DNA of 64,000 nt from Undaria pinnatifida. Taxonomy: Eukaryota; Sar; Phaeophyceae; Laminariales; Alariaceae. The position numbers and the translations under genes are program-made. The notes beneath the pieces are model-generated. The model was not told the origin of the DNA. It saw nothing but the letters and a program-made list of their open reading frames with translations, and did no database searches. Of the stretch, positions 1 through 64,000 are shown one piece after another (position 1 is the first letter of the stretch; each line of letters starts with the position of its first letter). The stretch is from NCBI GenBank assembly GCA_012845835.1, contig JABAKD010000019.1, positions 5,060,994 through 5,124,993 of the forward strand. The letters are read 5' to 3'.

Positions 1-317
1 GTGGCCTTCGTTTGCCTCAAATCATATATATAGGCTGTGTCTTCATCGTGTACACTCGCCAGCCAACCTCAAGCTTCCTCTCCATCCTGAACGACGAGAT
101 CATAAACATCGCGGCCAAGACACAGAGACTGGCTGCATAATTAACAGAAACCTTCGAACCATGCACAACACCAGTCGTTGTTTCTGCTCACCCCGTACAT
201 TACATACATGGAGAACATGCGACCGGTGTTGTTTATGGTTTGAAGATTACCAGAGGTTGGAGAATCGTCATCAATGGCTGGAGCACTACCGCAAGAAGTT
301 GGAGTGTCTTTTCCCGG

Positions 318-499
318 CAGTAGAGTAGCTGTCTGTTAAAGGAGACTCTTATCATCAAGGCGATGAGGAGATTTCCAAAAAACAATTGGAATTTCAAAAA
401 ATTCAGCAGTGTAGTAGTACCTGATGCTGCTGCTGGGTGCTGGCTTGCACTATTCGCCTTGATGATAAGAGTCTCCTTTAACAGACAGCTACTCTACTG
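318..499. repeat. Perfect 45-bp inverted repeat with 92-bp spacer
   Basis: Bases 318-362 are the exact reverse complement of 455-499, separated by 92 bases. The arms end in CAGTAGAGTAGCTG and its complement. The structure could be the ends of a very small TIR or foldback element of about 182 bp, or a hairpin in an element terminus. It lies upstream of copia fragments, but no LTR relation was established. No obvious target-site duplication was seen. Confidence 0.9.
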
Positions 500-567
500 T
501 CGGGAGTTGCTTTGATAATGCTTGTCGCTTGAAGTTTGGCGAGTCCTTACTGAGAAGTCACGCCTTT

Positions 568-714
568 GGCCCGCACTCTCAACGAGGTGCGTTGGGCAGT
601 TTTGGTCGGTCTATCACGATGATCACATGTGAAGCTTATAGGCCCGCACTCAAAGAGAGGTGCGTCGGGCTCCAACTTTGGTCGGTCTATCACGATCATC
701 ACACGTGAAGTCCT
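568..714 (+). repeat. Tandem duplication, ~73 bp, two copies
   Basis: Two adjacent copies start at 568 and 641 with GGCCCGCACT. Both contain TTTGGTCGGTCTATCACGAT and end near a GTGAAG motif. They differ at several positions, so the duplication is not recent. No coding content is recognised. Confidence 0.8.
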
Positions 715-1049
715 TGAACTAGAGGTCAGAGCTCTATTAACAGACAGTAGCTTGTACCATCGAGAGTTGCCTCTGTACCGCTGTTGCTCAGAACGACCCG
801 CTTATTTGGAGTCGAGGCAACGTTTAGCAGTTGTTTACTCGAGTATATCGAGGTTTTGTTTTGGGGTCTTTGACGATGCAAAGAATGTTCCCGTGCGCGT
901 GGATGGTTGATTTGGTACACCCTGTGATGTGGTGGCGTTCTATCGCAATGTATACCAGATGGCTTTTAAGTGTTATCAAGTAACGACATGATGGTTACTG
1001 ACAAGTAGCATCTCTATTAAGTGATGTATGGGGGTGTTTGTGTATCTTG

Positions 1050-1395
1050 GTTTTCCAGGACAAAGAAGTGCGTCACACTTTCTACTACGAAGGCAGAGTA
1101 TGTGGCGCTTGCAGACGTGATTGAGGAAGTGTTGTTTCAAAGGCAGGTTTGGCGTTTCATGTTGCCGAGGTGATGTTGGCATGCCGTGAATACCGGTTTT
1201 CGAGGACAATGAGGGCGCTGTGCAGTTTGCGAAGAACCCAATCACGAACTCGAACTCAAAGCACATAGACGTACGGCAATATATTCTCAGGGATCTAGTA
1301 GGGCGGAAAGCGATATCGATCATCCACGTGACGTCTTCTTTTCAGCATGCGGATTTTTTAACCAAGGCACTACCAAAGGAGTCTCTTGTGTTCCC
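1050..1395 (+). pseudogene. Ty1/copia pol fragment: RNase H domain, frameshifted
   Basis: This is the C-terminal RNase H region of a Ty1/copia retrotransposon polyprotein, which would degrade RNA in RNA:DNA hybrids during reverse transcription. The translation shows SWFSRTKKCVTLSTTKAEYVAL followed by a V-W-R-F block (the D/E-x-A-E-Y hallmark of copia RNase H). After at least one frame change come a FEDN-type remnant, then NPITNSNSKHIDVRQY and a closing HADFLTKALP. The SKHIDVR and ADxLTKAL motifs are diagnostic of copia. In-frame stops near 1,168 and frame changes make it non-functional. No RT catalytic region is visible in the preceding kilobase. This is a 3' fragment only; the separate integrase fragment downstream is in the wrong order to belong to the same copy. 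Confidence 0.85.
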
Positions 1396-1442
1396 CGGCA
1401 GTTTGGCGGTAGACTCCTGGCAACATTAATTGGAGGTACTTG

Positions 1443-1940
1443 TAATGATATTGGTTTTTGAGTATTGGATGATGATGGAACATGAGATGTTTTATCTCGA
1501 TTGTAGTATTAGAAATTCGCTTGATAGAGGGCTTGAAGTATATTAATATGGGAGAACAATGTAGGTTGTTTTTGAGTTTTGGATGATGGAATTTGAGATG
1601 TTTCGTCTTGATTTCGGTATGAAAATTCGCTTGACGGAAGACGTGGTGGTAATAATAATTGGAGGGAACCATATTGGTTGGTTTCAATTATTAAATGATG
1701 AAATTTGATATTTGTATCTTGATTTCGGTATTTAAAATTTGCTTGATGGAGGACTTGGAGAATATTAATTTTGGGGAACATTATTGGTTGGTTCCCAGTA
1801 TTGAATGATGAAATTTAAGATTTTCAATTGAAGTGTATGCTAAAATTGAGAGAATATTGTCGGTTGTTTTTGAGAGTAGTGGATGATGAAATTTGACATT
1901 ATTTATCTTGATTTAAGCATTGAGTTTTGCTTGGCGGTTT
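1443..1940 (+). repeat. Degenerate tandem repeat, ~110-120 bp units
   Basis: About four to five AT-rich units follow the copia RNase H remnant. Each contains variants of TTGGATGATGAAATTTGAGA, CTTGATTTCGGTAT and GCTTGATGGAGGACTTGGA (starts of the last block at about 1,511, 1,630 and 1,741). Small ORFs in both strands here are by-products of the repeat. It may be a repeated 3' untranslated or LTR-adjacent region of the copia element; no LTR boundary was identified. Confidence 0.75.
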
Positions 1941-2499
1941 GAATGGGCGTTATCATAACTATGTTACAAGCAGCGGAATGTTGTATCAAAGCCTGATTGG
2001 GAAATTATTTGTGGTTTGTGAAACCGTAACGCATCTTCGGGGATGTGGCGGAACCAGGTTGGTTCCCCGAGAAAAAGTAATGAAATTATATGTGACCTCT
2101 AATATCTTATTATTGGGGTCACCACGTGGCTGGGGGTGAACAGCCCCACAGCCGCAGTTTAAAACTCTGCACTTGTTTTCTCTCCCCAGCTCGATGGCTC
2201 TCCGGATAACGTGACTACAGCCTCCGCGAGCCAGCCCGTGCCCTTAGCACCTGGGCTCATCGACCACCTCCACCCGAAACACGACGGCGACAAGCTCTAA
2301 AAGGCGCACCTCAAAGTCCACCGTCACGTTCTTGCGTCCCCCCGCCGTGCCGACACCAGCGCAGCAGCCTCTTGAGTCATGAACACGAAATGCCAGAAAC
2401 TCAAAAAGATCATTCCGAGAGTACGAGTCTTCGTCGTAGGCGCAATAGTACGGTAAAATGAACTACTACCTGCAGCTGGACCATCTCGCAAATATCAAC

Positions 2500-4040
2500 G
2501 TAGCGGGAAACCATCGCCGTTATGGCGTTGATCAAGGGGTCTTGTTCGTTCAAGTGTTGGATCATTTGGGCTCTAATCGCTCTGTACAGCTTCCGGTCAC
2601 GGTCGTACCAGGGCTGGGCAGGCACCTATGTTCGGGGGGATCAGCAGCTACGAGAGGGGTTACTATGATCATCGCCACGAAATCGTTTCTGGACATGGGT
2701 GCATTTGCTATAATCCTACGCAAAGACAGCCACGGCTCTTCTCTGCATCATCTCGACCTCACCACTGGTGCTACCAGCTGAACACCTGAGACAGCGTTTC
2801 CGACCGTTTCCGGCAAAAACTTCAAACCGGAAACCGTCCTCGCTTTTCATGCTTCGACGACTCCTAAAGCTACTTCCCTGCCTAAAACCGTTCCAGCTAA
2901 CATCTGGCACGAGAGGTTGGGTCATCCCAATGGGCAGGTGATGGCCAAGGTGAGATATATTGCAGAGTGTGGGGTAAACATTTCACACACTTTATCGGCA
3001 TGTGAAACGTGAAAAATCAACAAGAGCACTTAAGAGAATCATCCTGAAACATCGCGGCCTGACCTTTCCAACGAATGTTTAAAGCTGGTGAGTACTGACC
3101 TGCTAGGACCTGTGACCCCAAGGCGATCGGAGGATACGCCTACATGGCAACGTATACCGACCATCACAGCAGGCTAGAAGCTGCCAACTTCATTAATAAT
3201 AAAAGTGACACGCTGCACACCCTCGGCAGATTCATTAACGATGTAGACACCCATCTAGGGCTAAGGGTGCAGCATCTACGTTCTGATAAGGGGCGAGTAC
3301 ACATCCAGCAGTTTTCAGGAATATTGTAAATCAACTGGAATTCGTCAGCGGTTCTCGGCCCCGTACACACCGCAGCAGAACGGTGTTTCGGAACCTGGCG
3401 GGCGTACTATTGTGGACATGACTCGTTGTTTACTGTATGAGGCAAACATTCCAAACGGTTAATGGGGGGAAAGAGCTTTGACAGCAGTTTTTCTAATAAA
3501 CCGATTACCGCACGCGGAAATCGGCGGCGACACACCCTACCATCGTATGTTCGGGAAGCATGCGTATCTCTCATTTTTGAGGATTGTCGGCACTCGGGCA
3601 TTTGTGCACGTTGAGGGGTACACCACCAATCTTCATCCTAAGGCTTGGGAAGGTGTTATTGTCGGCTATTATAGCGACAAACCTACCTTCCGCATGAGTG
3701 ATCGCTACACGGGAAGAATTTCAAGCTCACGCGACGTCTCCTTCATCGAACAGCCACTAACCGTTCTACCAACAGCAGACTCGGCCACTTCTCAAGCAAG
3801 AGCGCGTCAGCTGGCCCTACAACGCCAAGAATATCCAAAACAGCAGTTCGGTACCGTTTCGCAGTACACCAGGGCTGTCGGAATGGACAAAACAAACCGT
3901 CCGGTATCTATTTCGGTACCCAACACCTACGCGCAACCTATGGCCTTACCACAAGCGGAAGAGTGCAAACTCTCAGCGGCCTCTGCTCGAAGATCAACGA
4001 CTTCAGCCCGGAGAACTCCTTCTAAGCTTCAAACACCTTG
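2500..4040 (+). pseudogene. Ty1/copia gag-pol remnant: protease end, GAG-pre-integrase, integrase
   Basis: Broken polyprotein of a second copia element. From 5' to 3' it shows a protease-to-pre-integrase linker with VPGLGRHL and GVTMIIATKSF (2,600-2,780), and a GAG-pre-integrase motif WHERLGHPN at 2,905. The integrase core follows, with catalytic Asp codons at about 3,096 (STDLLGP) and 3,285 (LRSDKG) and Glu at 3,391 (NGVSE). The last two are about 35 codons apart, as expected for DD35E. After that come LINRLPHAEIGGDTPYHRMFG and the post-core block KAWEGVIVGYYSD (to ~3,740). The reading frame changes several times, for example between 3,329 and 3,330, near 3,460 and near 2,780, and stops interrupt it. 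The last 90 residues (to 4,040) are Ser/Thr/Arg-rich linker. The reverse transcriptase is missing downstream, so the copy is truncated as well as mutated. Confidence 0.85.
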
Positions 4041-7017
4041 AAGTCGCAACTACAGCTCCGGCTCGCAAGACCGCCTTAGACCATCGCCACTGCCTTGTAA
4101 ATTATCTCAGGCAACGTCCATGATCGAAAAAATCATTTCTTTATGGAGTTCGATACAAGATTGCGGCGTTTCATAAGTGAAAAAAAATTGAGCCTGTTTC
4201 TGATTCTGCCGTGTGCTATCGGAATTTTTCAGCCACCCACAAACCGCGATGTACCGAGGACGGAGAAGCGCGTTGTGCACAACTAAATGAGCAATGTACG
4301 ACAAAACGATTGGTCTATCATAATTCAGCTACAACACTGCAGTCGACCGAGGACGGGGAAGAATCACTGGAAGTATCACGCGCCCATCGCACCACAACCT
4401 TTCTGTCCAAGCTCTTCTTCAGCATCTTTAGCTTGGATTGGTGACTCGGTCGCTGACCTTTTTGACTATCTCCTCGCCAGTCGTATGTTCAACGACATAG
4501 ACGAACGGCTGTCAAGTATCTCGTACGTATCTCACCCCACAGGATGAGTAAATATGGACGACACTTGACCGTGTCCAAATCCAGGGGGTAATTTAACCGC
4601 AGTTGTAATACTTCGCACAGGGACGGGCGTATGGCTATACAGGTATTATTTTCTTGCGACATGTACCTGTAGGTAAGCTGAAAAATTATGCTTCGGTAGA
4701 GAATATTACTTAGTGCAGCTGTTGTCGTTTTAACTATAAAGTTACAACTGCTCGCCAGTTACGTATGAGTAAAGGTGGAACTATGGGTCGTATGAACTTA
4801 ATTCAACGATCGTCCAGCAATAAACTATGTTCTACCGAAAATGCGTACGAGTATATATTCGAGCATTAAGGAGGAAAAGCTCACAAAGATTGTCTATCTT
4901 ATGCTCTACAGCGTACGATTAGTATCATACACTTTATTGATACATGCGTATCCTAGGATCATATTGAAGTGGCGTGGTTAACATAGAGCACTGACCTTTG
5001 TTTGTTTAATTTTTCTTTTTCGGGATATAGCTCGTTGATGGACCATGACTACACCCATTATAGTCTATTACAGTACTATCAGTTTTCGTAATTCTATCTG
5101 TTTTTTTTTTTTTGTACGGAATACGTAAGTTCATAAAACCAAAACTGGAGCATGAGAATGTTTCATTTTGTCGTGATGGACAGTTGTCCACAATTCTCTT
5201 TATTTGTTGAGTATTGTTTATCTATTTGGTACGATTCAGGAAGCGTGTTTAAAACCCAGTAGACGTATATTGGCGTCTTATTTTCTAGGGTATTTATGGC
5301 TGGTAATGACACCAAGCGTAGTTTTTTATTCGTTTATTTCCTGGTAAGGTTTTATTTTTGTAATTGTGTGAAAAACATGCATACATCCATATTGCCGCGG
5401 TTGATATACCGGACTGAATATGTGACCCGTCTTTTTTTTAACAAATTCGATTTCTAAGTATGAAGGCTCTCCAGCAATCTGACTTTGCATTATGGGGGCA
5501 TGTTGAGAGTATAAATCTTGGATTCAAATATAAGTTAATGCGCAGTCTATACGCGCGAAAAGGATATGCAGTTGAATCTTACGTTGAACCTTACGTTGAA
5601 TCTTCGGTGGAACTTAGATATACACGTAGATTTGAGTATGTTAAGGTTGTCCTGTTGTCCCGGTATTGTACCGGACTATGGACATCGTTCCGTGATGATC
5701 GAGTGGTGATGCAACCCACCGTGATCTCTGTCCCTACTCTCCCTACTTTCCCTTCTCCTCTTCTTCTTCTTCCTCTCGCTTTGGCCTCGAGCGCTCTTTC
5801 CAAAGTAACTCTTTTTCTTTCTTATCATAAGTGATCTTAACAGACACTTTTGGTGCCATCTCTGCATTTCTTTGCGTAGAAGACAGGGCTTCCACACAAC
5901 CATTGTTTTCACAGGCTATTCACATCCTCCCGCCGCCGTGCCATTCACTTCTCTCGGCGACCGTCCTCCTTCGCCACTACAAATATTGGTCGCAACCACC
6001 CCTGAACGCAGAACCATCTGCTACTGAACTTTCCAGCCCTCGATCGACAGCTGCGCGAGATCCCGGAAAAACCGGCGGCGGACGCTCCACTACTGGCCTA
6101 TCCAGCATGAGAAGACCGTTCGTGTACGACAGCTTGATGGCAGCCGCTACGTCTCCGACTCCTTTCGATGTGTGAAATCCTCAGCAATCGACACCATAAC
6201 CGCTTAAGATGTGTGAAGCCCGAATTATCCCGCTAAGACATCCTTATTCATCTCCGTACGCAAACAACAACTGTCAGGCATCGCACAGACCCTACAGAAA
6301 CCCCCTTGCGCTAATATCTTCCCCTAAGACTCCCTCAAAGCCCCTCGTGAACGCTGCGAAACGGTCTTTAAATATCTCCTTAGCTGCACACGACGTTTCT
6401 TTTCACCATCGCAACTCTCGAGACCCTTTGCTTTGGCGAACTCTATTCGACTTGGACCCTAGAGCAGGTTCTTAAGATTTGGAAAACAGCATCATTCCCC
6501 ACAAGATCGTTTCCGATCGTTTGTTGAATCCTCTCATCGGTAAATAAGTGCACTTGTCCTGAAAGTGCAAATAAACGCTTCGTATTATCTTTACCCCATG
6601 CCATGACGCGCCGCCTGATTACCTGCTTAACCCAGGCCCAGATACGCTTTACGGCTATAGCGATCCTTAAGGCACGCCGCTAAGTGAAAAAGCGTTAATT
6701 ACAAGACGCATCGCACCCCTCATCCAGTAATCGAGAGGACTCGCTCTCGTGGATGTTGGAATCTCCTTAAAGCGCTTTCTGCCCGTTCTGTGGAGGTGCC
6801 CCTCCGGCAGGCAACCATAATCATAATAACAGGCCGTCTTCTTCTTTCAATGGTGTATCGTGTTTTTTCCGAAGTGTAAACAAGCAGGATTGCTTGATAA
6901 ACTCCTCTGCCAGACGTGTGCACCAAGCCAACCATCGCCCCCCCCCCACCCCCCGTCCCCTTCAGAGAGGCAATAAATATCGAGCACAAATGTTTACACA
7001 AACAACTGTAGCTTTGC
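4041..7017. other. No recognised gene (intergenic)
   Basis: This stretch lies between the copia integrase remnant and the 3' end of the MFS gene. ORFs of 60-130 codons occur on both strands but show no recognisable domain. A C homopolymer with A interruptions lies at about 6,938-6,955. The part up to 5,460 is AT-rich. The 3' UTR of the MFS gene should occupy some of the last few hundred bases, but no polyadenylation signal was assigned. Confidence 0.6.
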
Positions 7018-7281
7018 TCACTCCATGGTCTCGTTATCGGCAGCATAACGCCACGCCAAGCAAGCGACAGCCAGCCTCGTGCAAGCCAAGAGATAAAACA
7101 CGAAGTGGCGTTCAAAGGGGTAAGAGCGGTTTCCGTCGATTGAGAGGGCGAAGAGCGTTGAGCAGGCGATGGGAGAAATAGCTCGCGCCAAAGATTCGAT
7201 TGTCACCGAGACACCGTTCAGCTCCCCGCGCCTGCGGCTTCCCGCCGCGTTGTTGGTTGCGAGCGCGAGGCCAACAAAAAA
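7018..7281 (-). CDS. MFS transporter exon 9 (C-terminal, helices 11-12, stop)
   Basis: Encodes residues 427-513 and the TGA stop. The acceptor is AACCAG before a run of six T. It begins FFVGLALATNN and contains the family signature RRGELNGVSVTIESLARAISP (helix 11 entrance), then ALSIDGN, an aromatic HFVFYLLAC helix 12 and a short polar tail ending NETME. The ELNG...SLARA block is typical of ZIFL/DHA1 C-terminal halves. It joins exon 8 in phase 0. Confidence 0.9.
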   Translation of the reverse strand, partial: FFVGLALATNNAAGSRRRGELNGVSVTIESLARAISPIACSTLFALSIDGNRSYPFERHFVFYLLACTRLAVACLAWRYAADNETME

Positions 7282-8069
7282 CTGGTTCGAAGGCAAGCAA
7301 GGTGCGCCGTAGGGTTGGAGGAGAAGATATAACACGTGGCAAAAAAGGGACGGAAGCGAGCAGGCCGATGGGATAACATTGAAGCTGCGATCAACTACGG
7401 GCATTGTTGTGTATGATTATGTTCGCGATTGTGAGACACTGGCGCACCAAGCGAGGTAAAGGAAATGGGTGCAAGGAAGACGAACGACATTTCAACATTC
7501 AGACTTGGATAAACGAGGGGTGTTAACGCGCATAGCTGCTCTTTGCCGTAGAATTCGTCCGTCACGCCAGTGTTTCTCTTCCTATATCGGGGCTCTCTAC
7601 CCCTTCGTCACTGAGAGTAACCTCATTTCTTGCCCACGAGTTTTCCAGTCCCACCAGGGTGGATGTCTAACAAAGACAAGTTAAACTATGTCACTACTCA
7701 TAGGTTGGTGTCTCAGCAGCTGCCGACAACAAACAAATTACACGAAACGAACGAAACGAACGAAACACCTTACAGAACCAGTCGCGTTTGGTTCCCTTGA
7801 AAATAGCAGCGCACACCTAAATAACCGAAATTCAATTTCAAATAAAGTCATGCATGGGGTCGCTTGATTCAGCAAGCACAACCACCACCGCCACACCAAC
7901 ACGATGGAATTCCGCCAGAGTCCGAGGCTATTAATAGCATTGCTGCTCATCTGGCGCGATAGATGGAACCAGATCAGTAACAAAATGGGAAACACCGGGG
8001 TATCGTGAGTAGTTTAGTGTTCGTGCTCGCCCTACTTTTTGACGTCATACCGCGGCCAACACTACCCAC

Positions 8070-8294
8070 CGCATTCGAACCAGCGTAACAGGTCACCAAC
8101 AGGGTCACCGACGTGAAGAAAATAGGTAGCCCATCATTGTTCGCCACCCGAGAGAGCATGGGGAGCAATATATATACCGGGATCTCGACCATTGATCCTA
8201 TCGTTTGAGACGTCTTGACACCCAATCTAGGCGTGACGTACGGCACGACTAATGTCTCCAAGGCCAGCACCGTCAATCCGCACGAAAAGAAGAC
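8070..8294 (-). CDS. MFS transporter exon 8 (helices 8-10)
   Basis: Encodes residues 352-426, exactly 75 codons. The acceptor is CGACAG and the donor GCG|GTGGGT. It contains VFFSCGLTVLALETLVVPY, then the loop TPRLGVKTSQTIG, the second-half equivalent of motif A, followed by a helix with IPVYILLPMLSR and a further hydrophobic span ending CYAGSNA. The sequence reads straight on from WSTPQIGK in exon 7, as in the protein family. Confidence 0.9.
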
Positions 8295-8379
8295 CTGTCG
8301 TGGTAGCCGCGGTGTTGTGGTTAGAGGGGTTGACACGGGAGGGGTCCGCGCGGAAACGACTTGAAGTAATAATAAGCAT

Positions 8380-8690
8380 CATTGTCGTCACCGTCGTCAA
8401 AATAATCGTCATGTTCGTCAACACGTCGTGGTTGTCATCGTCATCATTGGCATCATAATCGTCTACAGTAACAACGTCGCCATCGTGATCTTCACCGTCA
8501 TCACCGTCATCACCATCGTCGTCCTCAGCATCATCACCAGCGTCATGATTATCATCACCATCATCATCATGATCATCACCATCATGACCAGCATGATCAG
8601 CATGATAATGACGATCATTATCATTATCAAACCCGCCATCCTCGCTATCATCCTCATCATCCTCATCACTATCCCTATTAATCGTCAAGC
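8380..8690. repeat. Imperfect trinucleotide repeat (ATC/GTC-rich) in intron 7
   Basis: A ~300-bp run of CATCAT, CGTCGT and ATCATC variants. On the minus strand it yields Asp-rich reading frames and on the plus strand Ile-rich ones; these are artefacts of the repeat. It sits within intron 7 of the MFS gene. Confidence 0.85.
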
Positions 8691-9370
8691 GGTCAAAGTG
8701 CGCCATTCTCACACGCTAAAACTATCGTGTCACGGCTCTACTTGTAGTAACGCGGCGAAACAGTCGCACTCACATCCTGCAATGAATGAGGGGTCTCCCT
8801 GAAACGAGGGAGTGTTATTGATTTCGCACAATACCGCCGTACATAGGCACCCCCTCCGCATCTACTTCTGTTGGACAATGTGGTGCCCGGCGAGTGTTTC
8901 GCACGCATGCTACTCCCGGAGCCTGCACACAAACGTTATGAAGGTCTCTACTCCCGGGGTTAAACATACTACGCCATACACTTAAGTTGAGAGAAACATA
9001 AAAGCCCAGATCGATGGACAACCCGGTAGCTTAGGCGTATCACGAAACCTTTTGATACCAGAAGACGCAAAAGGTTTTGCAAATATGCTGGCTACCGTAG
9101 TTTCGCAGTCGGCTAGGGGAACCCCGTTGGTCGGAAGTAGCTTGACCCTCAAGTGCAGCAGTCCCGCGATAATGCCGGTAAGTGTCAGTTGGAAACACCG
9201 GTGCCCTCGCCGCTACAGCCGACACATTTTTTGCGTCTTGCAACTACAGGGCCGTTCCCACTTGTATGTGCCAAACGGTTTCACAGACACTACAGCGCGC
9301 AACGGGGACTATTCAACCGGCGTTAGAGAAACAACCCTATATCTATCATAGCACGCCTTAACTCACGCAC

Positions 9371-9466
9371 CTTTCCAATTTGAGGTGTTGACCAATCAAG
9401 CCCCCCTTTAGCGGCGCTAGTCAAGGCCCACAGAGGGTAGACCTCGTCGAACCCAGAGTATATGCA
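9371..9466 (-). CDS. MFS transporter exon 7 (helix 7 end and loop)
   Basis: Encodes residues 320-351 in 96 bases. The acceptor is CTCCTCAG and the donor AAG|GTGCGT. The translation runs CIYSGFDEVYPLWALTSA then KGGLDWSTPQIGK. The FDEVxPLW and GLxxxTxQIG signatures are strongly conserved in DHA1/ZIFL transporters at this position. The exon is too short to stand out as an ORF and was found by following the expected protein order. Confidence 0.9.
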
Positions 9467-10497
9467 CTGAGGAGTGTGAACAGCAGCCGCGGAACGCCGA
9501 GGACGGTAGAATACTTGTCAACGGATAGGTTATTCTATTCAAATTACTGTGTGTCGTCCCTGGTAGGGCTAGTCCTTGAGCGTATATGTCATTTGAATGT
9601 GTATGCTGCATCAAAGATAGGAGGAGTTCGAAGCTTGCCGTGGGAATTGTATCCAAAGCTCCTACAGCCTAGTTTGCGCTAAACATCTAGCTGTTTCTCC
9701 CGCACAAATGGCGCTTGCAACATCTAAAACCTTGTCATATATGATGTACCATGTATGCATCCGTGAACAGCGGAAGAGAGTGGCATTGCCAGATGTGAAT
9801 TTTTGGGCTGGGTGGCGATAACGATGGCAAATGTATCTCGACCGAGCACAGGTCGATAATACCTTCTAGTCAGGCACTTTCAGCGAAAGCAACTATTATT
9901 GGCCACGTTGTTCTGACCGGGCTGCTTTCAGTTACTCCACTTCCCTGTAGACTATATAGGCTGTCTACCTTCAACCGTCCCTTTCAATCTCCTGCCCAAC
10001 TCGTAAGCGGTTACACCCTAGACGCCCTTCTGGAGAAGCTGTGGTCACATGTGTCTTTCCTTGGACAGTTCGGTACGTGGCTTCACGTTATCGAGAATTG
10101 AGTGAAATGAAGCACTCCCACGCTTGAGCACAAATCCTCATCAATTTCAACACCGATGGGGACTCTGGGCGTGGAAACCATTCGGGAGGTACATGTCGAA
10201 TCCGCCTGTGGGTGAGTCCCATTTGCTCTCCTAACTTACAAAAACAGCCCCCAGGTTAGAAATAAGACTCTCAAGAAACGCCAAGCGGGAGATACCCTTG
10301 TGCTAGTGGCTACTGTAAAATCTACCCCCGCCATGATAACAACGATGCTATGTTTTAGTGATTGGGTTACACACAATCAGAGAGCTGTGCTACGTGTGAA
10401 CCCGTTGTGCCGGCTCTTTGTCTAACACGCTGAGACCAATCCAACCCTCTCAAGAGAAAATAAAAACAGATGCACATCACACCGCACCGCACCGCAC

Positions 10498-10807
10498 CGC
10501 ATATATTCCGTTCATGAGCAGGAGTACTCGGATGTGCCCCTGAGCCAGCAAGCTTTTCGGCTTGACGTTGTTCTCTTCTTGCCCGAGTACTGCTGAATAT
10601 TTGTTCGATGCATGCTTTTTGTCTGACGGAGGCATCACCGTAGGAAGCACCTCCTCCTGCTTCCTGGACGGCTTTCGGGTATCGGAGTCTTCTAGCGTCT
10701 GCGGAGATTCAGACTCGTGCACAGGCGCGTATTCTGCCGGCACACCGCAGACATTGGTCTTGCCACCATCATTGCCGCTGCGTTCATCACAGTCGCAGTC
10801 AGCGACA
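10498..10807 (-). CDS. MFS transporter exon 6 (central cytoplasmic loop, start of helix 7)
   Basis: Encodes residues 216-319. The acceptor is GGCAGCAG with one base completing a split Thr codon. The donor is GCG|GTGCGG inside four copies of GTGCG, so nearby alternative donors exist. The loop is rich in Glu, Asp, Lys, Ser and Pro and poor in hydrophobics, as expected for the central loop. It ends AQGHIRVLLLMNGIYA, the start of helix 7. The loop sequence itself is unlikely to be conserved and its exact acceptor is the least certain border in the gene. Confidence 0.82.
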
Positions 10808-11989
10808 CTGCTGCCGCCGAGGCAGCACCATGAAGACTGCCAAGGCCGTGCCTTGGGGCTTTAAAGGGGAGAATGCGGGAGGGTTCGACGGAGGCGTCGT
10901 CAGCAGAGGATCGGTGTAGGCCGATCACCAAGAACACCATTGCTGCTATCAACATCTACGCCAGTGCGTCTCTTCATTTTTTTTCTATAAGGAAATATAT
11001 TAGAAGTCGCGTTGGTTCAAGATGGTGGATTGTGACTCGTGCCAGCCATGCAGTGCTGAACAGCATGAAATGGGTTGACTCCGACATTCAGACGTCCTGT
11101 GGTCAAGTGCCACGGTTATAGATTATGCCCTCAATAACGAATGTGACCAATCCCGATGTCTAGGCGCTACTCTGTATCGACTGACCAGCACACAGCTCCA
11201 CTGCCATACAACGCTCTCTAATAGTAGAGTTATCTTCCAGCAGAATCAACGCGGTAGTACAAGAGGCACCAGGCTTCATCCCGCGATTTGACAGCCAAAC
11301 CTATTTGATCATATGTTCAACCGGGTGTATCTCGCCGTCCCTATGCTCCTTCGGAGGACTAGGGATAACCATTGCTGTATTGCATGGTGCTAGGAGTAGC
11401 ACTCATGACGCTCCACTGGCTACACCTACGGGGCACCCATTGGCCTGTAACGCCGAGCAAGTCAACAAGTCAATCGCTGAAATACCGCCAAACACTGAAA
11501 CACGCATATCGCTGAGCTGGTGTTGGCAGTAGAAAGCTTTGTCGGTAAAAAATAGTATATTGTGTGTACCTCGTTGGTATTGCGACCGGGTGTTGTTGTA
11601 GCCCGGCGTAACAAAGCGGGGGCGTTGGGCTCTAGGACCAGCATCGGGGGAGCTGTTCCGTCTTTTGCTAAACGAGACCCGGAAAACACAGCGCTAGGGA
11701 TATGCCAGTCAATCTCGGAGGTCTGGTGTACCCTGTGCTTGCATATCGCTCGTTTCGCTGATAGAACACTCCCGACCCCTAGGGTGTAAGTATGACGTCC
11801 TCCACTCTCCTCCCCTTTGGACCCCGCGATTAACGCCTTCGGCTTGTGGCGTCTCAGAATAGTCACTAACGACGAGCGGTTGACGCTGTACCCGGGGCAT
11901 GTTGTGTCGATACAGCGTTCTATCGCCTGTGAATCTCCCCGGGGGCTACAGGGAAAGGGCAACGGTAGCAACGATGGGGTGAAACTCAC

Positions 11990-12103
11990 GTTGGGTTGAT
12001 GCTGCTTGCAGCGAGCTGGGGGTCCTTCAAGGAGCATAGCACCAGCGGTAGCGCTATGAGTGACAAGCCGGCCCCGACCAGGTTAGGCAGAAGATAGGGG
12101 AAC
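11990..12103 (-). CDS. MFS transporter exon 5 (helix 6)
   Basis: Encodes residues 178-216 (both end codons split). The acceptor is CACACCAG and the donor CCAAC|GTGAGT. The translation starts FPYLLPNLVGAGLSLIALPL, a very typical helix 6 of this family (FPFLLPNLxGA), followed by VLCSLKD and a short polar stretch. It joins exon 4 at a split Arg codon, giving FGR-FPYLLPN. Confidence 0.92.
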
Positions 12104-13689
12104 CTGGTGTGGGTTCGGTGTCACGTGAGCAACGCAAGCAGTATGGGTGCCCGGTATACGTTTTGGTGGTATCCAAACAACTTTGACGCCAATTGAACAA
12201 AACAGATCGTCAGCGGACGGCTATTACACGCCGACAGGGATGGGATAACCCGCACAGAGGCTTGCTACCCACGAACATGCCGCTAGACCGTTATTAAATC
12301 TTTTGAGTATGTATTGCGCACATTCTGCGGTAGGGGTGCACCATTTTTACCCTGAGGCTTTTGATTCGAGAAGGTCTATATCTCACACACAAAGTCAGAT
12401 TTCGAGTGAAGTGAAAGTGCAGACGCATTATCAATCGATGGCCAAGCTGAAACAAAAATGTATAGACTATGGCATAACAACGAATGATTCCGACCTCCTT
12501 GGGTAAAGAGGCCCCGTCATCCAGAAAATGTCCCAGACGAAAAAAACATATCTCTGTCTCACCACACGTTGTTCAACGACTTCTAGCGCGTGCCACAGCA
12601 GACCTCAAGCAAAATTTACTGATGCGTGTTATGATAAGGGGCACAGTGAGTAACCCGGTTTAACAGCAGGCCCACTCCACGGTAAAGTTTCACCGTTGTA
12701 TTATGAGGCTCTCGTCATTCGAGGAGCTCGATACCTCGCCCAGAAATGTATCTTTGAGTAACTTGACGGCGTTTGGGCTGAGCAGCCCAGTTTTTCAGAA
12801 AACGTGTTGGCGAAAACGTCCTCCCTGTAGCGTAGCTCGCGTCGGCACCCGTGAGATACAAGCATCCGAGACTTAAGAGCGATCGAACCAGCATGACCCA
12901 CCGAAAAAACCAAACATTAATTCCAAGTAGGAATAAGATACCTGGTACAAGACAAGGTGAGGTTAAAAAACCTTTCTCTCCCTTGTCACGGGGTGCTCTT
13001 CAACCGGGGTACCTACTGCTGTTGTTGTATTTTTTGGCGGAATGTTGTATAGTTGACGTGGCCTGTCAACTGAGAGACTACCCACTATCATCGGTTTGCT
13101 TTGAGTGGTTTTAACCTCTGGTAGGGTGTGAGCGTGTTTTTAAGGTTAGTTTGGTAGAGGTTGGGTACGCAAATATGTACAAGAATAGTGTTGAAACCGT
13201 CGAACCTACTTTTTCAAGGCCAGCCCATGCCACGAAAATTCCCACTAAACCAGAGGCCAGAAACATGTTTACCTACAATTTTCGTCTGCTTACCTAATTG
13301 CTTCGTGGTTTAGTTGGCCTTGGATTACGATGCACGGCCGTTCCAATGCATTTGATCTATTTCTACATCGCAGTTGAAATTGTCGGAAAACTAAACCATC
13401 AGACCACATTGGCTAACGCTGGTACTCCGGTAAAAAAAGTTGATCGTCGAACTGTGCATCGAATAACCACATTTTTTCTTAACGTTGTTTCGAATGAAGT
13501 ATAAACAGAACCTTGCGGAAAGTTGGTGCACTACTTCACGGTTGAAGGTGTACATTTTTTACGGCCAATCACCGTGATGCGCAGCGTTTTTATTGTAAGC
13601 ACCTGGCCTGAGAAACGCCGACACGTTGTTGCCGCAGACATGCCACACTCCTCGTGGTCGCTCCAGCATACTATATATTACCTTTTTAG

Positions 13690-14800
13690 GCGTGGCGGTA
13701 GAGTTGGGTCGTGCGTGCTGCGTCAGGCATGGCTACCTACGATTCGCGCGTCGTTTTAGGTAGCAGCGGCGGAGCAGCAATGCTTAATCGGGATGCTCGT
13801 GCGCTCAGGCAGGCGCCACCACGAGCCACACTCCGGCGCAGTCTTGGTTTGAGTGGAGGGAACTGCACCGGCAGGAGGCTGGATTCGACGACGAAGGAGA
13901 AGGGCGACTGAGCGTCGACGGGTGGGGAACAGACGGGTCGAACCCTCCCTGAACGAGAACTATTGTTTTTCAGATCAGCACCGCAAGCTGCGAGGAGCGG
14001 TTTGTTTTTTGGTACGGGGGAGAAGGGGAACCGATTAGAATTGAGCGTCAACAACAGCAAGTGCGAATGAGCGGGCCGAGTGAGCTGAGGCGATGAGGCG
14101 GTCATGGAGAACCACAGCAGGAGGATGGCACACGGAGACCCACGACCCGCACGCAAACCATCATCACGAGAGAAGCGATTGTCTTTTTTCAGGATTTTTT
14201 TACGAGGCAGTAGTACAACATGTTGCTTACGTCACTGATTTTTGTAGAGTTGGTACAGTTGTATACCCTTCATGGGGAACGACCCCCCCGCAATTTTCAA
14301 TTTTCAGGCACAGGCATCGTAGCTGCGCCGCAACCTGTCAGATAACTCGGGAAGACGGGGCGATCATTGATATTTGTTAGGTGGGTTTTGGTTCGATTGC
14401 TCTTTTTTCCCTGCATGCCGCGGGTCCTCACTTTGACAGCACTCCAGACAGCAGGCGCATTCGTCTGTGCTCACGAATACCGTGCGGTCCGTACGGTGCA
14501 GGTAGCCCAACCGCTGTAGTTTGTAGCCGCGTGTTGGTTAGTTGTGGGAACGGGGGAACTCTACGCCAAAGTTGAGTGGATACCCGCGGCCATGTGAGTT
14601 CAATTTGCATATTGGATAATTTCACTTGTGCTGCTTCTTCTTCGTATCGTGCGTTTTTAGGCGGGAAAACGAGTATTTCCCGGACGATTTTTCATTTCAT
14701 ATTTGCTTTTTCGGATCTTCCTAGGGCTCCAGCACCTTTGTGTGACCACGGACTACATGTTTGACAAGAGGTAGTGTGAGACAACGACAACAACAACAAC
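13690..14800 (+). repeat. ~1.1-kb inverted-repeat arm (left), in intron 4
   Basis: This arm matches the reverse complement of 22,215-23,285 over nearly its whole length. Shared blocks include the GGCGGAGCAGCAATGCTT region, the ACGAAGGAG...GCGACTGAGCGTCGACGG region, the CACGGAGACCCACGACCCGC block, and a distal TGTGACCACGGACTACATG followed by an ACAACGACAACAAC end. It is clearly diverged (many substitutions and small indels). ORFs inside it are not conserved in frame between the arms, so it is probably a non-autonomous or decayed element. It lies inside intron 4 of the MFS gene. Confidence 0.85.
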
Positions 14801-14868
14801 AACATTAGCAGTACCATCAGAAGATTTTACCATACGTGACGCATAAACTGCACCACATAGATATTCAC

Positions 14869-14974
14869 CTTCCGAATAATCCAAGTTGTGAAAAGATGGC
14901 GGGATGGTGTCTCGCCGGCTCCGCCAACAGTCCACCAACGCCGGGCCCAAGAATACCTCCGACCGTCCAGGAAG
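14869..14974 (-). CDS. MFS transporter exon 4 (helix 5, motif C)
   Basis: Encodes residues 143-178. The acceptor is ACGTTCAG and the donor GGAAG|GTGAAT. It reads TSWTVGGILGPGVGGLLAEP then ARHHPAIFSQLGLFG. GGxLGPxxGG is the helix 5 antiporter motif (motif C), characteristic of proton-coupled exporters rather than of facilitators in general. This is the strongest functional hint in the gene. A longer unrelated ORF overlaps it in another frame. Confidence 0.92.
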
Positions 14975-15021
14975 CTGAACGTTTTGTATAGTCCCGTCAC
15001 AAGAAAGCGAAAACGGTAACC

Positions 15022-15240
15022 GTGGGAAAGGGGGAGAGTGGGTGTGCGGGTTGGTGGCGGGAGCCTAGGTGGATGGATGGGTGGATGCGTGCGTGGGTGG
15101 CTGGCTGTCTGGCTGGGTGGGTGGGTAGGTGGGTGGGTGCATGGGTGAGTGGGTGGGTTACCCGAAGGCTGGTTGGGTGCTGGTTGGGTGATGGCTGGCT
15201 GGGAGAGTGGCTGAACGAAACATGTGCTCAAGCTGGGGGG
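15022..15240 (+). repeat. GGTG/GCTG-rich imperfect repeat in intron 3
   Basis: Runs of GGTGGGTG, GGCTGGCTG and GATGGATG variants cover about 200 bases. G-rich on the plus strand and non-coding. It lies within the 463-base intron 3. Confidence 0.8.
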
Positions 15241-15437
15241 TAGCCACATACGTCTTGGTGAAACGTTATTCTTTTCTACCACCTTGGGCAGCGTTCACGT
15301 CGTCGTCTGAAGTGAAAGGCTGTGATAAAGCAGGCACAGGCTCCAAAATCAGTGTCCAGCTCATGCGGCAACTGTGAAAGACCCGCTGTGTGGGTGGCGA
15401 GACTGTTCGATCAAGTTGTTGTCGCGAGAACACTCAC

Positions 15438-15541
15438 TTGTGACGACTCCCATGCCAATGGTCTCGTGCTCACTGCCACACACTTCGGAAACAAGGGTTC
15501 TGGAAACCACCATCACGCCGTTTAGCAGCCCCAGCAGAAAC
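15438..15541 (-). CDS. MFS transporter exon 3 (helix 4)
   Basis: Encodes residues 108-143 (both end codons split). The acceptor is GCGCCAG and the donor ACAA|GTGAGT. It starts RFLLGLLNGVMVVSRTLVSE, the helix 4 pattern of the family, with the Arg of the RxxxG motif formed across the intron. It continues CGSEHETIGMGVVT. Joining to exon 2 gives FTFRFLLGLLNG and to exon 4 gives VVTTSWTVGG; both are expected family contexts. Confidence 0.92.
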
Positions 15542-15589
15542 CTGGCGCACACGCCATAAAGAGGAGAGGAGAATATTTGAACGACCTAT

Positions 15590-15945
15590 TGCCAACCCTC
15601 GAACATATTTTTCTCTTCTTTCCTTTCTTCATCCCATTTATAATGCTCGCACTCCCTCCCAGTAGTATCTCAGATCTGGGGTCATATGGCAGGCCTTCCT
15701 CCCCCCTCCCCGCTACGGTACGTGCCTTCACTTTTATCGCGAGAATAATTCATAATTTTCTTCCCTCGTCGACTCGTTCGGAATTGTTCCTAGCCACGCT
15801 GTTATAAGTGCTCTCAGTAGTTGATCCTTTTTTCTCTGATATTTTTTGCATTTATTCAAACATTTTCTAAATCTCACTACGGTGGAAATCGAACTCAAGG
15901 ACCAAGGCTAGCAGTATTCGACGGTGACCACGCATTGAACTTAAT
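15590..15945 (-). repeat. tRNA-derived SINE-like element (family S1), intron 2
   Basis: On the minus strand a tRNA-like head has an A-box-like stretch (GCGTGGTCACCGTCGAATAC) and a B-box-like GAGTTCGATTTCC at about 15,885. A body containing TGATACTACTGGGAGGG-type sequence and a pyrimidine-rich tail follow. A second copy lies at 49,540-49,925 with the same order of blocks (CCTCCCAGTAGTAT, TCAGATC-GGGGTCATAT, CCCTCC, TTCCCTCGT, AGTTGATCCTTTT). It is located in intron 2 of the MFS gene in gene-sense orientation. Confidence 0.75.
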
Positions 15946-16840
15946 GTATATTGTCGAGACATAGTCTATACAGTATAAAAATATAACATTGAATTTAATG
16001 CGTATTGCTTTATTCTACATCATTGATTTTTAGTTCCATTTAACTTAGTAAGAGGTGTTACCCCAACGGCATTCTGGACAAGTCGTCGTCGCAGGCGTCT
16101 ACCTTTCTACTTGCCTTCTTTTACGGCGTATAGGGTTCAGCATCCACGTTGTTTTATCAGCCTTGTGTGCTCCTTGAGTTTTTCGCTCGCCAATTCTTAC
16201 GCAAGAATTAACAACACGGTTTACCTCCACACGTCCATCAAGACTTGTTGCTGAGCAAGGCCATCACACGGCCAGGAGGCCAACTTTGAGAACTCGTTTT
16301 TAGGTAAACCGGAGCCATTCGCGCAAGTGTCCACGCACATGGATTGCTTTGCTTTTCGATAGTTATTGCCATCGAATGAATGGTTTGCTACGCTGCACCA
16401 ATTATAAATGGATCGAGTCTGCCATAATTGGAGGTACTTACCCATGCGCGCGTGTGGCTTATACTTGGCGGAGAGAGCCCCCCCCGCTCTCTACCCTAGT
16501 CATGATCACCTTTCTCGCATCTAGTCTTATGATTGTACCCGTGCGCTATTGTTAATAGGTGCATGACAGCATGTCTGCGCGCACCTCATGTTCTAAAACA
16601 ATTTTTTTACTGCAACGTTTTCCTCGGGATATCCTGGTTAGGGGTTTTGGAGTTTATTGTGTACTGCACATTCTCGACAGATAAATACAATAACGTAGTT
16701 GTCCATCCTTTCACAGGGGATCCTTACCTATTAGGTTCAGGCATCTACAGCAGCAATAATGCTGCTATTGTTTTTTTGGGGCTGTATACGAAGTAGCAAC
16801 ATACCCTCCGATATTGTTAAACTTGGTGGGTGTTTCGAAT

Positions 16841-17074
16841 GAATGCATGAAAAGTCTTTAAACAGGTTATGAGTGCACTCTCAGACGGATGACTCGTGAC
16901 GGTCTTCAGACGTTAACACCGAGCCGTCTCGATACGAGCTCGAGCAAATATGACGACGAATGCATGAAAAGTCTTTAAACAGGTTATGAGTGCACTCTCA
17001 GACGGATGACTCGTGACGGTTTTCAGACGTTAACACCGAGCCGTCTCGATACGAGCTCGAGCAGATATGACGAC
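16841..17074 (+). repeat. 117-bp tandem duplication, two near-identical copies (intron 2)
   Basis: Copies are 16,841-16,957 and 16,958-17,074. I see only two differences (C/T in GTCTTCAG versus GTTTTCAG, and A/G in GAGCAAATA versus GAGCAGATA). Each unit contains GATACGAGCTCGAGCA and begins GAATGCATGAAAAG. The near-identity indicates a recent duplication. Non-coding. Confidence 0.95.
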
Positions 17075-18179
17075 GAATTATATGGTAGAGGATCACATCA
17101 AGTGGGCTGTCATTGGGCTAACAAAATGTGATGGTACAAAGAGTTACACACAAGATGTGCGGGACGACAGTGAACTTGGTGTGCGAGCACTCCTGCTCTC
17201 CTTCTCCTCTACCTTAGGCAAACAGTCACCTCGTACTGTAATATCCACTACATAGAACACCCAGGCTAATCTTACGCACGTGAGCTCAGTCAACATTTGC
17301 AAAAGCTTACGCGCGTAACATCAGTTAACATGTTACTCGGTGGAATGTCGTGTCAAAATGTGTGCCCCCTTCCATACTCAACGCAATGAACATAGGCCAG
17401 GCGCTGGACAGCTTACCCAGCACCTGGTACTCTGCACAGCCATTTTAACTATGTAATGGACATGTACCTGGTACTCTGGGTCCCGTGAGGGTTCTGCACT
17501 TTAGTAATCCCAACTAATTGTTGTCGCTTGAGGATGAATATCGTACGAAACATGCTGTTTATAAGTTCAACAACGTGAACGTTTCTTTTATGCAGAACAT
17601 TTCCGCGTGTGGCGGCGTGCTGCAACACGAACCCCCTCCCCGGCTCTTGCATTTCGGCCGGTACGATTGGCTGCAATGGCAATAAATCATGCGTGGTCGC
17701 TGTACCGTATCGTTTTCCCTGCCTGACTACTAAACAATGTTCGATGAACGCCCTCCTATGGTCTGGCAGGGTCGTGAGACTGAGATCCCGTCGCAGCGCA
17801 TACGTGCGATGGAGATACGATTGCCTGAAGCCTGACGCCACGGATGAGTGATCGTCTTGACAACTAGCAACGTAGTCGACTAATCGACACACGACGCGTA
17901 TGAAAATACGTGGAAGTGTGGTGAGCTAAAGCTTTAATTTTCCCCATCCGCCGGAAGATAAAAAAAAAAAAAAAAAAAGTAGTCGACTGTACTCCTTGTC
18001 CGACCAGGCCCTTGCTGAATGCACCCGCCAAACGTTATGCTTCGCTAAGGTAATATTACCAAGATTGCGATTGCTAACCCAAACCGAACCGTGCCCAAGA
18101 GTTTGGCAACAACCCGCTTGAAGTTCAACTATATGGAGAAAATGCTGCGATCGTTAAGTCAACGCGACTTTTAACTCAC

Positions 18180-18363
18180 CTAAAAGTGAAGGCGACTGCG
18201 AATGTTGTCGAACACCCGAACAGCACTGAACAAATGGCGGTTGACACGATGCCGAACACCAGCACGAAGCGCCGGCCCAAACGGTCGGCCACCAGACCCC
18301 AGAAGTGCGAAGAACACAAGCGGCCGATCATGAACGACGAAGACAGCACACCGGCGTAGTATC
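18180..18363 (-). CDS. MFS transporter exon 2 (helices 2-3, motif A)
   Basis: Encodes residues 47-108 (both end codons split). The acceptor is ACCTGTACAG and the donor TTTAG|GTGAGT. It reads GYYAGVLSSSFMIGRLCSS, then HFWGLVADRLGRRFVLVFG and a third helix. G-L-V-A-D-R-L-G-R-R is a textbook MFS motif A, including the Asp and paired Arg needed for conformational gating. GYYAG-x5-F is typical of ZIFL-type proteins. Confidence 0.95.
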
Positions 18364-20087
18364 CTGTACAGGTAAACGTCAGGAGTGTGGGTGGTCTTCT
18401 GATGTGGAGATATGCATGTTCTTACTAGAGCTCAAATGTGTGGGCGATATGCCAATCCCCAGGAGCGCCAATAGTGCAATCGGATGATCAAGAAGTTTGT
18501 AGACAGTGCAGCAGAAAGCTGTAGACAGTGCAGCGGCGGAGTACCCTCGAAAATACGTTAAGTGTGAGGCGTGTGGCAACCGAATGCTCCGAACATCGAC
18601 CGTTCGTATGTCCTAGGGTTTCTGCCGTGGACGCACGCCTGCTCATGTTCGAACAGTGACATATAACCGACGTAAAAGCCTTGGGACGTCGTCGACTACA
18701 ACGTGCATATGGTGTTGCTCTGTTCAACTCTCGGTGGCTACTGATCTATGTGTGCCCGTGTACCGTGCCGGGGATACAACGTTGTTGGCGTTGGTCTCCC
18801 TCGACCACCAGCAAATGTGGAGGCGTGGAAGTGCGTGTTGTGCTCATCGAGTCGAGACAAGCTATAGTTGAGGCGGAACAACTCTTGCCCAATTATTCAC
18901 TGATTCCAAGACAGAATGCGCCCCGAAACCCGCAAATCTGTCACCGAATGTTTCCATGGCTGCTAGACACGAGGAATGATGCTGTAACGTACGCCAGTAA
19001 TAGATTATCTTGTTTGCTGAGGACTATCGAACGATTACTTCAAGGTGGCAAGGAACACCAAAGTAAACGAGATACGGCAAGACAATGGAACTGGTTTTCA
19101 AAACCAGCAATTATATTTATAGAGAAATTCAGGCGGGGTCTACCGTAGAATTACTTCTTGGCGCAGCACGCGCTCTACTGGGTATATACAGCAGCACTAC
19201 TGTACCCACTTTAACCACAAGTCAAGTAACTCAAAATGCGAAGCACGTAGGGCTCCGAACTGAACCTAACAGCACCCAATCCCATCAGCATTGATCTCCG
19301 GGACTCTACCCTCAATGCCTTCGCTCGTGCTACGAGTTCTGAAGCATATATTTAGTTGGTCCTGAGCTGGAATTGAAGTTGATAAGCACTCGCGCCATCG
19401 AAACTGGGCCGCTGAAATAATTTATCCTAAAAGCCGAAAATTGAAGAGCCCTACCGTAGCATTGGTCGCTCTATATGCACCCTCTGGATTGTTGTACCGA
19501 CCTACCTACGCCTGGTAGTGCTTGCCAGCGAATGCCGCTGGTCCATAATATGCTCTACCGTACCAAGTGGATTTCTCCATTCCCGTGCCAACTCCTCCGA
19601 TATGTAGCAGGTGCAGCGTAAGTATATCGATGAGAGTCCGCCGAGGGAACTATTTTGAGGTTGTGTCGCATATAAGATCTGCATGGTCGAACTGATGAAT
19701 AGCAACAATCGATTATTATGCCGCCGCTCCCCTCTGCTTTTCGTACCTGGAACGAATAGATACACCAATTGTTTGTGTCGTCCGACGATATGAAAAAAAA
19801 ATATCAACGCCAACCTATCGTAGCGATTCTTAAAACAAAAAAAGATAACCACGTATGGCCAAGGTCTTTGGAAGAGCGCAGCGCAGGACACTTGGTGAAA
19901 ATAGAAATAATGCCGACCCGGGATGGGTTTCTCGTTCTGGACAGGAGATGTATAACGGCTCCCGGATCCCCTTTCAAGTATACTCTTGCGACCGCCAGCC
20001 CTTGCATAAAAAGCTGATCCTTGCCAATAGTAGGTGTCCTTGGCTGTAGATCCAAACTAAATCTTCTCGCTTTCTGCCTTTAATCAC

Positions 20088-20226
20088 CTGATTCGTCCTT
20101 GTCATCAACAACCCCGAGGTGTTCCACCATGTAGCCGGCGTATGCGAACACGCTCATCTGGACGACCATTGAGCTAACCAGACTGGCCATGATCGCCAGC
20201 ATGGCCACATAAGGAAACGGAGCCAT
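20088..20226 (-). CDS. MFS transporter exon 1 (start, helix 1)
   Basis: Encodes residues 1-47. The ATG at 20,226 is preceded by an in-frame TAA at 20,247-20,245, which fixes it as the first Met of this exon. It reads MAPFPYVAMLAIMASLVSSM, then a continuing hydrophobic span and a loop LGVVDDKDES. The donor is TCAG|GTGATT. It joins exon 2 through a split Gly codon to give ESGYYAG. The short N-terminus leaves open an upstream exon if an alternative frame or start is used. Confidence 0.85.
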
Positions 20227-20423
20227 TTGCAGCACAGGACACCTTTAAAACTGGACAAACAACGATAACAATGAGCATTAGTAAAATTATCTTCATAATT
20301 GAGTCGCCCACGTCCAGCCGTACATGCATAGGCGCGCACGTAAGGGAAAACAGAGAGAACAACACACAACAATAGAACTCTTGTAGGTCTCTCTATTAAA
20401 TTCGTTTGAAAACTGGCATCTAA

Positions 20424-20504
20424 ATGTCTGTGTGTTCGCCTGTCTGTCTGTCCGTCTGTCTGCCTGTCTGTATGTCTGTCTGTGTGTATGTCTGTCTGTC
20501 TGCC

Positions 20505-20600
<96 letters not shown>

Positions 20601-20650
20601 GGTCTGTCTGTCTGTCTGTCTGTCTGTGTGTTTGTCTGCCTGTTTGTCTC
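20424..20650. repeat. CTGT/GTCT tetranucleotide microsatellite
   Basis: About 225 bases of GTCT repeats, with a pure core at roughly 20,502-20,593 and variant units (GCCT, GTAT, GTGT) at the edges. It lies about 200 bases upstream of the MFS gene start, so it may fall in or near its promoter or 5' UTR. Cys/Val/Leu- or Asp/Arg/Gln-repeat ORFs on either strand are artefacts. Confidence 0.97.
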
Positions 20651-20762
20651 GATCACCAAGCTCAAAGGCATATTGCACAACGAACTCTAAACGCACGCGA
20701 CGAGCCAGGAGCGGGATTGACCAGATAAAGGGCAGACGATAATCACGGTGGTTTAACGTCAA

Positions 20763-22214
20763 GTAGTCAATAGTTCGGAGAGGTAGCTCTTTTGGAGTGT
20801 GTTACGTTGGTCCGGATCGGCCTGATGCAGATAATAACAATTCCGTCATGCACGCGGACCGACGAAAACACCATTACTGCCACTCCTCCTATAGTAACGA
20901 AAATTTTGAAGCCGAGGGAGTGGCACCGCCGAAGCTTTAAATTATCCTCTTCGTCGTTGGGTCGCGCACGGACAACAGTACCCCTGATACATATCTAGGC
21001 ACACATGAAAGGTATAAACAGAATAAAACACCGATAAAACGTTTAGAGTATATTTTTTTCATGAATGACGTATGTCTGTATCGCTGGCTGTGTGTCACCA
21101 AGCTCAAACACACATACATTGCATTTCGCACATTGAATCGCTCGCGACAAGCCCGGGGTGGGATTGAGAAACAATATAGCGGGGAAGATGCTCGTGCTGT
21201 GTTTCATATGAAGCCGTCCAGATTTCGGAGAGGTAGCTCGATTTTTGAGTGGCTGTTGGATGGGGTCGGTATGAGCTAATGAAGTTCTGAGGAAATACCG
21301 CCGTGCACGCGAACCGAGAATGAAACCATTACTCCCACCCTTCCATCAACATAGAAGTCATATGATAAGATTTGCCGTTCGAGTATGAAACCCGGGCGCG
21401 GTTACACACTGGCGGTCATGTAGAATGCACTCTCTCCCAGTAATGAAACCCAGTCTGGGTCAGCATTGGTAGTGTTCAGTGCTAGGTGTACAACATAGGT
21501 CACAGGGCTAGGTGCAGTGGGTATGTATGAAGTTCGACTGATGTGCCCCTGTCGCTACTGCGGCTACCGCTGTTTTCTCCTTGTCGCCTACGGCAGTAGC
21601 GCATACACATCTGCATGGAAACCTCGTTATATAGAGACACATGTGGGTTCGATTACAATAACTGACTTACCGGGGACGGGCGTAACGGAGATCTTGTTGA
21701 CGTGGGCATATAGTCAAAGAAGTCTAAACACAGTCCCACAACTGTGCAGATAGGCCCATGCTCCACATGCGAACACAGCAGTACTACTGTAATGTTTCTG
21801 TTACTATAGCTGATCCTGCAATATTGGATGTCACATATTGCACGTTGAAATGTTGGTGGCTCCACGGCCTATGGGGACTTAGCTCACGAGCTCTGAGCCC
21901 AGGCCGTTGCTGTGTGTGCTTTCGCTTGAATTATGCGCTGCATGGTGCGTGTAGTTGTTGGTTTTCGTGCGTTCTTCACCCGATAATTGGACGCCCTCTG
22001 CGTACAATGACCAAGCATGCTCACAACCTCCCCCTTTAAAACATATTGCTTTGAGTATTTGACAGTGTCCGCTGTACGCCGTAAGTTGCATATGGTATGC
22101 GTCTATTGGTTCACTTCCCAACCGAATTCCCTAATACCTTGCTTTCTGTAGGCTGCAGGTTGCCAGGGAATCTGTCGGCCTGCACCGTCTGGCGCAGCAG
22201 CTATAGATACGGCA
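20763..22214. other. No recognised gene; a diverged ~300-bp direct repeat
   Basis: Nothing coding was recognised. Segments 20,640-20,900 and 21,090-21,340 resemble each other: both contain ATCACCAAGCTCAAA, a CGCGACGAGCC/CGCGACAAGCC block, GGGATTGA, TTCGGAGAGGTAGCTC, and a final ACGCGGACCGA/ACGCGAACCGA block. This suggests an old direct duplication. Confidence 0.6.
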
Positions 22215-23285
22215 GTTATCGTTGTTGTCTCACATTAACTCTTGTCAAACCTCTAGAGTCCGTGGTCGCACGGAGGCGCTGGAGCCGTAGGATCTGAAAA
22301 AGCAAATGAAACAAAAATTCGTCCGGGAAATACTGCGTTTTCCCCTAGTACTCACGATACATGAAGGCGCACAAGCGAAATGATCCAATATGCAAACTGA
22401 ACTAACATGGCCGCGCGTGTCTATTCAACTATAGCATGGAGTTCCCTCGTTCCCACATCTGACCAACTCGCGCCTACAAACTACAGCGGTTGGGCTGCCT
22501 GCACCGTACGAACTGCACGGTAATCGTGAGCACAGACGAACACGCCTGCTGTCTGGAGTGCTGTCAGATTGACGACCCGTGGGTATGAAGTAAAAGAAAT
22601 AGCAATCGAACCAAAAACCACCATACAAATGTTAATGATCGCCACGTCTTCCCGAGTTATCTGGCAGGTTGAAGCGCAGCTATGACGCCCGTGCCTGAAC
22701 ATTGCGGGCCATGCAACTTTACGAACTCTACAAAATTCAGTGACGCAAGTAGCATGCACTGTTGCCTGGTAAAAAATACAGGAAAAAGACGATCACTGTT
22801 CTCATGATGACGGGGTGTGTGCGGGTCGTGGGTCTCCGTGTGCCATCCTTCTGCTACGGTTCTCCACGGTTGCCTTAGCTCACTCGGCCCGCTCCTTCGC
22901 AAGTGCTCTCGTGGACACTCAATCCCAGTCGATTCCCCCTTCTCCCCCGTCCCAAAAAGAAATGCGCTCCTCGCAGCTTGTGGTGCTGATCTGCAAAACC
23001 TTTTTTCTCGTTCAGGAAGAGATAAATCCGTCTCTTTCCCGCCCGTCGACGCTCAGTCGCCCTCCTCCTTCGTCGTCGGATCCAGCCTCGTGCCGGAGCA
23101 GGTTTCTCCACATGCAAACCGAGACTGCGCTGTAGTTTGGTTTTGGTGGCGGCTGGCTCCGCGCACGAGCATCCCGATCAAGCATTGCTGCTCCGCCGCT
23201 ACTGCGTAAAACGACGCGCGAATTGTACGTGACCATGCCGAACGCACCACGTACGACCCGACTCTACCCATCCATACGCCTAAGC
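22215..23285 (-). repeat. ~1.1-kb inverted-repeat arm (right)
   Basis: Reverse-complement partner of 13,690-14,800 (see that entry). It begins with a GTTGTTGTCTCAC block and TAGAGTCCGTGGTCGCAC at its left end, and ends in AGAGTCGGGTCGTACG on the minus strand near 23,285. Both arms are diverged, so the pair is not a recent inverted duplication. The arms face each other across 7.4 kb containing MFS exons 1-4. Confidence 0.85.
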
Positions 23286-23289
23286 CTCG

Positions 23290-24690
23290 CCTCCACAAGC
23301 AGCAGCAAGAAGGCATCACTCGTTTATTGTGGATCCGGCCTTGCACCCGCCAGAAAGACCACCCCCCATCGCTTCAAATATGTTAGAGGGCATGCCCTTA
23401 CCGAGGCGGCAAGGGGAACGGAGGTACGGCAGTAATCGCACTTAAAATCATACATACGACGACACAGTCACACGATGCATATGCACACCGGACCAACTGA
23501 ATCATGAATCATTGACCATCAGGCTAGTCTCGCTGAGAAACCGACGGTACAATCTATCGGGAAGTATCCGGTAACGTCGGGTTCAGTTAAGAATGCTAGA
23601 CACTCGAAACCAAAATGCACTTTCGGTGAAACCAGAATCTAACCGAGCCATTTTTGAATTCGGTTCATAACCTTGAGCAGCGGAGGGCACGTGCGTGTAT
23701 ATGCAGCTGGTCAGGACAAGCAGTAGACAGCATAGGTAGTATGCTGTACGCGTAATACAATACAGCGTACGGTCGACTCCCCGTCCGTCAACCGGGTAGC
23801 ATCATACCATTGCCATGCGTAACAACGCAGTCGTACTGGCATTTGGTTCGACCAGTACCACCGCTTGCTGTGTCCTTACGTCGGTGTGCGCCGGGTGGCG
23901 CTTTTACTCGTGGAAATTTTAACTTGAATGCGAGTCAATCACTACTAGATCAAAGCGACCAAGCGGAAGCTTAGCGCAAAAATACATCCGATATTGGCCG
24001 TTGTGCGTATTTTATGTGCCCTTCATTTCAGCAAGGCCTGCTGTGCCACGAGTTGGGTACATAGTATTTGTTATTTTCTGACGGGATACCTACACTTACA
24101 ACACCCTTGTTTACTTGTTGTACCCGTCGATGCACCCTCCCCCATGCGCCCGAACTTGCCACGGGCAGAGGGGATTCTTTAACTACTTTCTACCGTCTTA
24201 CCGAGTGTTGGCCCGCTAACGAAGAGGACACAAATACAAGTGTTCATGCGTCCCCATAATTCGCCAAGGACGCTGTCACAGATGACGAGGGCGTCCAACA
24301 CGGTCGTGAGCCATGTATACATCCCTTCGTCTCCTTCAACCCTCTACCGTCAATTCAATAGGCTAAGCAAGCTGGACAGCATGACGTGGGAGCTAGTTTG
24401 TCTCAGATGACCGGTATGTCACCGCCCAATCAGGATACTTGGTTATTCCGATATATATCGCATTCAAGATCGGTTTGTTTTTATAATGATGGCCGCTCGT
24501 GCCCGTACCTATGGGGCCTTAACTTGCGGTCGATCCGCAAAGGTGCAACCCTGCACTTCACATGCCTCTTAACCAATCGATGTCTCGAACATATTCTCGA
24601 AAGCGCGCCGTGTGGTTTTTCGTCACGAGCGAACGTTTGTAATATGTAGACGCATTATGCAAAGCACACGAGGTATGCCATTTAATCCAG
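23290..24690. other. No recognised gene
   Basis: Several ORFs of 60-90 codons occur on both strands without recognisable domains. No clear repeats were seen. Confidence 0.5.
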
Positions 24691-25050
24691 GCCAGAAACA
24701 AGGGCGGTTTTCACATGTGCTGCACAGGCGTAGTATCAGCGCGGGGTACGGCAGTTGATGATCAAGGCTATGGTAGGGGGGATACCTCCATTTCACTACC
24801 GGATCTGAGCCAGTTGCACGAGTGACTCCGTACCTCGCCGACGAAAACACGTTAGGTCATTTGCTTGGCGCAGCGTAGCTAACCATCCTATTGGAGACGC
24901 ATATCGAGACATTACAACAACGCGAAAGCCTATGACCACAAGACACTCGGGCGTCACTCGCTGGTGATCCCGAGCCACTGTAGAAAAGGGGCCCTGAAAC
25001 AACATTAACTCCCCTACCGTAGCATTGGCCTGACAGTCTGCTGAACATTG
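24690..25050 (+). repeat. Dispersed repeat (family T), copy 1
   Basis: Resembles 36,385-36,700 in the same orientation. Shared blocks include GGGGGGATACCTCCATTTCA / GGATGATACCCCCATTTCA, GCACGAG-GACTCCGTACCTC, ACAACGCGAAAGCC / ACAACCCGAAAGCT, GGTGTCACTCGC-type sequence, GAAAAGGGGCC, and a terminal CCCTACCGTAGCATTGG. That terminal block resembles the ends of the small TIR element at 36,989-37,228, so the two may be parts of one transposon family. Confidence 0.65.
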
Positions 25051-25239
25051 CAAGGGAGCTGTACCAGCTGTACCGTCACATCCTAAAATTACGTAAAAGG
25101 TATTCGGGAGAATATTCCATGTCTTTCACACGTTTTTTCGTCATGCCGTGTGGTAGTGTGCTGCCATGCAGTCGATAAAAGCGCAGATTACCCAGACAAT
25201 CAAGGTCGCCAACCTGCGTGTTCTCGGACAAAGGCGTGT

Positions 25240-25460
25240 ACATAGGCGGATCGTGTGTAGGTTGCAGCCTTGACAGGGCCCATAGTCTTTAAGAGCCCTA
25301 CTGCACGGATTTTGCGATCACCTGACCCCATCAGGGTCTCCACGTCGCACCGTGAGTCAACCATTCAGACCCTGTTCAAAGAACAAACATCAGCAGGGTC
25401 TCTGGGCGGACCCTGTGTAGGTTACAGCATTGGCATGGGCTAGTCTACAGTATGTACAGG
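25240..25460 (+). repeat. CAGGGT/ACCCTG-rich block flanking the tandem array (left)
   Basis: Repeated short phrases such as GACCCTGTGTAGGTTACAGC, TGTGTAGGTTGCAGCC and CAGGGTCTC. Similar phrases recur to the right of the array at 27,590-27,900. Low-level repetition, non-coding. Confidence 0.6.
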
Positions 25461-25649
25461 ACACCTGACAACAACAAGCAGAATAACAAGAAAGGCGGGC
25501 TGATGTTTTCAGGAATGTAAAAAACACGGGATCCGTTGTGTTAGTGTGGAACGCACCCCCTCCCAACGAAAGCAGCCACGGCCGGTATCTCCGTTTCTTG
25601 TTGTTAGGTGTCCCGTACGGTGCACGGACCTCACATGAGACTGAAAATT

Positions 25650-27580
25650 ATAATTAAGGGGCCGTTACAGACGCAGGCCGCCGTTTTCAGGTCTCTCTAC
25701 TAGGCAGCTTACGCGATGGTCACTCACTTGTGCCTGGTACTATATAAGCTTGTATTAGTTCCGCACACGCCACAGACAAACTGAACAGCGTGCAATTCCG
25801 CGAGGCAAACCATCATCCTCTTTTTTCTGCACGCACATGCCTTCAAAGGCACGTGAAGCTCTTTTATATCCAGCTGCATCCCCATATATTACGCCTGTTT
25901 GGCTCCCAGGGCAATACAATAACACTAACCCACCCTCATGAGCCGCATCTGCAGAAACATGGAAGATACGGAGAAGCACCGGTTCCACGGTCTAGAACAA
26001 GACTCGAAGAGGTGGCTCTTCACAACCTACTCCCACACTCTCTACCCTGCGAGTCTACGAATCCTCAGCAAAAATTCTTCAGCAGAAACCCACAAACGAA
26101 GAACGGAAGAAGGGAAAAAGATACAGAACACTCCAGCGAATGGCGGGGTTGACAGGAGCACGACAGCTGTCACGTCCTGCCGACGGCGTCATGCATAATA
26201 ACACAGTATTAAGGGGATGTTACAGACACAGAGGCCACCATTTCCATGTCTCTCTACCAGGCATGTTCCACGTTGGTCACTTACTTGTACTAGATAAGCT
26301 CTTGCGAGTTTTACCCACGCCACGGACGAACCGAACAACGTGCAATTCCGCGAGGCAAACCAGCATCCCGTTTTTCCTATATGCACATGGCTTCAAAGGC
26401 ACGTGAAACGCTTTTGTATCCAGCTGCATCCCATATATTACGCCTTGTTTGCCTCCCAGGGCAATACAATAACACTAACCGACCCTGATGAGCCGCATCT
26501 GCAGAAAATGGAAGATGGGAAGCACCGGTTCCACGGGCTAGAACAAGACCCGAAGATTCGGCTCTTCACAACTTACTGCCACACTCTCTACCTTGCGAGG
26601 CTACGAAGCCTCAGCGTAAATTCTAAAGCAGAAAACCACAAACGAAGAACGGAAGACGGGAAAAGGGTTCAGAACACTCTCCAGCGAATGGCGGGGTCGT
26701 CAGGGGCGCGAGAACTATCACGTCCTGCCGACGACACGATGTAAAATAAGATTAAGGGGCTGTTGCAGACACAGAGGCCACCATTTGCAGATCTCTCTAC
26801 TAGACAGGTTCCACGCTGGTCACTCGCTTGTACTATAAATAGAGAAGCTCTTGTATTAACTCCACACACCCCACGGACGAACTGAACGACAGCGTGAAAT
26901 TCCGAGGCAAACCATCATCCCCTTTTTCCTGTACGCACATGCCTTCAAAGACACGTGAAACTCTTTTATATATCCAGCTGCATCCCATATATTACGCCTC
27001 GTTTGGCTCCCAGGGCAATACAATAACAGTAGCCCACCCTGGTGAGCCGTATCTGCAGAAATATGGTAGACTCGAGGAAGCACCGGTCCCACGATCTAGA
27101 ACATGACTCGAAGATATGGCTCTTCACACCCTACTCCCACACCTCTACCCCACGAAGATACGAAGCGTAAGTGAAAATGCTACAGCAGAAAACCCCAAAC
27201 GAAGAACGGAAGACGGGGAAAGGGTACAGAACACTCCAGCGAATGGCGGGGTCGACAGGGGCACGTAAGCTCTCACGTCCTGCCGACGACGCCATTCATA
27301 GTAAGATTAAGGGACCGTTACAGACACAGAGGCCATCATTTGCATGTCTCTCTACTAGGCAGGTTCCACGTTGGTCACTCACTAGTGCTAGATAAGCTCT
27401 TGTGTTAGTTCCGCACACACACGCCACGGACGAACTGAACAGCGTGCAGTTCCGCGAGGCAAACGCATCATCCCCTTTTCCTATACTCTCACGCCTTCAA
27501 AGGCATGTGTGACCCTTCATATCCAGCCGTATCCATTATCGTACGCCTTGTATGGCTCCCAGGGCAATACCATAACAACT
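25650..27580 (+). repeat. Tandem array of ~550-bp units (family C), three full and one partial copy
   Basis: Units begin near 25,650, 26,206, 26,751 and 27,306 with ATTAAGGGG...TTACAGACACAGAGGCC and contain, in order: TCTCTCTACTAGGCAGGTTC; a TATA-like box with start of transcript context (TACTATATAAGCT in unit 1); CCACGGACGAACTGAACA; CGCGAGGCAAACCATCATCC; ATGCCTTCAAAGGCACGTGA; CCCAGGGCAATACAATAACA; AAACGAAGAACGGAAGA; and CGAATGGCGGGG. Each unit has an ORF of 70-134 codons sharing an IQLHPIYYA-SQGNTIT core, but indels not divisible by three break the frame differently in each copy, so coding is doubtful. A fifth, partial copy lies at 63,590-63,745. Confidence 0.9.
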
Positions 27581-27589
27581 GACTATTGC

Positions 27590-27900
27590 CCAACACTGTG
27601 AAGGCCTCCGTGCAATGCCCAGGCAGGGTTATAATACTCTGCACAGGAACAGGGTTAACCATAAACATTTCTTCACGCTTTGAAGACGCTGGCATGATTG
27701 ACAAGCATCTCCTTCTCGGACCCTGCATAGGGCGACACCTTTAGCAAGACCATGTTTTGGACGGACCCTAGGTGCAGGTTATAAACACCTTGGCAGGGTT
27801 TGGTCTAAATCAGCCTTGCACGAGGCTGGATACCCCCCGATCCTGCGAGGGTCTCCATGTCTTCCCTTGGCAGGGTTAACACCCTGTACGTGGTCAATCA
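27590..27900 (+). repeat. CAGGGT-rich block flanking the tandem array (right)
   Basis: Phrases such as CAGGCAGGGTTATAATACTC, ACCCTAGGTGCAGGTTATAA and GGCAGGGTTAACACCCTG recur every 60-100 bases. They match the style of 25,240-25,460, placing the 550-bp array inside a larger repetitive unit. Confidence 0.6.
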
Positions 27901-27949
27901 GGCAGACCATATATATACAGGCCCCCGCCCCAACCCCCCCCCCCCCAAT

Positions 27950-28435
27950 AATAAACTGGTGCACTTTTTTTTTTTTTTTTCTTCCAAAACCGTCAGATTT
28001 ATCCCCTTGAAAGGATTTATAGCTTACATGCACAGATTGCCCCCCCTTCCCCCCCCCCCCCCCCCCCCCCCGCTCCAAACCCGCTCGCTTTTGATCAAAA
28101 CCAGGCCCCCACGTCCTTCAAAACTCCGCCCCCGCCCTCACCAGTTATTCGACTTACAAGATTCACTTGATAAAAGGATACATTTCCCTCCACAGCTGTC
28201 AGATTTGGTCCCCCTCAGAAACGGGTTTTATAGTTTCCGCGCACAGACTGACTAAAATCACCCTGTTGACCCTGATAGCTACACTGTAGTTGTAAGGGGA
28301 GTCGCCGACCTACATCCTTCATGAGGATACACAACTCGTAATACGCGCAATCGGAGTATCACACAGCTTGCGAAGATGAGTTTCGACGAAATCTTCGATC
28401 TCACAGCTGGAGTGTATTTTCATTTTTTTTATAAT
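27950..28435 (+). repeat. Family B dispersed repeat, copy 1
   Basis: Contains the family B order: AAACTGGTGCA, CCAAAACCGTCAGAT, a C homopolymer, TTTTGATCAAAACCAGGCCCC, ACTCCGCCC, TTATTCGACTTACA, GATTCACTTGATAAA, CACAGCTGTCAGATT, GTTTCCGCGCACAGACTG, CACCCTGTTGACCCTGATAG, CGCGATCGGAGTATCACACA, AAGATGAGTTTCGACGAAAT, and CTCACAGCTGGAGTGTA. No protein is encoded across copies. See the family B finding. Confidence 0.9.
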
Positions 28436-28500
28436 ATACAGGTTGATATATTGGCTAGGTTCTGTGTACTAGTATTTTATCGATATTGAAACCCTATACG

Positions 28501-28787
28501 TACGTACGCGTAGGACACGTATGGCTGTGACATATCAGAGAGGTGGTTGGGGCTTACTAACAAAGTTTCCGTCAATTTCTTTTTGTCCCGTCATGCATCT
28601 CGGGGACAGGAGGTTTGCATGCAACATGCGTTCATGTCTTTTTGGTACGTACACGTAGGACACGTATGGCTGTGGCATATCAGAGAGGTGGTTGGGGCTT
28701 ACTAACAAAGTTTCCGTCAATTTCTTTTTGTCCCGTCATGCATCTCGGGGACAGGAGGTTTGCATGCAACATGCGTTCATGTCTTTT
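28501..28787 (+). repeat. 145-bp tandem duplication
   Basis: Copies start at 28,501 and 28,646 with TACGTACGCG/TACGTACACG and share CATATCAGAGAGGTGGTTGG through TGCAACATGCGTTCATGTC. I see only two or three mismatches, so the duplication is recent. Non-coding. Confidence 0.95.
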
Positions 28788-29239
28788 GCTTAGGGGACAT
28801 CACGCAAAGACTCTGACGAGGGCACTATGATGCAGCCTGGCAAGACCCTAGCGAAGAGACACCACACACCCTGTCGCCAAACAAAGCTTGCGAGGCAACG
28901 CCAAGGCGAAGAGTCTGAGTGAAATTTCAATCGAGAAGGACCTTGCACACACGATCAAAAGGCGACGATTTGACCATTTCCCGGTTCGATTTGTTTCTCC
29001 ATTTCGTGTGACATGCTACTTTAGGACCCCTCGCCGATTTTGCATAGCTCGGAGTGAACTTATCCCAGGCACCGTTCATGTCACACCTAGACTCGACGTA
29101 GGAAGATACCATTGCAAATCGCCGTCGCGTGGATGTAGTGACCGCTCTGCGATGGAGTGGAACCCGTTTTTTTTTCCTGACACCTCACGTCAAAACTTCA
29201 AGCCTCTCAAAGGGGGGGGGGTACCGGACACCGTCTCCT

Positions 29240-29595
29240 CCCCAAAACCCATACTAAATCCTATATAAACTAAACGCAATACTAAATCCTATATAAAACT
29301 GAACATACGCGCCTAATCCTATATAAACCGAACACACACTAAATCCTATATAAAACCGAACAAACTCTGAATCCTATGTAAAACCGAACGCAAATACTAA
29401 ATCCAAATAAAACCGAGCACACACTAAATCCATTTTAAAACCGAAAACACGCTCAATCCTGTATAAAACCGGACACACACTAAATCCCCTATAAAACCGA
29501 ACATACACACTTAACCTTAATTAAAACCGGACAAACACCAAATCCTATATAAACCGAACATATACTGAATCCTATATAAAACTGAACACAGCGGA
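29240..29595 (+). repeat. Minisatellite, 12 units of 27-30 bp with TATATAAA cores
   Basis: Twelve units of the form ACTAAATCCTATATAAAACCGAACACAC (shown here as ACTAAATCCTATATAAAA plus CCGAAC). Many retain TATATAAA, so the array presents a row of TATA-like boxes. Some units are mutated (CCATTTTAAA, CCAAATAAAA). No ORF runs through it. Confidence 0.93.
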
Positions 29596-30595
29596 CGATA
29601 GAAAGCCGCCGCCGCCTCCTCCCTGCTAGATACAAGGCCTTCCATACAGCAGACTTTAATGCTACTGGGAGGCAACCTATTGGTCACAGCTGCGTAGTGA
29701 CGGCGACTTCTTCAGCCCTATTGAGTGGTGCAAAGCAGTTATGAGCTCTCTTCTAGATGGAAGGAGCAGAAGGCCCCGAAGAGCCATGGGATCGTCAGAT
29801 TTCATCGCGGGGCGCGCGGACAACTGTTCACGTTGGCTTCGGTAAAGCTTTGAAACCTTATAACCTATATCTGGTACCTGATGTCCGGTACTAAACTCGT
29901 ACCTGTGGTATCTGGTATATGTCGTACACCGAGGGTACCACCAGCATAATATGATGAAAGCCTTGGCTTGCGGCCGAGATGTAGCACAACCTTTGTTCGC
30001 ACAGGCACAACAGTATGACTTATGACTCCAGCTGGCGAGTATACCTGTTGACGATCGCCTACTCGTATTATTTGGCTTTTCGCAAAATATTTCGCGAAAG
30101 CCAGCCAAGCACTGGGTGAGCCTTTATTTCTTGTTTGGCTCCACATTGTTAGAACAAGGATCTTGAAGTCCCCACGCCTCTAAACGATTGTACAGGCGGA
30201 TCGCTCCATGACAAGATGGCACAGGGGCGAGGCGGGGGAGAGCTGACTACGGCACGCAGCAATGGACGCCAAGAGCAGCGACAAAGGGAAACCGGGGCGA
30301 ACCGGGGGGGGGGCAAGCGTACTGACACAGCTGTCGACGAATGAATGCAGAAACGAAATTGTAGATCGTACAGCAAGGTACCGACTCGAGTCATGAGTGG
30401 AACGTGTGATTGTAGAGCCTTGTGAACCCTACAGTGGTGAGTGGTAATTTTTACTTTGTTTGTTTTTGTTGAGTTCAATGGGGCTAGCGCAAAAGCGGCA
30501 GTAGTGACACTTTTGTCTTTTTAGCTCGTTGTTTTGTTTTTCCCTGCCTTGTTTCGCTCTTCGTTCCCGTATTGTCCCTCCCCACCGCCCACATG

Positions 30596-30660
30596 CCGGT
30601 ACCTTCCTCTTCTTTTTTTTTCTTCTTCTTTTCTTCTTCTTCTTCTTCATATTGTTCCGT
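30596..30660. repeat. Polypyrimidine (TTC/CTT) tract
   Basis: A near-pure pyrimidine stretch on the plus strand, mostly TTCTTC. It gives Phe-rich or Lys/Glu-rich artefact ORFs. It directly precedes the minus-strand family B copy. Confidence 0.85.
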
Positions 30661-30722
30661 CCGCGCAACGCGGTCATCTGTTCCTCTTCCGCACCAAGTA
30701 TATATAAAAAAGAAAAAAAAAC

Positions 30723-31385
30723 GTACACTCCAGCTGTGAGATCGAAATTGTGCCGAAACTCGTCTTTGCAAGCTGTGTGTGATACTCCGATCGCGCGTAT
30801 TACGGGTTGTGTGTCCTCATTAAGGATATAGGTCGGCAACTCCCCTTCCTTGCAACTACAGTGTAGCTATCAGGGTCAACAAGGTGATTTTAGTCAGTCT
30901 GTGCGCGGAAACTATAAAACCCGTTTCTGAGGGGGACAAAATCTGACAGCTGTGGAATGAAATGCACCAGTTTATAAAGTGAATCCTGTAAGTCGAATAA
31001 CCGGTGAGTGGAGGGCGGAGTTTTTAAGGACGTGGGGGGCTGGGTTCGATCAAGAGGAGGGGGGGGGGGGGAGGGGGGGGGGGGGGGGGGGGGCAGCTCG
31101 ATTTGTGCGTAGAAACCATAATTTCTATCCTGTAAGTCGTGGGTGGTGGGGAAGGAGGGAGCGTTGGGGGGGGGGGGGGGGGGGGCGTGAATTGCAGCAG
31201 AGGCATGGATGGCTCTAGAAAGATAATGAGGTGATATCAAGTGCGTGGGAGTGTTTATTACTCTGGCAGATTTCGATGTTAGGTGGGGCGTTGAAGCAAG
31301 AGGGAACGGGCAAAAAACTAAAAATGGGGGGGGAGGGAGGGGGGGGGGGAGGGGGGGGGGAAAGGGTTTTGAAGAGGTTTAGGTC
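30723..31385 (-). repeat. Family B dispersed repeat, copy 2 (extended)
   Basis: Reverse orientation, reading TACACTCCAGCTGTGAGATCG at the left edge and extending through the long form of the family (TTTGATC before the poly-G, then GAATTGCAGCAG, CATGGATGGCTCTAGAAAGA, GGCAGATTTCGATGTTAGG). Three G homopolymer blocks of 10 to about 24 bases, with single A interruptions, lie at about 31,060-31,093, 31,165-31,185 and 31,326-31,360. Confidence 0.88.
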
Positions 31386-31859
31386 ACATATAATATACAA
31401 TACACTACAACGGTATATACAGTTTATATGTGTTGATCAGATAATGCCTACTTTTTTCCTTTAAAAAAGGTTTGAAAAATGATGCCCAGACGTAGTGTTA
31501 ACAGCTAGTAATTTGAGTAGGAATTTCGGCGCCCCAGCAAAAAAATAGTGGCGGATTCGAGCAAATCACGTCTGTTGGCTTCATGACCGACGCTTCTTAT
31601 TTCACGTCGCAAATAGGCACAACACAACGCTCAGATTACAACAAAGCAAAAAGCTCAACGTGTCTTCCATTGTTAGGGCACATCGCGCAACACATACTAC
31701 ATACATGCCTGTACGAGTTCGTACAAACAATCTTCGACGTTCCTGCGTATGTTTCCGGGTTTGATGGCCACCTCTTGGTATCTAGTGGTTATGCCACTAT
31801 TATTATAGCTTTTCTCCCACGTCTTCAAAAACATCCTTATTAATATTTAATGCGTCCTT

Positions 31860-32125
31860 ATATTACAAACTGATGCATTTCCCTCCACAGCTGTCAGATT
31901 TTGTCCCCCTCAGAAACGGGTTTTATAGTTTCCGCGCACAGACTGCCTAACATCACCCTGTTGACCCTGATAGCTACACTGTAGTTGCAAGGGGAGTCGC
32001 CGACCTATATCCTTAATGAGGACACACAACCCGCAATACGCGCGATCGGAGTATCACACACAGCTTGCAAAGATGAGTTTCGACAAAACGTTCAATCTCA
32101 CAGCTGGAGTGTGTTTTTATTTTTA
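31860..32125 (+). repeat. Family B dispersed repeat, copy 3 (core)
   Basis: Core form from TTCCCTCCACAGCTGTCAG to CTCACAGCTGGAGTGTG. It is close to copy 1 and lacks the C-rich part. Confidence 0.9.
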
Positions 32126-32149
32126 CAATAATACGCTAACGTGGTCGTG

Positions 32150-32660
32150 ACGTTTTTTTGGATCTTTGAAAATATCTTGGTTATAAGACCCCCCCAATAT
32201 AGCGGTGACTCCCGAGCTCCACTCGGCCTCCGGCGGCCTGGCGGTGCTGCCACGTCCCATCCGCACAGTCACGTGCCGGCGAAAGAACGGCCGTCGGTGC
32301 CCCACCTCGGCGAGGGGAAGCGTGGAAATCGCCCTCCCAGAGGGACGGCTCGCTTGCGCCCCCCCCGATTTTTCTTCGTCGCTGCCCGCTATTTATTTTG
32401 TTTCGAATTCCAACTATATTTTTAACTTTCGAATTGCTTTTTGGCCATTTGAGCCATGGACAGAGCCATGGACAGAGCCATGGACACGAGACGACAAGTG
32501 CGCCTGCGTCAACAGCGAGCAAAACAACACCAGGACCAAACACAGCGGCGTCCAGCCGTCGCCGCCCGCCGAGCCCAAAATCGGTAACCATTCGCTTGAC
32601 CCCCGGCGTGGCGGGGAATAGTGCACAACAATTGCAAATCCCGCCCAGCCCGAGAGCATT
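32150..32660. other. GC-richer unassigned segment with overlapping ORFs and a 12-bp triplet
   Basis: Two 136-138-codon ORFs overlap on opposite strands (32,205-32,621 plus; 32,181-32,591 minus). Neither matches a family I know. A 12-bp unit, GAGCCATGGACA, occurs three times at about 32,451-32,486 and gives EPWT or CPWL repeats. GC content is higher than in the surroundings. It could be an exon or an exapted fragment, but there is no positive evidence. Confidence 0.35.
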
Positions 32661-33124
32661 GTAACCAACAAATCGGCTGCTGCTCGCCCGTCAGGTGTAT
32701 TGCTCTACATACTGCCGCATTGCTGTACTGCCGTACTGGGTAGGTCCGTGGGTGGATGGTGGGTGGTGGGTGGGTGGTGGATGGTGGCTCGCTCGCTCCC
32801 CGAGATGGCAGAGTATCGTCAAAAAATAAAACTCCCCCTGTCTGGTTCCTGTTCCATACAAGGTCCTCAAAAACCAACCAACTAAGTGCTCCCCGCATAA
32901 CAGGTTTACTGTTGTACGTACTGCTGTACTGCTGTATGTAGCAAAGGATAGGTCGGTGGGTGGGTGTAGGGTGCACTGCGTCGTCCGTGGTGGGTGGGTG
33001 GGTGGGCCGTTCCGTACGTGGGAGTCTTTTTTCGTCCTGTGGGATATGAACCTTTCTTTTTGTTTCTAAAATACCGGCCTCCCACTGAGACTGGTGCTTG
33101 GGAGAGTACCACTACTGTCAAGGT

Positions 33125-34015
33125 ATTAGTGTGGTATTAGACCGTTTGACCACTTGCACAAGGTTAACCAATAGCTTACCCAAACTAAACCTTATAACAT
33201 CATTTCCCCCTATAACGGCGGGATAGCACGTCGGCCGGATATTCGGGCGGACCTATCAATTTTCCAAGCCGTTTCATCTTCTGGGTATACCGGGGAGAGT
33301 TTTTTTCAAGTTCGACATGGGGAAAGTCTGAAAAAGTTTATTATTATGGTGGATGTGGGGTTTGAACCCGCGACCCAAAAAACTCATGGTCTGTCGACGA
33401 CGCCATTTGTTAAGGTGTTTTGGGGTATTAGTCCGTTTGGCCACTCCTTGCAAAAGGTTAACCAATAATAGCTTACCCAAACTAAACCTTATTAACAGTA
33501 CCCCCCCCTGAAACCCCTGAAACGGCGGGATAGCAGGTCGGCCGGATATACGGGCAGACCTGTCAATTTCCAAACATGGGGAAAGTCTGAAAAAGTTTAT
33601 TATGGTAGAAGATGTGGGATTTGAACGCACGCCCCAAAACAAACAATGGTCTGTCGACGACGCCATTGGTTAAGGTATTTGTGGGGTATTACTCGTCGTC
33701 CGTTTGACTACTGTACTTGCAAAATAATAGCTTACACAAACTAAGCCTTCTAACACTCTCCCCCCCTGAAACGGCGGGATAGCAGGTCGGCCGGACATAC
33801 GGGCAGACTTGTCAATATCCAACCAAGAGGAAAATCTTTAAAAGTTTATTATAGGTGGATGTCGGATTTGAACCCACGACCCAAAAAACCTATGGTCTGT
33901 CGACGACGCCATTTGTTAAGGAATTAGTGGGGTATTACACGTAGTCCGTTTGACCACATGCAAAAGGTTAACCAATAGCTTACCCAAACTGAGCCTTATA
34001 ACACCACCCTCCTCA
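33125..34015 (-). repeat. Tandem array of tRNA-derived SINE-like units (family S2)
   Basis: At least three units of 246-260 bp, plus a partial one. On the minus strand each has an A-box-like GTGGCCAAACGGAC, then AAATGGCGTCGTCGACAGACCAT, and a B box at the position of GCGGGTTCAAACCCCAC (at about 33,360, 33,620 and 33,868). A body with CGGCCGACCTGCTATCCCGCCG and GGTTTAGTTTGGGTAAGCTA follows. The head resembles a class II (Leu/Ser-type) tRNA with an extra arm. The CTGTCGACGACGCCAT block recurs at 33,391, 33,651 and 33,897. Confidence 0.8.
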
Positions 34016-34544
34016 CTGCTGCACTTCTCTGTCCTAACTACCGTCCGTACTGCTGCACTGCCGTACTGCTGCCCTGTGTTATCATTTTTTTTTGCAAAAC
34101 TTATATACAGAGGATGATACATTTACTACCGTACGTACTGCTGCTCTGCCGTGCTGCCCTGTTATTATCTTGTTATAATATACCTCAGAGCCCCACATCG
34201 GCACGGTAAAAACATGGGCGTAAAATCGTACATTTGAGACGAAAATGTGAAAAGGAAGTGCAGGCAGATACGATATATAATGGCGGTAAACCACACAACC
34301 AACCTATTACGTTGGGTATTTCGTACTTATCGTCTGCATGATCGCCTCCCAACCTATACCAAGCAAAGTATGACTCACGAAGTACGTAGCTCCAACTCGT
34401 TTCCGCCCTCCTCCCCCCCCCCCCCCCACCCTTTTTTTTTTCCCCCGCCTACTTTGTTCAAACGCCCCAATTCCAATCGAAATCGGCCAGAGTAATAAAC
34501 ACTTCTACGCAACTGATAACCCACCATTATATTTTATTGCCATC

Positions 34545-35765
34545 CATGACGTAGCTTTCATTCATCCCCCGCCCCTCCTCCAACGCTCCCTCCTTCCCCA
34601 CCACCCGCATGATCGCATAGACCAAGCACCACGAGTATAGCAAGCCCCTACATATATGATAAATACGCGCGATCGGGGTATCACACACAATCTTGCAAAG
34701 ATGAGTTTCGACCAAAAATTTGATCTCACAGCTAGCAGCTGGAGTATATGTTATTATATGTGACTTAAACCTCTTGAACCCCCCCCCCCCCCCCCCCCGC
34801 TTCCCCCCCCTATTTTTTTCTCCGCTCTCTCTTGCTCAAACGCCCCACGGAATATCGAGATCCGCCAGAGTAAGAAACACTTCCACGAACTGGATATCAC
34901 CTCATTATCTTTCTAGAGAGACATCCACGCCGCTGCTGCAATTCTCACCCCTCACCCCCGCCCCCAACGCCCCCTCCTTCCCCACCACCCGCACCATCGC
35001 CTAGACCTAACACCACGCGTATAGCAAACCCCTACATCTATACGACCTAAAGCCCTTTCGCTGCCCCCCCCCCCCCCCCTCCCCCACCCCCCCCCCCCCA
35101 TCCCCACCCCCTCGAACACTCCGCCCTCTACTCACTGATTGTACGACTTACAGGGTACTATACATGATAAACTGGTGCGATATTTCCAAAATCGTCACAT
35201 GTATGCCCTTAAAGGATGTGCAGTTTTCACGCACAGTTTGAGCTGCCCCGCCCGCCCCGCCCCCCGGCCCCCCCCATGATAAACTGGTGCATTCTTTCCA
35301 AAACCGTCAGATGTATCCCCTTGAAGGATTCATGGTTTCCACGCACAAATTGACCTGCCCCACCCGTCCGCCTCCCCCTCCCCCCCCCACCCCCGCTCCC
35401 TTTTGATCAAAACCCGGCCCCCACGTCCTTTGAAAAACTCCGCCCACCCCGCACCGGTTATTCGACTTACAGGATTCACTTGATAAACTGATTCATTTCC
35501 TTCCACAGCTAGCTGTCAGATTTTGTCTCCCTCGAAAACGGGTTTTTTTTTAGTTTCCGCGCACAGACTGCCCCACATCACCCTGTTGACCCTGATAGCT
35601 ACACTGTAGTAGTTTCAAGGAGAATCGCCGACCTATATCCTGAATGAGAACACGCAACCCGTAATACGCGCGATCGGAGTATCACACAGAGCTTGCAAAG
35701 ATGAGTTTCGGCAAAACGTTCGGTCTCACAGCTGGATGGAGTGTGTTTAGATTTTGTAATAGTAC
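34545..35765 (+). repeat. Family B dispersed repeat, copy 4 (longest, multi-part)
   Basis: Begins CATGACGTAGCTTTCATTC, contains a first TCACAGCT-AGCAGCTGGAGTA core at 34,700-34,745, then the long-form section (CCGCCAGAGTAAGAAACACTTCC, GCCGCTGCTGCAATTCTC, CCCCACCACCCGCACCATCGCC), then the standard core from 35,455 to 35,765. Poly-C runs occur at about 34,780, 35,065 and 35,385. The same composite order is found at 60,045-61,010. Confidence 0.88.
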
Positions 35766-36009
35766 TTACATACAGAGGATGATACAGCACTAATTTGTTT
35801 TTGTCCGCCATACAGGCCGGCAACAGGCATACTTCGGGAGTACGACTATTCTATTATTAATACTGTAAACAAATGTTGTGAAACGGAAGTTCAAGATCAA
35901 CGTTTTGGGAAGTCTAACTTTTTTCCGCTCAAAAATAGTCAATGACATATAGTCGATAGTTCGGACGAATTTTGCGCTGTGGCTGGTGGTGATGGTGATG
36001 ATGGTAAAA

Positions 36010-36110
36010 CGACTCTACAGCGGTGAAATCAAAGATTTGTCGAAACTCGTACTGGGAAGGTGTGTGTGATACTCCCATGGTGCGTATTACTGGGTGTGCC
36101 TCTGCTGCTG
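36010..36110 (-). repeat. Family B fragment, copy 5
   Basis: About 100 bases matching the reverse complement of the CAAGATGAGTTTCGACAAA - CGATCGGAGTATCAC part. It is the most diverged copy (CCATGGTGCGTATTACTGGG). Confidence 0.75.
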
Positions 36111-36384
36111 CTGCTGTTGTGAATCGTATGACACCACGCGTACATGAACACAGTACGAGTACCTACGTATGAGCATGAGTTTGCGATTAGTTTTGTATGT
36201 TCCAGTCTTTTCTCACGAAGGGTTTCGCGGTGTCATGGGTTTTTTTTGCTGTTGTTTCCATCATGGATTCTTTTTTTTGTTTATCCGCTGTTTGTGTCGA
36301 TGCTGTTTTTTCTTAATGGTGGTCTCTCTTGCCCCACATGAGGTACTTCGGCTGTCTGTTGCGCTGCTTCCACCCACTGTTGTT

Positions 36385-36700
36385 CGGACCAAGGCTTCGG
36401 CAGGGATGATACCCCCATTTCATCATCGGGTTTGTGCCACGCGCACGAGAAACTCTGTACTTCTCGGAGGAAAATGATTTCTTAGGCGTTTTCGTTTTGG
36501 CGCACTGAAGCTTTCCATACAACAACGCGGATCCATATAGACTATAGCAAAACTAAAACAACCCGAAAGCTTAATATTACGCAGGAACAGGGTGTCACTC
36601 GCGCGATTGACACCGAGCGACTGGAAAAAAGGGGCCTCAAAACTGGCACAAGGCCCGTCGTAGAATTCGTCTTCGTGTACGCTAAACTCAGAGTATATCA
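36385..36700 (+). repeat. Dispersed repeat (family T), copy 2
   Basis: Partner of 24,690-25,050 (see that entry). It ends CAAGGCCCGTCGTAGAATTC, close to the terminal sequence of the small TIR element 300 bp downstream. Confidence 0.65.
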
Positions 36701-36988
36701 TGCTGTCGTTGTATTAATAGTATGAAGAACGCGTTCCTTCATTCAGGACCATTTCTTGGTGTATTTATTCCTCTTCTCCTCTTCTACTAACAACTGCACA
36801 TTCTACATGCCTCACCTTTGCGCCACCGCCGTGGAGGCTCATTACATTAACTACTACGACACACATACCTCTGGCGGAAGTCAATATCACCACGCAGTGT
36901 ACTGTATGCGAGAATAGTAGAGTGCCGGCAGCCCTATCCACGAGGGCAACAACCAGACGATGCCAACGAGTAAAAACACAATCAGTCG

Positions 36989-37228
36989 TTCTACGGTAGC
37001 CCCCCCAACTTTTCTACAACGAAATCGCCGGTTTTTGAAACCAGCGCTCTCCCGGCCGTATCTCCTGAAATACGGAGCCCCTTGTCGCCCCGACGTCGTC
37101 GTTCGATAGACCTTTGCAAGCATGAAAATGTTTGAGGATGTTTTTTTCATAGCGCCCTTCCTCGTGTCTAGCAGCCGTGAAATGTTCGTTGAAGAAAATC
37201 GCAGGTTTTGGAGGGGGCTATCGTAGAA
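36989..37228. mobile_element. 240-bp TIR element (MITE-like) with target-site duplication
   Basis: The left end is TTCTACGGTAGCCCCCC and the right end GAGGGGGCTATCGTAGAA, imperfect inverted repeats of about 17 bases. TCAGTC immediately follows the right end (37,229-37,234), and the same six bases lie just left of the element (36,982-36,987, followed by one G), which fits a 6-7-bp target-site duplication. Inside, GAAATCGCCGGTTTTTG and GAAAATCGCAGGTTTTGG form a direct repeat near both ends. There is no ORF for a transposase, so it is a non-autonomous element. Confidence 0.78.
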
Positions 37229-38239
37229 TCAGTCCTATTTAATATGTTTTCCGTAACTCAAGACATGAAAGTCGTGGCAAACACTCGGCCTGACGATCAT
37301 AGGTCAACAAGAAGGCATTCCGCTATCGTGAGGTAGGGGGTCGCACGTGCGTGTGGGCCAAAGAGTTCTGGCCGACCTCAACCTCTTGAACTCATCAAGT
37401 GAGTAAGTAACGGTTAGTCTGATAGGATTACGAGTGCAATTTGTTTCAAGACTAGGGCATAGAGGTGTTAGTCGGGTCGCGCGAATGAATGCCTTCGAAG
37501 TCATGTTTCGGATGAGATATTGATTGAGCTATCCTCATTTTCGGAGATCAGAACCCTTCGGCTGCATGCACCCCTGCCCGTGGGATGACTCCAAACTAAA
37601 CGGACGACTTCACAGCGGTGCAAAGCAACTGGGAACAACTACTACGCGTCGTTCCTGCTAGAAGAGCTTTGAATGAGAGGGCCTACTGTACGTAGTGGAC
37701 TCACTTACTCCAAAATTCACCGGATACTACTACACTGTTGAAAAACATTTTGTTCGCAGACCATACCTGATTTCCGCTGCAACCTAGGACGACCTCAGAC
37801 TCGTGCGCAGCGACAGGAACTTCCTTTACGTGCATGCAAGGTATTTCCACCGAATGAGACAAGAGTGCTCCTGTCAATCGATCAGGTTAGGCTGCCCGCC
37901 GTGCAGCGAAATGAATATGTCTGGGCTCAAGCGGTGGACTCAATTTGATACACTTTTCACTTTTTTCGCATTTTGTCCAGAATACTTGGAGACGATCCAA
38001 CAGCCTAATAATGTTTCCAGAGATACGAAGAGCAAAAACATATTGTGCAACAGTGTTGTTTCTGTCTAGCTGGTACACAGTCGTAGATTTATGAACTTTT
38101 GATTGCCTGCCACAGGGCAGGATACATGTGTTAGGTCGTTTGCAACCATGAAGAAATGGTGCTGTCTGAACTACTCGCCACAGGGAAGGATATTATGAAA
38201 AAGGGTGTCTTCTTCATGGTATCTTTTTTTATTTTTTGT

Positions 38240-38370
38240 GTTCCTCCTCACAATTCTACTTTCCAGCTTCTGGACAAGCCGTGGTCACAGGGGTCGTCCC
38301 TTCTTCCCCCTGGTCCTTCCCTTCAATTCTTTTCGCGCGTAGGATTCAGCAATCCCACTGCTCGTCGATA
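38240..38370 (-). repeat. SINE body fragment (family S3)
   Basis: CCAGCTTCTGGACAAGCCGTGGTCACAGG and the pyrimidine-rich stretch that follows, then GCGCGTAGGATTCAGCAATCC and CACTGCTCGTCGAT, match the reverse complement of 50,095-50,215. It abuts family B copy 6. Confidence 0.75.
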
Positions 38371-38387
38371 TATTAAAAAAATAAAAA

Positions 38388-39085
38388 CACACTCCGGCTA
38401 TGGGATCGAATATTTTGCCGAATCTCATCTTTGCAAGCTGTATGTGATACTCCGATCGCGCGTGTTATTACGGGTTGTGTGTCCTCATTAAGGATATAGG
38501 TCGGCGACTCGCCTTGGAACTACAGTGTAGCTATCAGGGTCAACAAGGTGATGTTAGGCAGTCTGTGCGCGGAAACTATAAAACCCGTTTCTGAGGGAGA
38601 CAAAATCTGACAGCTGTGGAAGGAAGTGCATCAGTTTATCAAGTGAATCCTGTAAATCGAATATCCGGTGAGGGGAGGGCGGAGTTTTAGAGGACGTGGG
38701 GGCCTGATTTTGATCAAAAGGGGGGCGGGAGGGGGAAGGGGGGGGAGGTTTCGGGTGGGGCAGGTCAATTTGTGCGTGGAAACTATAAATCCTTCTTGTG
38801 GGGGAGGGGGGGGGAATGTGGCGGGGGAGGCGGGGGGCGAGGGCTTTAGGTCGCATAGATGTAGGGGGTTGCTATACGCGTGGTGCTAGGTCTAGGCGAT
38901 GGTGCGGGTGGTGGGGAAGGAGGGGGCGTTGGGGGCGGGGGTGGGTGGGAATTGCAGCAGCGGCATGGACGGCTCTAAAACGATAACGAGGCGATATTCA
39001 GGTCGTGGAAGTGTTTATTACTCTGGCGGGTTTCGATATTAGGTGGGGCGTTCAAGCGAGAGGAAGCGAGGAGAAAAATAAAAAA
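38388..39085 (-). repeat. Family B dispersed repeat, copy 6 (extended)
   Basis: Reverse orientation, with the core (ACACTCCGGCTATGGGATCG through TTTATCAAGTGAATCCTGTA) followed by the long-form section ending GGCGGGTTTCGATATTAGGT. It has G-rich stretches but fewer pure runs than copy 2. Confidence 0.9.
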
Positions 39086-39636
39086 AAACTCGTCGATATA
39101 TTCGATACACGGAAGCAGTCTCATTTTTTATGACACGTACACCCATGATGTTTTTGCGTGATCAGAAACGATCCGCCACACACAGATCAAGGCGCAGCTA
39201 GCTGCACAGTTAATAGCAGCCCTGCCCGGTGCGTTCCGGCCCTTCTTCTCATCATTTGTACACCAATCACGATATTTCTAGATATATATGGTCCATGCAG
39301 GATACATTACTCAATTTTTCCCCAGCACCAATGCGCACTTTGCTCAGGGTAGGGCTGTGTGATCCGAATTCGAGAGTACGTCTAAAGAGCTAGACTAATC
39401 TCCTAGCGAGCGGTAACATGTGAAGTGATGGGTTTTTATTCCCAGTGTTATCTGCCTATTTATCGCCGATAAACCGGAAAGACTTTATAGCTTTTTAGGG
39501 GGGCATGTACGTTTTGCAGATTGATGATGACCACGGATTCGGAGAACTCGGGCAAGTTCAATCGTCAGGAGTTCGTCTCAAATAATACTTGCCAGGTATA
39601 CGATTTGAAGCAGATGTTACAAAAATAAACATACTT

Positions 39637-39905
39637 CGTACACTCCAGCTGTGAGATCGAAGATTTTGTCGAAACTCATCTTTGCAAGCTGTGTGGGATA
39701 CTCCGGTCGCGCGTATTACTGGGTGTGTGTCCTCATAAAGGAGATAGGTCGGCGACTCCCCTTGGAACTACAGTGTAGTTTGTACCAGGGTCAACAGGGT
39801 GATGTTAGCCCGTCTGTGCGCGGAAACTGTAAAACCCGTTTTCGAGGGGGGACAGATCTGAGCTGCGGAAGGAAATGCATCAGTTTATCAAGTGTATAGT
39901 AGGTG
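39637..39905 (-). repeat. Family B dispersed repeat, copy 7 (core)
   Basis: Reverse orientation from ACACTCCAGCTGTGAGATCG to CATCAGTTTATCAAGTGTAT. The long-form section is absent. Confidence 0.9.
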
Positions 39906-40049
39906 AATACGTGAGCTCGCCGGCAGGGGGGGGTGATGCGAAACGTATCAACCCATATACGCATGCGTAGGGAAGACCCGACGCAATTTAAAGAAGAAAG
40001 AAAACAAAGCAAGGAAAGGAAAGGAAAGAGAAAAAAACAGAACAGCGGA

Positions 40050-40115
40050 TACCTGTTGTTGTTGTTGTTCTCACATTAAGTCGCATAATCAAGTCCGTGG
40101 TCACAGGACAGGCTC
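40050..40115. repeat. Fragment sharing the GTTGTT...CCGTGGTCACA block
   Basis: GTTGTTGTTGTTCTCACATTAAG, then CAAGTCCGTGGTCACAGG. It matches the distal end of the inverted-repeat arms at 14,740-14,800 and 22,215-22,270, so it is a third, short copy of that terminus. Confidence 0.65.
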
Positions 40116-40394
40116 CAGTCACTCTGGAGCTGCGGAATACCCCAGGGAAAACACACACAACCCACGGTGGTACACGCATATATCACATCTGACGCAATTG
40201 CCTCACCAGACACATATAAAAGTGAAATCGGGAGTCAGTCTACGATGTGCCAGGTCCAGGCCGGTGCATACGTCTCACTACTCACGCCTGGAGAAACCAC
40301 ATATATATTCCGATTGCCACCCAAGTAAGACTACCACGCATATATTACACGTAGTATCTATCACTACGCATACGCACGACAGGCACAAGTCAAT

Positions 40395-40590
40395 TGGAGA
40401 AAAAGAAACAAAGAAAAGAAAAGAAGATAAAGGAAAGGGAAGAAAAGAGAAGAAAAACGAAACAAGACGAAAAAGGCAAGCAAAGAGAAGAAAAAGACAA
40501 GAAAAGCAAGAAAAGACAAGACAAGAAAGCAAGGAAAGAAGAAGAGAAAAAAAGAAAACGAAAAAGAAAAGAAAGAAAAATGTCATACTA
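40395..40590. repeat. ~195-bp polypurine (GAAAA/GAAAG) tract
   Basis: The plus strand is almost entirely purine with phased AAGAAAAG-type units and rare C. It creates Lys/Glu-rich or Phe/Leu-rich ORFs that are artefacts. Such tracts can form triplex DNA. A smaller similar tract lies at about 40,000-40,040. Confidence 0.9.
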
Positions 40591-40599
40591 GCAGACCCT

Positions 40600-41315
40600 A
40601 GGAACTGGCTAAGGATGGCATTGGGCTAACAGAGGGTATCACGTCCATCACCAATGGCACCTGGGAGAGAACGCAACATGGCGAAGAAGTCAGGGCGGTC
40701 TTATGCTATCTTGTGACGGTCATTAAAAGGCCCACAACTTTCAATACGATGATGGCCAAACCCAGACTTCAGTCTCTTGGGCATGACGCTCCACCTTCCG
40801 CCCCTCCCCCCTTCCTCCCTTTCCCCCTCCCCCCTCCCCCCCTCCCCCCTCCCCCCCTCCCCCCTCCCCCCCTCCCCCAGTCCCCTCCCCGCCCCCCCCC
40901 CTTCCCCCTCCCCCCGGCCGCTTAGAGATGCCAACGGTGGATGACGCTGCCGCACCCTTTGCGCGTCGCTCTGCAGCTTTGCGTCTCTCCGTTTCATGCC
41001 AATTATGCATGAACAACTCGGCTCCCTCCTCTACTCTTCGAAACCATCTGCCAGCCTTCTGAGCAGCCTTTCGCCATCCTTCGAATTTCATTCCAAATAC
41101 CGACATATCCTCCTTCAGATGATCCATCCAGTCTTTCTCTTGCCCCCCTGAGTAGCCCTTACCCCCAACAAACTCCCCAAACATCACCCTCTGTGGCAAA
41201 CGCTCCTCCCCCATGCGTGCCACGAATCCCGCAAACAAAATCCTCCGTTTGCGCACTATCACCTCAACGCTCTCGGAATCTGTCTAGGCAAGCGCGTCGG
41301 CGTACGATAGTGGAG
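40600..41315 (-). pseudogene. LINE (non-LTR retrotransposon) 3' end, copy 1
   Basis: C-terminal part of a LINE ORF2 on the minus strand. From about 41,310 it reads LSYADALA, then VRKRRILFAGFVARMGEERL, PQRVMFGE, GKGYSGGQEKDWMDHL and GRWFRRVEEGAELFMHNWHE, and ends in an Ala-rich tail, STVGISKRPG, expanded into a Gly/Glu-rich run. The expansion comes from a 120-bp C-rich microsatellite at 40,796-40,918. An in-frame stop lies near 41,285. It is truncated on the 5' side. It aligns part for part with the LINE copy immediately upstream (41,320-42,180). A 3' UTR-like segment (40,600-40,735) also matches 41,320-41,440. Confidence 0.8.
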
Positions 41316-41319
41316 GGTC

Positions 41320-42180
41320 CTGACAGAAAAAGGCGTTGGGCACATAGAGGGCATCAAGTGCATGAAGGGTACTGAAGGAAGCACGGCGAAGAAGTCCGGG
41401 CAGCCTTACGCTAGCTACGGACGGCCATAGGAAGGCGCACACGTCAAGAAGATGATCGCTAGACCCATACTTCAGTCTCTTGGGCAGGATGCCCCCGACC
41501 GCCCCCGCCCCCCCCTTGCATTCCCCAGCCGCCTCGTATTGGTGTCAACGGTGGGTAGCACGACCGCGGCCTTCGAGTGTCGCTCTACAGCTTTGCAGCG
41601 CCCCGCGTCAGGCCTTTTCCGCATGAATGCCTCTACCCCCTCCTCGACCCGTCAAACTCTCGGCCAGCCTTATGTGCAGCCGTTTGTCACAACCTTCGAT
41701 TTTCGCGCCAAATCCCGCCATGTTTTCCTCTAGACACACCATCCGATCGTCTTCTTGCCTCCCGGACTATAGCCTTTAATCTCAATCAGCTCCCCGAACA
41801 TCACCCTCCGCTGCAGGCGCTCATTCCACAGATTTGCCACGAATCTCGCGAATTTTGTGCTCCGAGTCCGCAAAGTCATCTCCATGTTCTCGGAGTCTGC
41901 CTTGGCCGACGCGTTGGCGTACGAGAGGGTGTGGTCGCCGCGCTTCTGTTCCCGCCAGCCGAAACATCCGAAATGCATGGATTGGTGAACCTGCCGTAGC
42001 CTGTCGTAGCCAGACTTGTTCGGGCTCCACGTCACGCGCCCGTAGAGTAGCGTCTCGATCACCTCGGCTTCCAGCATCCGCACCTTCAGCCGCAAGCGCA
42101 CACCCAGGCGGTCTCGATTTTCCATATTGTACCGCCGGAAGCACGCCCGACTTCTCGTATAGTCCGTCCTTAAAAGTACT
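41320..42180 (-). pseudogene. LINE (non-LTR retrotransposon) 3' end, copy 2 (longer)
   Basis: Same family and orientation as copy 1 but reaching further 5'. It starts SRACFRRYNMENRDRLGVRL, then RLKVRMLEAEVIETLLYGRV, TWSPNKSGYDRLRQVHQSMH, a GWREQKRGDHTLSYANASA block and RFVANLWNERLQRRVMFGEL. This is the thumb/C-terminal region after the reverse transcriptase fingers and palm. Below 41,730 the frame is broken by a stop after TIGWCV, but the C-terminal tail is still readable (RVEEGVEAFMRK, VERHSKAA). The catalytic RT motifs are not present in either copy. The two copies lie head to tail. Confidence 0.8.
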
Positions 42181-42199
42181 GACTGAAGCACCACGAGTA

Positions 42200-43427
42200 G
42201 TATTCTGCTACATACCCTCCCCCTCCCCCTTCAGTAATGAGTCCCGCCAAATTCCCTCATGTCTATCTGCCTGCTGCACTGCCTGTTTGAGAGGTTGGGT
42301 GTGGATCCATCGACTTTGCGTAGCTGCGTGAAATTTGAGTGAAATCAGCCATTTTGATTACTTATTATTATGGGTATACGCCTTGTACGAGGATTAAAAG
42401 GAACAGCGGACAGCGCATATCGTTGAGCGCGTTACAGTATACAGTAAAACGACGTAATTTGTGTTCTCCTGTGTCGTTGATTTGCGAGCGAGAGGTTGCT
42501 TGCTGATTCTGCGCATACACAGCTAGCCAAGTTGAGTATTGAACACTCATCCGGTCGAACTCACTGCTCTTGTATTGGAAACATATTGAAAATGCATCAC
42601 GCGTCATGCAGCTTGCAAAGTAAGTGGAGTATCTACTATTCTACCAGTCAAACCCGCAGCTGGCATATATGACAGAATTTACAAGAAAAATATGTGTTAC
42701 ATGATTAACCACACCGCGTCTCCCCTCTCTCTTCTGCGCATCTAGTTCATGTAATTCGCCATGCCACGCCTCCTCCCTGGTAGGCATGCTCGTACTGTAC
42801 TTTATCCATAAAAAAGTATGAAGTCGCCCAGTCTAGCTTTCATATTTCGAAAGCATGCGTAGTGTGTCCCACATTCCACATAATAAGCTGCGGTGTAGCC
42901 GCCCCCGAATCCCTTATTTCCCCCAACTCTCTGTGCATACCACGCACAATAACTAAGTATGCCATCCGCTAACCCCGTTTCCTCTTCGCTAGCCATACTC
43001 GTACTGTCCTTCAACCTACCCGTGTACCCATCAAGGACAAAAGCAAATGTGTTAACATTTAATTTCAGTATATCACGCTCCCAGAAAATCTTAATTCATC
43101 GCCTAGAACTATGGAGGCACGAAACACGGTTGATGCCACCCAAACACACGCCCACTACGAGTAACAGAACTTTGACATTACACCAACACACATGGCAGAA
43201 CCATCTGTACCCTCGCCCCTGTAGAACTAGTGCTTCCATCAGTAGGGTGCTCAAAATCGTCGCCCACAATAAGATACAATAGCTGCCGCTAAAACGAGCG
43301 ACAGCTGACACATGTAACTGTCGTCAGACGTGTGCGTCCACGGGCCATTGGTTCGTGTCATTGCAAGGGGCAACACAGGTGGAATAAAGCCGATGTGACG
43401 TTCGTTGTATTGCAATTGATGTGGTCA
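42200..43427. other. No recognised gene
   Basis: Only short ORFs. Two GCCATGC/GCCATAC-CTCGTACTGT phrases at about 42,790 and 42,995 hint at an old duplication. Nothing further is supported. Confidence 0.5.
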
Positions 43428-44066
43428 TTAGTTGGCCGCGACGGCGTTGAAGACGCCCATGCCTGTGTACCTAGCCCGCGTGCTTTGTGCTAAGTCCACC
43501 AGCCTAACCTCTTCCCACAACCTAGCCTTCATGGTGTCGGAGTTTCCAAGCTTGCCTATCCTGTCGAAACTCATTGGCTCCACCATGAGGTCCGCTAGTC
43601 TTTTAGCCCTACTGAGACAGACGAAAGTAAGCCCCGTGCAGGCCTCCTTCGGCCCCAAGTCTATGACGGCCTTCTCTATCGTCTGCCCCTGTGATTTGTG
43701 CATAGTGATGGCCCAGCAGAGCCTCAACGGCACTTGCGTCCTGACCTGCGTTCCCCCATCCTGCCAAGTAGTGTCTACGGGAGAAAACGGCACACACCCT
43801 CTATATCTCTCCTGAGACGACCATTCCCCCCCTGAGTACCCTCTGAACTTGACGACAACGTAAAGGGGGAGGTTCGGCGGGGGTGCGTCGTCTGCAAACA
43901 CCAACTCGACGACTTGGCCTCGAATGCCGTTCACGAGCCCAACTTGTTGGTACAGGTTCTTCGTGAGCATGACCTTGGCTCCCTTAGCTAGGTAGAGGTC
44001 CCTCTCAAGCCCCTCCGCCGTGTCTGCTGTCGCCCTTCTGGCGTTGGCGCACGGACCGAGTTTGTG
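43428..44066 (-). pseudogene. Pif1-type helicase, C-terminal fragment
   Basis: The C-terminal third of a Pif1-family superfamily 1B DNA helicase, which unwinds DNA 5' to 3' using ATP. The reading frame is open from 44,066 to the stop at 43,428. It reads ADTAEGLERDLYLAKGAKVM LT-type sequence (motif IV region), then NLYQQVGLVNGIRGQV, motif V PLRLCWAITMHKSQGQTIEK, and motif VI TGLTFVCLSRAKRL. Walker A and B are absent upstream, where an in-frame TGA at 44,069-44,067 ends the match, so the fragment cannot work alone. Helitron transposons carry a helicase of this type, but no Rep motif and no terminal CTRR/hairpin was found. It may be a Helitron remnant, a truncated host Pif1 paralogue, or a last exon whose upstream exons lie beyond 44.1 kb. 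Confidence 0.85.
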
Positions 44067-47000
44067 TCAATCGACCCCAACGGACGTCTCTCCATGACGA
44101 CCTACTCTCACCACGAGACAGCAGTAGATACACTCAGCGGACACACCCCTAGCGGGCACACACTCTCCACGCCCGCTCTCCGCTGGCCACTATTGTCGAC
44201 CGCTGCACCCGTTGTCTGTGTGCTGCCCGCTGTGTGAGCGCTGTGTGCCGGCTGTGTGAGCGGTGTGTGCTGCTGTTTTCGCCCGTGTGGTCTGCTGTGT
44301 GTTTTGTGTGTGTTGTGTGTGTGTTTTGTTGCTCTGTGGTGGTCTGCCTACACCTGCAGTCTAAATTCAAATGACCCCACACTAAAATCAATTTTAGTCG
44401 AAGACACGCACGCAAACTATTTTTTTTTGCATGGGAGTCTATATTGCGAGGCCCAGGTGTAGATTAGAAACTCGCTTCGCTCGAATTAATGAACTGGAGA
44501 GTGCTCGGTCACGCTGCTCCCCTCTACCCTTGGTTGAAAAGACTCTCAAAGGTGAGTTGTTGGAGAAAAGCCGGCCAATGCACTCTGTTGATCTCCTGGA
44601 CAAAGTAAGCAACGAAATCCTCCAGACATTCCACTGAGTCGGGCCTCGCCACCACCTGCACACTGCACACTGTCGTCCAAGTTCTCCCCGAGCACCATTT
44701 CCTCGACTCGGATGAGAGAGCGCCAACAACGAGTCAATACCACGCTTGACAACAAGCCCCGTGTTACGCTCAGCACACGGATCCCTGGCACGCGCGTCCC
44801 ATGAGCCGACCCTCCAATGCCAGGGCTTCGCGGGGTGTTATTGCCTGAGACGACCAATTTTTCGCGAGGCAGCCTTCGCACGGCTTCACAGCCCTCCAAC
44901 GACGTTTCTTAGAGCTGTTTCGTGGACGTGTACCACGTCTCCCATCCATGATATTGGAGGCCACGAATAGGGCGGCCTGTGTCATGCTGACGGAGGCTTG
45001 CAACCGTGCCGCGACGCTAAAGTACGGATCTAACTAGCACGAAATAAGCAAATAAGCATGATCAAATCAAATAATCTTCGTTCCGTAGCTAAGCATGCTT
45101 ATTTGCTTTAAAATAAAAAAAGCGAGACAAAGTTGCGTTGATTATGCTCATAGTAAGCAAGCATAAAAAACGCGATCAATCATGCTCATTTTGGTTGACT
45201 ACCAACACTAGACCCATCTCCTGCTTGTATGGAGTCAGTCTTGCGGCGAAGGCGGTCGATGAAGGGTGCGATAGGCAGGAGTTCCCGAGCTGCTGCGACG
45301 CCATGAGACCAGCCGCGGCGGGGGCATCCCCAGCAGTAGTAGTAGTGTTCGGAGCATTGGGATTGAAATGGCATTGAACGAAATGGGTATCAGGCTTGGA
45401 GATCGATTTGGTTGTTCGAATTTTGAATTTTGATCCAGCATGAGATCGGCTTGACTGTTTTTGTTTTTGTTGTATAAAGACGCTTACTGTTTGGTACGAC
45501 AGATCTCGGCAAATGGCAAAGCGCCCGAGATTGAACAGGCCACGAGCTGCGCAGCGAGGCGCGTTCGGTAATATACTTTAAGTCTTCGCGACATGAGCAT
45601 TGTCCCGCTGATGCATTGATTGTGCGTTGTCTCATACCGCGCGGACTTACCCCATGGCATGCATAACACCCATGGCATGCATACTCACCGGGGGTACAAA
45701 GCTATATCTTGATTTTAGAGTACGGATTTTATTCGTCAGGTTTTCGGGGAGTTATTTGGTTTATCGAGGTTGAGGTTTTGAGCATTGCAACGTCCCGCCG
45801 CTACGTGTATTATACGTTTCGTCGTGCAGCGTGCAGAGTACGGGTATGCATTCATCGAGTTCCCGCGGTTGTTTTCGTTTTCGTATAATAAGCAGTTGGG
45901 TTTTTCCCGGTTCAATTAGGCCCGTACTGGGTACTGGTATCTCGAGAAAATCGGAAACAATCAGAGACTTAATTTGAGTTATAAATCCGAAGAAAAAATT
46001 CAAATGTCATTTTCCCTGGCTAATTTCGAGGATGATGCGGTTTTTCCTGGCAATGATTTCTACAGCAGTTGATATTTCAGCGTGAGGCTGTTGGTACTTT
46101 GTTTGAGACTTGAAGGACTTATTGAGTTGAGAATTGGATTTTTGGGTTGCTGTTTTATTTTCAGAGTTTGGTATGAGTTCAATACCTGGTATGATATAAC
46201 GATGTATCAACCCTGCGATGTCGTGCCTTGTCATGCACAGAGCAGGGGGGATATTAGAATGTTTGTCGTGTGTAATGAAGAGGGAGGAAGTTGGTTGTCC
46301 TCACGAACATGACAGTTAAGATCCACCCTATATCATAGAGTTCTATATTATAATAAGGGATTCATGTATAAGGCGTAAGGGGACACTCGGCGGAATGAGT
46401 GGGGTTTACTTTGCTCCATGGTTCCCTGCATGATTTCCCATGAACTGTATCTCGTCGTTTAGCTCCTTATTAGATTGAGTCAGGGCTCGACGGCTGGATA
46501 ATACGAGAAAGAGTTATGTGTCACTGTCTTGAGTCACGACCATACCTTCCCGCGCCAGCGGCGTGTACACCGTTGGAGACCTATCAACATCAGAGAGATT
46601 AGAGAGTAAGTGAAGGTCAAGCTTCCGGAAGCTCCCCGCAGCACTCTTCCAATGAAAATGGGGACGGCGTTCAGCAACCAGGTACGGTTTCCACGGTGAT
46701 GAAGCAGTATAACGGCGGGATCAGTATACATTCGGGGCTCTTGTGCCCATAACATGTTCGGGTGGCCTTGAGTATAGTAATCACGCACTTCAACACGTTC
46801 AACATAAACGATGCTATATATCGACTGCGTGCTTCATTATTGGTGTGTTTTTACATCGTCCGCGTGACACACATATTGCATCCTATCGTGCTCAGTTGCT
46901 GGAACACTTACTTCGCACTCGCGGGGACCTTGTAGTTGCTGTGATACACATTCCGAAAACTCGATATTCTACCGTCTCGATATACAAATACAGCATACAA

Positions 47001-47265
47001 ATAGTACTGTAGACCTGCAACAAACTCGGACTGAATCCGAGGCGGGTGAGAAATGTTCCACTCTTAGACCAGCCAAGATACATCCGCTCCTCGAACCCAA
47101 ACTGCCAATGTGAGAACAGTCGCGAGAGTACGGATGAAGGCCCGCTCCGCCTGGCTGATGATGAGACAAGCTGCGCTTAGCTGGGACCTGGTATGATTAA
47201 ACTTCGTGCAGCAAAAACAAAAAAAACTGAAGGAAGAGATCACTGAAAAAAAGCTGAACCGCTCC
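44067..47265. other. No recognised gene; minor repeats
   Basis: Contains a GTGTGT/TTGTGTG-rich stretch (44,190-44,340) and the 15-bp inverted repeat listed separately. Two minus-strand ORFs (44,546-44,899; 46,534-46,788) have hydrophobic or Cys-containing stretches but match no family I can name. They could be exons of an unrecognised gene. Confidence 0.45.
45046..45108. repeat. Perfect 15-bp inverted repeat, 33-bp spacer
   Basis: AAGCAAATAAGCATG (45,046-45,060) and its exact complement CATGCTTATTTGCTT (45,094-45,108). Variants of the arm (AAGCAAGCATAA, ATCATGCTCATT) recur to 45,190. The function is unknown; it may be a small hairpin or element end. Confidence 0.85.
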
Positions 47266-47271
47266 ACCAAT

Positions 47272-47345
47272 AATAGAAGGAGGCGGTGTTCAAGTCCGAG
47301 GTCTTGAGAGGCCAGTGTTGTACCAACCGAGCCCGCTCAGGGAAA
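47272..47345 (-). repeat. tRNA-like sequence (SINE head or tRNA relic)
   Basis: On the minus strand GGGCTCGGTTGGTACAACAC resembles an A box and D arm, and GGACTTGAACACCGCC resembles a B box and T arm, about 35 bases apart. The acceptor stem does not pair convincingly, so it is more likely a SINE head or pseudo-tRNA than a functional tRNA. Confidence 0.5.
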
Positions 47346-48149
47346 AGACAAACATAAGGAGTTACAGGGGCACCCATGCTTCCGGTAGGGCAGGGAAGCA
47401 CTTCGAATTGTTCGATTCAATACTTGGTTAAGTATCAAAAGTCACCACACACAATCAATCATAGTCTGCGCGTAAAGTATGTAAGGTAATGCCAAGAGTT
47501 CGATATAGACTAACAATCATAACAATGTACTACTATTAATAGCTACCGTTTTTCAGTTGAATCCCATTCCGAGCTTCATTCGTCAGATTTCGATCGGATA
47601 AATCCGAGCACACGCCGACTGACCCTTTAGTCTGGCGACGAAACGTGTCGAGTGCGTTTCTCATGATATTTTTACTCAATCAAGCATCCCGGACCAGTAA
47701 GGTGACTGGCCATGTCCGCTGCGTGTTCTCTCCATAGCCACTGAGAGGCGCGCACTGAGCCAGCTTCTGAAGTATACAATGCATTATATTATAGTAGCAT
47801 CTAAATCCGAGCCTCCCAGATCGACTGTCTGCGTGCTGTTTGGTCGTGGAGAGACGCGCTGACGTTGTTCCAGGCGCGAAACACGTTGGTATGGCTGCCT
47901 TCGTCTTTCAACTCCTCGAATGCTGTTGCAATGCTGTTGCTTGTTGCCAGCTGTGTAGATCGCTCACTTCTTGTAGATGCAGTACGCGAGTACAGCGCTT
48001 ACAATTTTTGAGAGTTAAGAATTCAGACTCGAGTTTTCATAGGCGAAAATAAAAACATGCCATTCTTGTCTGATCGCTCATTGGCCAGGATTCATAGCGT
48101 CACCCAGGCACGATAGGGTCACATACCGGGATCGGAATCCATCCACTCA

Positions 48150-49290
48150 TCTACAGCTCGGACAAAATGGGGACGAACACGGATATCACCCGGGTTGATA
48201 CCTCCCCGCACGGTGTAGAAATTCCAACCCCACCGGCCGATTTTCTGATTGGCCATGGTTCGCATGTTGAGCCAGCTCCACCTCGCGAGGATATAAGGTC
48301 CCATCCCCGGTCCAGAGGTCGTTCCACATCTCTAAAACTTGCACCAACCGGGGAAGCAAACCGAGCTTTCTCGGGCCGACACCATCCTGTACGATGAGAA
48401 AACCCCAATCCCGTTGGCTAATCGCCGATTGGTTCGAGCTCAATGACGCCGTCCTAGGCGGATAGAGGCCCATCAGTGGGGGGCATTTCCGTCGCACACG
48501 GGGAAGATAGGGTCCCATCCCGGATTCAAGAATCCCCCGAATCTCTACAGCGGGAATATTAACAATGACCTACCGTGTCGGCAACACTCCGTACGACGTG
48601 GAACCTCAACCATATTCGCTTACCACTGATTGGCTGGGGCTCGAACATAAGAGCAGCGCCACCATGGGAGGATATAGAGTCGTGTGCCCGTTTTAGAAAT
48701 CCTGACGAACCCGGGACAATAACCGATTTCTCCCGCGGGTTGACTCAGCCCCGCATGATGGTGCCACAATCATCTATTCACATTGGCTTATCGTTGATTG
48801 TCTGTGCAACTCGTAGAGCCAGAGACACCCGGGGAGGAGATAGATCAGCAAACGGGCGGAGGGCGTTCCGAAGCACCCGATGAGGATATGGCTCCACCGC
48901 CGTTCCAGAAATCCTTCCATACCCCACCAACCCCAACAAACCGGAGACAAAAACCGACTTCTCCCGGGTCGACACCACACCGCACGTTGTGGAAGCCTTA
49001 GCCAGCTGAGGTTCGTATACAACGCCAGCACCACAGAACAGGGTCCAACCCCGGTTCAGAAATCCTTCAAGGTATTTACAACCAGAAAAAATGGGGCAAC
49101 TCGCGCTACTACTGCTGAACGTTTTTTCGTATACCCCAACCCCGCGGTACGCTGACATTTCATTTGACCCCCTGCCTCGATACCACCCCGTACAGTGTAA
49201 CCCAACTTTCGATCGATCGGCTCGGCCGGGTTTCGTGTATAAAGGAAACCACCACTCACTAAGAAGTTAAGCGAGTTCAATGACTATCAT
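48150..49290 (+). repeat. Highly degenerate tandem repeat, ~160-230-bp units
   Basis: Six weakly similar units start near 48,187, 48,373, 48,572, 48,735, 48,963 and 49,171. Each carries a variant of GGGTCGACACCACCCCGCAC-GTGTGGAA, often followed by an ATTGGCTGG/ATTGGTTCG block and then a CCCATCCC-GGTTCAGAAATC block. Short ORFs on both strands are repeat by-products. It is old, judged by divergence. Confidence 0.7.
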
Positions 49291-49539
49291 CTCATACTGG
49301 CCTGTGATATCAGAAGGTGTACATGGACCATTTGCGTAACACAGCAGTCAGTCCATCGAGTCGACCGGTGCAACTTGCTTGGGTATCGTAGTTTATGAAA
49401 TATTTTAAGGACGTCAGCCGTGAGTTGGACCCATTTCGGGTTACTACTCATATTTGCAAGCTGCGTTGTTTGTACTTGTAATATACTATGTGGGTGGGTT
49501 TTTTCTCAATGGTATCGTATTATTTCAGCAGCAATAACA

Positions 49540-49925
49540 CAGTTCACTTATTGTCTTTTCCCATCCCATTTATTGTGATTCTCGCACTACGATCGCCCTC
49601 CCAGTAGTATAACTCAGATCCGGGGTCATATAGCGGGCTTCCCTCCCCCCTCCCTACTACGGTACCTGTCCTAATTTTATCGCGACAAGAATTCAGCATT
49701 TATTTCTTCCCTCGTTGATTCGCGTCGAATTGTACCTACCCATCCATGCTGCTAGGCGATTTCAGCAGTTAGTTGATCCTTTTATTCCCATTCATTTCTT
49801 CAAAAAAATAAAGCCACCAAAGCTCACAACGGTGGTTATTCAACTCAAGGACGAACGCTAGTATTAATAGTAGCAGTATTCAAGTGTAACCCCACTAGAC
49901 CACGGGGCAACCGGCTCTATATCAC
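49540..49925 (-). repeat. tRNA-derived SINE-like element (family S1), copy 2
   Basis: Partner of 15,590-15,945. The minus-strand head contains CCCCGTGGTCTAGTGGGGTT (A-box-like) and CCTTGAGTTGAATAACCACC (degenerate B box). The body order CTTTATTTTTTTGAAG, AGGATCAACTAAC, CGAGGGAAGAA, TAGGGAGGGGGGAAG, GACCCCGGATCTGAG and ACTACTGGGAGGG is the same. Confidence 0.75.
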
Positions 49926-49929
49926 TCAC

Positions 49930-50245
49930 TACCCCGGTGGCGTATCAGGTTATCCTCGAGCCTGGTATAGGTCAGCTTCGTGAGTTCGAATCCCCCCGAG
50001 TTCGTACTCATAATATTTTTCGTGGGATTTTTTCTTGTGCACTAATTGACTTGCGGAAAGCGCGAGAGCATGAGTTAGCGACACTCGATGAAAAATCGAC
50101 GAGTAGTGGGTGCTGAACCCTATGCGCCAAAACAATGGAAGGCAATAACGGGGGGGGGAAAGGGAAGGACGACACCTGTGACCACGGCTTGTATGTCCAG
50201 AAGCTGGAAAGTAGAAGTGTGCCGAAAAAAAAAAACTCACTCGAA
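49930..50245 (+). repeat. tRNA-derived SINE-like element (family S3)
   Basis: The plus-strand head has CCCCGGTGGCGTATCAGG (A-box-like) and GTGAGTTCGAATCCCCCCGA at 49,979, a good B box. The body ends CCTGTGACCACGGCTTGTAT and GTCCAGAAGCTGG. The body recurs as the fragment at 38,240-38,370. It stands head to head with the S1 copy ending at 49,925. Confidence 0.75.
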
Positions 50246-50999
50246 GAAGAGATGATCAATCAGCAATCAGCAGCAAGAAGCACGTCAAGTACGAAGCAAC
50301 ACAAACGTTTTTGTCAGTTACGCACCAACACGACCGCTTGCACTTGACCGGCAGACGACCACAGTAACGGAGTAAGGGCCTACAGCAACAACAAAGCACA
50401 CCGCCTATATTTCTTCAAAGAGCCTTCTCGGAGGGGAAAAGTACTAAACAATGCGATACCGGGACGAATGCATGTCACCACTGGTTTCTTCCGTGGATAC
50501 TGTCTACTTACTCCTGTCTACCGCGTGGCGCAGTTTAATAACAGGAGGGACGATTTTTCCCCTCTTTGTTTTTTGTGTCGAAAATGCTTTCCCTGTTTTT
50601 GGTATACCCTCCCCCCATGTCATATAATAAGTCACAGGCAAAAAGCATGTTGTGTGTAATAAAGCATTGCTGTGTGTGCTCTTACTGGTACGTACCTATA
50701 TTACTTGCACAAGAGTACAAACCATGTCGATTCGCCCGAACTTGTATAATACAACCCTCGAGGCCCCGGGGACGCAGCCACTCGCAATGCTGCTGTGTGG
50801 ATTTTTTCTGGCGCAGTAATCGTGGTCACTACTGACTCCTCCTCCTCGTTTAGTCATGCGTGCGCTTGCCACGTCTATATCAATGTATGTACTACGTGTA
50901 CCTACCTACCTACCGAAATTAAATAAACAAATGCACTACTATCATCCCTTCCGCAGTACCATGGGCATTTTTTTACAGCAATAATATTATTATTATTTG

Positions 51000-51220
51000 T
51001 TTCGGGACAAAATATGACGCCAAGTTGGAAATAATGTCTTACGAAGTTTTATTTTATCAACCTCTCCATACATCAAGATCCGAAGAATAACTGGAAAGTA
51101 CCGTTCAAAATACAAAATTTTGCGCGCTTCTCGCTTGGACAGCGGCCTTCGAACAAAGTAATTTGACCGGGAAATCCTACAGCACTGCCCACTGAGCTAC
51201 TAAATCACGTGACCCAGGAG
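51000..51220 (-). repeat. tRNA-derived SINE-like element (family S4), copy 1
   Basis: Minus strand: TAGTAGCTCAGTGGGCAGTG is an excellent A box and TTTGTTCGAAGGCCGC a B box at about 51,150. A body follows with TCTTCGGATCTTGATGTATG and TTCCAACTTGGCG. A related body lies at 51,735-51,895, in the same order (GATGCCAATTTGGAAATGTT, AAGATCCAAGAATAGCT, GCACTTCTCGCTTG on the plus strand). Confidence 0.75.
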
Positions 51221-51425
51221 CTCAGTGGGTTGATTAAGTAGCTCAGTGGGTAGTGCTACATATATATATATATATGTTAAACTACCAAATAACCATTCAT
51301 AATGTCGTCAGGGCGCACGCTTTAAAAAGACAAATATGAAGCTGGTGAGAATCGAACTCACGACACATAGCATTACCCACTGTCTCGTGACTCAGCAAAA
51401 CTCACAGCAGTGGGCTATTCAAAAA
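51220..51425 (-). repeat. tRNA-like SINE heads around an AT microsatellite
   Basis: The plus strand reads AAGTAGCTCAGTGGGTAGTG just before (AT)n at 51,262-51,276. Further on, the minus strand reads GTCGTGAGTTCGATTCTCACC at 51,344, a canonical B box. The block 51,287-51,425 is repeated in the same orientation at 51,549-51,690. Confidence 0.7.
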
Positions 51426-51548
51426 ATCAACCATGTTTTCGAGTTCGTTAATTAATTATCGCCGACTCCGCAAGAGCGATCTCCTGAGCTATCTCCCCTC
51501 TCCACGTATTATTATACATACAGTTAGTAATACTCAAGAGAACACTAA

Positions 51549-51690
51549 CAACCATTAAAACCGTTCATAACGTCTCCAGCACGTACGCTCCTGAATATCA
51601 AATGTGATCTGGGTGAGAATCGTACTCACGACACATCCTTCGTTGGTTAAATAATAGCACTATACCCACTGAGCCGAAAGGAAACGATAC
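51549..51690 (-). repeat. tRNA-derived SINE head, direct copy of 51,287-51,425
   Basis: Minus strand: CGGCTCAGTGGGTATAGTGC (A box) and GTCGTGAGTACGATTCTCACC (B box with one change). It shares ACCGTTCATAACGTC and the AATATGA/AATGTGA-GGTGAGAATCG junction with its neighbour. Confidence 0.72.
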
Positions 51691-51734
51691 ACAGCAGTAG
51701 CAGCTACGATAGGGCAAGCGCTTCGAGGCGGCCA

Positions 51735-51895
51735 TGAAAACAGCATCGTCGGGGAGAAATTTAGATGCCAATTTGGAAATGTTGTCCCTTATTTATTCGT
51801 CGAAGCTCTACATATCCCAAGATCCAAGAATAGCTCGGGCGTATACCGCCCAAAGTACAAAAAAAATGCACTTCTCGCTTGTCTCGCTCAGCGTT
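51735..51895 (-). repeat. SINE body (family S4), copy 2
   Basis: Matches the body of 51,000-51,140, read on the plus strand from GATGCCAATTTGGAAATG to GCACTTCTCGCTTG. The head region (51,940-52,000, TCGAACCAAGCTATTTGACC) retains the B-box complement. Confidence 0.65.
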
Positions 51896-52114
51896 TATCC
51901 GCGTTCACGTCGGGGTGCGGCGCGGATACGGCAAGGCGAAGAGCGTTGGAGCCGCCCCTCGAAGACGGCACTCGAACCAAGCTATTTGACCGAGAATTCC
52001 AGTTCCGAGAATCGCATACTGAGGCCGAGACGAAACAAAACTCCTGACCGAATCCCCGAAAAAATGAGTGATCATATAAATATATACATCTTACGAGCAA
52101 ATGCGAATTTCTGA

Positions 52115-53020
52115 TATTTGCGGCGTCGAAAGATAGGGACCGCTTTCACGTCGCCTTAAGTATCCGCCGACAACCTACGCATACGAGTTCACGATCGTCA
52201 CAACTATTCTGCCGCACAAGTTCTTAGCAAGAGGTATACTATGATGCATAATACGGCACAAAAATGTCAAACGAATGGGAAAACGGGAAAACAATGATGT
52301 TGTAACAAATATCGGCTACAAAAGCCATCACAAATAGTTTTTAACAGCTACCGCTCTGGGCGTGGAAGTGACGAAAATTGGGGTATGAACCAGAGTTGCC
52401 GTACGATCCTTACATCACCGGCCAGAGTGATATGATACTGCTACAAAACACCAAATAGCAGAACACGAAAATATGTGCCACAGAAGCCACGCAATGTTGC
52501 TTGTGCATGCAAGTGCGTCCATATCCAGGATATTTCTGCTCAGCCAATCCGGTACGAAGTTACCCAATCAAATCTGGTCGGTAATAACTAGTCGCTTCAC
52601 AGGGCGGGGGAGCATTGTGGGCGAAATCAATACACGGCAGCTCTGCACTCTCCATTGCACACGCTAAGCATGTGCGACATGCAGCTAACATATATTTTCG
52701 GAAAGAGGTAATCACAAAGAAAGCCGCAATATGCCTTCGATAACACGCAGTGGCAGCTGACCACGCGCGTGCACCAAGTTTACCAATGAAACATACCCCA
52801 GCCCCGCGCACCCTCAGGCACAAGTTGTTTTATCGTGCTTCTCGTGCGCACGACGCGGGACAACCGAAAAAACAAAGCCTCCAACCAATCCCGGCCCCGC
52901 CTCCTGAAAATTATGTACTCTGAAGACGGTACTCATCTATAGGTCAGGACCTTCGAGTTAAACACTTAGGACCAGCGAAACAGGAGAGCGTCGAGCGTCT
53001 TCGATCGTATCCGACGCGGG
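52115..53020. other. No recognised gene
   Basis: Lies downstream of the beta-helix ORF. The first few hundred bases below 53,020 may be its 3' UTR. No domain or clear repeat was seen. Confidence 0.5.
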
Positions 53021-53022
53021 CA

Positions 53023-53925
53023 TCACAAACACGTCTCGTCTTCCTTGTAGTACACCATGTTGCACCCAGAGTCGTCGGCGGCGTAGAACACAACGGAGCT
53101 GGGAACGTTGATCTCGCCTCCGGAGGCAACGGGAACAGCCGGGTTTATAGAGTCCATTCCGCTCACGTTGTCCTCGTTGGCCAAAAACCCAGATTTCCCT
53201 GACAACTCAGTCTCTCCATCCGTAGAAACGTAGATAAAGGGAGAGTCCGTGTTCACGAATAGAGCGGGGCCGGAAAACTTGAAGTCCTCCTGATTGTACA
53301 ACCCCCCCCCAATGCCGTCGAACGCCAAGCAGTCCGTAAACAGGGTGGTCGCTCCGTTTCTGAAGCTGAATTCGGCACCGGCTGCGTTGAAAATAGCACC
53401 ACTGGCTTCCGCTCGGAGATCGTCGAAAATCAAGTTTCCTTCGATGTTGACCTTCCCCTTGTTGTATATGCCTCCTACCTCGTTTCCTTCGTCGCCGATG
53501 ATGGACACTTGCGACATCTCAACCCCACCACCAAACAGGACCGACCCCCGCTCCCCGACGTAGATAACGCCTCCGGGGCCTGGGAGACTGTCGTCGCCAG
53601 CTCCCACCTCGCAGCGTATGAGCGTTACATTCCCGTCTACCCTGAAGTAGCCGTCGGTGTAGATACACCCTCCCGTCAGTTGGTACGAGGCGAAGTCAAA
53701 GCCTTCCTCGAGCACGCTGCGGACGCCAACATCGGTCATGTCTACATCACCATAGAAACGGACGTTAGATCCTTCTCCCACAGACACGCCTCCTCCGTTG
53801 ACGTCCTTTGCTTCTGACCCGTAGAACTCCACCGCGGATTCCGAGAATAGCTTTGCCCCATTGGTCGCGTTAAGGCTGATTTCGGCGAGATCGATTTCTG
53901 GTGTATATAGATAATGATCAGTCAT
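53023..53925 (-). CDS. POMP-type beta-helix protein, C-terminal exon (300 codons)
   Basis: An uninterrupted 300-codon frame of clear coding character. It is built from imperfect repeats of 25-41 residues with a GGxIY/GGxxY core: GGGVSV at 44, GGCIYT at 85, GGVIYV at 118, GGIYNKG at 151, GAIFNAAG at 176 and GGGLYN at 207. Each is followed by a hydrophobic strand such as VRFYGDVDM or VLFGGGVEM. These are the turns of a right-handed parallel beta-helix of the type in polymorphic outer-membrane-like proteins, which are abundant in brown algae and other stramenopiles and thought to be cell-surface or wall proteins. The tail carries Cys (GCNMVYYKEDETCL). The Met at 53,925 is probably not the true start: CTATATACACCAG just inside the frame looks like a splice acceptor (~53,898), and the protein lacks a signal peptide. 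An upstream exon candidate is at 56,255-56,545. Confidence 0.8.
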   Translation of the reverse strand: MTDHYLYTPEIDLAEISLNATNGAKLFSESAVEFYGSEAKDVNGGGVSVGEGSNVRFYGDVDMTDVGVRSVLEEGFDFASYQLTGGCIYTDGYFRVDGNVTLIRCEVGAGDDSLPGPGGVIYVGERGSVLFGGGVEMSQVSIIGDEGNEVGGIYNKGKVNIEGNLIFDDLRAEASGAIFNAAGAEFSFRNGATTLFTDCLAFDGIGGGLYNQEDFKFSGPALFVNTDSPFIYVSTDGETELSGKSGFLANEDNVSGMDSINPAVPVASGGEINVPSSVVFYAADDSGCNMVYYKEDETCL

Positions 53926-54153
53926 TTAGACCCCCGATTAATCATGCCACGGATACAGGGTTAAAGTAGACCCCCACGACCATTTAAATGGGACGATGCA
54001 TCTCCCTCAGGGATAATGCTAAATGCATTTGTACGGACTAGACAGGCAGTGATGTCTAACCATCCTGCGCTCAAGAGGATTTGGAGGATTCGGAATGCTT
54101 GGTTGGAAAAGGGTAAGGGGGAGAGGGGGGATTTGCCACCAGGAGCACTTTAG

Positions 54154-55990
54154 CAAAAGAGTGGGACAACGTTTCCAAAATGGCGCGTTGTTCCCGGCCC
54201 AGGTGGAAGACGCCCAGTCGCCGACAAGGACGCATGTTCTATTTACGCTATAGTTCATTTGAAAAACAGAAAATCATACGTTGGACGAACGATCAAGAGC
54301 CCGCACGTTAGATTCCAGGAACATATTTCCACAGCAAACGCTCTAGGTAGAGAAATCAAGGCCGACCAAAACAAAATTGTATTTTTTCTCCTCGAAATAG
54401 TTCCCCGGTGTTTAGAAGGTGTAGAAAACTCGGGGACACCACTCCATTGGCGAGAACGAGAAAACTCATGGATAACCGATTGCACACACGCGCAAAAGGA
54501 TACAAAACACGTTGGGAAATCGCCAAGCCACAACCCCCGCAGATACCAACACATGGCTTTGGGGTTAGACGAGTCAGACGCTCTAGGCAAAAATCCCGTA
54601 TTACTAAGATAACGCACAATGAACGGGTGTTTCTGTCTAGGGACTGGCAGCGTAAGATGAATTACTTTGACGGACTTGTTAATCATAGACCATACTTAGT
54701 GGGTTCGTACATCTTGCACCTGGCCCCCAGAAACATGCTCCGCACGATCAAGTAGATAGGACAAAACGGCGTTCCCGGTAACGTCCAAAATACTTTCAAT
54801 GTACTCGTTCCCGGCGCCTTCGGTCCAACCAGTAAAAGTATCTAAGTTGATCGTCATGGGATTCAATAGTGAGATTGCCAACGTAGTCCTTCTGCGCGGG
54901 TTACTGATACGGCCAAACATATTCAGCAAGATACCCCCTGTATACGTTGGGTTTCAGGAGATTATTATGGAAACAATTCCCTGTTTTCAAGTATGGCGAG
55001 ACCTTGGATTATTTCTTCCTCAATGCCAGCGCGGTAGCACGCGACATTAACCAGGACTTTCAGTGTATTTGCGGGAATTCTAGATGTTCCAAGTATGCCG
55101 TATGTATTAAGGATGGTGCCCTCTGTGTATTAACAACGGATGCAGAGTGCCTTAATTAAGCCTTAATTAAGCAGAATGATGCTGGAGCCATCATTAAATT
55201 GCAGGCCGGGCTTAGGTTAGATTATGCGGAGGAGAAACATACAGCCCCATTATATGTACAATTGGTCACGGTCATCGGGGAACATGTAGCCGAGATCTGC
55301 AGCAACTTAGCAATCAACTACGTGGATACTTTAGACTGGAGGAACACGTTCTTTAGATAAATACGTAGTTGCTTGGAATACGCAGAAGATGCTGCTGAAA
55401 CACGTCCAGTAACAGGTAACATTGACATTTCGGCAGCCAGACACGCATTCAAACAGGCGCATTAAAGTGTGGTTATCACCAAAATGGGCAAAGCAGCAAA
55501 CTGCCTGAGCGCCATGTGCAAAGCCTGTTATGCGAGAGTAACCACAGCAGAGTTGAGTGGTCCAGAATACACACGAGTCGAGAATGAATTGGTCCCAGAC
55601 TTGACAGAGAAAATTACGACGAGGCAAATTACATATTTGCTGAAAGAACATTCACCGATACCGATAGTCATGGTCAACATCCAAGACCCTCAAAATCCAC
55701 TCAAACACAAGTATGTCAAAAAGTACTCTACACAGGTACCGGTTAGATACCTTATGCCCAAATTACACAAATCGATCCCAGCTTTCCGGGGTATCACAGC
55801 GTGTTGCGGCACAACCACAGAAGGAGTAGCGAAGATAGTGAATGCAGTACTCGTTGGCATCAGACCAGTACTAGATGACTTGTGGCGTGAAGAATGCATT
55901 CGTATCGGCTTGGTTGCAAACAAGTGTTGGATTACGTCTGGTGGGGCTGAGATAGTAAATGTTACCTGGTACACGATTCACTTGATAAAC
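54154..55990 (+). pseudogene. Penelope-like retroelement, GIY-YIG nuclease 5' of reverse transcriptase
   Basis: A degenerate Penelope-like element (PLE). The first frame (54,154-54,612) carries a GIY-YIG endonuclease: CSIYAIVHLKNRKSYVGRT gives the two signature motifs (IY at 54,241, YVG at 54,277), with the Arg at 54,286, an RFQEHI helix and a WRERENSWI helix holding the catalytic Glu candidate. Frames then change several times (near 54,540, 54,755 and 55,000), and a TAA lies at about 55,160. A Cys-rich stretch (CICGNSRCSKYAVC) and RT N-terminal regions follow: ITKMGKAANCLSAMCKACY at about 55,475, then YLMPKLHKSIPAFRGI and CWITSGG. Similarity stops at 55,975 where a family B repeat begins, before the catalytic YxDD palm. 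Nuclease before RT is the permuted order reported for the Chlamys/Naiad type of PLE; classical Penelope has it after the RT. Non-functional. Confidence 0.75.
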
Positions 55991-56245
55991 TGATGAATTT
56001 CCTTCCACATCTGTCAGATTTTGTCCCCGTCAAAAAAAAGTTGTATAGTTTCCGCGCACAGACTGCCTAACATCACCCTGTTGACCCTGATAGCTGCACT
56101 GTAGTTGCAAGGGTAGTCGCCGACCTATATTCTTAATGAGGACACACAACCCGTAATACGAACGATCGGAGAATCACTCACAGCATGCAAAAAAGATGAG
56201 TTTCGACGAAATCTTTGATCTCACAGCTGGATTGTATTTTAATTT
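55970..56245 (+). repeat. Family B dispersed repeat, copy 8 (core)
   Basis: Core from GATTCACTTGATAAACTGAT to CTCACAGCTGGATTGTA. It abuts the truncated RT on its left and the beta-helix exon candidate on its right. The minus-strand ORF of that exon runs on into this repeat, which is probably accidental. Confidence 0.9.
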
Positions 56246-56254
56246 CTGTAATAT

Positions 56255-56545
56255 ATTGGCTGGGATCTCGCTAGGTTGTACCGTGAGGGTGTTCGAGTCC
56301 ATGCTCATTTTGGTGGAGATCGTGCAGTCCATGTTGACCGAAGGGTCTACTTCAATGACGACGTCCTGGATCTTGGTTAAGTTGAACGCCGCCTGCAGCT
56401 CTTCGCATGTTTCCACCAACCCGTGGCAGACGCTACCGAGCAGCAAAAGGGGCGGGGCGCTGGTAGCGATAATCCTGCGATATCGTTCACGTGATGCGTC
56501 GGGAAGGATGGGATAAGATATATATACTGCGTCTAACAGACTATA
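56255..56545 (-). pseudogene. Candidate 5' exon of the beta-helix gene (signal-peptide-like)
   Basis: An open minus-strand frame from 56,545 (after a TAA) to about 56,255, with no ATG. It contains RRIIATSAPPLLLLGSVCHG, a good signal-peptide core with a small-residue cleavage region, followed by CEELQAAFNLTKIQDVVIEV and NMDCTISTKMSMDSNTLTV. That is the N-terminal pattern of beta-helix wall/surface proteins (LQxAF, IxLxxxxxC, LxIxxxxL). A possible donor, ACG|GTACAA, lies at about 56,275. The downstream partner would be 53,925-53,023, but the phase of this donor and of the suspected acceptor (~53,898) do not match, so the join is unproven. Absence of a Met suggests decay or an upstream exon. Confidence 0.5.
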
Positions 56546-56604
56546 TTATCCAAGCACATTTTCTCCTACGTTTCCTGGTTTTTCTTCAATTGTGTTATAT
56601 CTTT

Positions 56605-57379
56605 CGAATTGGGTTGTTGTTTTTCTTTTTCTCTGAGACGTGGGAGGGAGTTTCCGCTGGCTGGCGTAACCTGCTACCGACGGCACTGACGGTATCCACA
56701 AGTTTTCACCTTTATCGCTATTACTCCATGTTCATAGCGCTATTACTCCGTGTAATACTTTATTACTCCCTCCCCTGGCCCCCTCGTCTGGAGCCTACTA
56801 TACGGTCTCGGATGACCGAGTTCCCCAAATGGTCCCCGATCATTCAAACTCCTCACCGTATTTTGCTGCAGACAAAAGAAATTATACCTCGTTATAGCTC
56901 CTTCCCCGCACCTTCGCAAGACAAGAGGTGGGTGGGCACGGCAATTCCTGGTAGATTGGCATGCAATCACCAGACTGTGGCATCTTCTCGATTACGACGT
57001 GGGATGGACAGCTGAGGTATCTCGCCTTTCGCGTGGAACTCCTGTGCTTCGCGAGCTCTGAAAGTTAGCTCGTGAGAAGGACGATGTCATGGGGTTGTTC
57101 TCCATGTTATTATTGTGTGTCCAATTCCTGGACTCACATCATCCATTCCGCGAATTCAACGGCCCGCCTGAACCCCTCAGGCTTACGGACGTTTGGGTCG
57201 ATTGTCTTCTCGGAGCTATACAACATTTCTCATCATCATCTATCCTAGAATTGCAACTCTTCAATCCTTCAGGCCAACACAAAACAACGGATTATTTATC
57301 GTTCTGATCCAGAATCTACTAAAAATCCTCCACTTTTTGCTGTATCTTGCGAATTGGGTTGTTGTTTTTCTTTTTCTCT
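56605..57379 (+). repeat. Perfect 30-bp direct repeat, 745 bp apart
   Basis: 56,605-56,634 and 57,350-57,379 are identical (CGAATTGGGTTGTTGTTTTT then a CTTTTTCTCT end), followed by GAGAC/TAGAC. Preceding sequence is also similar (TTATATCTTT / TGTATCTTG). These could be short terminal repeats of an element, or an old duplication. The 174-codon plus-strand ORF between them has no recognisable domain. Confidence 0.7.
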
Positions 57380-57639
57380 TAGACATCATCACTACTACCT
57401 GGTACACTACAGTTAGTAGTAGTGACCACCATTTATTATAATAATAGTGCATTCATTATATTCGGATGCTTTTTTATTGTCCTTTTGTTCTTTTTATCGT
57501 TGCGCTTGCCATCCGACAACGTGCGTCATGAGGTTCAACGTTGTGATCACTCAAAAAAAAAAATAGCTCATACATACCTAGAAATAGACATAACACCCGA
57601 CCCCCTTGTCCTCGCGCGGATATGATATTTTCCAAGGTT

Positions 57640-58060
57640 GGGTTTTGTAGGGTACGCTCAAACCATACCCGGGGTATTTACCCCGGGTATTACCCTACAA
57701 AGAACTTCTGTAAGTTCTGTAGGATATTCATACCCGTACCCGGATCTTTTGGGAGTTCTGTATGACGTTCATACCCGTACCCGGAACTTCTGGAAGTTCT
57801 GTACGCCAGAGCCACAAATACCCGGGGTACGGGTATATCATTTTTATAACGTGTGTGAGTTCTGTACGCCCGTGCCACAATATAATACCCGGAACTTCTG
57901 TGAGTTCCGTAACACTTCCGTACCGTACCCGGAATTTCTGTACATTCTGTAAGATCCCCATACCCTAACCTGGAACTTCTGTGACTTCTGTAAGACTGCT
58001 GTGGCACAAACAATACCTGGGGTACGGGTATACCTGTGTTACAATACCCGGGGAGCCCAC
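57640..58060 (+). repeat. Minisatellite, ~50-60-bp units (ACCCGGAACTTCTG)
   Basis: Seven to eight units built from ATACCCGTACCCGGAACTTC, TGTGAGTTCTGTACGCCC and GTGCCACAATACCCGG. ORFs on both strands with PxLRTPVPQYP-like repeats are by-products. It contains the small palindrome TACCCGGGGTA. Confidence 0.92.
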
Positions 58061-58359
58061 ATGCATGCATTAATTCAGGTTTAATAACCCAGAGAGTGTA
58101 TAATGCATTCTATTACAATGTCGCAGCTTGTCGTCAGTAAAACCAACCGAACACCGAATGTACCGCAGTAGTAGCAGTACGTATAGTATATGATAGTAGC
58201 ACCCACTGCAGTAGTACGTCCTGTGCATGTTTCTTTCGTTTCTAACCCGTGGGCACGTATTACATTCACGAAGGACATTTCTGAATCAAAAATATTATTT
58301 TTGATTAATCGAATTGAATTCGATTGGATTTGTCAGAAACATCCCTGGCATAAATTTGG

Positions 58360-58650
58360 CGCCTACCGGGAAACCACGTATTGCGTATTGTCAGTGTTTT
58401 TTCCGATCGAAAAATTACACAGATCTGCCGCGACGGTAATGCAGCAAACATCAACGTCAAGCGGTATCTTCTGTGTTTTCGGTAGTTTCGCTTCTTCTTT
58501 GTCGGGGCGCTTGGCTTTATCGAGCTGTAGTGGCAAATGTTGGCTTGCGACCGCCATTATTTGTTTTGAAGCGCCACGGCCAGGGTACGCTATGGTATGA
58601 TCATAGCGCAGTATAGCCGTGAGCGCGGCTGTTGCCCCGGTCGCCACTCA
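58360..58650 (-). other. Unassigned ORF between the two minisatellites
   Basis: A 94-codon minus-strand frame containing HLPLQLDKAKRPDKEEAKLP and DVDVCCITVAADLCNF reads like plausible protein, but I recognise no family. The overlapping plus-strand ORF of 136 codons (58,190-58,600) is equally unrecognised. It may be an exon or a TE fragment; support is weak. Confidence 0.25.
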
Positions 58651-58819
58651 CTCATTGAGGTTCACGATTTATCGCCTCTCTCGGTGGTGGTTTTTTCGAT
58701 AATTCAAAATGCCATTAAACCTACGAAATATTGCATCGGGGACATTGGCCTAGTGAAAACATGCCATCCATGCAAGTTGGATTAAACCCTCCACTTCAAA
58801 TCGAACTCCCCCCCGAGGG

Positions 58820-59210
58820 GGTGTGCATTCACCGGGGTATTACCCCCGAGGGGGTGTGCATTCACCGGGGTATTACCCGTACCCGGAAGTTCTGTACGTT
58901 ATGTAGGCCCATGCCACAATACCCGGAACTTCTGGAAGTTCTGTAAGACTTTCATACCCGTACCCGAAGTTATGTTAGCTCTGTAGGACATTCATACCCG
59001 TACCCGGAACTTCTGTGAGTTCTGTACACCCCGTGCCACAATACCCGGGTACGGGTACAGCACCTTTCTTTCCCGCCCGAAACTCCTGTGAGTTATGCAC
59101 GCCCGTGCCACAATACCCAGAACTTCTGGAAGTTCTGCAACACTTTCATACCCGTACCCGAAACTTCAGGAAGTTCTGTAAGACTCCCATACCCTAACCC
59201 AGAATCCAAA
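58820..59210 (+). repeat. Minisatellite, second array of the same family
   Basis: Starts with a GAGGGGGTGTGCATTCACCG duplication (58,815-58,875), then six to seven units of ACCCGGAACTTCTGTGAGTT and CGTGCCACAATACCCGG type, as in 57,640-58,060. The two arrays are 760 bp apart in the same orientation. The right end invades the tyrosine-recombinase remnant. Confidence 0.92.
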
Positions 59211-59640
59211 AGCCTACGGAACATATCCTTGATAGTTTCCCCTTGGAGAAACATACCCCACGACACCGGACGGTGCACCCTACGAGGCGTGCCCGTGGCA
59301 GCGTGTGCACGGCTGATTCCTTGCAGCGCGCGTTTGACGAACGGTGATTGCGTTGGCACCTAAAACCCGACAGCTAACACATGAAAAAAATGCACAGCAG
59401 CTAGTTTACTTGAAATTGTCCCGGCCTGGTTGCCTTGCGCTGCACTACACCAGCCGGCAAAATCGACTAAGGCGAGTTCATTGCTTCCCTCGCCCGCGTC
59501 CGATTTAAGGTGCTGGTCCCTTCCCACTAACCTGCGAATTGTGTCCACGAGGCGAAACCTGACGCGTAAGTGCGCTCAGACAATCGCGCAACGGAGTTTC
59601 GGGCGTAATGAAGGTCACTATTCCGGAACAAAGCGCGTCC
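59195..59640 (-). pseudogene. Tyrosine recombinase N-terminal part, frameshifted
   Basis: Remnant of a tyrosine (site-specific) recombinase of the kind carried by eukaryotic transposons such as Cryptons. In order on the minus strand: LSERTYASGFASWTQFA (about 59,590-59,535), then after a frameshift DFAGWCSAAQGNQAGTISSK and LAAVHFFH (59,480-59,370). After one in-frame TAG at 59,362-59,360 come SPFVKRALQGISRAHAATGT and PRRVHRPVSWGM (59,345-59,235). This is the SAM-like core-binding domain; KAGTI-x-SKLAAV-x-x-FH and the RRVxxPVSW block are typical. The catalytic domain (R...HxxR...Y) should follow, but the sequence runs into the minisatellite below 59,210. Confidence 0.7.
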
Positions 59641-60044
59641 CCCGCTGGTCCCAGCACCTGTTCCTGCCAACAAACATATAGGGCTGCAGCCCCTGTGCCG
59701 GTCTTCGTTACATACACCTGGCCTCGTGTCCACATGAGATTCTGTATGATATGCCTGGGTACATATATACTATATGGACGACTGAACGGTACCTGATCGG
59801 GTATATGTATGCACTCAACAGTGTCCACACATTAATAGCGTGTGTATCGTGCTCGGTTTCCAGGTATATAGTCTATACCGGTAGCTGCACATATATATGT
59901 CGCTGGTATGCACATCTACGATCAGTCCGTCTTTCCTCTTGCCGTGATATTGCATATCGTATGAGACATCGAACAGTACTTTGTGCCGTCTGCTACGCGA
60001 TCGTTTTTATACTGTATCCGTTGTACGTATGTTAATATAATATC

Positions 60045-61010
60045 ATGACGTAGCTTTCATTCATCCCCCTTCCCCCCCTCCAACGCCCCCTCCCTCCCCA
60101 CACGCCGCACGATCGCCTAGATAGACCCAGCACTGCGCGTATAGCAAGCCCGTACATATATGATTAATACGCGCGATCGGAGTATCACACACATTGTTGC
60201 CAAGAAGATGAGTTTCGACCAAATCTTTGATCTCATAGCTGGAGTGTATTTAAATATTACATGTGACCTAAACCTCTTGAAAACCCTTCCCCCCCACCCG
60301 CCCCCCCTTTTTTCTTTTTTTGTTCCTCGCTCTCTCTTGCTCAAACGCCTCACCTAATATCGAAATCCGCCAGAGTAATACACACTTCCACGCGCTGGAT
60401 ATCACCTCGTTATCTTTTTAGAGCCGTCCATGCCGCTGCTGCAATTCTCGCCCCCCCGCGCCTAACGCCCCCTCCTTCCCCACCACCCGCACCATCACCT
60501 AGATAGACCTAGCACCAGGCGTATATCAAACCCCTACACCTATGCGACCTAAACCCCTTCCCCCCCCCTCCCCCCCCCACACCCCCCCCCCCCTCCCCCA
60601 CAAGAAGGATTTATAGTTTCCACGCACAAATTGAGCTGCCCCACCTGTCCCTCCCCCCCTCCCCCCCTCCCACCCCCCTTTTGATCAAAATCAGGCCCCC
60701 ACGTCCTTATAAACTCCGCCCTCCCCTCACCGGTTATTCGACTCACAGGATTCACTTGATAAACTGATGCATTTCCTTCCACAGCTGTCAGATTTTGTCC
60801 CCGTCAAAAACAAGTTTTATAGTTTCCGCGCACAGACTGACGAACATCACCCTGTTGACCCTGATAGCTACGCTGTAGTTGCAAGGGGAGTCACCGACCT
60901 ATATCCTTAATGAGTACACGCAACCCGCAATACGCGCGATCGGAGTATCACACACAGCTTGCAAAGATGAGTTTCGACAAAATTTCGATCTCACAGCTGG
61001 AGTGTATTTT
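60045..61010 (+). repeat. Family B dispersed repeat, copy 9 (composite, near complete)
   Basis: Same composite order as copy 4: ATGACGTAGCTTTCATTCAT, first TCATAGCTGGAGTGTATT core (60,230), CGAAATCCGCCAGAGTAATA, GCCGCTGCTGCAATTCTCGC, poly-C block (60,555-60,600), TTTTGATCAAAATCAGGCCC, GGTTATTCGACTCACAGG, core to 61,010. Best reference copy for defining the family. Confidence 0.9.
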
Positions 61011-61429
61011 AGTTTTTATAGCAGTTGTACGGCAGTGTCTGTTAATTGGCCGTACGTGTATCCGTTCTCCGAAATATTCCAATCATTTCAATTTCCTGGC
61101 GGCCTGCAGCAAACATTTTAATTGTTTGCCCATTCGATCGACAAATGCTACGCTGGTGAATGCAATGCGCCACCCCGTGTAATCGTTCGGTTTAGGTACT
61201 GCTAAGAGACGAAACTACCGTTCGTAGCGTGCATTGCATGTGCTTCCGTTGCACGTTCGTCAAATCCGCCTTGTGAAGCTGGGATTTGATTGTGTGGTAA
61301 GCAGTGCCCCACCAGTAAAAGAAATGTTGTTTCCTGTTGACAACGGCCACGGCCTGCTCTCGGAATGTTTGATGTAAAACGTTTCGACTGATCCATCTTT
61401 CTGTGGACTTACGCCCTTTTAAACTCTCT

Positions 61430-62000
61430 TCGTCAGAAAAGCGTTTGGCCCCAAACCCAAAATGTTATACCCCTCGCGTGGGATGGCGCCATTGAATCGC
61501 CCGGGTGCTGTTCTGATTGACACCCCTGTTATTAACGTACCAGGCCGTTGTAACCCTATGTATGCTGTAATCTGGATACGTCCGCCCTCACTTTCCCGTC
61601 CTTGCTGTGTTTAGTGTTCAGATAGACACACCTCTTTGAACATACGTACTACAATGCGATGTTTCGAACCAATTAATATTATCTACACATCGTAGCATTT
61701 CTCGTCGGACTTGATACCATTCGGAACAAGTCCGCCCTCACCCGTCCGTCCTTGGTTGTGTCTACTCTGTAGTATGGTTCAGATTAACACCTCTGTGAAC
61801 ACACTCCATTTCCCTGTGGACTGTGGTGTCGCCCGATAGTCTGCCTACGTGGTGCATTTCGTCGGACCTAAGTCGTGCGGGTTTAACCTTCTCTTAGACA
61901 TGTCTATACCCTCACATGTCCGTCCTTGGTTGTGACATATTGTTCAGACTCCCCCTTCTGTGAACATGTATGTGCCGTCTCGAACCCCTTTTAACTTTGT
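61430..62000 (+). repeat. Degenerate tandem repeat, ~150-170-bp units
   Basis: Three to four units contain GTCCGCCCTCAC-CGTCCTTG-TGTGT followed by GTTCAGAT-ACACC(T)CTGTGAACA (anchors at 61,581, 61,731 and 61,905; a partial at about 61,500). Non-coding. Confidence 0.7.
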
Positions 62001-63084
62001 TGACGACCGAGTTGACACTATAGCCACTCATCGAAGTATCGTCAGACTTGCCGGATAATGACCTGGATGATAAGTAGTCCGTCCACGCTCCGGTTATTGG
62101 TGTGATATGTATGCCCCAGCTTGATTCGCTCGCCGTGCGGTGTTTGCCAGCGACAGCTTGCCCCCAAGAACCTACACGAAGTACGAACTAACTCCATAAA
62201 TAAAGAATGTATGCTTCTAGTTGTTCCAGCTTGGTTTATGTGGCCCTGATGTCTTAACTTGGTACTGTTAAAATAGAAACGATGTAACGCCAGGCCCCAC
62301 CCTTGTGCGACCGAATTACTGAGATGTGTGTCTGTATGTAATGTGTCCCAGGTAACATTCGTACGGTTCGCTCGCTCGCGTAGTTTTGGTAAGCGCGGTG
62401 ACAAGACCATAGTATGTGCCTGTGCAACCAGGTATGTGTACGTCCGGTACACCCCAATTGCTCCCCTACTCGTCCCTCGGTCTGGTGGTCATCACGTGTT
62501 GTTTGTCGTCATCACGTGTTGTTGCCATTCTTGAACGACTGCATACTTTTTATGTTATGCACCGCATGCTGTATATCAGGTATGTACCTGGTACAGTAGT
62601 TCTGTGGACAATGTCCTGGCGTCCGTGAGGCAGTACTGCATAGTTCCTGTACTATGTATACATGCCCGGTGCTCACTACGTTGTGCGAAAAGTTGTGTCT
62701 CTCCTGGCTGGTATGACCTATGTCAGTGATATCGTACCCTTGCCATTCACGGATTGATGTGTTTCACCCTGACACGCAAGTAGTCTCTCCTCCTTAGGAT
62801 TAGTATGATGTCTTTACGTTAATGGAACCCGGAAATAAATACAATCATAAGTAGACAACAGTGTATATTCTCGTACATTACTACTTCTCGCTTATCTGGT
62901 ACACGCCCATCTTGTATACCAGGTATTGTCCTCACTACGCGGACAATTAGTAGTATCATATTCGGGTCGACTCTTCCGATCGCATCCCGTACCAGGCGCA
63001 CACATAATCCGTATTTGAGTAGCATATCAATCGCATATAGACTGTAGTTGTATCATGTCATATTCATAACTGTATCCGTGTATT
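62000..63084. other. No recognised gene
   Basis: ORFs up to 136 codons on the minus strand without recognisable domains. TACCAGGTA/TACCTGGTAC phrases recur (62,430, 62,580, 62,920), without clear structure. Confidence 0.45.
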
Positions 63085-63270
63085 TCACGACGATGACAGC
63101 ATACATGCATATTTTGCCCCCCCTCACAAAAACGGGGTTTTTTTATCATTTCCACGCACAGGTTGAATAACGTCACGCTGTTGACCCTGGTACAAGCTAC
63201 TTCTAAGTGAAGTCGCCGACCTATATCCTTGATGGGGACACACACCCAGCAATACGCGCGATCCGAGGGG
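63085..63270 (+). repeat. Family B fragment, copy 10
   Basis: Partial core: CCCCTCACAAAAACGGGGTT, TTCCACGCACAGGTTGA, CACGCTGTTGACCCTGGTAC, GTCGCCGACCTATATCCTTG, AATACGCGCGATCCGAG. The end with the AAGATGAGTTTCG block is lost. Confidence 0.85.
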
Positions 63271-63476
63271 CCACCTGCACTATCTGCATTCTTGGTGGAA
63301 GCTAGTGAAACGGAAATTACTTCCGTGAAAGCTTCCATATGTGAAATTAAAGGTGGGGGACACAGAGTGCCCCCTGCAGGTCTGCCAATTGAGCAGGTCC
63401 TCGGAGAGTACTCACTTTCGTTCCTTCGTAGAGATGTAGCGTTATTTGTTTCCACCAGAGCCCGGAATAGCTTCTG

Positions 63477-63502
63477 AGATCGGAGGCGCGTGCCTCCGAT
63501 CT
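63477..63502. repeat. 26-bp perfect hairpin
   Basis: AGATCGGAGGC, four-base loop GCGT, then GCCTCCGATCT: an 11-bp perfect stem. It lies immediately after the stop of a 82-codon plus-strand ORF (63,229-63,477) of unknown origin. It could be a hairpin at the end of a rolling-circle element, but no CTRR terminus is obvious. Confidence 0.85.
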
Positions 63503-63589
63503 AATTCCTAACTTCCCCGAATATAAACCGCCAACCTTATCATACGAAACCCATCCAAATGATCTCAAATTCGGATACCTACAGGCCTT

Positions 63590-63745
63590 TCGAGGCCGTA
63601 TCTTAACACTAGCCCACCCTGATGAGTCGCATATGCAGAAATATGGGAGATTCGGGGAAACTCCGGTTCTACGAACTAGACCATGAATCGAAGATGCGGC
63701 TCCTCAAACCCCACTCCCACACCTCAAACCGTCTGGCTATGGAGC
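63590..63745 (+). repeat. Partial copy of the ~550-bp family C unit
   Basis: CACTAGCCCACCCTGATGAG, CATATGCAGAAATATGG, AGATGCGGCTCCTCAAACCC and CACTCCCACACCTC match the mid-section of units at 25.9-27.1 kb. It is diverged and truncated on both sides. Confidence 0.85.
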
Positions 63746-63817
63746 CAGGAACACGCGAAGAAGAGCCGTAGAAAGAAAAGCAGACCCTACAGCAAGGCAA
63801 TAGTCACCCATCAAAAA

Positions 63818-63916
63818 CCTGCCGTATGCCGCCGGTGTGGCGGGGGGGGCGGAAAAGGCTCTAGAACCTGCCGCATGCCGCCGGTGTGGCGGGGGGGGCA
63901 GGAAAAGCTCTACGGT
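63818..63916 (+). repeat. 49-bp tandem duplication
   Basis: Two copies start at 63,818 and 63,867 with CCTGCCG(T/C)ATGCCGCCGG, contain a G run and end GGAAAAG(G)CTCTA. Two or three differences only. GCCGCCGGTGTGGCGG can form a short hairpin. Confidence 0.9.
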
Positions 63917-64000
63917 AAACCAACCACAGAAAAGGTACTGTGGCGAGGCGAGCCCTCGTCGATATGGAGGGGAGCAGAGGCGCTCACACAAGGGAGAAGT

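Follow-up and report, generated by a model that had tools for sequence, protein, structure and literature searches.

The minus strand of a 64-kb window of the Undaria pinnatifida genome (the window being the whole stretch of DNA analysed, 64,000 nucleotides) very likely carries a nine-exon eukaryotic gene for a predicted 12-helix MFS transporter of the DHA1 type, a presumed proton-coupled exporter whose pattern over its whole length is nearest to that of plant ZIFL proteins among the sequences compared. The nine exons (Table 1), running from 20226 to 7018, were rebuilt from the DNA and joined into a frame of 1542 nt, i.e., 513 codons plus a stop, with no internal stops. All eight introns begin with GT and end with AG, and the phases are consistent throughout. 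Intron lengths range from 463 to 2765 bp, with a mean of 1458 bp (n = 8, computed from the rebuilt model), and the GC content at third codon positions of the joined frame is 65%, compared with an intron GC of 49%. The preliminary description had joined nine blocks into one 513-codon frame across eight GT/AG introns of matching phase, and the rebuild gave the same model; its estimate that about 12% of a 13.2-kb gene is coding agrees with the 11.7% measured for the 13,209-bp gene.

Table 1. Exons of the transporter gene and other features observed in the window (m numbers denote rice ZIFL motif blocks).
Feature	Position	Strand	Content
Exon 1	20088..20226	-	ATG, helix 1 and start of TM1-2 loop; ends in phase 1
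Exon 2	18180..18363	-	Helices 2-3 and start of 4; motif A WGLVADRLGRR; best six-frame matches of m3, m9 and m7
Exon 3	15438..15541	-	Helix 4, RFLLGLLNG; best match of m6
Exon 4	14869..14974	-	Helix 5, antiporter motif C GGILGPGVGG; second-best match of m6, best match of m2
Exon 5	11990..12103	-	Helix 6; m2 score rises across exons 4 and 5
Exon 6	10498..10807	-	Variable acidic TM6-7 loop with DCDCDE, and most of helix 7
Exon 7	9371..9466	-	End of helix 7, FDEVYPLWALT; best match of m1
Exon 8	8070..8294	-	Helices 8-9 and start of 10; best match of m5
Exon 9	7018..7281	-	Remainder of helix 10, helices 11-12, stop codon; best match of m4
Tandem duplication	16841-17078		In intron 2; 117-bp unit, 98% matches
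TGTC array	20425-20649		Tetranucleotide, 56 copies, ~200 bp ahead of the ATG
PF25597	3463-4038	+	Retroviral polymerase SH3-like domain, E 4.6e-14; probably a retrotransposon fragment
PF21530	43431-44066	-	Pif1 helicase 2B domain, E 3.8e-10
PF01541	54154-54609	+	GIY-YIG nuclease domain, E 1e-05

The Pfam MFS_1 profile (PF07690) matched the joined protein at 113.2 bits, against a cut-off of 33.4, with residues 13-463 aligned to positions 3-347 of the 347-position profile. Among the peptides of exons 1-5, scanned one at a time, that of exon 2 was the only one to match Pfam at an E of 1 or less, and the C-terminal half taken by itself stayed under the Pfam cut-offs (MFS_1, 21.7 of 33.4 bits; MFS_2, 23.5 of 27 bits). 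As an outside test, ten rice ZIFL motif blocks, as listed in Table 2 of PMC3041735, were compared with the six frames of the window, with a tolerance of 3 bases at the exon borders for the block ends. For eight of the ten, the best six-frame site in the 64 kb fell on the proposed exons and in the correct order; the remaining two blocks, m11 and m10, failed in this respect. None of 25 simulated windows with the same dinucleotide frequencies reached the scores of the eight exon-matching blocks, the narrowest margin being that of m2 (51 vs 49). On the spliced protein, the same eight blocks beat all 200 shuffles, while m11 and m10 did not rise above them.

Splicing raised the block scores at several junctions: m3 from 54 to 79 across exons 1 and 2, m6 from 82 to 133 across exons 3 and 4, m2 from 51 to 83 across exons 4 and 5, and m1, slightly, from 66 to 69 across exons 6 and 7. 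Two further junctions are supported only by the close or gap-free adjacency of neighbouring blocks in the concatenated alignment (m7 and m6 at exons 2 and 3, m1 and m5 at exons 7 and 8), and the borders between exons 5 and 6 and between exons 8 and 9 were placed by phase and GT/AG only. The least certain parts of the model, and its weakest, are the N-terminus with the start codon, the acceptor and the donor of exon 6, and the border between exons 8 and 9. It is accordingly quite possible, if short of probable, that the gene is right and one or two of its borders are wrong, through an extra 5′ exon, another acceptor of exon 6 or another of its tandem donors, a reading that is compatible with our best explanation.

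At the 5′ end, the predicted start codon lies three residues ahead of the first hydrophobic window, and ZIFL proteins, according to the available text of PMC3041735, have an N-terminal cytoplasmic loop bearing a Cys motif. A stop in frame 19 bases ahead of the ATG argues against a longer N-terminus unless a splice acceptor intervenes; an AG is present between this stop and the ATG, which leaves room for a 5′ exon. On the other side, a search of 20227-26000 in all three reading frames of the minus strand did not find the Cys motif C-[PS]-G-C. Exon 6 consists mostly of an acidic loop outside the coverage of the rice blocks, and the segment 10858-10552 contains six phase-compatible AGs, the chosen acceptor at 10807 included. 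The donor of this exon sits in a GTGCG tandem repeat (10481-10497) that offers four GT sites, at +0, +5, +10, and +15. Use of the +5 or +10 donor breaks the frame, so that exon 7 is read with stops, while the +15 donor is in frame and adds five residues; since the +0 and +15 donors both keep the frame, two protein forms differing by five residues are possible. Counted by hand, m1 is ungapped across exons 6 and 7 with the +0 donor, which speaks for the chosen border, although the program's concatenated alignment was gapped there.

With regard to family, 16 hydropathy windows of 19 residues were listed, and the 12 highest are compatible with twelve helices, two of these windows being weak (1.11 and 0.88). 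Hydropathy is lowest at helices 2 and 5, yet both border or carry conserved motifs. Motif A, at residue 68, follows the Trp-led MFS signature W-G-x3-D-[RK]-x-G-R-[RK], and the generic form of motif C, G-x8-G-x3-G-P-x2-G-G, is present in helix 5 at residue 139 (GVVTTSWTVGGILGPGVGG). Motif C is linked to antiport. The generic motif C and the five ZIFL signatures were used here as defined in the available text of PMC3041735. Together with the full-length MFS_1 match, the motifs at residues 68 and 139 uphold the earlier assignment of the protein as an MFS transporter with motif A and a helix-5 antiporter motif. The N-terminal half also passed the cut-off of the Sugar_tr profile (43.8 vs 22.3 bits, residues 42-156), so a Pfam match alone cannot single out DHA1.

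The rice ZIFL blocks, when concatenated, reached a BLOSUM62 score of 448 on the spliced protein, compared with 104, 78, and 90 on three remote bacterial MFS proteins. Block by block, nine of the ten scored higher here than on the bacterial proteins (m9 and m10 by a margin of 1), and m11 tied with their best. These comparators came from a search with a 104-aa core (exons 2-4), which had 513 pattern matches in genome_contigs, three of them confirmed, each of these a locus of a remote bacterial MFS protein with 29-32% identity over the core; in viral_contigs, none of 31 pattern matches to the core was confirmed. A query with all 513 aa brought up 22 pattern matches in genome_contigs and 1 in viral_contigs, none of which was confirmed as a relative. 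Literature searches on ZIFL-like genes of stramenopiles or brown algae brought up a single paper, PMC8450595, listed as dealing with sugar transporters.

Of the five ZIFL signatures, the Trp-led MFS signature is present. The antiporter signature with a leading Ser, S-x8-G-x3-G-P-x2-G-G, is absent from the spliced protein, whose first residue at this site is Gly; C-[PS]-G-C is absent from the 513-aa protein, the N-terminus of which may be incomplete; the His motif [PQ]-E-[TS]-[LI]-H is absent from the TM6-7 loop; and the TM8-9 loop motif [RK]-x2-G-P-[IV]-x3-R is absent, RLGV being found at residue 374. With the Cys, His, and TM8-9 signatures missing and Gly opening the antiporter signature, assignment as a ZIFL in the strict sense is not supported. 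The DHA1/ZIFL assignment of the preliminary description thus stands as far as ZIFL-like similarity over the whole length is concerned, but not for ZIFL membership proper. Judged from its sequence, the transporter probably works like a DHA1/ZIFL exporter, yet is not to be filed as ZIFL.

A generic DHA1 drug:proton exporter with no specific kinship to ZIFL is a rather unlikely alternative, for which the Gly of motif C and the best database matches nonetheless speak. The top NCBIfam match was the Tet(A)/Tet(B)/Tet(C) model at 63.9 bits, far under its cut-off of 475, and the top PDB match was NorA (E 8.7e-12, N-terminal half). The block scores given above weigh against it, with the limit that the comparison comprises only three bacterial proteins, neither NorA nor Tet(A) being among them. 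That the gene is a pseudogene or a silent MFS relic, as the mobile-element-like fragments within the window might suggest, is very unlikely in view of 513 stop-free codons, eight phase-matched GT/AG introns, raised third-position GC, and the intact state of motifs A and C.

The setting of the gene was also considered. Of 308 stop-to-stop stretches of at least 75 aa, 73 were dropped as lying inside the gene or being of low complexity, and a Pfam scan of the 150 longest of the 235 left gave three matches at E up to 0.001 (Table 1). An Rfam scan of the 64-kb window returned no family at gathering score. GC content per 2-kb stretch of the window varies from 42 to 53%. According to the available text of PMC6507550 and PMC6418280, Saccharina japonica has a mean intron length of 1203 bp, 4.63 introns per gene, and a GC content of 48.72%, Ectocarpus has a mean intron length of 704 or 740 bp and ~7 introns per gene, and brown-algal genes are commonly large and rich in introns. 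The intron sizes and GC content observed here are compatible with a kelp-like genome. The gene had been called hidden, which is fair for a reading based on open reading frames, but such a structure is ordinary in intron-rich algal genomes, as these same sources describe them. We conclude that the nine-exon gene is very probably real and ordinary.

How the DHA1-type exporter would work can be outlined from family knowledge. ZIFL proteins are described as antiporter-type exporters in the available part of PMC8747725, which makes proton-coupled export the likeliest mode; the reported substrates of plant ZIFL proteins include mugineic acids, nicotianamine, potassium, and caesium (PMC8747725, available part, and partly general knowledge). 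The protein would most likely operate by rocker-switch alternating access, with protons moving one way in antiport, and would carry its substrate, such as a small organic ion or a metal chelate, out of the cell or into the vacuole. By analogy, we reasonably infer proton-coupled export of chelates, ions, or drugs, as had been proposed. A bolder proposal, that the protein represents a ZIFL sister branch outside land plants, in which the Cys and His metal motifs are missing, the acidic, Cys-bearing TM6-7 loop (DCDCDE) has come to sense metal in their stead, and the tandem GTGCG donors at helix 7 give two in-frame forms differing by five residues, appears most improbable; DCDCDE would be lost if exon 6 started at 10777 or later. 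A true ZIFL sister group outside plants, if such it were, would help to establish when the metal-binding motifs of the plant ZIFL proteins arose. The result is mainly one of annotation, in that borders, phases, and motifs can recover a transporter even where short exons defeat a reading based on open reading frames. As far as its sequence tells, this MFS transporter gene is a further member of a very common, already known family, and appears distantly like plant exporters of metal-binding compounds.

Among known systems, NorA resembles the Undaria protein in the N-terminal half, with the best stretch at residues 41-178, and differs in that the match is confined to this one stretch. The Tet(A)/Tet(B)/Tet(C) model is likewise similar in the N-terminal half (residues 43-171), but its score lies far below the model's own cut-off. 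MFSD10 (PDB 6s4m), which was among the PDB matches at E 6.7e-08, is similar over residues 40-180, the sole reported stretch, in the N-terminal half. Plant ZIFL proteins (ZIF1, ZIFL1, and TOM1) differ from the Undaria protein, which is without their Cys, His, and TM8-9 motifs and has Gly in place of the Ser that opens the antiporter signature, but share with it the MFS_1 domain, the Trp-led MFS signature, motif C in helix 5, a TM6-7 loop that is both long and variable, and, for eight of the ten rice blocks listed in PMC3041735, colinear similarity.
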